Assembly (NCBI GenBank): GCA_022592435.1
Contig: JABYQS010000008.1
Span: forward strand, 248,001-312,000
Length of the DNA stretch: 64,000 nt
Reading direction: 5' to 3'
Source of the DNA: Cerioporus squamosus
Taxonomy: Eukaryota; Basidiomycota; Agaricomycetes; Polyporales; Polyporaceae
Position 1 is the stretch's first letter; the number at the start of each line of letters is the position of its first letter. Under the pieces are notes generated by a model. The model made no database searches and was not told where the DNA came from. It saw only the letters and a program-made list of their open reading frames with translations. Below are positions 1 through 64,000 of the stretch, one piece after another. A program made the position numbers and the translations under genes.

Positions 1-1
1 G

Positions 2-778
2 CTGCTACCGGACGCGTACCGCGCGCATCTTGCTGCTGAACATGCCTCTGGTGCCTCCTCGGGCTCCGCGTCGTCCTCTGGGTCCGACGAATCGTTCGGA
101 GTCTCGTCATCTTCCTCTTCCGGCACGGAGTCGAGCTCTTCATCCGAGCACACGTCCTCATCGGACTCGTCCTCATCCTCATCGTCCTCCGGCTCCTCGT
201 CACGGAACTCTTCCTCGTCCTCGCCCCGGAAACGGAGACACGAGGAGGACGATGCTAGTGACGCCAGCTCTAGCATCACGCTGAGCGAGGGGCGCTCTTC
301 CGACCGACCCTCGACCCGCCGCAGGCTCGACTCGGATACCCAAGCTCTCCCGGCCCCACCTGGCTCTTTCCCCACCTCTGCTAACACCCATCCTCTCCAT
401 GCCCCACGCACCGAAGACAGGCCACGCAAGGAGCGCCGCCAGCTGATGCGTCGACACCGGCAGCTCCTTCCTCCCATCGGCCCTCCTGGCGTGCGCATCG
501 GAGGCCCCGCTATCGCTTCTACTTCCCATTCCCAACCTCGTGATTCCATGTCTGGCGTGGTCGACGCTCATCCCGGTCGCGTTGCCCATGTTCCGGCACA
601 ACCTGTGGCGGGTTCCTCCGGCGAGGGAGATCGTGAGGTGGTCGTCGAAGTCCCGCTTAGGCGTTCGCCTAAGCGTTCGCGAGACGCGGATACCTCCGAA
701 ACGAGTCCCAGTCAGCGGGATGGAGAGGAGCGCGACAAGGAAGACAAGCGGAAGAAGAAGCGTTCACGGAAGGATTGA
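2..778 (+). CDS. Ser-rich, basic-tailed protein, 3' end only (partial)
   Basis: One frame is open from base 2 to a TGA at 776-778, so this is the C-terminal part (about 258 residues) of a gene whose start lies outside the window. The first third is almost pure Ser with Gly, Asp and Glu, a disordered acidic-serine tract. Then come basic clusters (SPRKRR, STRRR) and a strongly basic C terminus rich in Lys and Arg (KEDKRKKKRSRKD). That composition suggests a nuclear, intrinsically disordered tail. No catalytic motif is visible and I do not recognise the family. The run of TCC/TCG serine codons gives misleading open frames on the other strand. Confidence is good that it is coding and low for function. 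Confidence 0.55.
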   Translation: MLPDAYRAHLAAEHASGASSGSASSSGSDESFGVSSSSSSGTESSSSSEHTSSSDSSSSSSSSGSSSRNSSSSSPRKRRHEEDDASDASSSITLSEGRSSDRPSTRRRLDSDTQALPAPPGSFPTSANTHPLHAPRTEDRPRKERRQLMRRHRQLLPPIGPPGVRIGGPAIASTSHSQPRDSMSGVVDAHPGRVAHVPAQPVAGSSGEGDREVVVEVPLRRSPKRSRDADTSETSPSQRDGEERDKEDKRKKKRSRKD

Positions 779-1425
779 GGGGTGTTTGCGTTCGCGCGTT
801 CTTATTCTGCGCCAGTGGCTGTGGGGCGTCTCAATTGTTTGTCTTCGGGGCATCTTGCTAATTGTCTTCGGGACACGTTTTGCTATTGGTCTCCTGTGTC
901 TGTGGTGGATCCCTACTTATTCTCTGGACAGTTTGATAGCCATAGCTTCGTCACGGTTGAGGTAGTAGTTGTCGATACCCTTGCCTGGACTTACGGTCGT
1001 ACTAGTTCTCTTCGTGTTTTGGTTGTACTCGTGATTGGTTTCGGGATGCTGCATCTGTTTGTATTTCCGTCGGGTTCTTTCCTGTGGCTCGTGCGCTTTG
1101 TAAAATGATATTCGTGCCTGCTGCTGCTCACATCGTGTGCCTCAACTTTCGCAATGACGGTCTGCCACTGCATAGCCAAGCCGCTGGTCGGACTCGGAGC
1201 CGGATTCCGAACGACATTATCCTCCGACACTCGCGATCTCACGCTAAGTATTTAAACTCGAAATTCTGGACTCCGGAGGACAAATGGGCGGAGACGATAG
1301 CCCTCTTCAATTACGTGAGTGTGCATAGTGCTTAAGTAGAGGAACGCGAGCTTGACTTCGACTTTCTTCCTGCCAGCTTTCCAGATACTAGTAACTCGAA
1401 GTGGAGGGAAACCCTGCAAGTCGAC
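779..1425. other. Intergenic: 3' flank of the Ser-rich gene and 5' flank of the MFS gene
   Basis: T-rich on the + strand just after the stop codon, as expected for a 3' untranslated region and terminator. The short open frames here have no recognisable motif. No RNA gene or repeat was seen. Confidence 0.5.
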
Positions 1426-3691
1426 ATGGCATCGCTGGTCAGTACTGGTGCTGAGGTCCTTCCTGCGCAACCCCTGCGCACAGCGAGCGGGCCTTCCTCC
1501 TCCAAGACGAATGTCAATGACGCGAACGACGGCCGCCACAATGCCAGTGGGCTCGATATCTCGCGGAACGGACGGATGACCTTCGACGACGAGCAGGAGA
1601 CCATTGAACTACCTCCCATTAGTTTGAAGCATAACTCCGCGAATTCCTCAGCCATTCTATCACTCGCTGTTAGCTCCCACACCAACGTTATATCCTCGAC
1701 CTTGGCCGGCGGCGGCGATGTTGAGCGCGCCCCCAGCTCGCTCGCACCGTCTACCCGACGTGATGAGGACACAGACTCTACTACTGCAGCTATCTCCGCC
1801 GCACAGAAGAAATCCAGAGACGCAAGAGAATGATCAACTTGGCTACGTTATGCTTCGACGTGTTCTTGAACGGGTGGAACGACGCCACGGCCGGACCACT
1901 TTTGCCTAGGATCCAGGAATATTACGGGGTATGTTACATACCTCTGCCAAGTGCAGGGTCGAGGCTAACACCTTTCACAGATCGGATTTGCCATCGTGTC
2001 CATGATCTTTGTGTCGAGTACGATCGTGAGTTTTGTCCCCTCCTACGTTATCAGTACATGAATTAGTGCAGTGGATTATCTTGGTCCTGCATCGCTGTTC
2101 TTCCAATCGGCGTGCCGGCCACATACTGGAATTACTGACGTGTGAGTTCGTGAGCTGGGAAAGGCTCCTCGACTGGCGGCCAAGTCTCCCAGCCTTGGGA
2201 GATTGGATCTCTCTCTGAGCGCGTGGTCATATGTCCTGCATCGGAACTTGTATCAAAATCTCGTATGCCGGGATTGCGAGGATCATGCTGACGATTGTTT
2301 GCAGGGCTTCATTACGGGCGCATTCTTGAACCTATACCTGACGGACAGAATCGGCTTCGGCAAAGTCATCGTCCTTGGTATGTCTCACGGACACGTTAGT
2401 GGTCACGGATTCGGAGCTTACTCTATGATGCCGCACAGGCTCTACGCTGCAATGCCTCGCCTATGCCGTCATAGCGCCAGCGGGACCCTTCCCGCTCATG
2501 TGTGTGGCTTACTCTGTCGTGGGGCTCGGCTTGTCGCTCCAGAATGCGCATTATAACGCGTTCGTCGCGAGTTCGAAAGACAACGCTTCCACCAAGATAG
2601 GCATCTTACTCGCATCCTATGGTCAGTCAATCTCTCTTGGCCGCACAAGCATCTCTTGACAGTATTGAGTCACCGTGGTACAGGTTTGGGTGCCTTCGTT
2701 GCCCCGCTCGTCTCGACCCAGTTCGCTCAGCAGAAACATTGGTCGTACTACTTCATCATCTCATCGGGGATGTACGCGTTGAACTCTGCCTTGCTGTGGA
2801 TCGTGTTTCGCGGTAAACGGCAAGATGGTGCGCATCTTCTGGGTACTAGTCAGACATGAGGATCGCTCATGATTCTTTGACCCTTTGCAGAGATTAAAGC
2901 GGAGGCCGACGATCTCAGTCCTCAGCAGGAGGGCATACAGTCCAACAAGTATAAGCAAATCTTCAGGATTCGCGAAGTCCACATTCTCTCCCTCTTTGCA
3001 CTCCTCTATGTCGGGACCGAGGTCACTATCGGCGGCTGGACTGTCTCCTATGTGCAGGAGACGAGGAACGGGAGCTCGGATGCGGGATACATTTCATCCG
3101 GTTTCTTCGCCGGTATGACGCTCGGGCGCATCTTCTTGATGTGGCTAAACGACAAGGTCCGTAGGCTGCCGCCATGCTAACTAACATTCTGACCGAAATT
3201 TGCAGATTGGCGAACGTCGCGCTCTCTTCATCTACGCCCTCCTCGCTATCGTGTACGCCTCCTTCTGGCCTCGAAAATGCGTCACAGAGTGCTGAACCAC
3301 ATCTCCTCTACAGGCTCGAGGTCACCGTTTGGGTTGTTCCCTCACTTATCGAGAACGGTGTTGCGGTCGCATTCATCGGCCTGCTCCTCGGCCCCATGTA
3401 TCCGATCTTGGTCCACCAAAGCACGCATATCCTCCCGCGCTGGCTTCTCACCGGCTGCATGGGCTACATCTCCAGCATTGGTCAGGCCGGTTCGGCTGTC
3501 TTGCCATTCTTGACCGGGCTTCTGGCGTCCAAGTTCGGTATCGCAAGTCTACAGCCGTTGTAAGTCTTGTTGTCATGGCGTACTTAGTGGCTGCATGCAC
3601 TAACTGGCTCGTATACAGCATCGTATCGATGATGTCCGTGATGATCGTCGTCTGGGCTCTCGTGCCGCGTGTGCGCTATGTCCCTACCTGA
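1426..3691 (+). CDS. Major facilitator superfamily transporter (fungal BSC6/fucose-permease-like)
   Basis: A multi-exon membrane transporter. After a hydrophilic N-terminal tail of about 110 residues, the exons read as an MFS fold: RRKRMINLATLCF then FLNGWNDATAGPLLPRIQ (TM1), GFITGAFLNLYLTDRIGFGK (the MFS loop between TM2 and TM3), NAFVASSKDNASTKIGILLASYG (mid-protein) and later helices ending with GPMYPILVHQSTHILP and a final VVWALVPR segment. Exon 1 runs 1426-1759 and joins at 1807, which gives TRQEIQRRKRMINLAT in frame. Further exons are at about 1807-1928, 1981-2025, 2305-2379 and onward. The substrate cannot be told. It lies tail-to-tail with the repeat-peptide gene, 177 bp away, so a role in exporting that peptide is conceivable but unsupported. 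The 279-nt intron 2026-2304 is long for this genome. Confidence 0.85.
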
Positions 3692-3868
3692 AGACTGAAG
3701 TCTTCGTTTCGCTTTCAGGGTTCACTTCAGTTGAGTTCTATCGGCTTTAGGATTTCGGGTCACAGTAAGCATGTGTATTGATCACTATGTTGTACAGACA
3801 GGATGTACCACTTCTGTTCCTTCCGTCGGTTAACACAGTCCGACATCGTATAGCAGCCAGCCAGGTGA

Positions 3869-5907
3869 TTAGAGGGTCTGCGTAGGAAATGGTCACTGTC
3901 AGAAGTGCTACACCATCGTCGGTGCATGCCAGTATTCGACGCACCTTCGCGACTTCACCGTCGCGCTTGATGAGCCAGTTCCCCGGTGCACAACGCTGGC
4001 ACCAAGCAGCCTTCTTCTCCAGCTGAGAATCAGCTTGCTTCTGAGGAACGGTGTTGGGGACAACGCGATAACTAATACACTACAACATACCTTGACAGCA
4101 GCGGCGGCAGGCGTCTTCGCTTTCCCGCTTGATGAGCCAATTCCCGGGTGCGCAACGCTGGCACCAGGCTGCCTTCTTCTCGAGGTCCTTCGGCACGTCC
4201 TGTATAGACACCAATGTATTTCAGATCAGGAGTTCACGCGGCCTTCATCGGGTGGACGTACTTCAGGGGCCGGATCGGTGGAGGCTCTGTCCTCACGCTT
4301 GATGAGCCAATTACCGGGGGCGCAACGCTGGCACCAAGCGGCCTTCTTCTCCAGTGTTTGGGAAGCTCCCTATGAACTAATAAACACAAGTCCAGGGAGC
4401 GGGCAACTCGCGAACCTACCTCAATTGCCGCCTCGCTGGCAGCCTCCGCCTCACGTTTGATGAGCCAGTTACCAGGGGCGCAACGCTGGCACCAAGACGC
4501 CTTCTTCTCGAGCGTCCCCGATGCAGCCTGCGTAAGGTGATTAGCAAATAACACGCAGAGAGTGCGATTCGCACCTACCGAGTCCATTGGAGTCTCAACT
4601 GGAACATCGGATGTATCTTCACGCTTGATGAGCCAGTTGCCTGGGGCACAGCGTTGGCACCATGCAGCCTTCTTCTCGAGACCCTGAGGCATCTCCTGGA
4701 AGTCATAAGCCACGTGTACGAGACAGTGAGAAAATGGAAGTATACCTCGACGAGGGGCTCAGTGACATCCTCCGAGTCCTCGCGCTTGATGAGCCAGTTA
4801 CCGGCAGTGCACCGCTGACACCACGCCGCCTTCTTCTCGAGGGTTTCCAACTGCTGGGGGATTCTTCATTGAGCTGGGCCTGGCATAGGTTTTCGTTGTG
4901 CGGTGTACAACGTACCCCCGAATCACTCTCGCGCTTGATGAGCCAGTTTCCGGGGGCACAGCGTTGGCACCATGCAGCCTTTTTCTCGAGAGTGCCGGAT
5001 GACTGGTAAAACCGTATATGTCAGTCATACCAGTATTTCTCTAGGGAGCCGTATGTATGCGCATCCCACCTCTCCGGCAACAACGGCCGCAGCATCTGGA
5101 GGGAGCTAACAGAGGTACCGTATCAGTATCAGTTGCTAGCATTGATGCTCCCCAGCCGAATATGAGTTCTTACCTCTGCAGTAGCCTCTGGCTCAATTTC
5201 GCGCTTGCCAAAGGTCCTCGTCGAGCGGTCATAGGGCTGTCCGTACGGTGCACAATGAGAAGAGGTCACCAACTGAAGCGGACTCGGAGGTGTAAGGTCG
5301 CACCGTGGCATGAACGATATGGAGCGCACCGCCCTCGTTACCGGAGTGGTCGCGGACGTGCGTCAAGTGGCCGCAGCCAGAACAATAGACGTCGTGGTGC
5401 ACGCCATCCGGCGTGCGGCCGGCCTTGAGCGCCTCGATTATGAATTCGGGCGAGTGCACACCCCGCTTGAGTGCCGTGTAGACCCTAGACGAGGAACAGA
5501 GTCACACGTGGCGGTCGTCAGTGATCTTGGTGGGTGCACCACGGTCGGAGGCCGCTCACCAGTCGATGAACTCGGTCTCCTTGCCGCAGTGAGGGCACAC
5601 CTGCGGGGGAGAGGTAACGTAGGTGCCCGCGACGCCGGTGTCGTAGAAGTCGGTCTGGAGGAGGGCGGAGAGCCGCTCCTGCTCGTCTTGGCCGATCATC
5701 CAAGAGTAGACTGGGCGGTCGAGCTCGTCGCGCAGCTCAGTGAGCCTAACGAGGCCGGTGGACCGAGCCGACGACTGGGGCGTAGAGGGAGTCAGCGTAC
5801 GCCGCGGAAATGGGGAGGCTGGTGCCGGTGGCGGGACGTACGGTGACAACGACCGCAAGGACGTTGATCAGGACGATAGCGAACGCGTATAGCGGTTTGA
5901 ACGCCAT
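3869..5907 (-). CDS. Secreted Kex2-processed repeat precursor: seven copies of a WCQRCAPGNW peptide
   Basis: Probable precursor of a secreted short peptide. Exon 1 (5907-5842) encodes a 22-residue hydrophobic signal peptide (MAFKPLYAFAIVLINVLAVV). Exons 2-3 (5774-5560, 5484-5304) encode a compact domain with CPHCGKE and CSGCG motifs. Exon 4 (5236-5174) carries a first FGKRE site, and exon 5 (5105-5070) is a 36-nt linker. Exons 6-12 (5002-4916, 4853-4746, 4695-4579, 4527-4420, 4369-4262, 4199-4091, 4040-3945) each carry one copy of KKAAWCQRCAPGNWLIKR with an acidic spacer. One spacer begins KREAEA, as in yeast alpha-factor. The predicted product between the dibasic sites is 14 residues with two Cys and two Trp. 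Joins between repeat exons are phase 0. Exon 11 is 109 nt where the others are multiples of three, so it is one base too long. The last two codons come from a small exon at 3877-3869, which is uncertain. The prodomain and repeats being one gene is an inference from consistent splicing. Confidence 0.75.
3945..5002 (-). repeat. Seven tandem repeat units (one exon plus one intron each)
   Basis: The coding core starts, on the + strand, near 3963, 4126, 4296, 4454, 4622, 4783 and 4932, so the period is about 149-170 bp. The coding core is nearly invariant (one copy has CTAG instead of CAPG, one has AS instead of AA). The spacers and introns differ in sequence and length. This is exon-level tandem duplication, not a CRISPR array or satellite. 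Confidence 0.9.
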
Positions 5908-6639
5908 GAGAGATGTAGTCGATGAGTACGAGCGGAGAGTTCGTGGTGCTTGCTGGTATCTGAGTTGTCTGCGAATCCGTAGCCAGGCTGGCGAGTTTGC
6001 GGTCGACGTCCTCGAGCTTTTATAGCGATACACCACGGTGCTCTCGAACGACGGCTTCGTCACCTGTGTCCTCCGTCCCGTCTAGACGGCGGGTGGAAGC
6101 CGCGACATGAAGATTTGCCTGTTATGACAGGTCCTGGAAAGGGAACCCCAAGGCCTTGGATCGCGCTCGAGAGTCGGTGACCAAGCGGCCCGAGGCACCA
6201 AAAGTGGAGTCTTGGGAACCACGATGGTGCTTGGGCATGTCGGAGGTGTTGTAGGACGCCGCCCAGGGCGTAAGAGAGGGCGGCACCGACGCTACTGTCG
6301 GGACCGGACATTGATCCGTGGAACGAACTTGGATGATAGGAGGGTTCGTTGAACAGCATTCGCGATAATGACTGCACCGTAGCACAGCGTCAGAGCACGA
6401 ATGAGGAGAGTTGAGGCGACATACCAAGCTTCGCATCATTGCTCCTGTACTGCTCAACTCGCACTCACCCACACCCCGACTCTCAATGTTCCTGGGAACG
6501 CAACCGAGATACCATCAGCTACCCAAATATTTGACGGTACTAAGTCGAACATTGTCTAGTTAAGGGAGCCCTACGGCCAAAATTGGCGATACTCCTTGAT
6601 CGAGTGACAGATATTCCAAAATTTGGTTAAACCCTAAAA
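5908..6639. other. 5' flank of the repeat-peptide gene
   Basis: Apart from the TATA box nothing coding is recognised. Short minus-strand open frames between 6060 and 6472 lack any family motif and probably are promoter or leader sequence. The part beyond about 6500 is AT-richer. Confidence 0.4.
6018..6024 (-). promoter_or_regulatory. TATA box of the repeat-peptide gene
   Basis: TATAAAA read on the minus strand, about 110 bp upstream of the start codon at 5907. It fits a regulated RNA polymerase II promoter and supports that ATG. Confidence 0.5.
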
Positions 6640-6712
6640 AACCCGAGGGAATTGAACCAGCGATTAACTGACCATATAAAGAACTTTCACCACTTAGTCC
6701 AACTGCACCATA
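6640..6712 (-). repeat. tRNA-like promoter boxes (possible SINE head or tRNA relic)
   Basis: On the minus strand, TGGTGCAGTTGG (6710-6699) resembles an RNA polymerase III A box. GGTTCAATTCCC (6658-6647) matches a B box, 40 nt downstream. No full cloverleaf with a convincing T stem and acceptor can be drawn, so this is not called a functional tRNA. A tRNA-derived SINE head or a tRNA pseudogene fits best. Confidence 0.3.
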
Positions 6713-6958
6713 GGACTATTTGAGTGTACTGAATCGCAACGTCCCCGATGGCAATCCGCCACTTCAACGAGCCGCTAAGTACATGCGCATTGTCTATCAT
6801 CTTATCCTGTTTACAACTGACTGTTAAGTTCAATTTTTCCATACATAAGGTGCTTGTGCATGTCGTTATTCCAGCCCAAATAGACAGTCTTGATGTCAAT
6901 GCGATATATACAGTTACTTACTCTTTCCATGTATCGAACACTTACCCTCAGTAATAAG

Positions 6959-7003
6959 TACAATCATCTACGGCCGAACCGGGTTCGGCCGTAGATGATT
7001 GTA
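6959..7003. repeat. Perfect 45-bp palindrome (22-bp arms, 1-bp spacer)
   Basis: Bases 6959-6980 are the exact reverse complement of 6982-7003, separated by a single G. The outer ends are TA. Pairing stops sharply outside. The strand could fold into a very stable hairpin; neither a gene nor a transposase lies beside it. Confidence 0.95.
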
Positions 7004-7051
7004 TGCAGAACGCCGTTGGGTTATATATCTTCGTGAAGACAGACATAGAAA

Positions 7052-7115
7052 GCCCTGGTGGCCTAGTTGGATGGTGTCTTGTGTGCTTTCTTTAGGCCCA
7101 GGTTCAATCCTCTTG
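7052..7115 (+). repeat. tRNA-like promoter boxes (possible SINE head)
   Basis: TGGCCTAGTTGG (7059-7070) matches an A box and GGTTCAATCC (7101-7110) a B box, 31 nt apart. The segment points away from the similar minus-strand segment at 6640-6712, with the palindrome between them. No intact cloverleaf could be drawn. Confidence 0.35.
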
Positions 7116-7919
7116 TGTGCATTTTTAGGTCGCCTTTTGGGCTTATTTCCTGCACGATTTATCCCGCCCGTCGGGCGCTTGGCCTTCGCCCCTAGCCCAG
7201 TAACCCCCTCTCCGCCGACACAGACCTTTGTGTCTGATTCGCCAACACCTCGGTGAATTGGAAATTGTACAAGAACCACGCCGCTCTCGCTCCGGCATGT
7301 ACTATTTGTTCCTGGGTTCAGTGTACTTGGCTTGCCGTAGTCCCCGCGACCAGTGCATCCTCCATGTTGGTGAGAGCGCCCCCTGCGACGCAAAAGGTAT
7401 GTAGTAGTAGGATGGAGAGCGAAAAGAACCATTTGTACATACTGGCATGGTTTCCCCCTCCTCCAAGTGCCTCATTCTGGCTGGCGCATCATCCGCCGAT
7501 ATGCAATGCTCTGATGATCCCTCCGCAGATCGCCGTTTCATGTCCGTGCGCCAACGGTGCTATCGAGCAGGACTCCCGATGGTCCCGGAAGTAAGGCTTT
7601 GTTCATGTTGATGATGGCGGCACGGTGTTATCACTGTGAGGGTGAGCGTCTTCAGAAAGGTGATGAGCGCGCAAGCATTAATATGGCACTCACCGTGTGT
7701 CCCGAGCAAGATCCCATTTCTCTATCTACCCGGTGCCACTGCACTCACCGCTGGAGACTGGCACGATATACCAGTTTCGCGCTCACAGTACGCGCTCACA
7801 GTACGCGCACAGACAATCGCATTGCACGCGACGTGCGCATATGGCATAACTGCAACCAATAGTCATAACCCCTCTCAAGCTCCGTCCTAGTGGTGGAGAC
7901 ATGAACGCAGTGTCAAGCT
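7116..7919. other. Gene-poor stretch with a 13-bp tandem duplication
   Basis: No convincing gene. It holds a GC-rich segment near 7160-7200 that may be the body of a SINE, and an exact 13-bp direct repeat (GCGCTCACAGTAC at 7779-7791 and 7792-7804, followed by a partial third unit). Confidence 0.45.
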
Positions 7920-9406
7920 TCATAGCGCCTTCCCAGGCATCCACTCGTACATGGGCAGTTCTAGAAGGAACGCCCTCTTGACCCACACCGGCAGCGCCCG
8001 GTAGACCGCAGGCGGGAGGGGAACCAAGATCGACGTCTGCGCGCGATATGTCTGGTAGTTGGCCCACGCGCCATTGGCGGGCTGCCGCTCGTGGTAGTCG
8101 TGACCGGAGTCTGAGTCGTCGTCGGGGTACGCCATCTGGTAGTACTTCTGCGCGGCAGGCTTCTCAGCCGTGGGTACCCCGGACCCAAAGAGTAGCAGGC
8201 TGAGAATGCGAGGGTGAGCTGAGATGGCGCTTTTAGCAATGATAAGACGTACATCATTGTGAACAGGGGAGAGACGAGTGAGCCGAGTTGCGCCGAGCGA
8301 GCGGAGGAGCTGTGAGTACCGCCCAGCGCCGGAGCGACCGAGAGGGTCCAGATTCCCCACCAGCACAAGATCCTTGGTAGCTGCGGTTGAGCACATGTCT
8401 CGAACGATTGGATTCGGCACTTACTCGCCAAAGTAAGGCGGGTGGCGGGACCAAGCCCACAAGCCGACCTATATGCAAAACGAAGTAATTTATGAGGTGC
8501 TCTACTGCGCAGCTTCCAGATAGAGCCTACGTCGATCGGCTTGTCCTTGGGAGGGCGACTCGCCTTATACCGAAACTTCTGCCAGTCTGCTACGGATTCA
8601 CTCGCCCAGCCGACAACCCAGATGATGACTCCAAGGATGTCGCTCGCGGTCCCGAATGCCGGAGGTTGGCCACTTGACACGGCCGGAGAGTTCAATATGA
8701 TGACGGGGAGGGTGACGACCCAGACCCAGATGATCTGGCCTGCGCCCAGTGAGTCTGAGTCTCGGATGTAGACACATGGTGCACCACTTACCGACCCAGA
8801 AACCTGACGTCGCTGTAAGTACGAGAGGAGACGGACCGAATTATCCACGTACCCAAAAACTTGAAGAAATGCGACCTGATGTCATCAAAGCGGGTGTCGC
8901 TGCCCATCTTGAGTACGCGGTACAAGAGGAACCCTTGAGATGGCATCAACAAGCTGCGCAGATGGACGTTGACCATGGATGCAATGGTTCACCTGCCAGA
9001 CGGGTAGCCCAAACCATCACGAAAACACTGGCCACCACATTCCGCGCCGCGAACTCCTGTCCCAGCAGAAGCGTAAGAAGTGCTGCAGTGACAGTAAGCC
9101 CAAATGCACTCAGTTCCCCCAACGACTGCGCGGCATACCGAGAATGAAGAAGTTCGACCCTATATGAGGCGTGAGCATCGTGGTCCAACAGTTGTCTGGT
9201 GAATGTACTCGCCTCCAGTAAAGTCCGTTATCTTGTCGAACTGCGATGGGTATATGCGCTAGATATCGCGACTCCGGCATGCTAGAGACAAATTGACGCA
9301 CCTGAAACGTCCACGCTATGGCAAAACCAGTGAGTTGGTAGCCGACGGTGACCAGCAGCGTTATGGCAAGATAGTATCCGTCCAAGACATTTGCTGGAGA
9401 GCCCAT
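7920..9406 (-). CDS. DUF1295 / steroid 5-alpha-reductase-like integral membrane protein
   Basis: Several exons read in order as the DUF1295 family: an N-terminal helix (DGYYLAITLLVTVGYQLTGF), LGELSAFGLTVTAALLTLLL, then LKMGSDTRFDDIR, the central VGWASESVADWQKFRYKA, the membrane-proximal SRHPPYFGE, and a hydrophobic exon with CWWGIWTLSVAPALGG. The end reads GVPTAEKPAAQKYYQM and then MYEWMPGKAL. SRHPxYFGE and the VGWxxESxADxQK block are the family signatures, shared with 5-alpha-reductases and isoprenylcysteine methyltransferases. The enzyme activity of fungal members is not established. The ATG at 9406 is preferred over one at 9475 because that one overlaps a TATA box at 9461-9468, which must lie upstream of the transcript. 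The C terminus after the last helix is acidic (DDDSDSGHDY). Confidence 0.8.
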
Positions 9407-9834
9407 GGTGTTACCGGAAGGAAGGGGGGACGTAGGAAAGGAAGTGATGAAACTGAGGGCTTTATATATGCGCACGCATCCCGATTCCCTGCGCTGTCAA
9501 CGTCAGCTAGTACAGCGGTGGAGGTGTCGATCGCGACGGTCACGATCGCAGGCCTCCTCGAGATTGATCGAGTGACGCGCACGCGTTATTTACATGTATT
9601 TCGATTGTGGCTGCCGCAGCCCAGTGACGTCAGTAACTGCTTCACTCTGCCATATTTATCCTTGATTCCTTGGCCCTAGAATGCCCCACGCACTTCCCAC
9701 CCTCTCTTGTCCTCGACGCCCTCGACTACACCCTCAAGACCCTCGACGACGCTGCCAACGTTCTACGACGTTGCACTCGCTCTCGACGACACTACCCACG
9801 TTCTCTGCTTACTGACGACACTCACGACCATACC
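9407..9834. other. Shared divergent promoter region
   Basis: Between two divergent genes. Toward the right gene it becomes pyrimidine-rich with repeated CTCGAC units (about 9710-9800), typical of a basidiomycete leader. An in-frame ATG at 9670 is possible, but the ATG at 9835 has the better context (ACCATGCC). Confidence 0.45.
9461..9468 (-). promoter_or_regulatory. TATA box of the DUF1295 gene
   Basis: TATATAAA on the minus strand, 55 bp upstream of the ATG at 9406. It overlaps the codons after a further upstream ATG (9475) and so decides the start. Confidence 0.5.
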
Positions 9835-12800
9835 ATGCCGCCTAAGAACCGCCAAACATACCAGGCTGAGATGCCCTACGCCAGGGAGCCTCTCAAGTCC
9901 ATCTACGTAACCCAGCGACTGTTCACGTCGCTGGTGATGTGCATATGGTGGACCGTATACTACGGGCTTCTACCGCGACGCTTCCGGCCACGACCGTCGT
10001 GGACCATCAAGTGCTGCATCTCCGTCAACTTCATGCGCCGCATCTACAGGGTCACCGAGCTCGCTGGCGTGACCTGGGGTACGCGCAACCCGGACGAAGC
10101 GTGCGACAACAAGTCCCTCAAGTACACCCGCTTCGAGTGGGTCGACCCGCTGCCGGAGGAGTACCGGACAGGCATCCTCGCGGACCCGCAGGTGCCTTTC
10201 AAGCGTGTGGGGTGCTTCGTGTGGCCGAAGGAGCGGCCCAAAAGTGAGTAGTCATCTTCGTTTCCAGCCCTCGACCCAAGTTTCTCCGCCCCTGCGTTCT
10301 AGATCGCGTCCTGCCCCGTCCCAGAACGGTAAAGAATGGTGGGATCGGACAGGACGCAACCTAGGCCGCATGGCAATTTTCCCAATCAGTCTCGAAGCGA
10401 GCCGGAATTGAGACAGCCTGCCCCGTCCTCAATATGCAAGGAACAGGACAGAGGACGGGGCAAGACGTAGCCCTGAACGTCTCAGACCGCGACTTAGTCG
10501 AGCCACGGGTGTGAGGTTTCGTCACGCTCGGCCTCGTGGCACTCACTCCCTTCGCTTGACGACCTTCTCTGCGAGGACTTGGCCCATGGACTGGTATGGA
10601 AGTTGTTCAGCCAACATCCGACACGATGTCCCATCCATCTTTCCTCATCTATGATCATGGCCATAATTCGATGGTAGATGGGTGCATATATGCGCTACCG
10701 TTGTCCGAGAGATGACACCATTCTCTCTGAATGACCGCGAGACGCATCGCACTACCGCTGATCAATCCAGAGGATGCGCATAGAGCGATTGTTCAGTAGT
10801 GACCTCCACGACGGAAGTCACCGAGACCGTTGGGCCGCCCCAGTCCTTCCCTGCTCTGTCTCCCTCTCGTTGCCTTCAGGACCGCCCTAAGCGTCTGGGT
10901 CGAGACCGTCTCACTGTACAGTCGAATCTCTGATAACGAATGCTCTTGGGAGACATCTGAAGTTGGTTCGTTATGATCCCTCATCGTGGCGAGTAAGCGC
11001 CCATACGGAAAGGGCCCATCATGGAGGATGGCCAAGGGATTTCGTTCTCGGAAATTCGACTGTACGCTGCGGATTGCGTCGTGCTCGTCGTGTGGTGCTC
11101 TGTCGCGCTGCTTGACAAGATCCTCAGTGTGCTGCTCTGGACGACCACAACACATGCACTGTCCCTTCCACCGTAGCTTTGCGGCTAGCCACCCTCGACT
11201 GCGATACAGTTGGTATATGCGCCGCTTCTATGCGAGACTAGAGCGTAGTACGACCCCGATGTACAGGGAGGACACGTTGTGTCGCCGTGCGTCGAGACGC
11301 ACACGCAGTGACGGGCTGGGAGCTTGACGTAGATGCGTGGGAGGTTGTGCTGTGCCAGGGAGGTCAATCTTGAGTCTTCCGGAGTGCACTCTTGGCACAG
11401 AGAGCTCAATTGCTATTGCCCGGGTCGGCGCCATGAACGCGGACGCTGAGTGGCGCGGGAGTGAGTGTGACGTAGCTCCTACTCATATCGTCTGTGTCTG
11501 GGAGACAAGATGGTGCAAGAGTGTAGCTATTGGCTCGAGACTACGATGCAGGAGTTGCTGGAGAGACGCACACGTTTGTCCACTGGTATATCTCTATTGC
11601 TCATGTAACTGACGTCAGGTCCTGCAGTCATTCCCACTTGCGCCGAGCACAGCAGCGGTGATATGAGTTCCAAGAACGGTCTGATGGATAGTGGGGAGTT
11701 CGAGGCCGCTGCTGGCGAAGTTCCCCTCATTGGTATCTTCTTGCACGGTGGAGGATATTGCCACATGTCCGCGCACGAGAACTCGTCAACGTCTAAGATC
11801 CCTGCGCGCCTCATGAAGGTGCGTATTCGAGCTTTCTACGATCTATTCAAACTGAAGTCCCCGCAGGACAAGGCTTTTACCGAGATTCACGCAGTCGAGT
11901 ACCGCCTCCTCCAGCACGCGCCCTTCCCCGCAGCTGTTCAAGACGCCGCCGCTGTCTACGCGCATATCGTTCGTCGTCATCAACGACACCTCTCGAAGAG
12001 CTCCTCATCTGGCAAAGCATCCGGCAATTCTGCTAGCGTGCCCGAGGACGACGATGAACCGCAGGTCGACGCGGTGATAGACTACCTCAGCGTCGATAAC
12101 GAGGCATATCGCGAGCAGGCGAAGAACAAGAAGGAGAACGCAGAGATACATGCCCGCGTCTCCGAGGCATCAGCCAATCTGAACTGCAAGATCATCCTCA
12201 TTGGTGACAGCGCCGGTGGCAACCTGGTGCTTGCACTTGCACGCTGGATCCGAGACGAGGGCGTTCTCCCACCTCCAGACGGTCTCCTGCTGCTCTCTCC
12301 TTCGTGCGATCCATGTGAGTACTTGTGACGAAAGTAGTGCACGTCTGGCTGACTTATGCTCCCCAGCGCATGCTTTCCCTGAAACACCCTCGTCATACAT
12401 CCCGCGTCCGCACGCTGATACCGATTACCTCGTCGATACCCCGGAACCCCGCGCTCTCCTGCAGCGCACCTTCCTCGGCCACAACTCGATTGAGACCATG
12501 CACAGTCCCTACGTCAGCCCCGCGTCCAGTCGCGTCCTCTCCGCCTTCTACGGCGACGCCTTCGCCGCGAGCGTTTCGGACCTCACCATTGCACAGCTAG
12601 ACGACCAGCAGCGGCAGTTCCTCCGTACGATGTCCTCCGCGCCCGCGACGCCCGTTCCATCCACGCCCGCTCTGTCCAACGCCATCCCGCTCGTGCTCGG
12701 TCCCCCCGAGGCGACCGCCGAGCCCGACCGCAGCCCGACGTCTCTCCAGCGCCCTATCATCGCCTCTCCGCGCGGTCTCAGCTTGTTCACGGAGTTCCCG

Positions 12801-13004
12801 AAGGTGTGTGTCGTGCTCGGGGATGCGGAGCGGCTGGAGCGCGAGGTGACGAAGCTCGTCGGGGCGATGGAGCGCGACGGGACGGAGGTGCATACGATCT
12901 GGGTGAAGGACGCGCCGCACGATGTGCTGATGATGGGGTGGTGGGACGAGAAGGTGCGGGATGCAGTGTGGAAGCAGGTCGAGGAGTGGGTGGGGCAGGT
13001 GTGA
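9835..13004 (+). CDS. Alpha/beta hydrolase (steryl acetyl hydrolase / HSL-like), with a 1.4-kb intron
   Basis: Serine hydrolase of the hormone-sensitive-lipase group, which removes acyl or acetyl groups from small esters. Exon 1 (9835-10243) has an N-terminal membrane anchor (LFTSLVMCIWWTVYYGLL) and FEWVDPLPEEYRTG. After the long intron, exon 2 (11619-11818) has the oxyanion-hole motif GIFLHGGGY. Exon 3 (11867-12314) has FTEIHAVEYRLLQHAPFP and the nucleophile elbow GDSAGGN. The last exon (from 12367) holds a linker of over 100 residues, then VVLGDAERLEREV (acid region) and KDAPHDVLMMGWW with the likely catalytic His. Exon 1 ends in phase 1 and exon 2 continues it in frame, so the gene appears whole. 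A membrane-bound deacetylase of sterols or xenobiotics is likely by family. Confidence 0.82.
10244..11618. other. 1,375-nt intron with fold-back repeats
   Basis: Begins GTGAGTAG and ends GACGTCAG. At least two fold-back structures are inside. TGCCCCGTCCTC (10419-10430) pairs exactly with 10451-10462, and part of it is repeated directly at 10310-10321. A longer pair of about 34-nt imperfect arms lies at 10916-10949 and 11032-11065, with a perfect 12-bp outer segment. No protein is recognised in it. A non-autonomous insertion (MITE-like) enlarging an ordinary intron is the simplest reading. Confidence 0.5.
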
Positions 13005-13530
13005 GGCCTAGATGGACTCGTTCGCGTAATCAGGATCTTTTCGGACGTGCATATATGTGTGTTGATGTATTGTGTATATACCTTCTTGCTTCCAGTTGCA
13101 GAATACTGTGGATGTGTTCTACATGCGGGCGGACTCGAACTGGTTCGGCTCATGAGGAGCGTAGCGCCCATCCGCCCCGACTCGGAAATGCGACAACTAG
13201 TTGAAGTTGAGACGGACTCCTGTCTCCCAGAAGACATGGCCTGCACATTCATTCTACTCGTTTCCGTAACGGAGCGCAAGCTTGTCAACGTAAGTACTAC
13301 TGAGAAGGCTGGTGAGAGCGGTAGCGATAAGCTGACTCAGCATATGCAATCGTCAATGCTACGGCCTACCAAGTCTGGCAACGCTCTGGAATTATCTTGA
13401 ACTGATACTTCTCGCACGACTGGTAGCCACGACACCGGGCTACGATAAATAGACCATCTAGACTCTAGGGTGAGTTGCCGGTGCTTTGCTGCATTTCGCT
13501 CTGCTCAAGCCTCACAGTTCGCCGCCGCAG
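13005..13530. other. Intergenic between hydrolase and F-box gene
   Basis: Nothing recognised. An AT-rich patch around 13045-13085 probably is the 3' end of the hydrolase transcript. Confidence 0.4.
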
Positions 13531-15203
13531 ATGCCATTTCTCACCGATGAGGAACGGCTACAGTTCCGTGTCGAACCGACCCCGGAGGTCGTTCAAGCGG
13601 CACGCAACACGATCACCCAGCACGAGCTCGCAATCGATGCCATAGAGGAACGCATCCAAGCCCTTATCAGCCAAGTCCGGGACCTGCGATACGACCAGGC
13701 GAAGCACAGGGCGGCCATCGAGCGCTGTAGCGGCGTCCTCACGCTCGCACGCCGTCTACCCGCAGAGCTGCTCATCAAGATCTTCATGCACTGTGTGGAG
13801 GACGGGTGGACTCCTGCCCCGCTCGTCGTCTCGCACGTCTGCTCGGCGTGGCGCAGGGCGGCGCTGTCCCCGAAGGTGTGGTCGCACGTGTACGTCCGGT
13901 GTGACGACGCAAATGTCCTCGACCGGACGCAGTTCTGGCTCAAGATGGCTGCGGCCGCGGACCTCCATGTCACGTTTGCTGCGTCGTGGCGGATCACGCA
14001 TAGGGAGATCAACCGGCTTATGGCCTTGCTCTCGACAAGGCGGGCGCAGTGGCGGTCGCTCAGGATCGAGACGGATACCACGCAACATGCGGAGTTCATC
14101 CTTGGGCAGTGCCATGGCATGTTCCCGGAGCTGCGCGAGGTTAGCGTCAAGACGGCCGCCTTAACGCCGGATGGCGGCGACGTTGACGGGGCCTCTGACC
14201 TCGTACGGCTGGCGGACACGTTCACTGCAGAGCGGGCTCCGAGGTTGGCCACAGTGTCATACGTGTCGCCCATCATCCCTGCTGTCCCCGTCTTTCCTAC
14301 CCATATCGTCCACCTTGATCTGAGGGTTCAAGAAAGCCTGAACCAGCGTCCGCTCTCTACCGCCTCCATCCTCGGCATTTTAGAGCCCCTCACCGCGCTC
14401 AAGACCCTCACCCTCAGCATGCCTCTTATTTATGTGCAACCGTTCTCCCCCGAGCCAGATTCGACGCGGTTCGTCTCATTGCCGAGCCTCACGAGTCTGA
14501 CTGTGTACGGACCCACCGACCTCAACGAACTCCTCCCTCACATCCATGCCCCGATCCTCCGCCACCTCTACCTCCGCTCTCTCGAGGACCTCGGCTACCG
14601 CCAGCAGCCCGTCGGCCCAAGCTTGATGCGGTTCCTCGAGCACTCATCACCACCCCTTGAGCTCCTCGAAATGCACGATGTCGACCTCTCCCCCGACACA
14701 TTCGCCACATGTTTCGCTGCACTGCCGGACTTGCGCGAGCTGCGCCTGCACGAGTCGTCCATCTCGGACTCGACCGTCCAGCTGCTCAACGGCCCGCGGG
14801 GTCTCTGTCCGCGCCTGAGGAAGCTCGACCTGCGGTGGTGCGGGATGTTGCGTGGGCGCGCGCTGGTCGACTTGGTGCGGAGCCGGCACGTTGTGGACGA
14901 TCTGGCGGGGTCGGTGTCGGACCCCATCGAGGAGGTTGGCGTGATCAATTGTGCGTTTGTGCTGGAGGACGACGTGCTGGACCTCGCGCGGATGACTGTC
15001 TGCAGGATTGTTACACGAGATGGGGATGACTATTGTCGTGAGTGCTGTGTTTCGACTGAGGTACCAGTACAGCGGGTAGCTGACCAGGTCGTTTTGCAGG
15101 TTCGACTGGATGTTGCAGCAACGCACGTTATAGGACTCGATTGCGTTTGCGACACATGGACGAGTTTGTCGGTCAGGACAGGAATTTGCGGCTGGTTCTA
15201 TAG
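13531..15203 (+). CDS. F-box protein with leucine-rich repeats
   Basis: Likely substrate receptor of an SCF ubiquitin ligase. After a short start (MPFLTDEERLQFRVEP) there is a coiled-coil of about 45 residues, then the F-box: LPAELLIKIFMHCVEDG, followed by HVCSAWRRAALSPKVWSHVY. The rest is irregular leucine-rich repeats (LRIETDTTQHAEFILGQC, LKTLTLSMPLIYV, LRHLYLRSLEDLG, LRELRLHESSI, LRKLDLRWCGML). This is the usual Agaricomycete F-box plan. One intron near the end (15038-15099, 62 nt) changes the tail to a sequence ending DRNLRLVL with stop at 15201-15203. An in-frame ATG at 13486 would add 15 residues; the inner ATG begins the typical family start. The degraded target is unknown. Confidence 0.85.
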
Positions 15204-15399
15204 ATGGTAGATGGTCATGACGGTGGGTGTTGAAAGGTGGTTACGTTACATAGGAAAACGACTTATTATGTATGACTACGGATAGATGCACTTCAGAGCA
15301 GTAGATAGCGCGACAGCAAGGGATTCAATACATTTGCTCGACAGCCACACCACGAGAAGAAACTATATCTCACAAACAATCGCGCACAACCACCGACAT

Positions 15400-16031
15400 C
15401 TACCAGACTGCCAGCCATTCCGGGAAGTGGTCGCCGACGATCCTCACCTCGAGGTTGCCCGGCAGGAGACGCGTGAACCTCTTGTTGGTGAGTCCGACCC
15501 GCAGTGCGGCGAGCGTCCTTGGCACCTCCTCTGCCCTGAGGTCGGTGATAGCGCGGCAGGGATATCTTGCGCAATCGTGTCGTCCATCGCAATTGAACTC
15601 GATGCAGAGCCGCAGTTTCTCGACAGTCTTGCAGTGCGGGAGGATGTGACTCTCGAAGTCCGCTGAGAGGACGTTCTGGCGGGACACGCGGTGAGCAATG
15701 CCATGCAGCAAGAGGGGAGCAGGGCAGCCTGAGAGCTGTCGCGGTCACTCACGACAACGGTCTGCAACACCCCCTCGTCCAACCTCTCGTACGCCCTGTA
15801 CGCGACCTTTACGAGGATGTTCACCTTTGTCATCTTTTTCAGGCGTTGCTTGAGCCCGGTCATCCCAGCTTGCGTCGGTCTTCTCACGGGGCCGGAGAGA
15901 GTGATGGTGGTCTCCGAGGGGCCTGGGGTGTTCGCTGGAGCAGGATGGTTAGGGCAACGGGGGCGGGGCAGGGACAAAGACAACCACGAGAAGGACTCAC
16001 TGATGCAAACAAGGGGTGCCGGCGCAGACAT
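15400..16031 (-). CDS. Small conserved-looking protein, unknown function
   Basis: Three exons join cleanly: a short first exon (MSAPAPLVCI), then TNTPGPSETTITLSGP through RRPTQAGMTGLKQRLKKM and VKVAYRAYERLDEGVLQTVV, then NVLSADFESHILPHCKTVEK and on to EVRIVGDHFPEWLAVW. The joins are phase 1 and phase 0 with GTGAGT donors and CAG acceptors. The product is about 150 residues, basic in the middle, with four Cys in the stretch CIEFNCDGRHDCARYPC. No signal peptide or membrane helix is seen. I do not recognise the family. It lies tail-to-tail with the F-box gene. Confidence 0.55.
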
Positions 16032-16742
16032 GCTAGTTCGCTTCTGGGATAGTCTAGATGGTATAGGGGCTGGTGGTTAGGACCACGAGTATGGGAGGTG
16101 GAGATGGTTGGAAGCGGGACGGTGCCGCCCATTTTGTAAGTGGTTGCCTCGGTTCGAACTCCGCCTCATTCTCCTCAAACCACCCTCTTTGAACCACCCT
16201 CAGTCTGCCCCAACTCGGGCCTATCAACGAACTGTATGTCCACAGACATATCGTGGACGCTTCTTGAGCCGTTCGTGAGCAGGATCTGACTGGGCTATGT
16301 AGAGTGATTTGCCGCAGTCGACTATGGCGGACCTCGTTGTTTGTTCCACGTGGAGCACTTGACTGCCGGGACATCATGCATCATACTTCTGCATCAGCCA
16401 CACACGTTTGTCTTTGTATGTTCCGGAAGGTTAGCTCCATTACCTGCATAACCACTCACCTTCCTAGTCACACAAAGCTATAGCAAGCGCCCTTCCTGCA
16501 GCGCTTTGTGACGCAGCAGCGAGTGCAACAAAAATAGGACACTATTTGCATACCAGAGCAGAAGTAACAGGCAGAGGAAGCGTCGCATCGATTCACGTAG
16601 GTCGATCTAACCACTACAACAAATTAATTCATAGTCTCACAGAGAAGAATGTACACGTACATACGGAACAGCAGGGTCGGAGAGCGAGATAGAAAACATA
16701 GTGTGTCCGAGTCCGCAAGAGGTAACCGCATCCTCACCAGCT
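16032..16742. other. Intergenic, nothing recognised
   Basis: Between the small unknown gene (promoter side) and the 3' end of the Swi3/Rsc8 gene. No motif-bearing frame, RNA gene or repeat was seen. Confidence 0.4.
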
Positions 16743-18965
16743 TCAGCTGAGCTGCGCGACGTTAGCGCCTGCGCCGATCGGCCCCATGTCACCCTCAGTA
16801 GGGGCGCCGCCCTGCACCTCGCTGACCTTCGTGCCCTGTCCGCTCGCCGCGAGACCAGCTTGAGCTTGTGAGACCGCCGCAGCCAGCCCCGGTCCAGGCG
16901 TGCTACTGTGCTTCGCAAGCTCGCTCTTGACGTGCTCGAGCATGCGCTTCAGGTTGATGCGCTCATTGACCAGCGCCATGCGCGCGGTCTCGAGGCTCTT
17001 GCGCTCCTCCTCGAGCAGCTCCTCGAGCTCCTCGAACTGCGCAGTCTTGAGCTCGAGCTTTGTGAGCGTCAACTTGATGAGCGACGCCAGCGTAGTGCGG
17101 ATCTGCGCGTCCTCCGCATCCGCAAGCGCGCCGGCCGCCTTCGATGCGGACTTGAGGGCGAGGTCAGCTGCGCGGACAACCCGGGAGTGTGGGATTGTCT
17201 TCGTAGCCTTCGCCGCGACCGTGTTGCCGCCAGCCTGACCATCGACCTGCATCTCGTCTCCCTGGGCCTCGGCGGAAGTAGTAGCATCCGTGGTTTTCTC
17301 GGCCTCCTTGGGCTGGTCCTCTTCCATACGCTCCTCGTCCTTCTTCTCACCCTCAGCAGCCTTCTCGCCATCCAGCTTCTCCTCAGCGGTTTCCTCCTTC
17401 TCTCTCCGTCTGTCAGTTCGTGCAACGCAGTCTTCGCAGCCTCAGCCGCGACACCTGGGTTGATCACGCCAGCGAGGAAGGCTACCACGCTCATCACGGG
17501 GTTGTCCGCCTGCTCGAACGGTACACGGGCGAAGCGCAGAGGACCCATATCACCCTCCGCGGCAATGTACGGGTCCTCTATGGGCAGCTGCAAGAATTTC
17601 CGGATGCACTGCTGCGCACTCCGTGTACCAACGTGCTCCTCGATAGCGGACCAGTCATCGTCAAAGAGCTCAACACCCTCCAATAGAAGGAGGATCTCCT
17701 GGTCAGACCAGTCGTCATCGGCACCGGTGCCAAGGGCTTGGTGAACGCCATTGGCGCCCGTCGCGCTCGTAAGTTTGACAAAGTCGCCGCTGAACATATG
17801 GGAGGGGAAGCGGCCGTCCAGGTAGCATGGCGGACAAAGCTCGAAGTTCTTCGTCTTCAGAGAGTGATACCGCACAGAGGTGCAGTCGACACCGCAAGTG
17901 TCGCACTGGTACTTGATTGTGGGTGCGTTGTCTCCGCCAACGCCGTTAGGTGCGGACGCGCCGTTCGCGAGAGCGGAGGCTTCCTGTGCGGAGATAGGGC
18001 GAGAAGACTTGGCAGAAGTCTGGTAGATGGATGACCGGAGCTCGAGGGAAGCGGGTCCGGGGGTGCCGCTAGTCTTCGTGACGCCGTTGGCACCAGCATG
18101 AGCGTTGGGCTGCTGTGGCCGAGTCCCAGGGTGAAGAGATTGAAGACCACGAGGGGTGTCGAGGATGACGCGAAAGTGACCAGTGAAAGGAGGTGCGAGA
18201 GCAGCAGGTCGTTGGTCGGGGTCAATCTGACAGAAATAACGCCATTGACGCGTCTGTTCACTAGCATATGGCAGAGCTACACACCTGGTAGTTGATCAAC
18301 CCCCATTGCTCGAGGAACGCGTGTACTCGCATGATGGCACATACGTCTCCGGCAAGGTTCCTGCGGCAGGCGGTCACAGTGAGATACTCGGATGGTCGCA
18401 AGCGGTACGTGTTGATCATGAAGTCGCGGTAGTCCTTGTATATGGCCGGGGTCTTCGACCTGTGCCGCGAGTTGAAAAACTCAGGGAGAGCGCGTCGCTC
18501 CACGGGGTGAATTTTGGACATATCGAACCACGCAGCGTACGAAGGGATGATGACCTCGTGTGTTTGCGCTGCAAGGTACTTGCGGGCTTGTTCTTCAAGT
18601 CGTAGCCGCGTGGCTTCGAGCTGGGCAGGATCTTCATCGTCGTTGTCCTCCCCGGAGTCCGCCTCCTCATCCGCCGCGTCCCCGCCCTCAGCCATTGACA
18701 CATCCCCGCTATCTTCCCCAGCCTCGCCGTCTCCCTCTGCCTTCAGCAGTCGCGCAGGGACCGCGCTCGCGGGCTCCGTGGATGTACCCGCCGGCGCGGG
18801 CGGTAGGTTCCCGACGTCGCCACCTTGAATTGGTTCGAGTTCGCTGCGCTTGCCTGCCGCGTTCTCAGGGTCGACAGGGGTAACTCCCTGATTCACAGTC
18901 AGCCTAATGCGCTTCACCTCCGATGAGTTTGGTGCCGGCGACGCCGTCCGTTTTGGCGAAGACAT
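16743..18965 (-). CDS. SWI/SNF-RSC chromatin-remodelling subunit (Swi3/Rsc8/SMARCC family)
   Basis: Core scaffold subunit of the ATP-dependent SWI/SNF or RSC nucleosome remodeller, in the nucleus. Order: basic and acidic N terminus ([13 protein letters not shown], then an [10 protein letters not shown] stretch); SWIRM domain ([74 protein letters not shown]); a ZZ-type zinc segment ([19 protein letters not shown]); a SANT domain ([38 protein letters not shown]); and a C-terminal coiled coil ([20 protein letters not shown]). Most basidiomycetes carry one such gene, so it may serve both complexes. Near 17398-17406, in a GA-rich run, the SANT part and the coiled-coil part are out of frame by one base. 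As this family is essential, a sequence error is likelier than a mutation. Confidence 0.92.
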
Positions 18966-19039
18966 GTCGAGGATGGTGGTCGGAAGGAGAGCTGTAGCGC
19001 GAATAAGCGCCCTAGTGAATTGTTACCCTAATTACTGTC

Positions 19040-19047
19040 TATAAAAG
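19040..19047 (+). promoter_or_regulatory. TATA box upstream of the PPR-like gene
   Basis: TATAAAAG about 180 bp upstream of the ATG at 19222, in an AT-rich interval (18966-19221) between two divergent genes. Confidence 0.4.
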
Positions 19048-19221
19048 CGGTTGCTGAACAACTTCTTACTTCATTATACTTTCTTACAAGTTAGTTTTAA
19101 CTTGGTCACAACCTGGTCCTAACTTCTTCGAAGGCTTACTCCTTGACTTCGACGTCTCCCTCGACCGCCAACGCTGCTACGGCGTCCGCAACATACTCGA
19201 GTTACAGCCTGCTAGCTGTAC

Positions 19222-21607
19222 ATGGCATCATGGGTGATTGCTCACCCGCCATGGCAGTCACTTTCTCGCTTTCGCCTCCGCTTCGACATACTGGTCAGGC
19301 CGGCCGGGATGACTAGCAAGCAGTTCCTCAGCACTCCAACGCTCTCGGTGGACACGGAGACCCCGATGATGAAGGAGATCAAAGCGTACCCTTACCCGTC
19401 GGTGAGCCCGGATGCATCGCTCTTCGAAGACCCCGACGACGACTACATTCACGCCGCTGGTAGCGTGGCAGAGTACGCTACGTTTCTACCGGAGAATCGC
19501 AAACAGACGGACCCTTGCTATACTCTCCATCGACTAGTCGCCGAGGGGAAGTACGAGGACGCGGACCGTGTACACGCAGAGCTTGTCGAGCATGGTGTGG
19601 AGATCCGGCCGCACCCCATCTACCACTTCATTGCCCGGAAACTCCTTGATACGCACGACATCCCCTCCCAGGCCCGCGTCGACTCCTTTGTCAAGTGGTG
19701 GTCACTTGTGCCTCCGAAAAGCGACTGGGACTGCCGCCGGTCGGTGGGTGCCATCCTCACGGAGATATTGCGGAAGGACGCGGTGCCCGACATACCTCTC
19801 ATTGCCAGATTCGCCCTCCTGGCCGCCTCCAAAGGATACGGGAGTCAAGTATCTACAAACGTCCTCTGCGTGCTGGCTCGGTTCGCCCCGCCGAACTTCA
19901 CTGTTCAGTTCCTCGAGCAGATTTGTATCGCGGCTTGGAAGTACGAGACGTCGCTACCCGCCTACCAGGAGTCTCCGCAGAAGGTCGCGAAGAATCTGCT
20001 CGAAGTAAAGTTCCGCGCTTGGTATAGCGCCGTCGTCGGGGAGTTCGCCGCTGCTGGTGATCTTGGACCCGCGATGACCGCTCTCAAGGTCGCATGCGAG
20101 CGGAACATCTTCGTCAATCAGAGAACATATACTTACCTCCTACGGAGGCTTGACCTGGCGAAGGAGAAGGAGCACGTCCAAACCTTGGAACGCCTGTGGG
20201 AAGGACAGGCGCGTGCGATCGGAATTGTGAGTTGCTGCGTGCTTTGTCCTCCGCTGTACGTCTGACCTTCGATATACAGGATCCCCCCACCACGCCGACG
20301 ACAGCAGAGCCCACGGAAATCCCTGTACCCGCACATGTCGACATAGCTGCCATGACCTTGTCCGCGAAGCAACTGAAGCAAGCCCTCCGCTCTCGCACTC
20401 CGATTTCGGCCAGGAACTTGGCGGCCCTTGTCAGCACTTTCCTCGCCGCTGGACGCCTCAGTCTGGTTGCTCGTATCCGGACCTTGGCTTACCGCTCTGG
20501 CGATCCCGCTATATTAACATGGGCCTTGGCGGAAATGATCTATTACCAGTCATTCGGCCGCAAGTCCCTTTCTGCGTTTCTGTCAGTGTTCGAACACCAT
20601 TTCTACCTTGTCGGCGTTCCCCGTATCATCTTCGACCCGGTCTTTGTTTCCGAACACCGTCTCCGCATCCCTCTCGTGAAGGGGCCGAAAGGGGCCCTGC
20701 ATCTGCTTGGTCCGCCTCCCAAACTCCGTCGCAGGTTACAACCGTCGTTGTATCACACCTACATGCTGTGGCGGACGGTTGCACATGGTGTCAGGCGGCC
20801 TGCGACGCTTGTTCGTCTGTATCGCAGCTTCATCGAACAAGTGGTGGCATCTCGCCGGATACACCCATCTGCTGCCCTCCTGCCCCCACTTCTAAAACCC
20901 AAACGCGGCTCTCCTCGTCTTCCTCCGAACCCGCCTGAAGCCCAGCCTCGCTACATGAAACCAATCCCGCCGCGTTCACTCTACGACGTCCGTTTCTTCA
21001 ACATCTTCATCGCCATGTTCGGTCGCTTCCAATTTTGGCCTTACCTCACCCGTACCATCATCGACCTCCACCGCCTCGGATTTCAACGAGACCACTATAC
21101 TCAGAACGCGTTCGTGCAGCAATTGCGACTGTCGCAGGACATGCAGTCCGTCCACAGGCTGATGACCTATTGGGAACATACTGTTGAACAAGCGTGCAAG
21201 GAGTTGAAGCATGCCCATTGGCAAGACGAGTCTGCAGAGCCGGCCATGGAACCCATCGTGGAGAAACCGGATCCTGATATCGTGAAGCGACATACGTTGT
21301 CCTTCTTCTACCTGGCTTCGATACGGCGGTTGATCTTCGATGGCCGTGTGGACGACGCTCACGAAGTGGCCAAGCGCTTCATGGAGGCCGTGTCTGGTGC
21401 GAAGAGCCAACGGCGCGCAGAACGAGCGATCAAGACAGCAACCGAGGAGGCACTCGTTCAACAAGACTCGTCTCCTGTGTACGAGAATCCGGAGTTGGAT
21501 GCACAGCTTGGTGCTGTTCCTCTAGATCGGTATGTGGTCGTGATCCCGACCATTGTCCGCGAGCTGATCATGATGCTCATTCCAGTCTGGAGCGTCGAAT
21601 GCGTTGA
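19222..21607 (+). CDS. Putative mitochondrial pentatricopeptide-repeat-like protein
   Basis: About 790 residues from three exons. The N terminus is Arg-rich without acidic residues (SLSRFRLRFDILVRPAG), fitting a mitochondrial presequence. The body is alpha-helical with loosely repeated pairs of helices such as YTLHRLVAEGKYEDADRVHA, TYTYLLRRLDLAKEKEHVQT, NAFVQQLRLSQDMQSVHRL and RRLIFDGRVDDAHEVAKRF. These resemble degenerate PPR units of organelle RNA-binding proteins. Intron 1 (about 20227-20280) joins in phase 0. A second intron from the GTATGTGG near 21529 to a CCAG near 21590 would give a short LERRMR ending at 21607. If it is retained, the frame runs on to 21800. The family call is a judgement from helix pattern only. 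Confidence 0.5.
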
Positions 21608-23016
21608 CGCTTTTTATAGCGGCTGTCACGCAGGTTTCCGACCTCACGAGGCCTACGCGTCGCCGATCGTCAACTTGCCCCTCAAGCGTCAGGCTTGCTC
21701 CCCTTCAGCCGCATTCCGACGATGGGTGTTGTACCTGTCGTGCAAGTGGATGGGGCTCCCGCGGGGGCGACGTCGGCAGGATCCAACCCTTTCGTCTTGA
21801 CGAGTCGGAGACCCGGAGACACTCCTACTTTACTAGCGGAACCACGCACAACGTCGGCCGGCGCGTTCGGTATGCCCATTGCGACTGTCATACGCTCTGG
21901 TGCCGGCGACATACCGCCGACAACAACGATCTATCAATACATTAGTATTCATCCTAGACGTACGTACATGCCTGTACATGCATGCTTGTCGTTCATCTTA
22001 CTCCGGCATTGTGGGTCCACGTTCCCGGACCCCTGTTGCATAGGCGGACTGCGTCGCTACTGTGACACTACCTTGATGCATCGGAACGCATCGGGCATTC
22101 GCGTTCATTGCATCCTGATGCGTATGTCGTAAGAGGTGCTTTGGAAGGGACCATAGGCCTGACTACTAAAATTCACTTCCAATCTTCGCGTTCGTGAGAA
22201 GTCCGAATCATCTTTCCCCGCAAGGCACCATCGTTGGCGATGGGAGTCACTATAGCCATATACGAGCTTTCCTTTGTGGCACCATCTGCGTTCATCGCGC
22301 GGCCAGACGATCTTGTCTTTAAACGTACTCTGACGTTGTGCCTCCGGATATGCATCCAGAGTCTAGAGAGGTGGTGACACTATTCGCGCTCCCTGCGCAG
22401 ACTACTCAAGCACGCGTGTATCATGGTCAGTAATGTACGTGTAGTACGTACCCCTTGCCTCATCCGTCTTGTTTGCTTCTCAACCTCGCTTCGGTCTAGA
22501 CCAGGATATCAACTTCAACTGACCCGATAAGCATAAGCATCGGTGGAGAAGAAGTCGTGCTCCTTCGCGACGCTCTCATGACCATCCCCGCCGGTGGGCG
22601 TTCTGCGCTCATTCAATCCAGACATCAGGCCCATGCACGCTCTCTACAGAGAATTCCGATGCCTGCGGTTCTGGATCGCTTCGGGCTCGCCATGCTTCCC
22701 GGATCGTGCATGTGTCGTGCTCGCGGAGATGAAAGTGCAGTTGCCGTCCGTACTTCCTCAGATATCTTCTCGGCTACTGTCTCTAACGCACCTGGATAGG
22801 GCCGGACATCCCTGTACGGGGCAGTACCAGCTCCGGTGTGTCCAGGACCCCCCAAATCATTACTGGTCCCCGGTCACCAACGGGGATTTCATTCAAGGTT
22901 CCGTCATCATGCTTCGGTCCGTATGTATAAGACGTCTGCGTGTCCGAGGCAAGCCGTGACGGCGCCCCCGACCTTCTTGCCCTACCTCCCCTGCTTCCTC
23001 TTCCCCTTGACTGATC
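21608..23016. other. 1.4-kb intergenic stretch, possible faint P450 remnant
   Basis: No intact gene. Around 22575-22780 two short segments (LMTIPAGGRS and VVLAEMKVQLPSVLP) weakly recall the heme-binding loop and the last helix of a P450, just upstream of the intact P450. The match is too weak to call a pseudogene. Confidence 0.3.
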
Positions 23017-25477
23017 ATGCTTGCCTATCTCCTGCTGGTTGGAGGTGCCTTCTGGGCGATATGGCAGCTGTTGCGTCCGTTGTTTGAGAAGTCGCCGCTG
23101 GATGTCGTTCCAGGCCCTCCTGCGAAGTCAGTCATATCTGGTACGTCGTATGACTGCGTCGTACATTCCTTGCATTGATGTGCTTATACTGACTCCAGGA
23201 AACTTGGAGCAACTCTTCGAGAGAGATGCATGGGGCTTCCACGATGAGCTTGCACGAAACTACAGTTCCAGCGTTGTGAAGATACATGCCGTACTAGGCG
23301 TCAGTTCATCTCATCCCTTTCCTTTCTCCCGTCTGACCTCGAGAGTCCCGTCCAGCGCAAATGGCTTTATGTGTTCGATCCGACTGCATTGCGCAGCATC
23401 GTTCTCAAGGAGCAAGGAACATACGATCAGATCCCATGGCTCATTGAGTAAGCCTCAGTCACAACGTCTCGCTCGCATGTTGTGCCACTAACCGGTTCCG
23501 TAATGCAGGAGTACTCGCTTGTTGTTGGGTGAAGGCATTCTGGGCGTTCTGGGTACGTTTTGTTAACGCACGAACACACGAACACGAGCCGACGTTACGA
23601 CGCTGATCACTCGGACCTGTAGGCGAGGCGCACCGGCGGCAGCGGAAGATGCTGACGCCTGTATTCTCGGAGAACAACCTCCGAAATTTGACACCTGTGT
23701 TCTACCAAGTGGCAGACAGGGTGAGTGCCGGGTCATATCATACAATTGGTGGAAACGTCTGACGCAGGTACGCAGCTTGTGGAGGGCATCTCGCGACGCG
23801 TGATGAACCACACTCAGGATCTAGACATGCTCGACTGGATGGGTCGCGCTGCGCTGGAAATCTTTGGCCAAGCAGGATTAGGCCACTCCTTTGATCCGCT
23901 CACCGACGACGACGCCTCTGATGCATACACTATGGCAGCCAAGGCCTACCTGTGCGTTCACAATGCTTGAGAGTACTGCATGGTCCTGACAAGCAAGCAG
24001 TCCACTATCGTTCACGCCACTCATGGTAGCAACGCGGCAAGCTAGTCCGCTACTGACCAAACTCGGGCCAACGTGGTTCCGGCGCTGGCTGGTCGACCAT
24101 CTCCCGTTCAAGCAGGTACAGGATCTCAAGAGCGTCGTTGACGTGCTGTATGACACGTCTGCGCGGATCATCGAGGACAAGAAGGCCGCTCTCGAGAAGG
24201 GGGAGCTCGCCGTCGGTAGAGACATCATCAGCATCCTTCGTGAGTACACTTGCTCTCGTCTTACATCTACTCGGACCGAGACATGGAGCTCACGCCATCG
24301 TCCACAGTGAAGGCGAACATGGCTGCGAACGAGGAGGATAGGCTGCCGGATGAGCAGATCAAGGGCCAGATGAAGTACGTTGCTGTGCATGTCTTGAACG
24401 CCACCTTACCTGAGACTCACAACTGCTTCGCAGCATCATGCTATTCGCTGCCACAGATACGACTTCCCACGTGATGGCTCAGGCCCTCCAGCTCCTCTGC
24501 GAACATCCTGACATCCAGGAGAAAGTGCGGCAGGAGATCCTGGCGTCCCGCAACGGACAGCATATCGCCTACGACCAGTTGCACGCGCTTCCGCTGCTGG
24601 ATGCCGTCTGCAAGGAGACGTTGCGCCTGTGAGTCCTCCCGTTATAAGTGCGCTCTTCTTCCGGTTGGTTCTCTGACTGTGCTCGACCTAGATATCCACC
24701 AACACCTATTGTTCTGCGAGAGTGAGCAGGTTTTGGCGGCCACCCACGACGTATACCCGTTTACGCACGTTGCACAGAGCCTTCGAAGACGCCAGCCTCC
24801 CGTTGTCTGAGCCCATATGCAGCCCAGACGGCACACTGATCGACAGCATCCCCATCCCGAAGGGGACCAACGTCCTCGTCGGCGTGCGGGCGTGCAATCG
24901 AAACAAGGCCCTGTGGGGAGCCGACGCGGAGGAGTGGAGGCCACGGCGGTGGCTGGAGCCTCTCCCCAAGGCGGTCGAGAACGCGTCTCTGCCGGGAGTG
25001 TACTCGAACATGTGCGTCGTCTGATCCCGCCTCACCGGCTCCTGGTAGGCTGACCTCGTTCGCGCTTCCCCTCCCCCCATTTCTTATGCAGGATGACGTT
25101 CGTTGGGGGCGGTCGTTCATGCATGTAAGCGCGCCTTTCGTGGTACTCACCGCAAACCTCGCATGACGCTGACCCGATGATGATCTCGCAGCGGTTTCAA
25201 GTTCGCGCAGATCGAGATGAGTGCGTATCGCGATGGGCATCTCGGCTAGGAAGGAACGATGTCACTGACTACTGATCTGCGATTGACAATGACAGAGGTC
25301 ATCTTGTCCACGCTCCTCGCCAACTTCACCTTCGCGCTCTCGGAGAAGCCGATCGTGTGGAACGTGTCCGCCATCACCTTCCCGTCCGTCAGCAAGGAGA
25401 GCGAGAAGGCCGAGATGTGGCTCAGGGTGGGGAGGTATCAGGAGGATGGCGCAGACATCTTGCACTCGGAGGTGTGA
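23017..25477 (+). CDS. Cytochrome P450 monooxygenase (microsomal)
   Basis: Heme-thiolate monooxygenase. The N-terminal exon encodes a membrane anchor (MLAYLLLVGGAFWAIWQLLR) followed by DVVPGPPAKS, the proline hinge. Later exons contain HRRQRKMLTPVFSENNLRNL (C helix), the I-helix oxygen-binding motif LFAATDTTSH, the K-helix ExxR (CKETLRL), YPPTPIVLRE, the EWRPRRWL region and the heme loop FVGGGRSC split by an intron before GFKFAQIEM. The last exon gives EVILSTLLANFTFALSEKP and ends at 25477. There are more than ten small introns. The substrate is unknown; many such P450s in wood-decay fungi act on xenobiotics or secondary metabolites. A truncated relative lies at 50.5 kb with near-identical final exons. 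Confidence 0.88.
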
Positions 25478-26161
25478 GCGACTCGCTCGGAGCATCGTGG
25501 TGTTTGGGTTTACCAGCGGGTTGCTGGCTGGTTCAGTATTTGTATATATATCGCACTTGTGGGGCATACCCGTAATGTACCGATAGCATTCATTCCTACC
25601 TAGTAACATCGATGAGGATGCGTGCTGGATGGCGTGAGATACGGTGGATGCCTTGATGTCGCCTGTGCTTGATGCGACGCGCTGAGATTTAAGACGTTCA
25701 GGAGTGTACACACAACGTAGAGTACCCCCAACGCAAGAAGTTCACCTTACACTGTGACTCACTGTAAGAGTTCAATGCTGCTCGTCACCAACCAAGGACG
25801 AGAGGGTTCATGACACGCGATTCCACAGAACGCCAAAATCAAAGCAGTGAAGGATGAGCGGGGATTATTCATTGATGCATGCGTGAGCAATAGAACAGCA
25901 AGTACAGTACGTGAGCGTGCAGCGTAAGTATGTGTGTGCGTGTGGCTAGTGACGATAAGGATGAGGATGACTATCTAGATGTATCGTATAACATGGAGCG
26001 GGTAGAGGATGAGTTGCGTGCGACTGACTACATAAGACCTGACAGCGTAACCGGAGTACTTTTGCGTTGCGGTAAAGACATCAGAGGGGAGCGGATGACG
26101 GGGGAGAGAGTGAGTAGGAGGAAGACAGGAAAAGGAAACGACGACTATATGCCGCCGACCC
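25478..26161. other. Intergenic between convergent P450 and HSP60 genes
   Basis: AT-richer 3' flanks of two convergent genes. No further gene or RNA recognised. Confidence 0.4.
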
Positions 26162-27338
26162 TTAGAACCCGCCCATGCCACCCATACCACCCATGCCGCC
26201 CATACCCGCCATCGGGTTGCCCGCAGCCTTGGGCTCCTCCGCCTCAACCACACACGCCTCGCTCGTAGTCAGCAAGCTCGCGACACCCGCCGCATCGACG
26301 AGCGCCGTGCGCACGACCTTCAGCGGGTCCACGATACCCGCAGAGATCATGTCGACGTACTCGCCCTTGCTCGCGTCGTATCCCCACGAGAACTTGTCCA
26401 CAGTCCCATAGTTGTTGAGCAGTGTGCCGACGATCACGCTCGCCTCCTCGCCCGCGTTCGACATGATCGTCCGCGCGGGGTACGTCAGTGCGCGCCGGAT
26501 GATCGACACACCGAGCTCCTGGTCGAAGTTCGCCGTCTGGATCGGCTTCGCGTCGGGCGAGACGGGCGAGCTGCCGTGCGCGCCAGGGGTCGACGACGCG
26601 AGCGCAAGCGACGCCTTGAGCAGCGCGACACCGCCGCCGGGCAGGATGCCCTCCTCGACGGCGGCGCGGGTGGCGTTCAGCGCATCGTCGTACCGGTCCT
26701 TCTTCTCGCCGACCTCGACCTCGGACGAGCCGCCGACCTTGATGACGGCGACACCGCCCGAGAGCTTCGCGAGCCGCTCCTGGAGCTTCGTGCGGTCATA
26801 CTCGGACGTCGTGCGGTCCTCGATGAGCGCGCGAATCTGCTCGCAACGGGCCTGGATGGCATCCTTCGAGCCATCGCCATTGAGCAGGACGGTGTCCTCC
26901 TTCGTGATGGTGATCGCGCCCGTAGAGCCGAGCATGTCGGGGGTGACGCGGTCGAGCTTAATGTCGAGCTCGTCAGTGAAGACAGTGCCGCCGGTGAGGA
27001 TGGCGAGGTCGCCGAGGATCGACTTGCGGTTGTCGCCGAAGCCGGGAGCCTTGACCGCGCACACCTGGAGCTGGCCACGGAGCTTGTTGACAACGCACGC
27101 AGCGAGCGCCTCGCCGTCGACGTCCTCAGCTACGATGACAAGCGGACGGCGAGCCTGGGCAGCGATCTCGAGCGAGGGGAGGATATCCTGGATGGACGAG
27201 ATCTTCTTCTCCGAGAGCAGGATGAGCGGCTTCTCGTACTCAACCTTCTGGCTCTTGACGTCGGTAACGAAGTACGGCGAGATGAAACCACGGTCGAAGC
27301 GCATGCCCTCCGTGATCTCGATCTCGTCCTCGATCGTG

Positions 27339-27378
<40 letters not shown>

Positions 27379-28690
27379 TCTCCATGGCCTGCGCAATGAG
27401 GTTGCCGACGTGCGCATCACCGTTGGCAGAGATCGTCGCAACCTGCGCGATCTCAGCAGTGGTGGTAATCGTCTTCGCGTGGGCCGAGAGGAACTCGACG
27501 ACACGGTCAACAGCCGCCTGCGAACCGCGGCGGAGGTCCATCGGGTTGCAGCCAGCAGCGACGTTCTTCACACCCTCGGCGTAGATGGCGCGCGCGAGAA
27601 CGGTGGCGGTCGTGGTACCGTCACCAGCAATCTCGTTCGTCTTCTGCGCTACGTCCTGGACAAGGCTGCATGTATGTCAGTATCCAGCACAGAACGAGAG
27701 CGAGGACTACTCACCGAGCTCCAAGGTTCTCGAACTTGTCCTTCAACGTTATTGACTTCGCAACCGTGACACCATCTAAAGCGGACAGAGGGCGTTAGCA
27801 CCATCCTTCACGAAACACGAGTTGACACGGGCGAGTGACAGTCATGAGGTATGAAGATGACAACAAGACAAGCATATAGCGCGGCCTGCTTTAAGGGCGA
27901 GCACAGATGACGAAAACGAGGCGATCGGACTGGCCCTACGCGTCTCCCGCGTGAAAGCGGACACCCCAGTCGGCGTCCAACATTGCCTCTCGAGGTACCG
28001 ATGAGATAGCGGCCTCCGTCACCATGTACCTGGACTGGCAAGCACAGTATGCGATAGCAACACCGGCCAGGAGTACGCAGCGAGCTTGAACAAAGAAGCA
28101 GTCGCAAGTAAGAGCAACGGCGGACTGACGCAATCTTCATGGTGAAGACAAACGAGCGACTCGGCACTTTCAACCCGCGCGGATAGCGTTTGCCCCAGAG
28201 GGAGAAGAGAGTGCGAGGCGAACGCGGTCGTGGGGAAGAAAATGAGAGCGCGAGACGCGGGAGTGAGAGGCCCACGTCATGAGAGTCCGACCGGATACCG
28301 GAGTGCGCATGCTTGCGCCCGCAATCCCAGCAACTCTCTGCACACCGTATCCAACAATCCACAGGAAGAAAGAACACAAGGCCTGAAGGAGGACTTACCC
28401 TTGGTGATTTTGGGACCACCGAAGGGCTGCTCGATGATGACGTTGCGACCTGAATTGGAGTGACGTGTCAGTCGCGTAGTTCACGAACAGAGCGCGGCAC
28501 AAAACGCACCCTTGGGACCAAGCGTAACGGACACGGCGTTGGCGAGAACGTCGACACCGTTGAGGATGGCGGCCCTGCCCTCGTTGGAGAACTTAATCTC
28601 CTTGTGCGCGCCGCGCTTGAGGACGGGCTTCGCAGCCTTGGCCGCGGAGCGACGGACAGCAGAGGAAGACGCGTTGGAGAGACGGTGCAT
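26162..28690 (-). CDS. HSP60: Mitochondrial chaperonin HSP60 (GroEL family)
   Basis: Matrix chaperonin that folds imported proteins in a 14-mer with HSP10. Exon 1 starts with an Arg/Lys-rich presequence ([20 protein letters not shown]) and reads [20 protein letters not shown] to VTLGPKG. Exon 2 gives [16 protein letters not shown], exon 3 [20 protein letters not shown], and exon 4 the nucleotide-binding loop [20 protein letters not shown]. The last exon runs through [14 protein letters not shown], the apical domain, [11 protein letters not shown], and ends in the typical Gly-Met repeat [12 protein letters not shown]. The family is unmistakable and the protein looks full length. The intron after exon 2 is about 620 nt. 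A 203-residue open frame inside it (27808-28419) has no family features and is taken as intron. Confidence 0.97.
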
Positions 28691-28832
28691 TCCGGGCACA
28701 GACGACTGGCAACAGCGAAGAGAGAGCAGAGAGGAGAACGGGAGAAGGAGGAGGAGGAAGAGGAGGACAGCGAGCGACTCAGTCAAGCCTCGCCCGAATT
28801 TTCGAGGCGCCTGCTTATGTCTCCTTTCCCAC

Positions 28833-28847
28833 GGAACTGTCTAGAAT
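28833..28847. promoter_or_regulatory. Candidate heat-shock element of HSP60 (three units)
   Basis: GGAACTGTCTAGAAT shows the alternating 5-bp pattern GAA..xTC..GAA with one mismatch in the middle unit. It lies about 145 bp upstream of the HSP60 start, where Hsf1 binding would be expected. Confidence 0.45.
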
Positions 28848-28903
28848 CACGCGTCGCGTCACGCCCACGTGCTCGCATACCGTTCTCCCCCGGTCCCTTC
28901 CGG

Positions 28904-28913
28904 ATTCCGGAAC
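28904..28913. promoter_or_regulatory. Second candidate heat-shock element (TTCnnGAA dyad)
   Basis: ATTCCGGAAC contains a perfect TTC-CG-GAA dyad, about 215 bp upstream of the HSP60 start. The interval 28691-29267 otherwise holds the HSP60 promoter and the 3' flank of the BTB gene. Confidence 0.35.
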
Positions 28914-29267
28914 GCGGGCACAACGCAGGCAGTCTACCAAACGCCAAACTTGAGCTTGAAACATTAGCCCAACGAGTTGTCGAATCTGGATAATAGCCCT
29001 CGTAGTTGTTATTGACCTATGAACGCCGAAACACCTCCGCTACATTACAGCGCGTATCTGTATATGCGATTACAAGCCAGTGGGCATCGCATGCTCGCCT
29101 GGATGATCTAGTACGACAAGGGAGCGGTGGCAGGCGAGACATGGTTACAAGTCGAAGGCCGCACGGAGCGTTTCGCAAGAAGAGCCTGGCGACGCCGCGC
29201 TGTGCCTACCGAGGACGTCGTTGGTCATGGTACTTATGTGCAGTCGAGGATACGCACCTCATGAAAG

Positions 29268-30340
29268 CTAGATGACGTCGTCCCAGCCTTCGATGGCCAA
29301 CCCGAAGATTGCGGGCAGGCTCTTCCATAGCTTGCGCCGTTCTGTCCTATCGCGTGTCTCGAGCATCTGCAAGCAGGCCGCGCAGAGATCGTATTCCGCC
29401 ATGATATCGCGCAGATGATGTAGCACCCGCGAGTCCAGGAAGGCCTCCTCGGTTAGACGCTCCCACATCATTTGCATGTTCGAGCGACAGCTGGTGGGAA
29501 ACTGACAAGTGCTAGGCGTGAATGGGTCGAGTATGGTCTGATTGAGGGCGAGTGCCCTCCTCTGGAGGTCCCCGTACCCGTCTATAATTCGTCCCAGATC
29601 CTCCCTGCTGGGATGCACAACCGTGCCATCCTCGCGGCGCCAACCATCGAGTATCGCGCTCCCACCAGCCGCACAGGTATACATGGCTATGGGGAGCATG
29701 CTAGGCGTTTCGGTGAGCTTGGCCAGATGGATAACCTCAATCCCAGCTGCTGGCACGGGAGGATCGAAGGGATAGTCGGTAGCGGTGTCCCACTCCGCGA
29801 AGCTATCGGTGAAATACACCCGGAGAGCTGACAACGCTTGGCCCAGCAGGTCTTCCACTTGGTACTTGTGCGAGAGGCGGACGAGGGAAGATATTTGAGC
29901 AATGGTGTACTGCATGTCCTTGTTCTTCTGGAAGAAGCTGGACGAGGTTACAAGGGTGTATGATTGAGCCACTGGTATGTGATCACGACGAAATACATTG
30001 ATCCATACCTGCGCTGCTTCTTAGGCAAGAGTGCCCGTAGAAAGTGCCTCATATCCTCTGCTGAATCCGACACATGCACCACCGGGCATCCCTCGATCGA
30101 TTCGTCCGTACTGGGAGCTGCCGTCGCAAACATATCCGCGAATATGGGTGACTGTGCAGCCAATAGCTCCCTGTATACCCTGAAGCCGGTATTGCCTGCG
30201 ATGAGAACGATACTCCCGTCGCCGAGCCAGAACTCTCCATCCCGCGTCGGGCCTGCGTCTGCAACGGCGTCCGAGTGGGTCGGGGCAGTTGCATTCTGTA
30301 GTCGGGTAGACATTCGGGAAGGCTCAGCAGGTTCGGCCAT
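29268..30340 (-). CDS. BTB/POZ domain protein (copy 1)
   Basis: One of three related BTB proteins in the window. After about 35 disordered residues the BTB fold starts: GEFWLGDGSIVLIAGNTGFR, VYRELLAAQSPIFADMFATA, then GCPVVHVSDSAEDMRHFLRA. One intron follows LLPKKQRR and the next exon resumes at FFQKNKDMQYTIAQISSLVR. The C-terminal helical part contains LSHKYQVEDLLGQALSALR, IEVIHLAKLTETPSMLPIAM and a Cys pair in DLCAACLQMLE. BTB domains mediate dimerisation and often recruit substrates to cullin-3 ligases; the role of this large Agaricomycete family is not known. It lies head-to-head with FMT1, 179 bp apart, likely sharing a promoter region. Confidence 0.85.
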
Positions 30341-30519
30341 ATTTTACACAAAGTTAGGTCTGGTGGGTGCCGTCGAGCGGCCGTGAAGTCATCAGGGGTC
30401 CTTTCTGGTGGTGGTCAAGAGGAAGAGTGGCAGGCGCGTCTGTTCGCGCGGACTCAAGCGCGACTCGCGACTCAGCTACAAAGCCTGTCTCCTCTCCTCG
30501 CCCCATCCTCTCCAGGAGG

Positions 30520-32075
30520 ATGCACGCACTACTCCTGCGAAGCTCTCCACGTATCTCCAGGAGGCTCGTCAAGCTACGGGCTCGGACCTACTCGTCCACA
30601 CCAGACCCGTGCAAAGTCTTATTCTTCGGTCGGGATGAGTTCTCGTGTCTAGTATTGAGGGAATTACTCGGGGCCAAAGGTGTGTCCTCACTCTGCACTT
30701 GAAGTGTTATATGTTGAATGGCGAGCTGCATCTTGTCAGCGTCTTAGATGTATGGCGGAGCATCCACGTCGTTACCCAGCCGGATGCGAAGACGGGCCGT
30801 CGAGGCTCGAAGTTGTCAATATGTGCGTTGTTGTCGGACGCCCACAACTACAGCTCCTGACGAACGTGCGTGCAGCGCCGCTGAAACTCCTGGCGGAAGA
30901 AGTCAGTCTCCCCGTGCACGCCATCCCTCACGAACGCGCCGCTTTCAGAACGTGGAAGGTAACAATCCGCACCTAGTCTTTGAATGTGCTGTGATATGAC
31001 GTCGCACAGGCACCTCCACCCTTTTCCTCTTCTTCCGATTCACTATCATACATCCCTCCTCCGGATCATCTGCTGGTCACCGCGTCATTCGGCCGCATCC
31101 TCTCGAACTCGTTGCTCAACCTCTTCCTCCCCACACGAAGGCTGAACGTCCACCCATCTCTGCTTCCCGCCTACCGTGGCCCAGCGCCGATACAGCATGC
31201 CCTCATGGACGGCCAGGACGAGACAGGCGTGTGTGTCATCGAGATGACAGAGTGGAAGAAGGGGATCGACTCCGGTGCTATCTGGGCTTCTGAGCGCATG
31301 GTAGGGGAACGCCTACAGATCACGCGAAATTGAATGCTGAGCGATACATGACAGCGATTACCTGAAAATGCGACGTTTCCGATGGTGCGTGACACGCTTG
31401 CGCGGACTGGCGGGCAGCTCTTGGTCTCAGTCATGCGGAACATGCTCGCGAGCAAGGTACGGTTCCGCCCTCCGAATCATCCACGACTCATCAGCTCACG
31501 CTCTCCGTCGACCACAGGACACTCGCGTACCTCAACCAGACGACCCGACCGCCCACGCGCACCTTTGATCACTGTAGACCACTCCATGGTCAACTTCGAG
31601 ACGAGGACTGCTTCCAGGTTGTCAGGACACATAGGGCCATCTCTCATCAGGTGGGCGACTCTCCCTTGATCGGGGCAGCTTGAGTGCTTACGCTCGTGCA
31701 CGCGTCCAGAAACCGGTGACAGCTCTGCTTCAGAACGGTCGCACCTTGCAACTGCACAACCCCTCAGTCCTCGCCGATCCGCCCGTCGGTCTCGACAAGG
31801 AACTGCCCGTGGAAGGCACCGCAACGTTCTACCCTCCGTTACGCGCGCTCGTTGTCCGCTGTGCGGATGACACGTATCTCAGCGTACCCGAGGTCCGTGC
31901 ACGAACAGCCCTTGTGTGCGCTGACGAAGCTAACGTGTGTGACGCACAGGTGCGGCAGCAGGACAGGCACTTGCTGAAGGCGAAGGAATGGTGGAATGGT
32001 GTGAAGCCGGAGATGCGCTTGCATGGCGCCCTGGAGGGGCCGGTGCATTTCCTCCCGCCGACGTATACTCATTGA
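30520..32075 (+). CDS. FMT1: Methionyl-tRNA formyltransferase, mitochondrial
   Basis: Formylates Met-tRNA for start of mitochondrial translation, using 10-formyl-THF. The N terminus is basic (MHALLLRSSPRISRRLVKLR), a likely presequence, then KVLFFGRDEFSCLVLRELL, the start of the formyltransferase fold. Later exons give VVTQPDAKTGRRGSKL, LPVHAIPHERAAFRTWK, LVTASFGRILSNSLLNLF and the signature LNVHPSLLPAYRGPAPIQHA, which carries the catalytic Asn and His. Next comes VCVIEMTEWKKGIDSGAI, with the region of the catalytic Asp. The C-terminal tRNA-binding domain follows (LQLHNPSVLADPPVGLDKE, KAKEWWNGVKPEMRL). Exon joins in the middle were not all fixed. Confidence 0.88.
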
Positions 32076-32958
32076 TCGAGTCGTGGAGTCTGGGAATTGA
32101 CTTTGGTCGGTGATGCTACTCCTTGCTTGCGCACCCGTCGACATGGTATGGGAAGTTGGAAGTTGGAACGAAGCCGTGTATTAAGTGTTGGCCCCAGGTT
32201 ATTTCGAGCTCGGGCCGAACGCAAGTCCGAAATGGACCCCCAGACCAGACGGATCCGGAACAGCACGCAACTCGATTTGATCATCTTCGAGCAGTGCTCA
32301 CAACGTTAATGTCACAGCCTCGCAGCTTCTCTCAGTACCGGTGATGTTGTTCGGTGGCGATGATGGCTACGTCCGTTAACCATATGTGCAGTGTCAAAGT
32401 TTCTCGTCAGTTCGCCTGTAGGTACGTCGAGCTACTTCACTATCCAAGACACACCTTCATTGAATCTATTATGTGTACTAAATTAGGTGTACCTGCAAAC
32501 CCACGTCCAGTGACGTGAGCACATCAGAATGGTCGGACCGAGGGTCCCACTCGCCTACGGGCTGCAAGTACCAACCTCCGTCGTTCTGGCATCCTGGCAT
32601 CACCGCCGGACGTCTACTGACAAGCCTCTGAGACATCAGTTGTGTATCCTGGCTGACAGTGGGGTTGTTCCCGACGGCGGGTAGCATCCTGACCCGCCCG
32701 CGATGTCAGTGCTACGAGCCTCCTGGGAACCAGTGCGAGGGGGATACTTGCGGACACGCGAAGCCGAGATGCGGAAGGTCCAGGGCTACAAAGTGAGCTG
32801 GCCTTGGCTGGCCCCGGTTGCTATCTCTTTGTGTCGCAGGTCGTCACTCACCCAGCTCCTTACCGTCCATCCAGCTCCATTTGCTCCTTCGCCCTCCTGC
32901 CGCACAGATTCTGTTCCTTCACACCGCCGCGTCCTCACGATATCACCTTTCGACGACC
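32076..32958. other. Intergenic before the LPMO gene
   Basis: No gene recognised. Near the LPMO start the sequence becomes C/T-rich, typical of a leader. Confidence 0.4.
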
Positions 32959-34279
32959 ATGGTTGCACGCACTTCCTTGTTTGTGACCTTTCTATGTGCT
33001 CTTGCTGCGGCTCCTTCTGCCGTCGAGGCACACGGCTTCATCAAGCAGTGGGGTGTTGGCCAGACTCTGGAGAAGGCCCAGAATACCGATATCAAGACCT
33101 CTTCTTTCCGTACCGTGGCTTTCAACACTGGCTGGATCGGCCTCACAGTGTACGTCAACGTAATTGGTGTGTCGGTGCAGGATGATTTCTGAAACGCTTT
33201 CCCGCAGTCGTTGACAGCAAGGCCATTGCGTGCGGCGCCTCGGACACTCCCTTCGGGAAGGTAGCGGCGCCCGGGGGCCCGTTCTTCGCCACCCAGGGCG
33301 CAGGCAAGCAGCTCCCAGTCAACCCGGGCCAGAGCGTGCAGCTCGTTCGTGTCTGGGAACCCTGGCGAGGGGTGGCCGCACCCGAAGGGCCACATCATGA
33401 CGTACCTCGCGCAGTGCGACGGTGACTGTTCGACGTTCGACGCGACGCAGGGCAAGTTCTTCAAGATTCAGGAAGAGAAGGATGGGATCCCGAACACCCT
33501 GAGGCCTGCGTATGATGAGGATGTGGATGGTAACCGGTTTGTACTCTGCTTCTTTGCATCGGGATCACGGTGCAGTTCGTTGATACAATGTCGCCATTCC
33601 TGAGGATGTTCCTGCTGGCAACTACATCATGCGCTCCGAAATCTTGGCCTTTGGCCAGTCCTCCCAAGCCGAAAGCGGTCAGGACCAGTATTACCCGTGA
33701 GTGCTTTAGCTCGCTGTTCGTGAAGCTACCTCTGACCTTGTGGTGGACGTCTTTGCAGCTCCTGTGGTCAGCTGAGTCACCGTCGGAGGCAGCACCACTG
33801 GCAAGGCAGCCGACAAGTTCGCAACGGTCTTCTTCCCTGGGGCGTACAAGATGGGGAACATTGACCAGTCCACCACCCCCGGGCCTGCCGTCTTGGCCAC
33901 ACTCGACGGCAGCTCAGCCTCGTCTTCCAGTGCAGGCTCTACCGACCCGTCATCCTCCGACTCGGGCTCCGCTGCACCTTCCTCCGGCGCAATCACCCTC
34001 GCGTTCTCCAAGCCGGCATGCGCGTCGATGTGTCTGAATGTGAAGCTCTCCGAGAGCAGCACGCTCGCCGCTCAGTGCGTCGAGGGCGATTGCGCTTGTT
34101 TGTGCGCGGCGACGCGTACCTTCGTTGCTGCGTACAACAACTGTGCGGCGGATAACTGCTCGGCTGGGGAATTGGCCACGGCGAAGTATGCGTTTTCTGA
34201 TGCGTGCTCTGCGCTTGGTGGTGCGCGGCGCAGACGTGGGGAACGTATGATTCGTGTTCGGGGCGCTCTCTCGTCCTGA
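32959..34279 (+). pseudogene. AA9 lytic polysaccharide monooxygenase with C-terminal CFEM-like domain, broken as read
   Basis: Secreted copper enzyme that cleaves cellulose oxidatively. A signal peptide (VARTSLFVTFLCALAAAPSA) ends at VEA, so His of HGFIKQWGVG becomes the N-terminal copper ligand. Further AA9 marks: IACGASDTPFG, PNPGEGWPHPKGHIMTYLAQC-like segment with the second His, PAGNYIMRSEILAFGQ, and DQYYPSC with the axial Tyr. After a Ser/Thr-rich linker comes PACASMCLNVKL, AAQCVEGDCACLCA, NNCAADNCSAGE and SDACSALGG, a CFEM-like cysteine pattern with Asp before CxCLC. The product ends in a basic tail. Three breaks stand in the way: one extra base near 33345, an in-frame TGA at 33581, and one extra base near 33775. 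They may be decay or assembly error; the reading frames around them are well conserved. Confidence 0.72.
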
Positions 34280-34806
34280 GCGGGAAATGCTGGAGTGCAC
34301 AGTAGTTGCGTATGCGCGTATTGGTGTCATGTGATTGCGATGGAATGCAAGCAAGGGTAGACTGGATGTCCTAATGTCCAAGGTGTGGCGACCTGAGATC
34401 GACTGGGATGGTGCGGATCCTGAATGCCGGACCGATTGGGACCTCTTTGAAACGTATCTCTTCTGAATCACCACCGCGTACCTGGTGGTAGGGGTACCAA
34501 GCTGTGTCACTGTGAGTCGACCGAGCTTAGCGCCATGCTCAGCAGCATTCCCGATGCAAACTAAGTACCAGCATCTAGATTAACTTGCGGCAGGTTGTGC
34601 CCTCGAACAACAGCTTGCGCAGTGACTGACACGAATCAGACAGGACTACAAGACAACTCGAGATGGTATACTGATACTATGAACACAGTCCTTAGGATAC
34701 AAATGATACAAAGTTCGCGTCACATCGCCCTACATACACAGAGAATAAATACCATATACATATGTAGTCCGGAAGTGCCGAGGAGCCTACGGCAGTCCAT
34801 CCAAGC
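34280..34806. other. Intergenic between convergent LPMO and P450 genes
   Basis: Nothing recognised; 3' flanks of two convergent genes. Confidence 0.4.
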
Positions 34807-36997
34807 TCAAGCATCCTCCTCATCGAGCTCCATGACGAGACCGCCATGTTCTTTCGACCTCGGTCGCACAGTACACGCGAAGGCCTTCGGAAAGCTGTCA
34901 TGGCGCGGCCGTCAGTACAGGTACCCCTGCTGCAAATGAGCAATGGAGGAATGACCACTCACCACATGACACCACTGACGTACTCTCCCGCGGGGGTGAT
35001 CTCCATCCCGTCCTCGCCAATCGCCTTCCCAATCTCATACACCGCGAGTATGTTCGCGATCGCCAGCCATAGCGACTCGACGGCAAGGAAGCGGCCGGGG
35101 CACTTGCGCCTCCCGAAACCGAACGCAGCTACGGACGGGTCGCGGACGTTCGGGTTGGGAGAGCCGTCTGGGTAGAGGAAGCGGTCCGGGTTGAACTTCG
35201 AAGGTTCGGGGTAAACGGACTCGTCGTGGAGGATCGCCCTGGTTGTGTCTGAGTGACATTGGGGAGGGGGGAAGGGGAGCGGGAATTACTTACCAGGCGT
35301 TGCCTACTACTAGAGAGCCCTTTGGAATGAAGTGGCCGTCGTAGATGTCGTCTTCTGTGACCATATGCGGCAGTGCTGAAACGCAGGAAAAGGTCAGCTA
35401 TATCACGCCTTCGCCACAGACGAGGAGGCGTGACAAACCTAGGGGCGCGACTGGTTGCCAGCGCAGCGTCTCCTGCACAATCGCCGCGATGTACGGAAGG
35501 GAAGCTTGGTCCCTGTAGTCCGGGAGGCGGTGTGCGCCCACTACTCTGTCGAGTTCTTCCCGTGCCTTCCGTTGGACCTCGGGGTTGAGGACCATGGCGA
35601 GGAAGAAAGTCTCGAGACTCGCGATGTTCTGGTGGCAAGTGGATCAGTATGACACTAACATAGACGGATAGGATCAACGCACTGTTTCTGCGCCCGCTGT
35701 GTCGGAGGTCATTTGCGGTTAGTCACGTCACACAGACAGGAGAAGCAAGATGAACGCACCGATATAGAGGGAGCCAAGCGTCGAGCGGATGATGAAGTCT
35801 GCCGACTCCGCACCGGGGTCGGCACGTTTCTTGCCGTAGTGCTCAAACAAGGACTTTGCAGCACAGGGACCGAGGTAGCCAGTATCCTGCAATGGCAATA
35901 TAAATTTCGGCATAACGGTACAATTGAAGAGCAATAGAGCGCGACGTACCATCCTCCTGATGGCAAGGTCCAAGGCATCATCCCGCATCCGGTCCGCATA
36001 TTCGCGGATGCGCTTGGCCTCGTGCTTGAAGCCGGTACCAGGGAACCAGTCCGGGAGGTACTTCACTAGTCATTACCATAGGGGTCAGTCTAATACAACA
36101 GGGTGACCATCGTGGCGAACGCACGGATGGGAAGGATGTCAACCAAGCGACATCCCGCAGCCATGAGCTCAATGCTGGCGCGAGAGACGTTCTCGGACAT
36201 GACGAAGTACGGATTGCTGTGGTTCTCGACGTTGATGTCGTAAGTGACGGAGAGGATCGTCGCGCCTGACCACCTGCGTCGCACCATGTACGTCAGCGGA
36301 AGGGCGGCGATAACGGAAGCGACCGCGTCTGGGTGAAAGATGATGTATGTATACTCACAGGCGAACATGCTTCGAGAAATCGTCCGGCTCCTGCAGGAGG
36401 TCGCGCAGAAGCCTGCGGGCGGACTTGCGCTGGTGATGACGATACTGCGGGACCGAGCTCGAGTGGAATTCGTGGTGGGCCATCTTGCGGCGGTCCCTCC
36501 ATGCATCGCCGTACGGAGAGCCACCCATGGTCCACTTGAAGCCGCAGAGGTCGTTGAACATGACCATCTCCGGTCTGACCGGAACCGGGTCAGGTGGACA
36601 GCGAAGAAGGGACTTGAATGTATGAACTCACCTGTCTGAGTATATGGATGACCGTTTATCGAGCACGTCGTTCACCGCGTTGAGGGAGTTGAGGATTACG
36701 ATGTTAGTATTGAATGCGCGGACGCTGATGATGTCGGATTCTACGACGGGTCAGATACCCATTCAAGCCTGCGGGGAAGACTGGTCACTCACTGTGTTCA
36801 CGGCTCCAAGCGCTGTAGGCGTGCCACGGTGCAGCCGAAGGGTCAGGAATCTGAAACAAGTTGCCAACGAGCGGAAGCCCCCGAGGGCCCGGTGGAAGCG
36901 GCGGTCGACGAAGTCGCAAGAGAAAGACAGAGATCAAAAGGCATAACGCGGCCAAGACAAACGAGAGGAGGATGAGGTCGGAAAGATTGACCGACAT
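34807..36997 (-). CDS. Cytochrome P450 monooxygenase, second gene (different family from 23 kb)
   Basis: N-terminal membrane anchor (NLSDLILLSFVLAALCLLIS) then RRPPLPPGPRGLPLVGNLF, the hinge. Later exons: FNDLCGFKWTMGGSPYGDAW with RDRRKMAHHEF (C helix), WSGATILSVTYDI, KYLPDWFPGTGFKHEAKR, a short I-helix exon, VLNPEVQRKAREELDRVVG, LPYIAAIVQETLRWQPVAPL (ExxR), PSKFNPDRFLYPDG (PERF-like) and the heme loop FGFGRRKCPGRFLA. The final exon ends with EEDA and TGA at 34809-34807. The layout matches the large Agaricomycete group often annotated as O-methylsterigmatocystin oxidoreductase-like, though the substrate cannot be read. Start at 36997 is supported by a TATA box about 75 bp upstream. Confidence 0.88.
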
Positions 36998-37068
36998 ATT
37001 AGTGTCGAGGAGGAACAGTCTCTGACCTGGAGGGGGAGGATGCTGCCTGGCTCCCCGGATTGTCGATC

Positions 37069-37075
37069 TTTTATA
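37069..37075 (-). promoter_or_regulatory. TATA box of the second P450
   Basis: TATAAAA on the minus strand, about 72 bp upstream of the ATG at 36997. Confidence 0.5.
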
Positions 37076-40000
37076 GAGCCTCGGAGGAAGAGCACCACGG
37101 AGCACCGTTCGACAAGTGATAGGTACGCGTGAACGGAGTGCACATCGACTGAATGACCGCCTAAAGAGCGGGGTACCAAGTAATGGAACGAAGCGAACTC
37201 GGGAGCCAGCCTCGTCGATAGGCCACTGCTCGGGCCTTCCATCAGGGATGCCAGGGAACATGAGGGAACATGAGGAGAAGAGAGCATCGGGTAACGGCAA
37301 GGAAGTGTTCCCTTGTCTACTCGCTTCTTCTTTTTGGTGTAAGCGAGCGCCTCGAAGGCGGAGTATATGGAGGTCCTGTCCTGTCTCTGTCACCAGCGGG
37401 TCCGGCGGAGGAGATGTGTGCCGTCGGCGGACACGGATGTCGATGACATTCTTCTCCTCCGCGGCCATAGGGACTGACATGTCCTCTCGGAGTCAGGAAG
37501 AGTATGATCGAGAAGGTCATAAGCGGCGGTGATGTTCTCATCTACACTTGCGTTCGGTTTCCGCGCAATTTGAAGGTCGTCTGGTTCAACCAGTTGAGGG
37601 CCATCTCTGCGCAGCTCGCCCCCAGCTGTAGGCATCTGTCAATAGGAAATCAACCAGTGCCTTGACTGTGTAAGGTCGTCACTATCTGCGTGGTGATCAC
37701 GACAAACCCACTTGTGTTGAACTTCCGCCTGTGCTAGAGTACTGGCATGCGTTTTCGCTTCCATGTAACAGCTTGACACGATGGATGCATGTTGTGATTG
37801 AATAACGAGGATGTGGAAGTGGTCAAGGGGCCTAGTGGCGGAGCCGCTGGTCAAGTTCGCGACCGCGGACTGACAGTGAGTGAAGAGGAACATAAGTACT
37901 TACTGTATTGCGGTGTTCGGGGACTCGTTGATTCGTGAGAAAATGTCTGATGGCGGCCCTGGGCTTGTTCCCGAACGCAGTGAGTGATGAAGACGAGTGT
38001 CGACATAGACAGGGTGTTTCAAGTATCCTTGCAGAGGGAGCACTATCTCAGCCAACAGGCTAGCTCGGTGAGAGACGGGGTGGTTATTCGCGGTCCGGCA
38101 GAGTCCAGCAGAGTTGTTGGGGTCCACCACGTTGAAATTGCTCGATATGGCAATGCAGACGCGCAGGAGATCTAGAACTGAACTTCCACTTCCTCACGCT
38201 CCAGCCTACCTCGTGCGACGTATGCTCCAACCCCAGGCCAAACAAACCTGACACAATGCGTCCAGGAGTTAGACATGCATGGGATCACTCAGGTAAGTCA
38301 CTATTACTCTTTATGATGCCCATACCTGTTCTTCCCAGCAACGATTCGCCCATACAATCCCAACTGATTTGGATGTGGCTCAGGCGTTCTAACCTGCCTT
38401 TCGACCCCTCTCTTCTATGAGCGATCTTTTGCTGCGGAGCTCTAGCTTGAAGCTACGAATACGCTTCCCCGTCTGCGTCTCCTATTCTAGCCGCGACCGG
38501 AGGCTTTGCCATACAGTGATCCACCACATCTCTCACGCATGCCAGACTGAGTGGTCGTCCATTCCCTTCGCACTTCTAAGGCAGCATTTTATACTCCGCC
38601 CAATGCGCGTTGAGCGCGAAGCCTGGAGAGAGCCCCGGTTTAGTCAGTCGTATCCCATACAAGTCTGCGTTCAGCGCTCGAGCTTCTCCTCATTGCACGG
38701 TGGACGGTGCTTTGATCGCGCTCACTAATTCTAACTGCACAGAGTATACAGTAAACTCCTCGGAGAACCTACAGCGTACTACTACTCGACTCTGCCGTAG
38801 ACGGGCCCCACCTGAGGTACGTGGTCACGTCGTCAATCTTGTCGACACTAGATTCCCATGACGGGTTGTAGTTGCGAAACTGATACGAATGCGTGGCAGG
38901 TGCGGTACATCGGCTGGTTTTTCCCCCGACGACAACCGTACGCTCCCGTACGTGAGATACGCATTCCGATGGCCCTACGACAGCTGAGCGGATCGGGTTT
39001 AATCAGATGGAACGTCTCAGTACGTCGTATTCTCGTGACTCGGAGGATCTTCCAGACAGTCGTGACAGCGTACTCGGACAGAAGGACGCGGCTAAGGCCC
39101 TACCCGCGATGGTGCTCAATTGTCCTTTTCCTCTCTGCAATTCTTGAGCTTCTTTTTCAGGTCCCGCAGAAGAAACGCCCCGAGGGGATGTTCTTCCCTT
39201 GGCTTGTATGCGGCTACAGATTCTCCCGTCCTATGACCGTATCGCGTTTGGTTATGACACTGACTATCTGAGGCGCATGCCGAGACCGTCATCAGGCACA
39301 GAGTCAATGTGCAGATACCTGTACCGGACAAGGCGGATATATTGCCTGCCACGATGATGCTCAAGTTGCGGTTTTCGAACACAGCGACCATGTCAAGTGC
39401 CGGGAATTCCAACGAAACGCGAGATGTACGTCGACTTGCAGGGAAGGATACCATGCGTTCTGACGAGGACTCAGGTCTGCAGGTCCATGGTTTCGTCGTC
39501 GTCAACCACGCCGCCAAAGCACCTCACATATGAGCTCAAAACCACACCCTTCGCTGGTCTACAGCTTCTAGTAGCACCGATGAGTGCTCGTTATGTTCCA
39601 TTTTGGGAGATGACAGCACTGGCGTTCCCAGAGGATAAACCCGAGACCCGTCACCCTACGAACCTGATGCTCGCCATCACGACGATGCCAGGGCTTGTCG
39701 ACTCGATCCACACTCGACCCATCTGGGCTTTCTATGCTTGGCTCGCGGTACGAAGCTTTCTTCACAGTAAGCAGACAGGCCTTCGGAGTAGGGGTGAAAC
39801 CTGTTCGTGCATGGTTCCACGATGCGTGAGGAACGTCGATTGGTGCATCCTATCCTGACGTCTCCGGAACGGCCGGATCCTGATCATTTGTGTGGTAGCA
39901 GGGTAGATGAAACGAATCGTTACGCGGCCGAGGCGAAAATGGCTCGTCGAGGATGGTGTCGCCTTATCCAGCCGCTGACCGTTCTTATGCGTGGCGAATA

Positions 40001-40900
40001 CTGGGTCCGACCAGCACCGATTTTCTGGTCGATGGTCATGTACTTTGCGTGTTGTCCCATGACGCTGGACAGGACCGTCTATGCGAGGCGAATAAGTGGG
40101 ATCGACGGCGGGGCGATCCAGTCCTGTCATGGGATCGTGCTGCTGGATGTTCAAGTTGACGATCCGAAGATCCTCAGCGAGTTGGGCATCGAGATGAAGA
40201 TCGACTTACCTTTTGTCGGGTTGGATATTCAAGATCCCTTGCCATGCTGCTTGGCGTACCTGAACATACGCAGCATCGCGCAATTCAGATCTTCCCGCCG
40301 CCCGGAGGTCTTGTCGTAGATCATGGTGGAGATCATCGACCGACTGCGAGTCGATGCGACGCTGGCGTTGCATCGGTGCGCGTGGTATGTGGATCCTCTG
40401 TATGACTCATGTTATAAGTGAGTAATAGATGCGCCAAACCCCGTTGTTCATCTCTACTGCTAGAGGGTAGGCGACTGGACGATGGCCAGGCCGGCCGGCC
40501 CAGATGAACTTCGCCATGACCTGGACGAGTGCCACAGTCAGTAGGTAGCCATAGCGTAAGTGATGTGATTTGTTGTATCGCAAGCTTCGAATAGGGGCCC
40601 GCGCGCTGCATGGAGGCGATGATCGTATATCGAAGACAGAATATATTACATGGTAAACGACTTCAAAGCCTCAAGTTCAACTTTCAAGGACTCGGAACTT
40701 GGAGGTGGTGGCCCACCCTGTAACCCGCGAGCGTCTGAACACGTAAACAGGAACAAATAACGCGTCCAAGCGTGTCGCGAGCGCTTCGTATCGAGACGCG
40801 TCTTGCCTCTTCTCCCCTCCTCGTCCCCCTCCTCGTCCTCCTTCAACGTTCGACTTCCTGTACTGCTGAACGCACGTGTACTTGGTGGACTATAACCGTT
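37076..40900. other. 3.8-kb orphan region, no recognised gene
   Basis: Many short open frames on both strands and none with a family motif. The longest plausible one is at 39807-40319 (+, 170 residues). Frames in 38880-40320 shift repeatedly yet look partly protein-like, so an old decayed gene is possible. No LTR, terminal repeat or tRNA was seen. The last 200 bp before 40901 are the MSH6 promoter. Confidence 0.35.
39807..40319 (+). CDS. Hypothetical open frame, unrecognised
   Basis: A 170-residue frame with ordinary amino-acid composition (for example YWVRPAPIFWSMVMYF and HGIVLLDVQVDDPKILSE). No signal peptide or known motif. It overlaps antisense frames and may be chance or a remnant. Confidence 0.15.
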   Translation: MHGSTMREERRLVHPILTSPERPDPDHLCGSRVDETNRYAAEAKMARRGWCRLIQPLTVLMRGEYWVRPAPIFWSMVMYFACCPMTLDRTVYARRISGIDGGAIQSCHGIVLLDVQVDDPKILSELGIEMKIDLPFVGLDIQDPLPCCLAYLNIRSIAQFRSSRRPEVLS

Positions 40901-43900
40901 ATGGCGCCTCCGGCCAAGAAGAATGACAACGACAAAATGAAGCAGAAGAGTCTCATGTCTTTCTTCGGCAAGAAAGATGACACGCAGTCGACGCCGGCGG
41001 AGAAGTCCAAGGCAGCGGCGACCCCCAAGATTGCGAAAACCAAGGCAAAGGACGTTGAGAAGGAGAACCCGCCCTCGTCGCCTGTCACGGAGCACCGTAC
41101 CCCCTTACCCAAGGGCAGCTCGCAGTCGTCCGGCATCGTCAGCGCCACGTACACGCGAAGCTCGGAGGGAGGGCAGAGTGCCTTGACACGCCACCTACAA
41201 GCGATCCGATAGACGTTGACATGCTCTCGGAATTGGACGCGTTGGAAGCAGTACAGAGTAGCGCAGCGAAGTCGGTGAGTAGCGTTGCCGCTCATGCGCA
41301 TATAGTCAGTTATTGACTGGCAGTTTGCAGACTACGACCCGCAACAAGCGCAAGATCTTAGTTGAGGATTCAGATGACGACCTTCCCCCCAGTGACCCCA
41401 TTCCACATAAGAAGGCGTCTGATCGGTCAAAGAAGCCGCGTATGTCTGCGGTATTCTCTGACGCTGAGGAGGACGAAGAGGACGTGCCGCAGCTCAACTC
41501 ATTCGCAAAGCGCCTCACAAAGTATCAGAAGTCTCCGGCGAAGTCCAAGTCGAGAGGTGCGGCTTATTCTATCTCTCGCATATCCCAATTACGCGCTTTC
41601 GTGCTCGCAGAACTCAACATCTGTTGTTTATCTGTTCACCGCCCGGCGTCCCCATTCTTTGCTGCCAAGCCTTGTATGACTGTATGAGTCGATCAGAACT
41701 GACCTTACTCGAGTAGGACGCAAGAAGGCTGATGATGACGACGACGACTTCATCGTACCAGACGACATTGAGGAGGAAGACGAGGACGCGGCAGAATCAT
41801 CATCTCGGCGCGCTTCTTCCTCTTCCCGCCCATCATCTCGCGTGTCCTCACGGTCGGCTCTATCCGAGCTGGACAGCGACGAGGAGAAACCTCTTGCGAA
41901 GAAGTCTGCAGCTCGGCCGTCGCTTAAGAAGGAGACGAGCTCCAAGGGCGCCAGCACTTTCCTCACTGCCGCAGAGCAGCGGGCCCGCAAGCAGAAGGAA
42001 GAGAAGAAGAGCACCGAGGACCCCTTCAGCTTCCTCGTCGACGTCAGGGACAAGGATGGAGTTCGCCCTGGGGAGCCTGGTTACGATCCCCGCACTCTGT
42101 ACATCCCCGCAGCAGCGTGGAAGTCGTTCACCCCTTTCGAGAAGCAATTCTGGGAGATCAAACAGAACCACTTCGACACCATCCTGTTCTTCCAAAAGGG
42201 CAAGTTCTTGGAGCTATACGAGGAGGATGCACGTATCGGTCATAGTGAGTTCGACCTGAAACTCACTCAGAGGGTCAAGATGAGCATGGTCAGTAGCGCG
42301 CACTATACCACTGTATCGTGGTCTCTGACTCGCCATGACTTGCCAACCATAGGTCGGTGTTCCTGAGATGTCGTTCAACTTCTGGGCGGCCAAGTTTCTT
42401 GCTAAGGGTACGAGTCGAATCATAGTGTTCCCTTGGTTCTGTGCGCTGACGTACCGCAAGGCTACAAGGTCGGACGTGTCGACCAAGCAGAGACCGCCCT
42501 TGGCGCCGAGATGCGCGTTGCAGCCGACAAGAAGAGCAAGAAGGCTTCCGCTGCCGACAAGGCGAAGGACAAAATCGTCAGGCGCGAGCTCAACAAGGTT
42601 TACACTAACGGCACTCTGGTCGACGAGGAACTCCTCACCGATGAACAAGCGGGACACTGCGTCTCCATCCGCGAAGAGGACACTCCTGAGAGCAAGGATG
42701 GGCGGCAAACATTCGGTATATGCGTGTTGGACAGCGCGACGAGTGAGTTCAACTTGAGCGCGTTCGAGGACGATGTCTGCCGGACGAAGCTCGAGACGAT
42801 GATGCGCCAGCTACGTCCTAAAGAGATTGTGTTCACGAAGGTGCGTGTCACTCACCGTTGCCGTGTGTATATCCGCTGAACTGCTTGCTGCAGGGCAATT
42901 TATCCGTGTCTACGACTCGCTTGCTCAAGTCAATCCTGCCCGGCAACTGCCTATGGACCAGCCTGCGCGAAAGCGAAGGGCTGAAGTTCCAGGAGACAAT
43001 CAAGGAGCTTAAGAAGCTTTACCCCGCAGGCGAGGATGACGACGAGATGGCGGACAACCCACACGGTTTGAGTAATGCAGTTCCCGAGTCTATCCGGAAG
43101 ATGCTCCCTTATAGGGGCGCCATCGAGGCTCTGGGGTCGATGATTTGGTACGTTACGAGGGTCTGCTTCGGTTTACTCTTCCGCACGATCACTGACCACG
43201 CGTACAACAGGTACTTACACACCCTCAACATCGACAAGGATATATTAAGCATGAAGAACTTCAATGTGTACGACCCCATGAAGCGCGGACAGGGTCTCGT
43301 CCTGGATGGTCAAACTCTCGCGCATATCGAGGTAAATCTCATTGTTCTTACTTGCGTGGCCTGCTCTGACGTGTATACTTCTTCCAGGTCCTACAGAACA
43401 GTGAAGGGACCGAAGAAGGAACCCTTCTGAAGCTGCTCAGCAGATGTATAACGCCATCTGGTTAGTTATAACTCGGTTCCATCGCTTGCCCTATGCTGAC
43501 GCGCATGACGCAGGCAAGCGACTCTTCCGTATCTGGCTGTGTATGCCGCTCAGAGAGGTCTCCGACATCAACGCCAGGCTCGACGCCGTGCAAGACCTCC
43601 TCGACCACCCGACCTTCGAGCAACAGTTTACCTCAATCGCGAAGGGCCTTCCTGACCTCGAACGTATCGTGTCTCGCATTCATGCGAAGAACTGCAAGGT
43701 CAAGGACTTCCTCAAGGTCTTGAAGGTTCGTGATCATGCTTGTTTCGTGATGGCCCAAATCGTCCTGACCCTCCTTTGCGTATGAAACAGGCATTCAAGG
43801 ACTTGAGCAAGGGTCTCGCCGAGCTAGCAGATACCGCCGACTCCTTCGCATCGAAGGCAATCCCTGGTCTCCTGCGGTCGGCCCCGGACTTGACGCCGAA

Positions 43901-45903
43901 TCTAAAGCATGTCAAGGCGATGTTCCAGACCCCGGAGGATAGTGAGTGCAGCCGTCACTAGGTGTTCAGACCATGCTGGGATGCTGACGTCGCCGTAGAT
44001 GCCGACGAGCTCGTTCCGGAGGACGGCAAAGACGAGGTTTATGACAACGTCATGTCTGAGATCAACGACCTCGAGGACGAGCTGAAGGCGGCGCTCAAGA
44101 AGATTCGCAAGGAAACTGGGTACGCGACCTCTCCTCTTCTCTGACTGCGGTGCTGACCGTGTTGCCTTCAGTCTGGACGCCTCGTACTGGCACAGCGCCC
44201 AGGGCACCAAGGAAATCTACCTCGTCCAGCTGCAAGGCAAAGAGAAGGACAAGGCCCCCAAGGGCTGGACTATCGGTGGCACGACCAAGGCTGCGAAGCG
44301 CTACGTCGTCCCTGCACTGCAGCCTACCATCCGGAAGCTCAAGGAGGCGCGGGAGAACCGCAACACGGCGATCAAGGAGTTCAAGAGCCGGCTCTTCGCA
44401 GAGTTCGACGCCGACCGCGGCGTGTGGCTGCGTGCAATCCGTGTGCTGGCGGAGCTCGACTGTCTGTTCAGCCTGGCGAAGGCGTCGAGCGCGCTGGGAG
44501 AGCCTGTGTGCAGGCCGGAGCTGGTCGAGGGGGACGAGGCGTTTGTGCACTTTGAGGAGTTGAGGCATCCGGCGCTGGTCAGCCTGAAGGGGGACTTCAT
44601 ACCTAACGACGTTAGGCTTGGTGGGGATGTTGGGAGGATTGCTTTGTTGACTGGTGCGTGGGTCTTGTCGTGTGGTCGCATGGTTCCTTGTACTGACGTG
44701 ACTGCGTACAGGGCCCAACATGGGGTGCGTAACTGGGTTTGTTACGTTCTGCGTGTACTGAGACATGATGTGCGTTTTGCATCTTGCAGAGGAAAGTCAA
44801 CTGTGAGTACACGCCTTCTTTGTGAACTATTGCATCGCTGACGACTGTCCCAGGCTATGCGTATGACCGCCACCGGCATAGTGAGCATCCATGAGAACTT
44901 TAGCGCTGGCTCCAGCTGACAGCGAAGCATAGATCATGGCACAACTCGGGATGCTCGTTCCGGCGAAGAAGGCTCGGTAGGTCTTGTGTCTCCGTCTCGG
45001 ATCTTCGAGGTAGCTCATTACGCCCCCAGTCTCTGCCCTGTCGACTCTATCCTGACGAGAATGGGAGCGTACGACAACATGTTCTCGAATGCCAGCACCT
45101 TCAAGGTCGAACTGGACGAATGGTATGTATTGATGGGTTCACCGATCGTCTACCGTGCTCAAGGAATCACATAGCTGTAAGATCCTTCGGGACGCGACGC
45201 CAAAGTCGTTCGTCATCCTTGATGGTGAGTGGAACAGAATTATTCTTGTCGTACCATTCTGACGAGACTTCGCAGAGCTTGGACGAGGGACATCGACATA
45301 CGTGAGTATGACGTGTATGCTTGTTCTGTGTCGTGTGGTAACCTCGCTACAGGATGGCATGGCAATTGCGGGCGCTGTCCTCCACCAACTCGCTACCCAC
45401 ACGCTCTCTCTATCGTTCTTCGCCACCCACTATGGCTCCCTCACGGACGACTACGCATATCATCCCAATGTGCGCAACATGCATATGAAGACCCTCGTAG
45501 ACGATGAAAAGCGGGAGGTGTGTTCTATGATCTCTCCCGACGCTGATCAGACTAACGCTCTCCCTCTCCCTAGCTCGTCTTCCTGTACAAGCTCGTCGAC
45601 GGCGTTGCGGGCTCGTCCTTCGGAACGCATGTCGCCAACCTTGCTGGAGTGCCCCTCGAAGTCGTCGAGCGCGCGGAAGTGGTCTCCAAGGACTTCGCGA
45701 AGCACTTCAAGGAGAAGCTCGAGGGGAAGAAGACCAAGGTCTCGGGCCGCCTCCCGCTCGTCGCGCAGGCGGACTTTGCATACCTGTACAAGCTCGCCAC
45801 TGGCGTGCTCGATATGCCGGAGGATAAGGTTCGGAGGCGGGAGATTTTCAGGGTGCTGAAGGGCGCTGTGCGGGGGAGCTTGAAGGAGTGCGCTGAGGCC
45901 TGA
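40901..45903 (+). CDS. MSH6: DNA mismatch repair protein MSH6
   Basis: MutS homologue that pairs with MSH2 to bind base mismatches and small loops in the nucleus. The N terminus has a PCNA-binding box (QKSLMSFFGKK) and a long disordered region. The mismatch-binding domain starts with DPRTLYIPAAAWKSFTPFEK, QFWEIKQNHFDTILFFQKGK and FLELYEEDARIGH, whose FxE-type residues contact the mismatch. Lever and clamp domains follow (YLHTLNIDKDILSMKNFNVY, FRIWLCMPLREVSDINARLD). The ATPase has Walker A TGPNMGGKST, assembled over three exons with a 13-nt microexon (44790-44802). It also has DSILTRMGAYDNM, Walker B SFVILDELGRGTST and FFATHYGSL. Product about 1,270 residues. In the disordered part near 41165-41190 the frame slips by one base, probably a sequence error. 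Confidence 0.95.
44790..44802 (+). other. 13-nt microexon inside the MSH6 Walker A motif
   Basis: AGGAAAGTCAACT lies between a TTGCAG acceptor and a GTGAGT donor. It adds the end of a Gly codon plus Gly-Lys-Ser-Thr, so the phosphate-binding lysine sits in the microexon. Skipping it would destroy ATP binding. Confidence 0.8.
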
Positions 45904-46675
45904 GGTTTCGGGCTTGGTGGGAGGTGTAAGGCATTTGGAGATGCTGACTTTGGAACGTGGCCTGGTGCTTCTTGCTATCATTCATACTGCTCTTGCTCTG
46001 CCGTTTGCTCTGATCATTGTACTATACTTGCACATACTTATCCTACTACTAATTGCACTGTACAGATTGGCCTGTTGAAGCTTCCCGGCCGCGTTAGCCC
46101 GCTCAAGCCAGTTGTGTATTCATCACGTTGAGCCGCTCTTTGAGAGCTCCGCGAGACTTCGCAACTCTGCGACGGGCAGAAACAGATGCAGGGTAAATGT
46201 AGTGACATCGGTTTCGTACCCGTCCTGAGTCGCGGTGGTGGGGTGCGGCTTCGAAGGACGGATGGGCACGGGACCATACTGTAGTGACATCACCATCGCG
46301 GCAGGCGTAGTGGTAAAACAATGATGTGGCCCAAACAGGCAATCCAAGCGCTGAGCCCCGCACTGCAACGGACGCATCCTTTCCGCCCTGCTGAAATCCT
46401 GGCAAAATAATAACGTTGCTCGATTCCGCCAGGTGGGATATTTTCCGTTTACGAGACGGTAAGCCTCCAAGGAAAGTCTCGTTTAGGCAGACTTGGAAGG
46501 CTTATAGACCTATTGTGGCAAGTGTAAGGGGGTTATGTGCAAGGTTTTAGATATGGCAAAACTCTTACTTTCAGCAATCCAATTTTTATGCCTTCACTAA
46601 TAACCCAGGAAAGGATGCTTTCTTTGCAGTGCCGCTGCCAGCACAGCAATCGTCCACTGCCCATGGTCTAGTGAT
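45904..46675. other. 3' flank of MSH6, nothing recognised
   Basis: AT-rich in its second half; no gene, RNA or transposon end recognised. Confidence 0.4.
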
Positions 46676-46820
46676 GTGCCAGGCCCGGCTTGGCCCGCAA
46701 GCCACTGGTTTTGGCCTGGCTTGCACAGGCTTCAGGCTCGGAAATTGTCAAGCCAGGCCAAAAGCCAGCAGATCTGGCCTGGCTCCGGCTTGGCTCCAGC
46801 CTGAGCCTTGGCTCATAGCA
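46676..46820. repeat. GGCCTGGCTTG-type imperfect repeat block with inverted pair
   Basis: Many variants of GGCCTGGCTTG / CCAGGCC in about 140 bp. A perfect 15-bp inverted pair lies at 46709-46723 and 46749-46763. It stands just upstream of the LTR. Confidence 0.6.
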
Positions 46821-46949
46821 TCTCAGGCATCGGGAGGAGGGAGGCTCGGAGACTTACTGTAGAATTCAATCCTATGCGGCGCATCACAGGTCACACAGAC
46901 CCCGTCCGCGCCGCATCATGCTACAGGTCACAGGTCATAGTGGTCCTGG

Positions 46950-47369
46950 TGTTACAACTATCACAGGAGTTACCGGTAATGGACTTGTACTTTTACTCTC
47001 ACGCGATCAGTTTGTCTTATTGTACTACTAGTTAGGCAAGTCTCCAGAATGTTCTTGTATATTCTAGTTCATTCTCTTTGTTGTTACTTCAGAAGAGTAC
47101 GGACATGAGTAGTACTTACCAGAACCTTCTCTACAAGTACTAGAACATTCTTCCGCAGCTTCACAACTTGTATATAAGGGGCGACGTCTCAGAGCGACCC
47201 CCAGCTTTCAGTCCCCTTTGCGAATAACGAACAGTTCCTCGTTATACTCGCTTTCACCCGATCTTACTAGTGTTCACCTTCGATAAGGTGAACCGTACTA
47301 GTAAGAGTTCAGCATAGGCTTTATACTAGGGTTCGCCTCGGAGTAGGCAACCTGGACTAGTATATTGCA
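46950..47369 (+). repeat. Long terminal repeat (5' LTR) of a Gypsy-type element
   Basis: About 420 bp starting TGTTACAAC and ending TATATTGCA (TG..CA). It has a TATA motif (GTATATAAGGGG near 47169) and, downstream in the transcribed part, a hairpin (47263-47305: 9-bp outer and 8-bp inner paired segments). No second copy was found 3' of gag, so the ends are judged from structure only. Confidence 0.5.
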
Positions 47370-48299
47370 GGCGGCTGGACAGAACAACCTTTAAGGCTCT
47401 TTGGTTTAAGGTCACGCTCGAAAGCATAACATTAGACTGAAAGCTTTAACTCTCCACTTATCCAAGTGCAGAGAACCACATACAACGAACCAAGATATCC
47501 CTTTCTCACTCGAAAGTTGAGAAAGAGACAAACAGCCAAAACGGCGGAGAACAGGATAGACCATCCTCTTCTCAGAAGACCAGGAGACGCACAGAACCAG
47601 TCGACGAACAGAGGCAAACCCTTACCCACTTTACCATCACTTTACATCCCAGTAACGCGACCAGCTACCCCACACCCTTACAGTCGAGGCATCTTGTCTG
47701 TAATCCCTTTCGTCAAAATATCTCCTCTGCATACTCGAGTCCGAGCACTCTTGTACAACCAGGAGAACCCACATTTCACAGAACCCCAGAGTGGCAAGAG
47801 TATAGAAGCTCTTTAACCACTAGCGAAGGAAGACCCAGAGCCAAGATATCCTTATACCGGCTCAACCAAGTCCAGAGTCGAGCGGAGCTGACTCAGACTA
47901 CCCTGAGACAAGCGTAGAAAGATCCTCAACAGCAGGACTGTTCTACCGAAGAGCACAAGTCACCGTACACGCGATCAATACACTTCAGGTTATAGCAAGT
48001 AACCTAGAAGTACTCAGACAGGAAGACTTTGCAGGAGAATATCGCGAAGCTCTCGAACGAGCTCATCGATACACTGCCAAAGTCCTTCAGACACTCGAGC
48101 ACATTCCAAGAGAAGTTGTCGAACCTTCGTCCAGGATTCGAAACTTTGCAGAATATCTCCAGTACCAGATTGATCACCTACGAGCAAAGGTCATCAATCC
48201 AGAGAACCTCTCGGATCCAGAACTCGACAGAGACATAAAGAAACTGCGTAGTTGCCTCCGAGCTAGGGAACTACACCGACAGTTTCTTCGAGACAACCA

Positions 48300-50178
48300 A
48301 TGTGTATGAGTCCAAAAGGAACATACAGTTGTCAACGTCTATATCATCTCTTCGATACCGACAAGACCAGAGACATCCACTACAAGGAAACAACTGGTCG
48401 GTGGAATCAGTGCACACACCCACGCTGTCCACTACGGTACAATACAGACCAGATCCCACCACACATTACGATTTCGAAGAGCGCAGTACGAGCAGAACGA
48501 ACACAGGAGAGAAAGATCACTCAAGTATATCAAACAGGACCAGCAATTGAAAGTAGCCCAGCACCAGCAGGAACCCAAGCAACTGCAAGTCCGAGGATAT
48601 CATCAGGATCATTTCTCAGTCCTCAAGTACAGTTAACGTCAGTGCCAAGTCCACTCGCAACAACATCGAGCCTAAGGGCAGAATCAGAATCCGAGACACC
48701 CTCACCATCTGGTCAGGTAGAACCAGAACGAGCCGAGACACCGAGAACCGATTCAGAAAAATCAGAGACAGAATCAATCCAGCCAGAGAGACAGAAGACA
48801 CCGGAGTCCGAAGTCTTGCCGTACGCAAGTTTACCGCATTCAGAACACAACACACCACCAGAGACACCCGTACGGAAAGCAATACCATCCTTCATGTCGA
48901 ACACAGCAACAATCACACCCGGAACATCCATTTCCACTGCCCACGGATATGCCTTTCAGCCAGGCAACACGCAAGTGGCAGCGGTGGATACATGGGTGGA
49001 AGCGGGTCGATGGGACAGCCAGTCACCGGAACAGTGCCCGTCGCGACAGCGACCTCAGGAGGCGCCGTCGGACAGACAAGTGGTGGAGGGAGCAGCTCAG
49101 CTACAGGAGGAACAGGAGGTGGTGGCGGAGGTGGAGGGTCCAATCCCAATCCAAACCCAGGAGGGAGTGGAGGAGGCGGTGGTGGAGGTGGAGGCGGAGG
49201 CCCCAATCCAAACCCGGACCAAATCCTCCAAATCCAAATCCAGGACCAGGCAATCCGCAAGGACAGCCTATTCCGCCCGTCATTCCGCACGGAAAGGGAA
49301 AGATCAAAGACCCTGAGGTCTTTAACGGAGATCGGAGTAAAACTCGATCTTTCCTCAACCAACTCTTTCTACTATTCACAGCACGAGCACACGATTTCCC
49401 TGACGATACCACCAAAGTGGCCACCGCTTTATCCTTCATGGAAGGAGAAAACATCAACTACTGGAAAGACACGGCAATCAGGAGGGCGGAAGAGGAAGTA
49501 CAGCCAGGCATTCCCCGAGGTTTCGATACCTGGGCTGTCTTCAAACAAAACTTCCAAGCCTCATTTGCACCAGTAGATGAAGTCGACGACTCTATGGTCA
49601 ACATAACCACCATTCAACTCAAAGACTACGCATCAGTCGACGAGTTCAATGCGAGGTTTATGGACCTAGCCCTCAAAGGAAATATTCTGGACCCGACAGC
49701 GCAGCTTGCGTTATATCGACAAGCACTACCAGAATATTTGTTGAGGAAGATAGCAGTCTCCTACCCTGTGCCAACAACTATCGCAGAGTGGATGACCAGG
49801 ACAAAGGAGTTGGATCACAGCTATCAACTCACTGAAAAGATTTTGGCGAACCAGAAGACACACCGGGCCAAAAATCCTAGAACCACGAAAACAGTAAGAG
49901 CAGTGAATGTCGAACAGAACCCATCTCTCAACATTAACAAGCTCTCTGTCGAGGAACGACAGGAGTTACTAAACAAAGGTTTATGTTTCCGATGTCGACA
50001 ATCGGGCCATATAGCCAAGAACTGTCCCTCTAAGACAACGGAACCAGGAAAACCTGTATCACGGAAAGTGAGACAGGTCACACAAGAAGACAGTGGAGAA
50101 GAGGGAGACGATGAAGAAAGTGAGGAAGACCTCCAGATCAATGCACTTAGAGCCAAGGACTTTGATTCAGATTTTTAG
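48300..50178 (+). pseudogene. Retrotransposon gag protein with CCHC zinc knuckle
   Basis: Structural protein of the element. The first part (48300 to about 48960) is Ser/Thr/Pro/Glu-rich; then a Gly-rich tract; then the Ty3/Gypsy gag core: KIKDPEVFNGDRSKTRSFLN, YWKDTAIRRAEEEVQ, VFKQNFQASFAPVDEVDD, VDEFNARFMDLALKGNI, LYRQALPEYLLRKIAV. The nucleocapsid zinc knuckle CFRCRQSGHIAKNC is intact, and the acidic end stops at 50178. The three parts sit in three different frames, so two frame changes (near 48960 and near 49215, the latter at a short G/C run) interrupt it as read. Confidence 0.8.
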
Positions 50179-50516
50179 GCTGGCAAGCAGACTCGACACC
50201 TGACTTGCCTACAGATTTGCATGTAACAATTGTAACCAATACACAGCGGCAGCGGCATGCCCTGCTTATACCAGGTTACATGCAAGTCGGACCACTGCGA
50301 GACAACCCGAGACGACCTATGTTTGCTCTAGCACCTAGGGAGATCATATACACTGGCGCACAACTGTGCACGGTACACCAGCGCATTCTCCGACGGCCCC
50401 AAGTGTCCCCTAGGCCTCGGACAACCCTTCCGAGACTGCCCGAGCTCTTCTCGGGAAGTTGTCTCTGGTCGTCTCGGGCACCCCTCACGAGTGACCTCCC
50501 TCACGCAGTGACTTGC

Positions 50517-50897
50517 CCTACTTATCTGGAGGCTGTGTGCCGCGAGAGTCTGCGTCTGTGAGTATTCGTCCATGTAGACTGTGAATGCAGGCTGTTGACT
50601 CATGTCCTGCGGACTGATCAGCCGAACAGTCTAAGTATAGTGGAACTGACATGGACTAATTTGCAGCGGTTTCAAGTTTGTGCAGTTGGATATGAGTGAG
50701 TCACGGCGCAGTTGATCTGGTCGGATAGCAGGCGAAGAAGTACTGACCGCATGGCTACTAGCAGAGGTGTTCCTCTCTATCCTCCTGGAGAACTTCGCCT
50801 TCAAACTCTCCGACACTCCTATCTGCTGGAACTATGCGGGTATCCGGTTCCCCACTGATGGGTCCATCAGTATTTCCCCATTTATCTGCAGCACCTG
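50517..50897 (+). pseudogene. Relic of a cytochrome P450 (ExxR exon fused close to the last exons)
   Basis: Three pieces in order: LPYLEAVCRESLRL (K helix, ends near 50560 at a splice-like GTGAGT), GFKFVQLDM after a CAG near 50666, and EVFLSILLENFAFKLSDTPI followed by CWNYAGIRFPTDG. They match the final exons of the P450 at 23 kb (GFKFAQIEM, EVILSTLLANFTFALSEKP). The roughly 130 residues normally between ExxR and GFKF, including the heme Cys, are missing, as is everything upstream. Non-functional. Confidence 0.8.
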
Positions 50898-51841
50898 AAT
50901 GTCTGGCCGCGCGGGCGCCTATACACTCGCCCTTCGACCGTGTCCCTTTTGTCATCCTAGCAGGCTACATCCTCTTCTCCTCAGTGTGCCCTATCTTGTA
51001 GGTCTTTCTTGAGTACAAACACACCTACTGAGCACCATAGAACCATGGGACTTATCCCTCACTCATTGCAGTAGGCCTCGAAGTCCCGGCGCATCCCCAA
51101 GCCAATTCTGGTAACCCTCCTCCAGATAAGTGGCATCTGACCCATCTGCTAGTGTCCAGGAAGGTTGGAGGATGAGTTGGAAGGTTCTGAAAGGCGACAG
51201 TGGATGGGGTCATAACATTGTGAAGGTACACCCAAAATGTCTGAAGTCTGAACCTCAGAGATGTCTGAAAGTGTCTGAATTTTGTCTGAAAACATCTGAA
51301 AACGTCTGCGCCAGACGTTTCAGATTTTTGGGGAAATTGTAATGACTCGTCGGAGAAGCCTCAGCTTCCCGTCAAGGTGAAGAGAATCTACAGCAAGCTC
51401 GATTGAAGGGGGAGGCTTCTGCGGACATATTGAGCTGTTTGGCGAGGAATGTGTCCGGCATCTTCAACAAGTGTCAGCGTGTGCGCAGCGTGTGCGCAGC
51501 GTGTCCCTGCTACTAGTAGCTTCTTCTTGCGGCTGCCCAAATAGTGATCAGAAGTTGTTGCGTATGTATATGTCTGCTCCGTGAATCATGATTGAACGTG
51601 CTGAGTCCGAGTCGCAACTCCACGACTCGAGTTTTCGAACTTATCGAATTTGCCAGCTCGACTCGACTCCCTTCACCTCGGAGCCAGATATGCATGGTCA
51701 GCGATAGCACGAGCGATTATATCAAGCAACAGCGACTCGAACACTACTTTATGCATATGTATGCCAGTGCCGAACATCGGGCGTCTACCTGGCTTGTCTC
51801 CGACCCTCACCTCGCTTTTGAAGTTTTCCTCAGTCGTCATC
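50898..51841. other. Repeat-bearing intergenic stretch
   Basis: No gene recognised. It contains a cluster of GTCTGAA/ATCTGAA units (51239-51330) ending in a hairpin (51294-51325, one bulge), and an 11-bp tandem repeat AGCGTGTGCGC (51476-51504, two and a half units). Confidence 0.5.
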
Positions 51842-52949
51842 ATGTCTCTCGTCAAGACCGCAAAGCGGTCTAGAACTCCGGATGATTCGGTTGCACCCGC
51901 TGGGGCAATCGTCAAGAAGCAAAAGGCGCCTAGCCGAGGGGAGTTCTGGTTCGACGACGGCAACCTTGTCATTACCACCGGCGATACCATGTTCAAGGTC
52001 TACTAGTACAAGGGTCTCCTGGCGGCACAAACTACCAGTATTCTCCGACATGTTTGCTGTCACAGAATTAACCTCTGGGCCTCTCTCCGGAGACCCGTCT
52101 GAGGTGGAGTTGCACGACTCACCCGAGGATATCACGCATCTCCTTCGTGCTCTGCTTCCGAGGATGAACACCACGTAAAACCCCGCTAATATATGCTGCA
52201 CGTCTCATCTCGCTTATAACACATGCTCGCACAGGAAGCAAGAGAATAGCGGGAAGAAGATCTACACGTTCTCGCAACTCTCTGCTCTCATCCGCCTCGC
52301 GCACAAATACCAAATCGACGACATCCAGGACGAGGCTCTCTCGGTCCTGAAGACTCGCTTTGCCTACAGCCTCACGAATTCGTGGTGTGACGGCGAGAAG
52401 GCGTTCGACGTGCCCGATCCCGCATGCGCGATCGAGGTCATCCACATCGCTGGGCTCACCGACACTCCCGCGTTGCTCCCTTTCGCCTTCTACATGTGCG
52501 CGACCATTGGCGGCAAGACCGTCGAGGGCTGGCGCCGCGAGGACGGAACGATGGTGTATCTCTCTCAAGAAGACCTGAAGACCTTCATTGACGGCTCCGT
52601 GCGGCTCGCCCGGAAGGCGGAAGAGGTTGTCACCAGCGTCGCCGACATCGTCCGAGTCCGCGCTGGAACTAGCTGCCCTCCAAGTACTGGCCAGCAATGC
52701 CGCTCGAGCATGTCCGCAGTTCACCGAGGTTTCCTCGCCTCCCGCCGCGACGAGCTCCCTAACACGCCCTTCTGCTGGTACGACACCGTCGCGGGCCTTG
52801 TGCGGCAACACCCGTGCTGCCTCTCCTGCAGCGCATCGGTGCTCAGCGGCGTGCTGGTTCGCTGCGCGGTGCCGTTATGGTTCAGGCTGCCTGGAATCTT
52901 TGGGCTTCCCACGCAGGCATTGGAAGATTTGATCACGACGCTGTTGTGA
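51842..52949 (+). pseudogene. BTB/POZ domain protein (copy 2), interrupted
   Basis: Same family as the BTB genes at 29 and 60 kb. Exon 1 starts MSLVKTAKRSRTPDDS, then GEFWFDDGNLVITTGDTMFK. An in-frame TAG at 52004-52006 with six extra bases then interrupts the conserved VYKGLLAAQ. One extra base near 52033 shifts the frame before PVFSDMF, after which ELHDSPEDITHLLRALLPRM is intact. After an intron the second exon is clean: IYTFSQLSALIRLAHKYQID, IEVIHIAGLTDTPALLPFAF, GWRREDGTMVYLSQEDLKTF, down to LEDLITTLL. The intact C-terminal half argues for recent loss or sequence error. Confidence 0.78.
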
Positions 52950-53338
52950 AGGTGACTATATGCGCTTGGATATGCCTCTGTGCGGCGACCTTCTGACTGA
53001 GGAGTCAGCACCACTCGCACAGCTCGAATGCTCGGAAAGGCGCGTACTTGACGATAATTGGCAGGTAAGCTTATCAACGTGGTCTTTTCATATGCGCATC
53101 GAGCTACTAATTTGCGCAACGCTTCTCCAGAGTTGCAATGCTATCGAGAAGTCTCTCCTCCAAGTACTGAACGACACCGGGAAGCTCGCAAGACGGGACA
53201 GTCCCGTGGTCGATGCATAATGCTTAGAAGTGTATAGCCTGGTTTTGTTCCGATGGACCTTGAAACGACGATGGTTGCCTTGTATGTACAATATGTAGCA
53301 GAGATTGCAAGTTGCGTGCAGTTGCGTGGACCACTGCT
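52950..53338. other. Between BTB copy 2 and the nitronate monooxygenase
   Basis: A possible small frame (52960-53220) without known motif; otherwise nothing recognised. These are the 3' ends of two convergent genes. Confidence 0.3.
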
Positions 53339-54940
53339 CTACAGCTTCGCCTTCGCAGGCACGACGAGCGCCGCCATGCCCCCAATGACCTCCTCCGCCT
53401 CCCGCTCGATCCGCTGGAGCAGCGCCTCGCAGGTCGGAATGTCCTTGATGAGGCCCATGACGATGCCCGCCGTCCAGATGCCGTAGTCTGGGTCGCCCCG
53501 GATGTACACCTCGCGCCCGCGCTGGCCCGAGACGAGGTCGCGCACGTCCTCGAACTTGGCGCCGCCGGGGCGCCGCTCGAGCGCGACGACCTGCTGCGAG
53601 ACGGCGTTCTTGAAGACGCGCGCGGTGTTGTGCAGCGTGCGGAAGATGTGCACGGTGTCGCGTTCGGTCGAGGCGACGATTTTCTCCTTGATGTTCTGGT
53701 GGATTGGGCTGCATGCAGTGCGGTCAATTTCGTCCGAGACTCAACGGTGGGTCACTGGGGTGTGGAGCAGCAGCTCACCTCTCCACCGTGCACATGAAGC
53801 GTGTGCCTGCATGAAAGAGGAATCGTGAGTGAGGTTCAGCCGGACCGGAGACGCAATTAAGACGGACCCATGTTCACACCCTATGTGCGGACAGCTCATT
53901 GTTAGCTTGAAACGACACAGTGCTGTTTTTCCATGCGACCTACGCATGCTCCAAGTGCCAACGCGGAGGCGAGCCCACGGCCGTCGGCAAAGCCTCCGGA
54001 AGCGATGTACGGGACCTTGAGCTCCTCTGCAGCGCGTGCCAACTGTGGATAGACGGAGGTCAGCCGATCAAATACACAACCTCCCAACTGCCTCGAGACG
54101 CACCAGAACAATGCCGCCGATGTCCTCTTCGCCCGGATGACCCGCACCTATACATGTGTACGTGAGCGATATTCTGAATTGTTCCGAAGCGATCGTGCAG
54201 GCGTACATTCAAATCCGTCGATGCTGAGGCAATCGACGCCCAAACGTTCGGCTGACTAAAGACAGCCCGTCGTCCGGGGTCAGCATTTGCCGCCAGAGCA
54301 TGCAGGTGGCGCACTCGCCTTTGCATGCCTGACGGTCGTGCACTTGTGAATCACGACGCAACCGTTAGACTTGAAGAACTTGATCAGCGGGCCGGCTGGT
54401 TAGGGCAAAACTGTCAGGACCATGCAGTGCACGCGCTTTAAAGCAGGCTCACGGTTGTTTCCGGCAGTCTCGAAGATCCGGACGCCCTCTTCGACGGCAG
54501 CCCGAGCGTAGCCTTCATAGTCTGGTGGGTTGATACTTGGGAGCAGCGTGATGTTCACACCGAAGTTCTGCTTCGTGAGCTGGCGCGTCTCACGGATAGC
54601 CTTTCGTAAAGCCTCCGGGGACGGCTGGGTGAGCGCGGTGAGGATTCCTGAGGGAAGTAGTAGGTCAGCATCTGCCTCCGAGCGGGTTCAGCGTGGCAGA
54701 GTGAACGTACCGAGTCCGCCTGCATTCGACACGGCAGCTGCTAGTTGCGGTACTCCGACCCTAGTCCGGCTCAGTGAGCCGTGCAAGTTGCTGATAAAGA
54801 TCAGACGTGCGGACTGACCATTGCATTCCGCCTTGTACGACGGGTCTGAGCAAAGTTTCAGAGCAGATTCATGTCGACGTGGGCTGAAACACTCACACCC
54901 TGATTCCCAGAAGCTTCGTCAGTTTCGTTTCCAGAGGCAT
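53339..54940 (-). CDS. Nitronate monooxygenase (2-nitropropane dioxygenase family)
   Basis: FMN-dependent TIM-barrel enzyme that oxidises alkyl nitronates such as propionate-3-nitronate, a detoxification role. Exons in order: MPLETKLTKLLGIR; PVVQGGMQW (phosphate/FMN-binding start); VGVPQLAAAVSNAGGLG; ILTALTQPSPEALRKAIRET and NFGVNITLLPSINPPDYEGY; PLIKFFKSNGCVVIHKCTTV; LGVDCLSIDGFEC joined to AGHPGEEDIGGIVL, holding the catalytic His; VPYIASGGFADGRGLASALA; VNMG and GTRFMCTVES; and HIFRTLHNTARVFKNAV to the end PAKAKL. Small introns separate the pieces. A decayed copy lies in inverted orientation just upstream. Confidence 0.9.
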
Positions 54941-55369
54941 ATTGCTTTAGTCCTCAGTGAACGAAGCTTGTGGTGGTGTTGTGGTGGAAAGACTCGACCA
55001 GGAGAGACTCGAGTGTCAGGCTGAAGGCGGTTCTTCCCCGCAGTACGGGGTATTGGTGGCCGGTGCACGTGTTATTGCTATAAGCTAACTCCGAGAACAT
55101 CGGAACGTCAACGGCGGCGCTCGCTTCCGTTTATGGCAATAGTAAGTTCAACTTCGCCACGCCACGCCCGCTGGCATTTGAACCACAACTCCCGTCTTCC
55201 TCGAGCATCCCGATGATCTTGAAGATGCGTATGAACACGAGGTAACCATGTAGTTGACGTTTACATTTTAATCACTGACCCTTGGTATGCGGCGTGCACT
55301 GAAAGTTGCGTTTTGTCTGAAGTTTGCCATTTCCTTTTCAGTTACGCCGCGACATCCTTAGAGCAACTC
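54941..55369. other. Space between the two divergent nitronate monooxygenase copies
   Basis: Would hold both promoters. No other feature recognised. Confidence 0.4.
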
Positions 55370-56630
55370 GTCCTTCCTCGTGACGGATTGCGCGAAGAAG
55401 ACTTGTATGCTGCAAAGAGATACTCTGGGAGAAGCGATTTTTTTCAGCCATCTACGGGACTGCTTACGAGGGCTATGCGCTTGCAGCTGTCCAGGCGGAG
55501 AGCTTCAAGGCTAAGAGCGTGCGGATACTTCAAGATACCGAGCGCAGCCATGACTCGTAGTCTATGTACCGCCGAACGAGGCGTTGACTGAAGTGGTATG
55601 CCGACAATTTGTCTGACTTATGGATCTGCTGATGTGAAAGCTTGGGCTGTGGTGCGGACCCTAGCTTTGCACGACGATCAGGCATGCGAAGGTAAGTACG
55701 TGCTAGTAGTCTCGCCGCTTTCATGTGTATCGCAGCCCCGTTTCAACCCTCCACGATCACTCCGCTCATGTCTACAATCACACAGGCTCGGTCACCACTG
55801 GAGCAAACGACATCGATAGACTCATTTTGGGCACTCAGTCACCCCGGGATCTTGTCAGGCTGGTGCGATATCCTCGGGCGTCGACAGCTGGAACGGGACA
55901 CGCAGGGCTGAACACTCCACCAGTGCCCGTGACGGTGTCGCCGATAGGGTAGGGGTTCTCGCGCCGCTCGTTGGGGCGTGTGTGAGTCGCGCGCCGGAAG
56001 TACTACTCGAACGCCGCTATGACATTTCCAGATAACAATGAGCATCGGGCTCGGATGTGTGAACCTCGGTGCGTCACCATCTGTCCCTGGTCAGACGGCG
56101 ATGCGTGATGCTGATCATCGTTCAATGTTGCGCCAGGTACATGTGTCCTGTGCATGGCGTACATGTACTCGAGTACGTCTATGGCTAACTGGCCCATCTC
56201 TTCCTTGCAAATGCCATTATGGACTGATTCATGTCGGAACGCAGACGGTCGCAGAACCTGAAGATAGCAAGATCGTCGCGTCCACTGACTCGGTGGATCA
56301 TCCCGTGCATGTTTCACGCACGCTGAACAAGCATACCCGCTTATCACCAGGTCTCATCGTCCCAACAGCAGGAAGTTGCTCGCCGCACATTGCTTGGGCT
56401 GATAGACATCCCAGTAACTCGGAATCCGACATGTGCACTGCGAGCGACACCATGCATCATACATCAAGCTCGAGGATATCCCGACGTGTAAAGCGTTGAC
56501 CCGGAGGAAGAACTCACGGGAGGCAGTGGTCGACGGCGCTCCGTCAGGGAGTGCCTTAGCAGCCGAAGCCGAAGCCCTAGCCTCGAGCTTGACCGCTCTG
56601 CACGGACCGGCGTCGGGCCTTTGGGGTTAC
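55370..56630 (+). pseudogene. Decayed inverted copy of the nitronate monooxygenase gene
   Basis: Scattered fragments follow the order of the intact gene on the opposite strand: YEGYALAAVQAESFKAKS with VRI (intact: YEGYARAAVEEGVRI); SIDSFWALSHPG (intact: SIDGFECAGHPG); GVADRVGVLAPLVGACV (intact: GGFADGRGLASALALGACV); KIVASTDSVDHPVHVSRTLN (intact: KIVASTERDTVHIFRTLH); DIPTCKALTRR (intact: DIPTCEALLQR). Frames change between pieces and stops intervene. The start and several exons could not be traced. Confidence 0.75.
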
Positions 56631-57515
56631 TGCGTATAGACTAAGTTGGTGCTCGGATCTGCAGAATCCATGATCCAGGCACTCGCCGCAGAGGCGTGGC
56701 CACGGACGTCATGATAGTGTATCTCAGAGGGCGAGTGCAGATGCGTGCACCGATTTGGCGTGTGTAGGAGTTCATTTGGCTCCGTTTGGCCGTGTAGCGC
56801 GGTTGGCCACAAACAGCGGACAATGGTTACCTCGACTTCGCGCTGTGATCAAACTCTGCTGCGCGTGTCATTGAGACGTCCTGGTGGACACGCGGGGCCA
56901 TCATGCATGCATGGTGCTTTTCCGAGGTTGTCCGCCTTGCTGTGGCGACTCGGAGCGGGTGAGAACAGGGCGCCGGAAGGAGCGAACAAAAGCATCACAC
57001 CCGCGCAAGGGCTAATTCAACAATGCCAGTGCACATCCATTTCTCGTCTCGTCTCGATGGATCGTACAGTACTCGTACTTGTGCTTGGTACTTACATGTA
57101 CAGCTGTGGATCTATGATATGCCACAGCGGGATAACAGCGATATAGCACGCATACTATTGTATGTAGGCGCGGAGAAAGTACAGTAGGGATACAACCAAA
57201 ACCCGATTGCATAAAGCGTATGAACAGAAGAAATAAAGATGCAGCTGGAACGGAAAGCGAGCACAGCAGTATAGCGATATAGCGCGATTCAACAAGTGAT
57301 ACAGCGGATGGTATGGAGACAGTTGTGGGTATGTACGAGTACGGAAACAGGGCTGGGGCTGCGAGCGTCCGGTTGGTCGTCTATCAGCGTTCAGCGTTAT
57401 GCGTAAGGTCGTGGATGTCATCCGGGAACCGAGAAGAGAACGAGGATGGGTGCACAGGACGGGGGAGCGCAAGAGCGGCGGGTGATAGGGAAGCACCGTG
57501 GAGGAAGGAGACGCA
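56631..57515. other. Intergenic, nothing recognised
   Basis: No coding motif, RNA or transposon signature seen. An AT-rich part near 57150-57300 is probably the 3' flank of the next gene. Confidence 0.4.
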
Positions 57516-58243
57516 TCATGCAGATGACATCTCCGCGTCCGATGCCTCAGACGATGTCGAGGCCTGGCGGAGTGCGTCGGGGAGCTTGGGTGTCGCAATA
57601 CGGCTGGGAGGAGGGTTGCGCGGGATGAAGCGGTAGGGGTGGATGACGGCACGCAGACGTGCGCGGTTCTGCGGCTCACGCATCTGGACCGCGAGCGGCC
57701 CGACGACGAGGTATGCCTTGCCCGACTTGCACTTCTCAGCCTTCTCGGGGATCGGCCGGTTGTTCTCGTCAACGGCGTCCGGTGGAAGGGGAAGGACGAG
57801 CATCGCGTCGGCGTCGTCGTACGACTCCGAGAGCACGACGCGGTACTTGTCCGACGGGAGGTACGGGTGGTGACGGCGGATCGTACGCCTGCAGACGGAC
57901 GGGCGGCGTGCAGGCCATGCCTCCGTGGGCGAGGACTCGCGGGAGGTCGCGGTGCATGACGAGGTCGTAGAGGAGATGGAGGACTGACGGCCGCGAGAGT
58001 ACTGGTTAAAGTCCAGCGGAAGCGGGGCCTGTTCCGTTGCCGTCAGGTCACGGAGCCGAAGAGATGGGCGGATGGACGTACCAGAAGGTCATTAGGATTA
58101 CCGGAGTTCGTAAATTGCATGGCGGGGACGTTAAGGTTGGGTTGACGAGTGCGGATGTCGAAGAGACCAAGGGAGCGCAGGGGAGGAAGGGTAGGGCGGG
58201 TAGCGTCCGGTGCGGGAGAAGGGGTGTTGGAAGGAGAAGCCAT
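57516..58243 (-). CDS. Small conserved-looking protein, unknown function
   Basis: Two exons joined in phase 0 (donor CTG/GTACGT, acceptor AACAG): exon 1 MASPSNTPSPAPDATRPTLP, then LGLFDIRTRQPNLNVPAMQF and NDLL; exon 2 APLPLDFNQYSRGRQSSISS, a Ser-rich stretch, SVCRRTIRRHHPYLPSDKYR, LSESYDDADAMLVLPLPPDA, KSGKAYLVVGPLAVQMREPQ, VIHPYRFIPRNPPPSR and a Ser/Glu-rich tail. About 225 residues. The middle block looks like a small globular domain between disordered ends. No signal peptide, helix anchor or catalytic motif. A TATA-like TATAAAGG at 58473-58480 lies about 230 bp upstream. Confidence 0.6.
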
Positions 58244-58954
58244 TTATTGTCTGGCGTCAGATGTGTTTGAGATTGGGTACAAGTGCGTGAGGTGGGTGGC
58301 GTGACACAAGACGAGATGGCTGATGGGAAAACAAGACGGGTCCACCGGGGTACCAATCAGAAGGCGCTGCCTTGTTATATCTGAGAATGGGTATAAATGG
58401 CGTCGGAGCAGAGGATGGCAAGAAAGGAAGGAGGTGAGGGGGACGAGGTCTCCACAGCCCCGGATTCATCATCCTTTATAGCAAGCAGCGCCTGCTGGCG
58501 ACATTGTCCGAGTTGCTCACGACGACGAGTGTGTCAATAGGTCAATAGCGAGAGTGAACAGTGCGCTATATCCTTTGTCTTCACGAAAGAGATGAGGGAA
58601 GTCGCATTCGAGGGAACAATTGGGCAGACTCACGCGTTGTTTGCCGGTATTTACCGCTCGCTTCGTCGCGCTCGGCTACACAAAAAGGACGCAGGCTGGA
58701 CTCGGTCGCATTGTCTGCGAGCTCGGGTGGCAGCATGTGCCAAACTCGATGCGGACGGTCAGAGGAAGGACAAGCAAGGTCGGGAATACAGCATGGATTC
58801 GTGGCTCTGCAAGTTACGCGTGGTCAAGGACCAAGGTCGAACATGCGATGCTGTGCAGGACGACTACGGGCGGCTGCTGGGTAGCGCCGGGTAGTATTTT
58901 CGGCGTCTAGGAGAGTCGGCCTTTTGTCCTCCTCCTCCTCGCTACGCTCTCAGA
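58244..58954. other. Divergent promoter region (unknown gene and RPC19)
   Basis: Holds TATAAAGG (58473-58480, minus strand). A C/T-rich leader precedes RPC19 on the plus strand. No other gene recognised. Confidence 0.4.
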
Positions 58955-59764
58955 ATGGCGGAAGCTACGCCAAAAATCCGTATTGTACGTCGCCAAGTGT
59001 TGCGAGTGTATGATTGTAGGCTTATTGGGACATGCAGCTGAAAGGTGCAGAGCCAGACTTGTCCGCAGCGACATACCAGATTCACGACGAGTCTCATACG
59101 ATCGGGAACGCACTCCGGTGGATGCTCATGAAGAAGTACGTCACAACATTGTAGAGTCGGGCGGGCACATGCATTGACAGGAGAGCCCCAATTGTCTCAG
59201 TCCGAAGGTGGAATTCTGCGGCTACAGGTGCGTTCTGTTCTCGCCCCTTCCTCCGCCAATTCTTGCAAGCGACGTTTCCTTCGGAACCCCCGCCGCACGG
59301 CCTTTTGTCCCACCCTCTACTGTCGTACCTGGCCTTCATGGTGATTGCGGAGTTTTCATCTCGCTTTTGTGCGCGACGCCGGCCAGGCGGGCGAGCGCGC
59401 CTGAACGCGCCCCTCAATTGTCCTCCCGGCGGCTCATCATGCCATGGTGACCTCGGTTCGCCCCCCACGATATCTCTACCGTCACTTGTCCCATCCTTTC
59501 TTATGCCGGTATTGACATGCCTTTGCCAGCGTACCACATCCGTCGGAGAATCACATCAACATGCGCATCCAGATGTACGGTGAGCCATGCCCTCGTAGCA
59601 TTCCTGCTGCTCGAGTCTCATTGTGCCCTGCAGACGGACTCTCGTCGCTGACAGCACTACTCGAGGCTCTCAAGAACCTGGACGATCTGTGCGTGACCAT
59701 CGACGAGGCGTATACCCACAGCCTGCAAAACGACCAGTACGAACGCTGGGACGAGAAGAGCTGA
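58955..59764 (+). CDS. RPC19: RNA polymerase I and III subunit AC19 (Rpc19)
   Basis: Small alpha-like subunit shared by RNA polymerases I and III; it pairs with AC40 in assembly. Exon 1 gives MAEATPKIRI. Exon 2 gives LKGAEPDLSAATYQIHDESH then TIGNALRWMLMKN, the alpha-motif that defines the family. A short exon encodes PKVEFCGYS, the next VPHPSENHINMRIQMY, and the last DGLSSLTALLEALKNLDDLC to DEKS. All joins fit GT..AG. An intron of about 300 nt (from about 59230 to 59530) is the longest. Length, about 110 residues, is normal for the family. Confidence 0.93.
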
Positions 59765-60105
59765 GAGCTGGTTCTGGCCTCGATTCCGGTGTGCTCCTCG
59801 TCTTATACTCATTGTGTGTTGTATCATTATTTTCTTCTACTTCGCAAGCAGTCACCGTCGCCCGTATTGTCCCCTCTTGACTGTGAATGACGAAGGAAGG
59901 CTCAGGAGAACTACGCCTATGTGGCGCAGCACGGGGCATGTCGAGCAGCGTGAAGATAAGGAATGGAGAGTCGATAGCGCGCTTCGGACGCATGTCGGAA
60001 GAAAGAGCGAATGCGGCTGGAGGAAGGCTAGCGACGGTGCGCAATAAGCCATGGTTTCCTACGATGTGAGCTTGCGAGTGGCGGGCTCAAGTACTCACTG
60101 AGGTT
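59765..60105. other. Intergenic between convergent RPC19 and BTB copy 3
   Basis: Nothing recognised. Confidence 0.4.
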
Positions 60106-61128
60106 TCAGAGCTGGAAGATCGTTGGCAGTTTGTCCCATAAAGCCCGCCGCTCTGCGACTCCTCGCTCTTCTAGCATCTTCGCACAGGCGTTGCATATGT
60201 GCGGCCGAAAGTCTCGTTTGATCTCGTCTGTATTTCCGGTGATCAGACGGGTAACAGAGGCCCGCCGCGCGAGGTACCGCTCTAGTAACTTGGCAGAGCA
60301 AGTTGCTGGATGCTTGCAATCGGAAGAAGGTCCGACGTCGAAGATGCGGTTCGTCATAGGATCGCGCTTTAGCCCCATCTGTGCGTACCCTTCGAAGCAC
60401 CGCTTCAGGTCTTCTGGAGAGAGATGCTGGACAGTTCTGTCCTCCCGACGCCAACCATCCACCACTCGGCTGCCAATGGCAACGCAGAAATAGAACGCGA
60501 TGGGAAGCATGGACTGGGTGTTCGTGAGCCGGGATAGATGGATCAGCTCAATCCCACGTCTGGTGTTGCAAGACATGACGATGTTGGCCCTCTCCAGCTC
60601 CTCGAACGTACATGGCGCGAAGTACTTCTGGAGCGCGACTAGCGCTTGGTTCTGAACATCGTCAATCTGGTATTTGTGCCCGAGGCGGACAAGGGAGGAC
60701 AGCTGATGGAAGGTGAAGGCCTTTTCTGGGTGGAGCGTGTAGAGCCTGTGCATCGTCAGTGCTGGGAGAAACAGGCAGTGAGATCGCAGGACGTACATCC
60801 TGTGTCGGTTGGGGAGCACGACCCTCAGTAGGTGCCTCAGGTCCTCCGGGGAGTCCTGCATCTCAACCACTGGACACCCTTCCAACTTGCTGCTCGTTCC
60901 CGCATCTGCAGCGGAGAACATATCGGAGAAGACGGGAGACTGCATGGCTAGGAGACCTCTGTAGACCTTGAAGGCGACTCTCCGGGTGAGGAGGACCAGG
61001 TTCCCTTTTTCCATCCAAAACTCCTTGTCATGCTCCCGAATCTCAGCATCGCCGGCATTAGCCATATGGTGATCGTGATCGGAGACGGATGTGGCAGCGC
61101 GAATGGTGGGTGGCGTAACGTCGAGCAT
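60106..61128 (-). CDS. BTB/POZ domain protein (copy 3)
   Basis: Starts MLDVTPPTIRAATSVSDHDH; BTB fold KEFWMEKGNLVLLTRRVAFK, VYRGLLAMQSPVFSDMFSAA, GCPVVEMQDSPEDLRHLLRV. An intron of about 50 nt (GTACGTCC to GCACAG) probably follows LPNRHRM, since the alternative read-through inserts a non-family segment. It resumes LYTLHPEKAFTFHQLSSLVR, then HKYQIDDVQNQALVALQKYF, IELIHLSRLTNTQSMLPIAF, GWRREDRTVQHLSPEDLKRC and a Cys-containing end, HICNACAKMLEERG. The order of blocks matches the other two copies. As read it is intact, so likely functional. Confidence 0.86.
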   Translation of the reverse strand: MLDVTPPTIRAATSVSDHDHHMANAGDAEIREHDKEFWMEKGNLVLLTRRVAFKVYRGLLAMQSPVFSDMFSAADAGTSSKLEGCPVVEMQDSPEDLRHLLRVVLPNRHRMYVLRSHCLFLPALTMHRLYTLHPEKAFTFHQLSSLVRLGHKYQIDDVQNQALVALQKYFAPCTFEELERANIVMSCNTRRGIELIHLSRLTNTQSMLPIAFYFCVAIGSRVVDGWRREDRTVQHLSPEDLKRCFEGYAQMGLKRDPMTNRIFDVGPSSDCKHPATCSAKLLERYLARRASVTRLITGNTDEIKRDFRPHICNACAKMLEERGVAERRALWDKLPTIFQL

Positions 61129-61563
61129 GAAGTGAACAACGTCAAGTTACAGCTGTCGAAGTCCGCCGGACTCAGCCTGAGCCTAACGGGCTGCCGCAGC
61201 AACGCTCCTTGTATGGGCGTCTAGGTTACCATATTCAGAAGGCCAAGTCCCGCAGTACCTCCACGCAACCTCCACGGGGCACGCAGTTCACTGCGCCTCC
61301 TCTGTACTTACTCCAGAAGAGCAACAAAGCGCATGCGGAAGATTACCAGTGGACTCCCTGCAACGCGACAATCCGACGAGCCTGTCTTCAGTACCGACTA
61401 CTAGTACGAGCCACGATCATAGTGCAGTACTTAGTACTTACTCTCGCTTTGACCACGCACGACGCGGATCGGAGACTCTCGTTCTCTGTGTTGTGCTGGT
61501 TTACACGTCTCAATCGAAACGTTTAAGAAATCAATAAATACAAACCGCAGCCAGAAGACAAGC
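61129..61563. other. Intergenic, nothing recognised
   Basis: Promoter of BTB copy 3 and 3' flank of the Aim9-like gene. AT-rich near 61520-61555. Confidence 0.4.
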
Positions 61564-63409
61564 CTACTCGGCGATCAGGTTGCGACACCCCGGCTGCAGT
61601 GGGAATGGTCCGCCGAATGCTTCGGTGTCCCAGGCGGCTTGCATATCCTGGCAGAGCCTACGCAGCGCATCACGACGTTCCGGTTCTACCATTCCATCAT
61701 CTGTGGTCTCGAGGCGCGCCAGCAGCTCTCTGACCATCTCCGCATAGACGTCGCATCGCTCCAGCAAGGCCCCAAGACGAACTTCCTCTGCCTCGGAGAT
61801 CTTCAGTGGGCATGGGATGCCGGGACCCGCCAGCTCCGCCCAGTCATCCCGCATGCGCAGTAGAAGCCCTCGAAGCCGGGTGAGCCCATTCGTCCATGTG
61901 CGAGAGGCGCTGTCCACCGGATGAATTCGTAGAGGATACTTAGGGAGGCGGTACACCGCACCCCAGAGAGGATCCTTCAGAATTACGTTCTGCTGCCAAA
62001 TGAAGGTGGCCGCATCCTTGTACTCCTCCAGGACGGCCCTCATCTCGTCTTTCGACAAGCTGTCAAAGTTCTCAGGAAGGTGCGGCTTGCCCATTCTCTT
62101 GGATGGAAGCTCGATCTTGTGCCCTGTGTAGAGGAACGCGCGAGGGATGATGGCCTGCATGTACAGAGGCGCGATGGTCGTCCACTGCCAGTCGATGATC
62201 CCGGTGACAGCGCATGTAGACGGGTCGATGAAGATGTTCCCCCGGTTTAGATCTGGATGCCATATAGTCGGTACGCACAGCTCTGCGGGCGGGATGGTCG
62301 CAGGAACGCACGAGAGGACTTGGTCGAAAACGTTGATGTAAAAGGCGGGAGAGGCATCCTTTTCATCCAAGAAAGACACGTCGGAGGGCAGGCGCGGTTT
62401 CGCAAAGCTAGCCAGCCGTGCTTGCTGGCACCTGATCGTATCGGTTATGAGCGACAAGCAGTCTTGTCCTGGTATCAGCATGTCAGCCACGTCGCGACCA
62501 CAACCCCGATACAGAACATGGACGTACATGGACCTCTGTACGTGTCGAGCTGTTTCCTAGTACCGCGCCACAGTTCCCAATCGATGGAGGGCCCGATGGC
62601 GTATTTTGAGCGCTCCGAGATCGGACTGCCAGCAGGGTCGGCGAAAACGTCGGTCGTGTGTGGTATGCTCTCGACGTCTACCTTGAAATACAGACTGCCG
62701 TGGTGAGTAAAGCAAACCGAGAAGAACTCTGACTGAAGTATAGCCAGATTCTGCACGAGCTCCATGTGTTTCCCAGTGTCGAGCGACTGCCAGGCCTTGG
62801 ACAGCTCCACGCCTTGTGCGACTTCCATGATGATGAACTCGGCCCCGACGCTCGTCGTTTCTGCGCGTGAACACCATGCAAGAACCTTGGGCACGGGAAG
62901 GTTCAGTACGTTCCGTGCAAACTGCATCGTCGCAACCTCAGAAGCGGTGAGGAGGTGGGGCGGACCTGCGAGCGGGCAAGGAAGCCGAGCTACGGCTTCC
63001 CGACCGTCCGAGAAAGTGAGCCTGTAGATTTTATTACTGCTACCTAGTTATGAGTGTGAGTACCGCACAAAGCTTCGACGGATGATGATTCAGATGCTGC
63101 GCACTCTCGAAGGTCTTGTCCATGCGAACGCATTCAGCCCCGACGGCTTTAGCGGCCTCCCTTGCGAGCGCCTGAGGATTGAATGACACGTATCGAGCCA
63201 GGAGGTCTGTAAGTTGGTTCTGTCAGATTTTCATCGCTATAATGATGCGTGCGCTCACGAATGTCCTCGTCGTATAGCCAGCGAGACGTAGTGAGGCGAC
63301 GCAGCGCTTCGGGATCGTTGGTGACCTGGCCACGAACCGCCAGCACAGTAGGCGATATGTTGGAAACAGCTCGAGAGCGAAGCGTGCGTTGTAGCGCGCG
63401 CCGAAGCAT
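61564..63409 (-). CDS. Mitochondrial Aim9-like protein of the aminoglycoside-phosphotransferase (APH) family
   Basis: Kinase-like fold. Exon 1 starts with a basic presequence (MLRRALQRTLRSRAVSNISP) and SRWLYDEDI. The next pieces read RYVSFNPQALAREAAKAVGA, LTFSDGREAVARLPCPLAGP then PHLLTASEVATMQFARNVLN and LPVPKVLAWCSRAE. GAEFIIMEVAQGVELSKAWQ is the hinge-like block. The catalytic loop is TIWHPDLNRGNIFID (HxDLxxxN), followed by TGIIDWQW with the metal-binding Asp. The C-terminal half is helical and ends CRNLIAE. Yeast Aim9 affects mitochondrial inheritance; the substrate of the group is unknown. The basidiomycete family is often multicopy. Exon joins in the N-terminal third were only partly resolved. 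Confidence 0.82.
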
Positions 63410-64000
63410 AGGTACACTTGAAAAGTACAATAGCGGGAACGGGATTATGTCGTCTTTCGTCGTCTTGCCAGAGATCAACGTGGGAGAAGAGAACAGAGAT
63501 GCGCCCGAGCGCTTACATGGCTCCTCCTCCTCCTTCGCACTATGTAGACATTTCGGGCACTGTCCGCGTGTCAGCTTCTCACCCTTCTCCTGCGGCGCTC
63601 GGATCGAGGAGTAAGTTACATACAGGATGGTTGCACTGCCCAGAGTAGCACTGACCTCCAATTGATACTGCCACTGTAGGTATTATTCAGTGCTCCGCAG
63701 CAGGAGCGTGGCTATCTAAAGAAACGACTGTCTTATACTACAGGAATCGAGCCTGGTATGCGATCCTATGGGTGTGCACTCCTGTGTCTCTGTGATACTC
63801 GGGCACGCGGTGGCGTCATAGTCAGGAATAGGCACAAGATTCGCGTACATTGAGTAGTGTTGACGAACTCTCGCCTCCCAGGTCTCTCGCCCGCAAGGAC
63901 GGAAGCATTTGGACGACTTTTACTCCTTTGGACTACGGCAAGCGCCAACCGTGCGACCCTGGTCTGAGCTGAAGATGCCAATCACGATACTAGGGGTGAC
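63410..64000. other. Upstream flank to the window end
   Basis: Promoter side of the Aim9-like gene. No other gene could be supported up to the window edge. Confidence 0.4.

Follow-up and report, generated by a model that had tools for sequence, protein, structure and literature searches.

The closest described systems are the KEX2-processed repeat proteins (KEPs) of Agaricomycetes, in which a signal peptide is followed by short core repeats bounded by dibasic sites. Le Marquer et al. 2019 (PMC6339444) described KEPs in Basidiomycota, some of them with a clear alpha-factor layout or full STE13 signatures, as did Umemura 2020 (PMC7329392), while Vogt et al. 2022 (PMC9769878) report KEP peptides detected in mushrooms and six kep knock-outs without a phenotype. 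Two further systems share parts of this organisation: the ascomycete alpha-factor precursors, which resemble this gene in being multicopy, in their kexin sites, in the single EAEA spacer found here and in having Trp and Cys in the peptide, and the dikaritin precursors of the ustiloxin type, which combine a signal peptide with Kex2-bounded repeats and whose original definition, as quoted in PMC12048977, places a tyrosinase in the cluster.

The gene examined here, located in a 64-kb stretch of Cerioporus squamosus DNA (the window), is a real, conserved KEP-type gene belonging to a family with a conserved Cys4 domain. Its N-terminus is hydrophobic, and all seven of its near-identical repeats lie between KK and KR; several Agaricomycete KEPs also have, as here, a Trp near the core end (PMC9769878). 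Unlike the KEPs compared, the gene has a Cys4 domain of ~140 residues between the signal peptide and the repeats, which is related to proteins lacking an obvious signal peptide. The original prediction held that such a peptide was not yet described in this group; because KEPs had already been reported in Basidiomycota (PMC6339444, PMC9769878), this is wrong for the class. Apparently new is a family that joins a conserved domain to changing Trp cores and stands apart in the tree from the family without signal peptides; the probable emergence of its secreted multicopy peptide from the tail of a protein also looks new. No paper turned up in a literature search for six strings taken from the cores and the domain, a result that concerns these strings and is not a claim of absence from print.

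The splice-site gene model consists of 13 exons on the minus strand, from an ATG at 5907 to a stop at 3869, both as originally predicted, and its product comprises a signal peptide, the Cys4 domain and seven cores of 14 residues. The signal peptide occupies an exon of its own, and so does every core (one core per exon). The introns are 50–75 bases long and in phase 0 apart from two, namely the one that interrupts the domain, after which exon 3 begins in phase 2, and the one before exon 12 (phase 1 in the chosen model). The alignment of the model with the annotated Lentinus tigrinus protein P0001 has no gap between the ATG and GKR. The N-terminus is strongly hydrophobic in both, by which the signal peptide was judged, and cleavage would fall after ...SSA in exon 2. 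The features, in window coordinates, are as follows.

5842..5907, minus strand: exon 1, signal peptide MAFKPLYAFAIVLINVLAVVVT (similar N-terminus in L. tigrinus P0001; hydrophobicity)
5560..5774, minus strand: exon 2, first half of the conserved Cys4 domain, CPHCGKETEFIDW (gene model and P0001 alignment)
5304..5484, minus strand: exon 3, second half of the domain, HDVYCSGCGHLT ... HAT (gene model and P0001 alignment)
5174..5236, minus strand: exon 4, domain end PYDRSTRTFG and first dibasic site KR (gene model, relatives and P0001 alignment)
5070..5105, minus strand: exon 5, short linker LPPDAAAVVAGE (splice sites only)
4916..5002, minus strand: exon 6, core 1, KK-AAWCQRCAPGNWLI-KR (gene model)
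4746..4853, minus strand: exon 7, core 2, KK-AAWCQRCTAGNWLI-KR (gene model)
4579..4695, minus strand: exon 8, core 3, KK-AAWCQRCAPGNWLI-KR (gene model)
4420..4527, minus strand: exon 9, core 4, KK-ASWCQRCAPGNWLI-KR, then EAEA (gene model)
4262..4369, minus strand: exon 10, core 5, KK-AAWCQRCAPGNWLI-KR (gene model)
4091..4199, minus strand: exon 11, core 6, KK-AAWCQRCAPGNWLI-KR (gene model)
3945..4033, minus strand: exon 12, core 7, KK-AAWCQRCAPGNWLI-KR, AAG acceptor (gene model)
3869..3877, minus strand: exon 13, final codons TL and stop (splice sites only)

At the exon 11/12 junction, splicing to the usual CAG acceptor (exon start 4040) would shift the frame by one base, and exon 12 is in frame only via an AAG acceptor 7 bases downstream (exon start 4033). 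Since the junction needs either an unusual acceptor or an indel error, core 7 may not be translated. An assembly indel is plausible here because the differences between the locus and a short overlapping contig (C774; 99.3% over 1663 columns and 97.9% over 3320 columns) are rich in gaps, which account for 9 of the 12 differing columns in the gene-bearing block, one of them within core 1, and for 37 of the 70 in the other block. C774, which is either a haplotig or an indel-rich assembly, stops just past exon 6, short of exon 11. Upstream of the gene, at window positions 6959–7003, two 22-base arms separated by a single base form a perfect inverted repeat.

Each of the seven cores has LEKK before it and KR after it, in agreement with the predicted placement between KK and KR, and the KREAEA predicted after one copy follows the fourth. 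The core is exactly the consensus AAWCQRCAPGNWLI in five of the seven copies; copy 2 (AAWCQRCTAGNWLI) has TA for AP and copy 4 (ASWCQRCAPGNWLI) has AS for AA. A whole-genome search with the repeat listed seven matches at E ≤ 0.001, every one at the window locus, and C774 holds an extra copy of core 1 that was absent from these matches. Across the 21 pairs of repeat units there are 156 synonymous versus 31 other nucleotide differences, and the mean dN among the copies is 0.019. The dS values range from 0.42 to 2.41 in 16 defined pairs and are undefined in the other five of 21, so that synonymous sites are near saturation; the median of 1.03 counts the five undefined pairs as −1. The six inter-copy introns have a similarity of 0.51, compared with 0.47 (SD 0.04) for shuffled ones. 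The synonymous excess, the low dN and introns about as alike as shuffled sequences together argue that the repeat is not due to chance, and we read the copies as probably old, with the peptide held by selection.

A protein search returned 11 relatives at E ≤ 1, all of which carry the precomputed Pfam label PF26731. The protein from L. tigrinus (P0001; 71% identity over 99% of the length) has the same layout: its signal peptide resembles that of the C. squamosus model, and it too has seven cores, although after one of them ER takes the place of KR. The WCxxC core is found in five of the 11 relatives, and the remainder have different cores or none. WCQRC cores number three in Polyporus arcularius (a model without its N-terminus), two in Trametes gibbosa, where the preceding KK is missing, and one in Daedaleopsis nitida, and Earliella (P0005) has one WCAAC core plus ten other cores. 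Other cores at the same position, also with kexin sites, include WPRNWLE, WPGNWIA, WRPLWT, WQPYWT and STYGWDTISCLT. Paralogs in the same genome vary similarly: one on C512 has four core exons (WGTLGSRVS, two GWPAGGNFRWVL and GWFTVKWLR), one on C223 has a signal peptide and a single core, WFWIPSNPWLRKR, with WIPSNPW followed by KR, and one on C53 (about 14300–14850) has the signal peptide and the domain, ends soon after PYNRATKTFG and contains no core. Cores are also lacking in eight signal-peptide-type database proteins (P0012, P0013, P0014, P0015, P0016, P0017, P0018 and P0021), although some of these models may be truncated. The existence of these coreless members raises the possibility that the Cys4 domain has a role without cores. 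Separately, C323 and C104 bear stop-containing copies of the domain gene that are 99.5% alike (3 mismatches and 22 gap openings in 6836 columns), which look like one pseudogene assembled twice.

A secreted, Kex2-type multicopy layout in a basidiomycete, as originally predicted, is borne out by the gene layout and by the presence in the genome of one kexin P-domain match and a DPP-IV/STE13 homolog. The prediction had further called the precursor alpha-factor-like. If the gene encoded an alpha-factor-type mating or hyphal pheromone, Kex2, Kex1 and STE13 would release the peptide and a seven-helix receptor would read it. The Kex2 layout with its single KREAEA, the DPP-IV homolog and the Earliella relative P0005, with (X-A/P)2 after 9 of 12 sites, fit this reading, and such KEPs have been reported in Basidiomycota (PMC6339444). 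In C. squamosus, however, the STE13 signature (X-A/P)2 follows only one of the 16 dibasic sites, and the globular Cys4 domain sets the protein apart from the alpha-factor precursors. The core itself differs, departing from the ascomycete WC..GQ.CW pattern just as the prediction had noted. The pheromone receptors known from basidiomycetes are encoded by STE3 genes, which in this genome map to contigs other than that of the window (C44, C672 and C470); a search of the genome for STE2 gave no match, and neither did its control. The WCxxC core occurs in only the five relatives mentioned above, and the wider family shows no link to pheromones. The alpha-factor label is thus a loose fit; the pheromone reading is weak and we regard it as unlikely.

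The other proposal, a cyclic RiPP, would in its dikaritin form have UstYa (DUF3328) proteins cyclise side chains of the core after Kex2 cutting. A signal peptide followed by Kex2-bounded repeats is indeed the dikaritin precursor layout (PMC9769878), and the genome contains UstYa genes (16 exon matches). The gene is also adjoined by a convergent plus-strand gene with MFS-like exons, a possible transporter (three exon matches, with ORF matches between 2557 and 3563, below the curated cut-off). Against these points, none of the 16 UstYa and none of the eight tyrosinase exon matches falls on C777, the contig of the window, so the dikaritin-type proposal is unsupported, and the Cys/Trp core lacks Tyr. 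Twenty of the 63 window ORFs of at least 170 residues were scanned, and enzyme-like matches among them were limited to an alpha/beta hydrolase, a DUF1295 protein and MutS exons, all farther along the window, where an F-box protein and SWIRM and Myb/ZZ exons were also matched. This reading is weaker than that of a pheromone, and we consider it very improbable. An ORF with retrotransposon gag and zinc-knuckle matches lies at window positions 48721–50175.

A domain profile search extended the family to 71 proteins at E ≤ 1, and a third search gave 41 at E ≤ 0.001. Members without an obvious signal peptide come from Serendipita, Gloeophyllum, Gloeopeniophorella, Peniophora, Tricholoma, Sphagnurus, Collybiopsis, Imleria, Panus, Steccherinum, Meripilus and Cristinia, and this signal-peptide-less family is found across the Agaricomycetes; the assignment is by hydrophobicity and reading of the N-terminus, with P0036 (1.77) and P0081 (1.73) borderline. 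Taxonomically, Lentinus, Earliella and Cubamyces belong to the Polyporaceae, Panus, Steccherinum and Meripilus to other families of the Polyporales, and Serendipita to the Sebacinales. In a tree of 44 rows, a branch (98/88) has all 18 rows classed as lacking a signal peptide on the same side, and another (98/97) separates off 25 of the other 26. Between the two groups falls the last row, which comes from a metagenome, has a long branch and begins with a signal-peptide-like stretch. The tree was rooted at its midpoint and would accommodate loss of the signal peptide instead of gain. WCxxC cores appear in three places of the signal-peptide clade and do not form a clade there. An insertion after IDW, read as an intron, was seen in proteins of both types (7 of the 12 unspliced database relatives examined).

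Of 20 proteins without a signal peptide, 11 end in the tail WGxWW[LM]D, and three, all from Polyporales outside the Polyporaceae, contain one to three copies of WIPSxPW. The remaining six lack both motifs: P0035 and P0038 show Trp pairs of other kinds, and the other four, whose models may be truncated, show no such pairs. The Trp spacing of the tails does not surpass that of shuffled tails with equal composition, so the homology of tails and cores rests on position, WIPSNPW and the tree. The two groups differ in their dibasic sites: among the proteins chosen for this comparison (15 signal-peptide members with Trp cores and 16 signal-peptide-less proteins with tail Trp, the coreless eight database proteins and C53 being left out), 63 of 75 Trp clusters versus 4 of 28 have a dibasic site within the seven residues after their final Trp, counts that are not independent, and by protein the proportions are 14 of 15 versus 4 of 16 (p = 1.7e-4).

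This comparison bears on a further alternative, namely that the gene encodes a structural or surface repeat protein, with either a multivalent Trp-rich tail or wall-bound peptides like those of Ustilago Rep1. Panus P0027 and Steccherinum P0080, both without an obvious signal peptide, repeat Trp motifs with few dibasic sites (WIPSNPW in both and, in P0080, also RWAGIWANY), indicating that a Trp motif can serve in an uncut chain. Nevertheless, dibasic sites follow the Trp cores far more often in the signal-peptide family than in its signal-peptide-less counterpart, and a structural role is in our view quite improbable for the present gene.

Altogether, we consider it probable that the gene encodes a Kex2-processed repeat protein whose peptides are released outside the cell and which was born from a tail-motif protein of polypores. 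The signal peptide would route the precursor into the secretory pathway, where kexin would cut after GKR at the domain end, after KR and after KK, the last being a weak site for this protease, and a carboxypeptidase would remove the basic residues. Up to seven copies of the 14-residue AAWCQRCAPGNWLI would thereby be secreted, together with the spacers and the separate Cys4 domain, and the CxxC pair could form a disulfide outside the cell. It is most likely that the peptide acts extracellularly, between hyphae or on other organisms, rather than as a mating pheromone. As to origin, it is most likely that, among polypores, a conserved protein without a signal peptide and with a short Trp end motif came to carry a signal peptide as well as dibasic sites, and that the tail motif was multiplied, one copy per exon. 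Gain of the signal peptide, and not its loss, is suggested by the wide spread of the signal-peptide-less type under the midpoint root, and WIPSNPW with a kexin site in the C223 paralog links that family to the cores. The tail motif may thus have turned into a core once the protein became secreted.

It is conceivable, though doubtful, that the Cys4 domain serves as a carrier for its own Trp-motif peptide, in a manner comparable to neurophysin, the binding protein of vasopressin. The ancestral C-terminal Trp motif would have docked on the domain, and after acquisition of the signal peptide and kexin sites the pair would have become a secreted peptide and its binding protein. The one hint of this comes from an AlphaFold2 model of L. 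tigrinus P0001, in which the blocks of core 1 (residues 191–210) have mean pLDDT values of 74 and 82, which may be an artefact, as the underlying alignment favours copy 1; those of the other copies have 30–46, and the tail-motif block of P0039 has 53. Searches of the PDB gave no match for the precursor domain.

The role of this domain, which is predicted to fold, could be assayed, and the gene gives exact peptide masses to seek in polypores. The birth of new secreted peptide families is seldom visible. Here, the steps leading from protein tail to secreted multicopy peptide could each be tested in turn, since there are signal-peptide-less relatives that share the domain and an intron-like position, and an intermediate motif, WIPSNPW, occurs both with a kexin site and without one.
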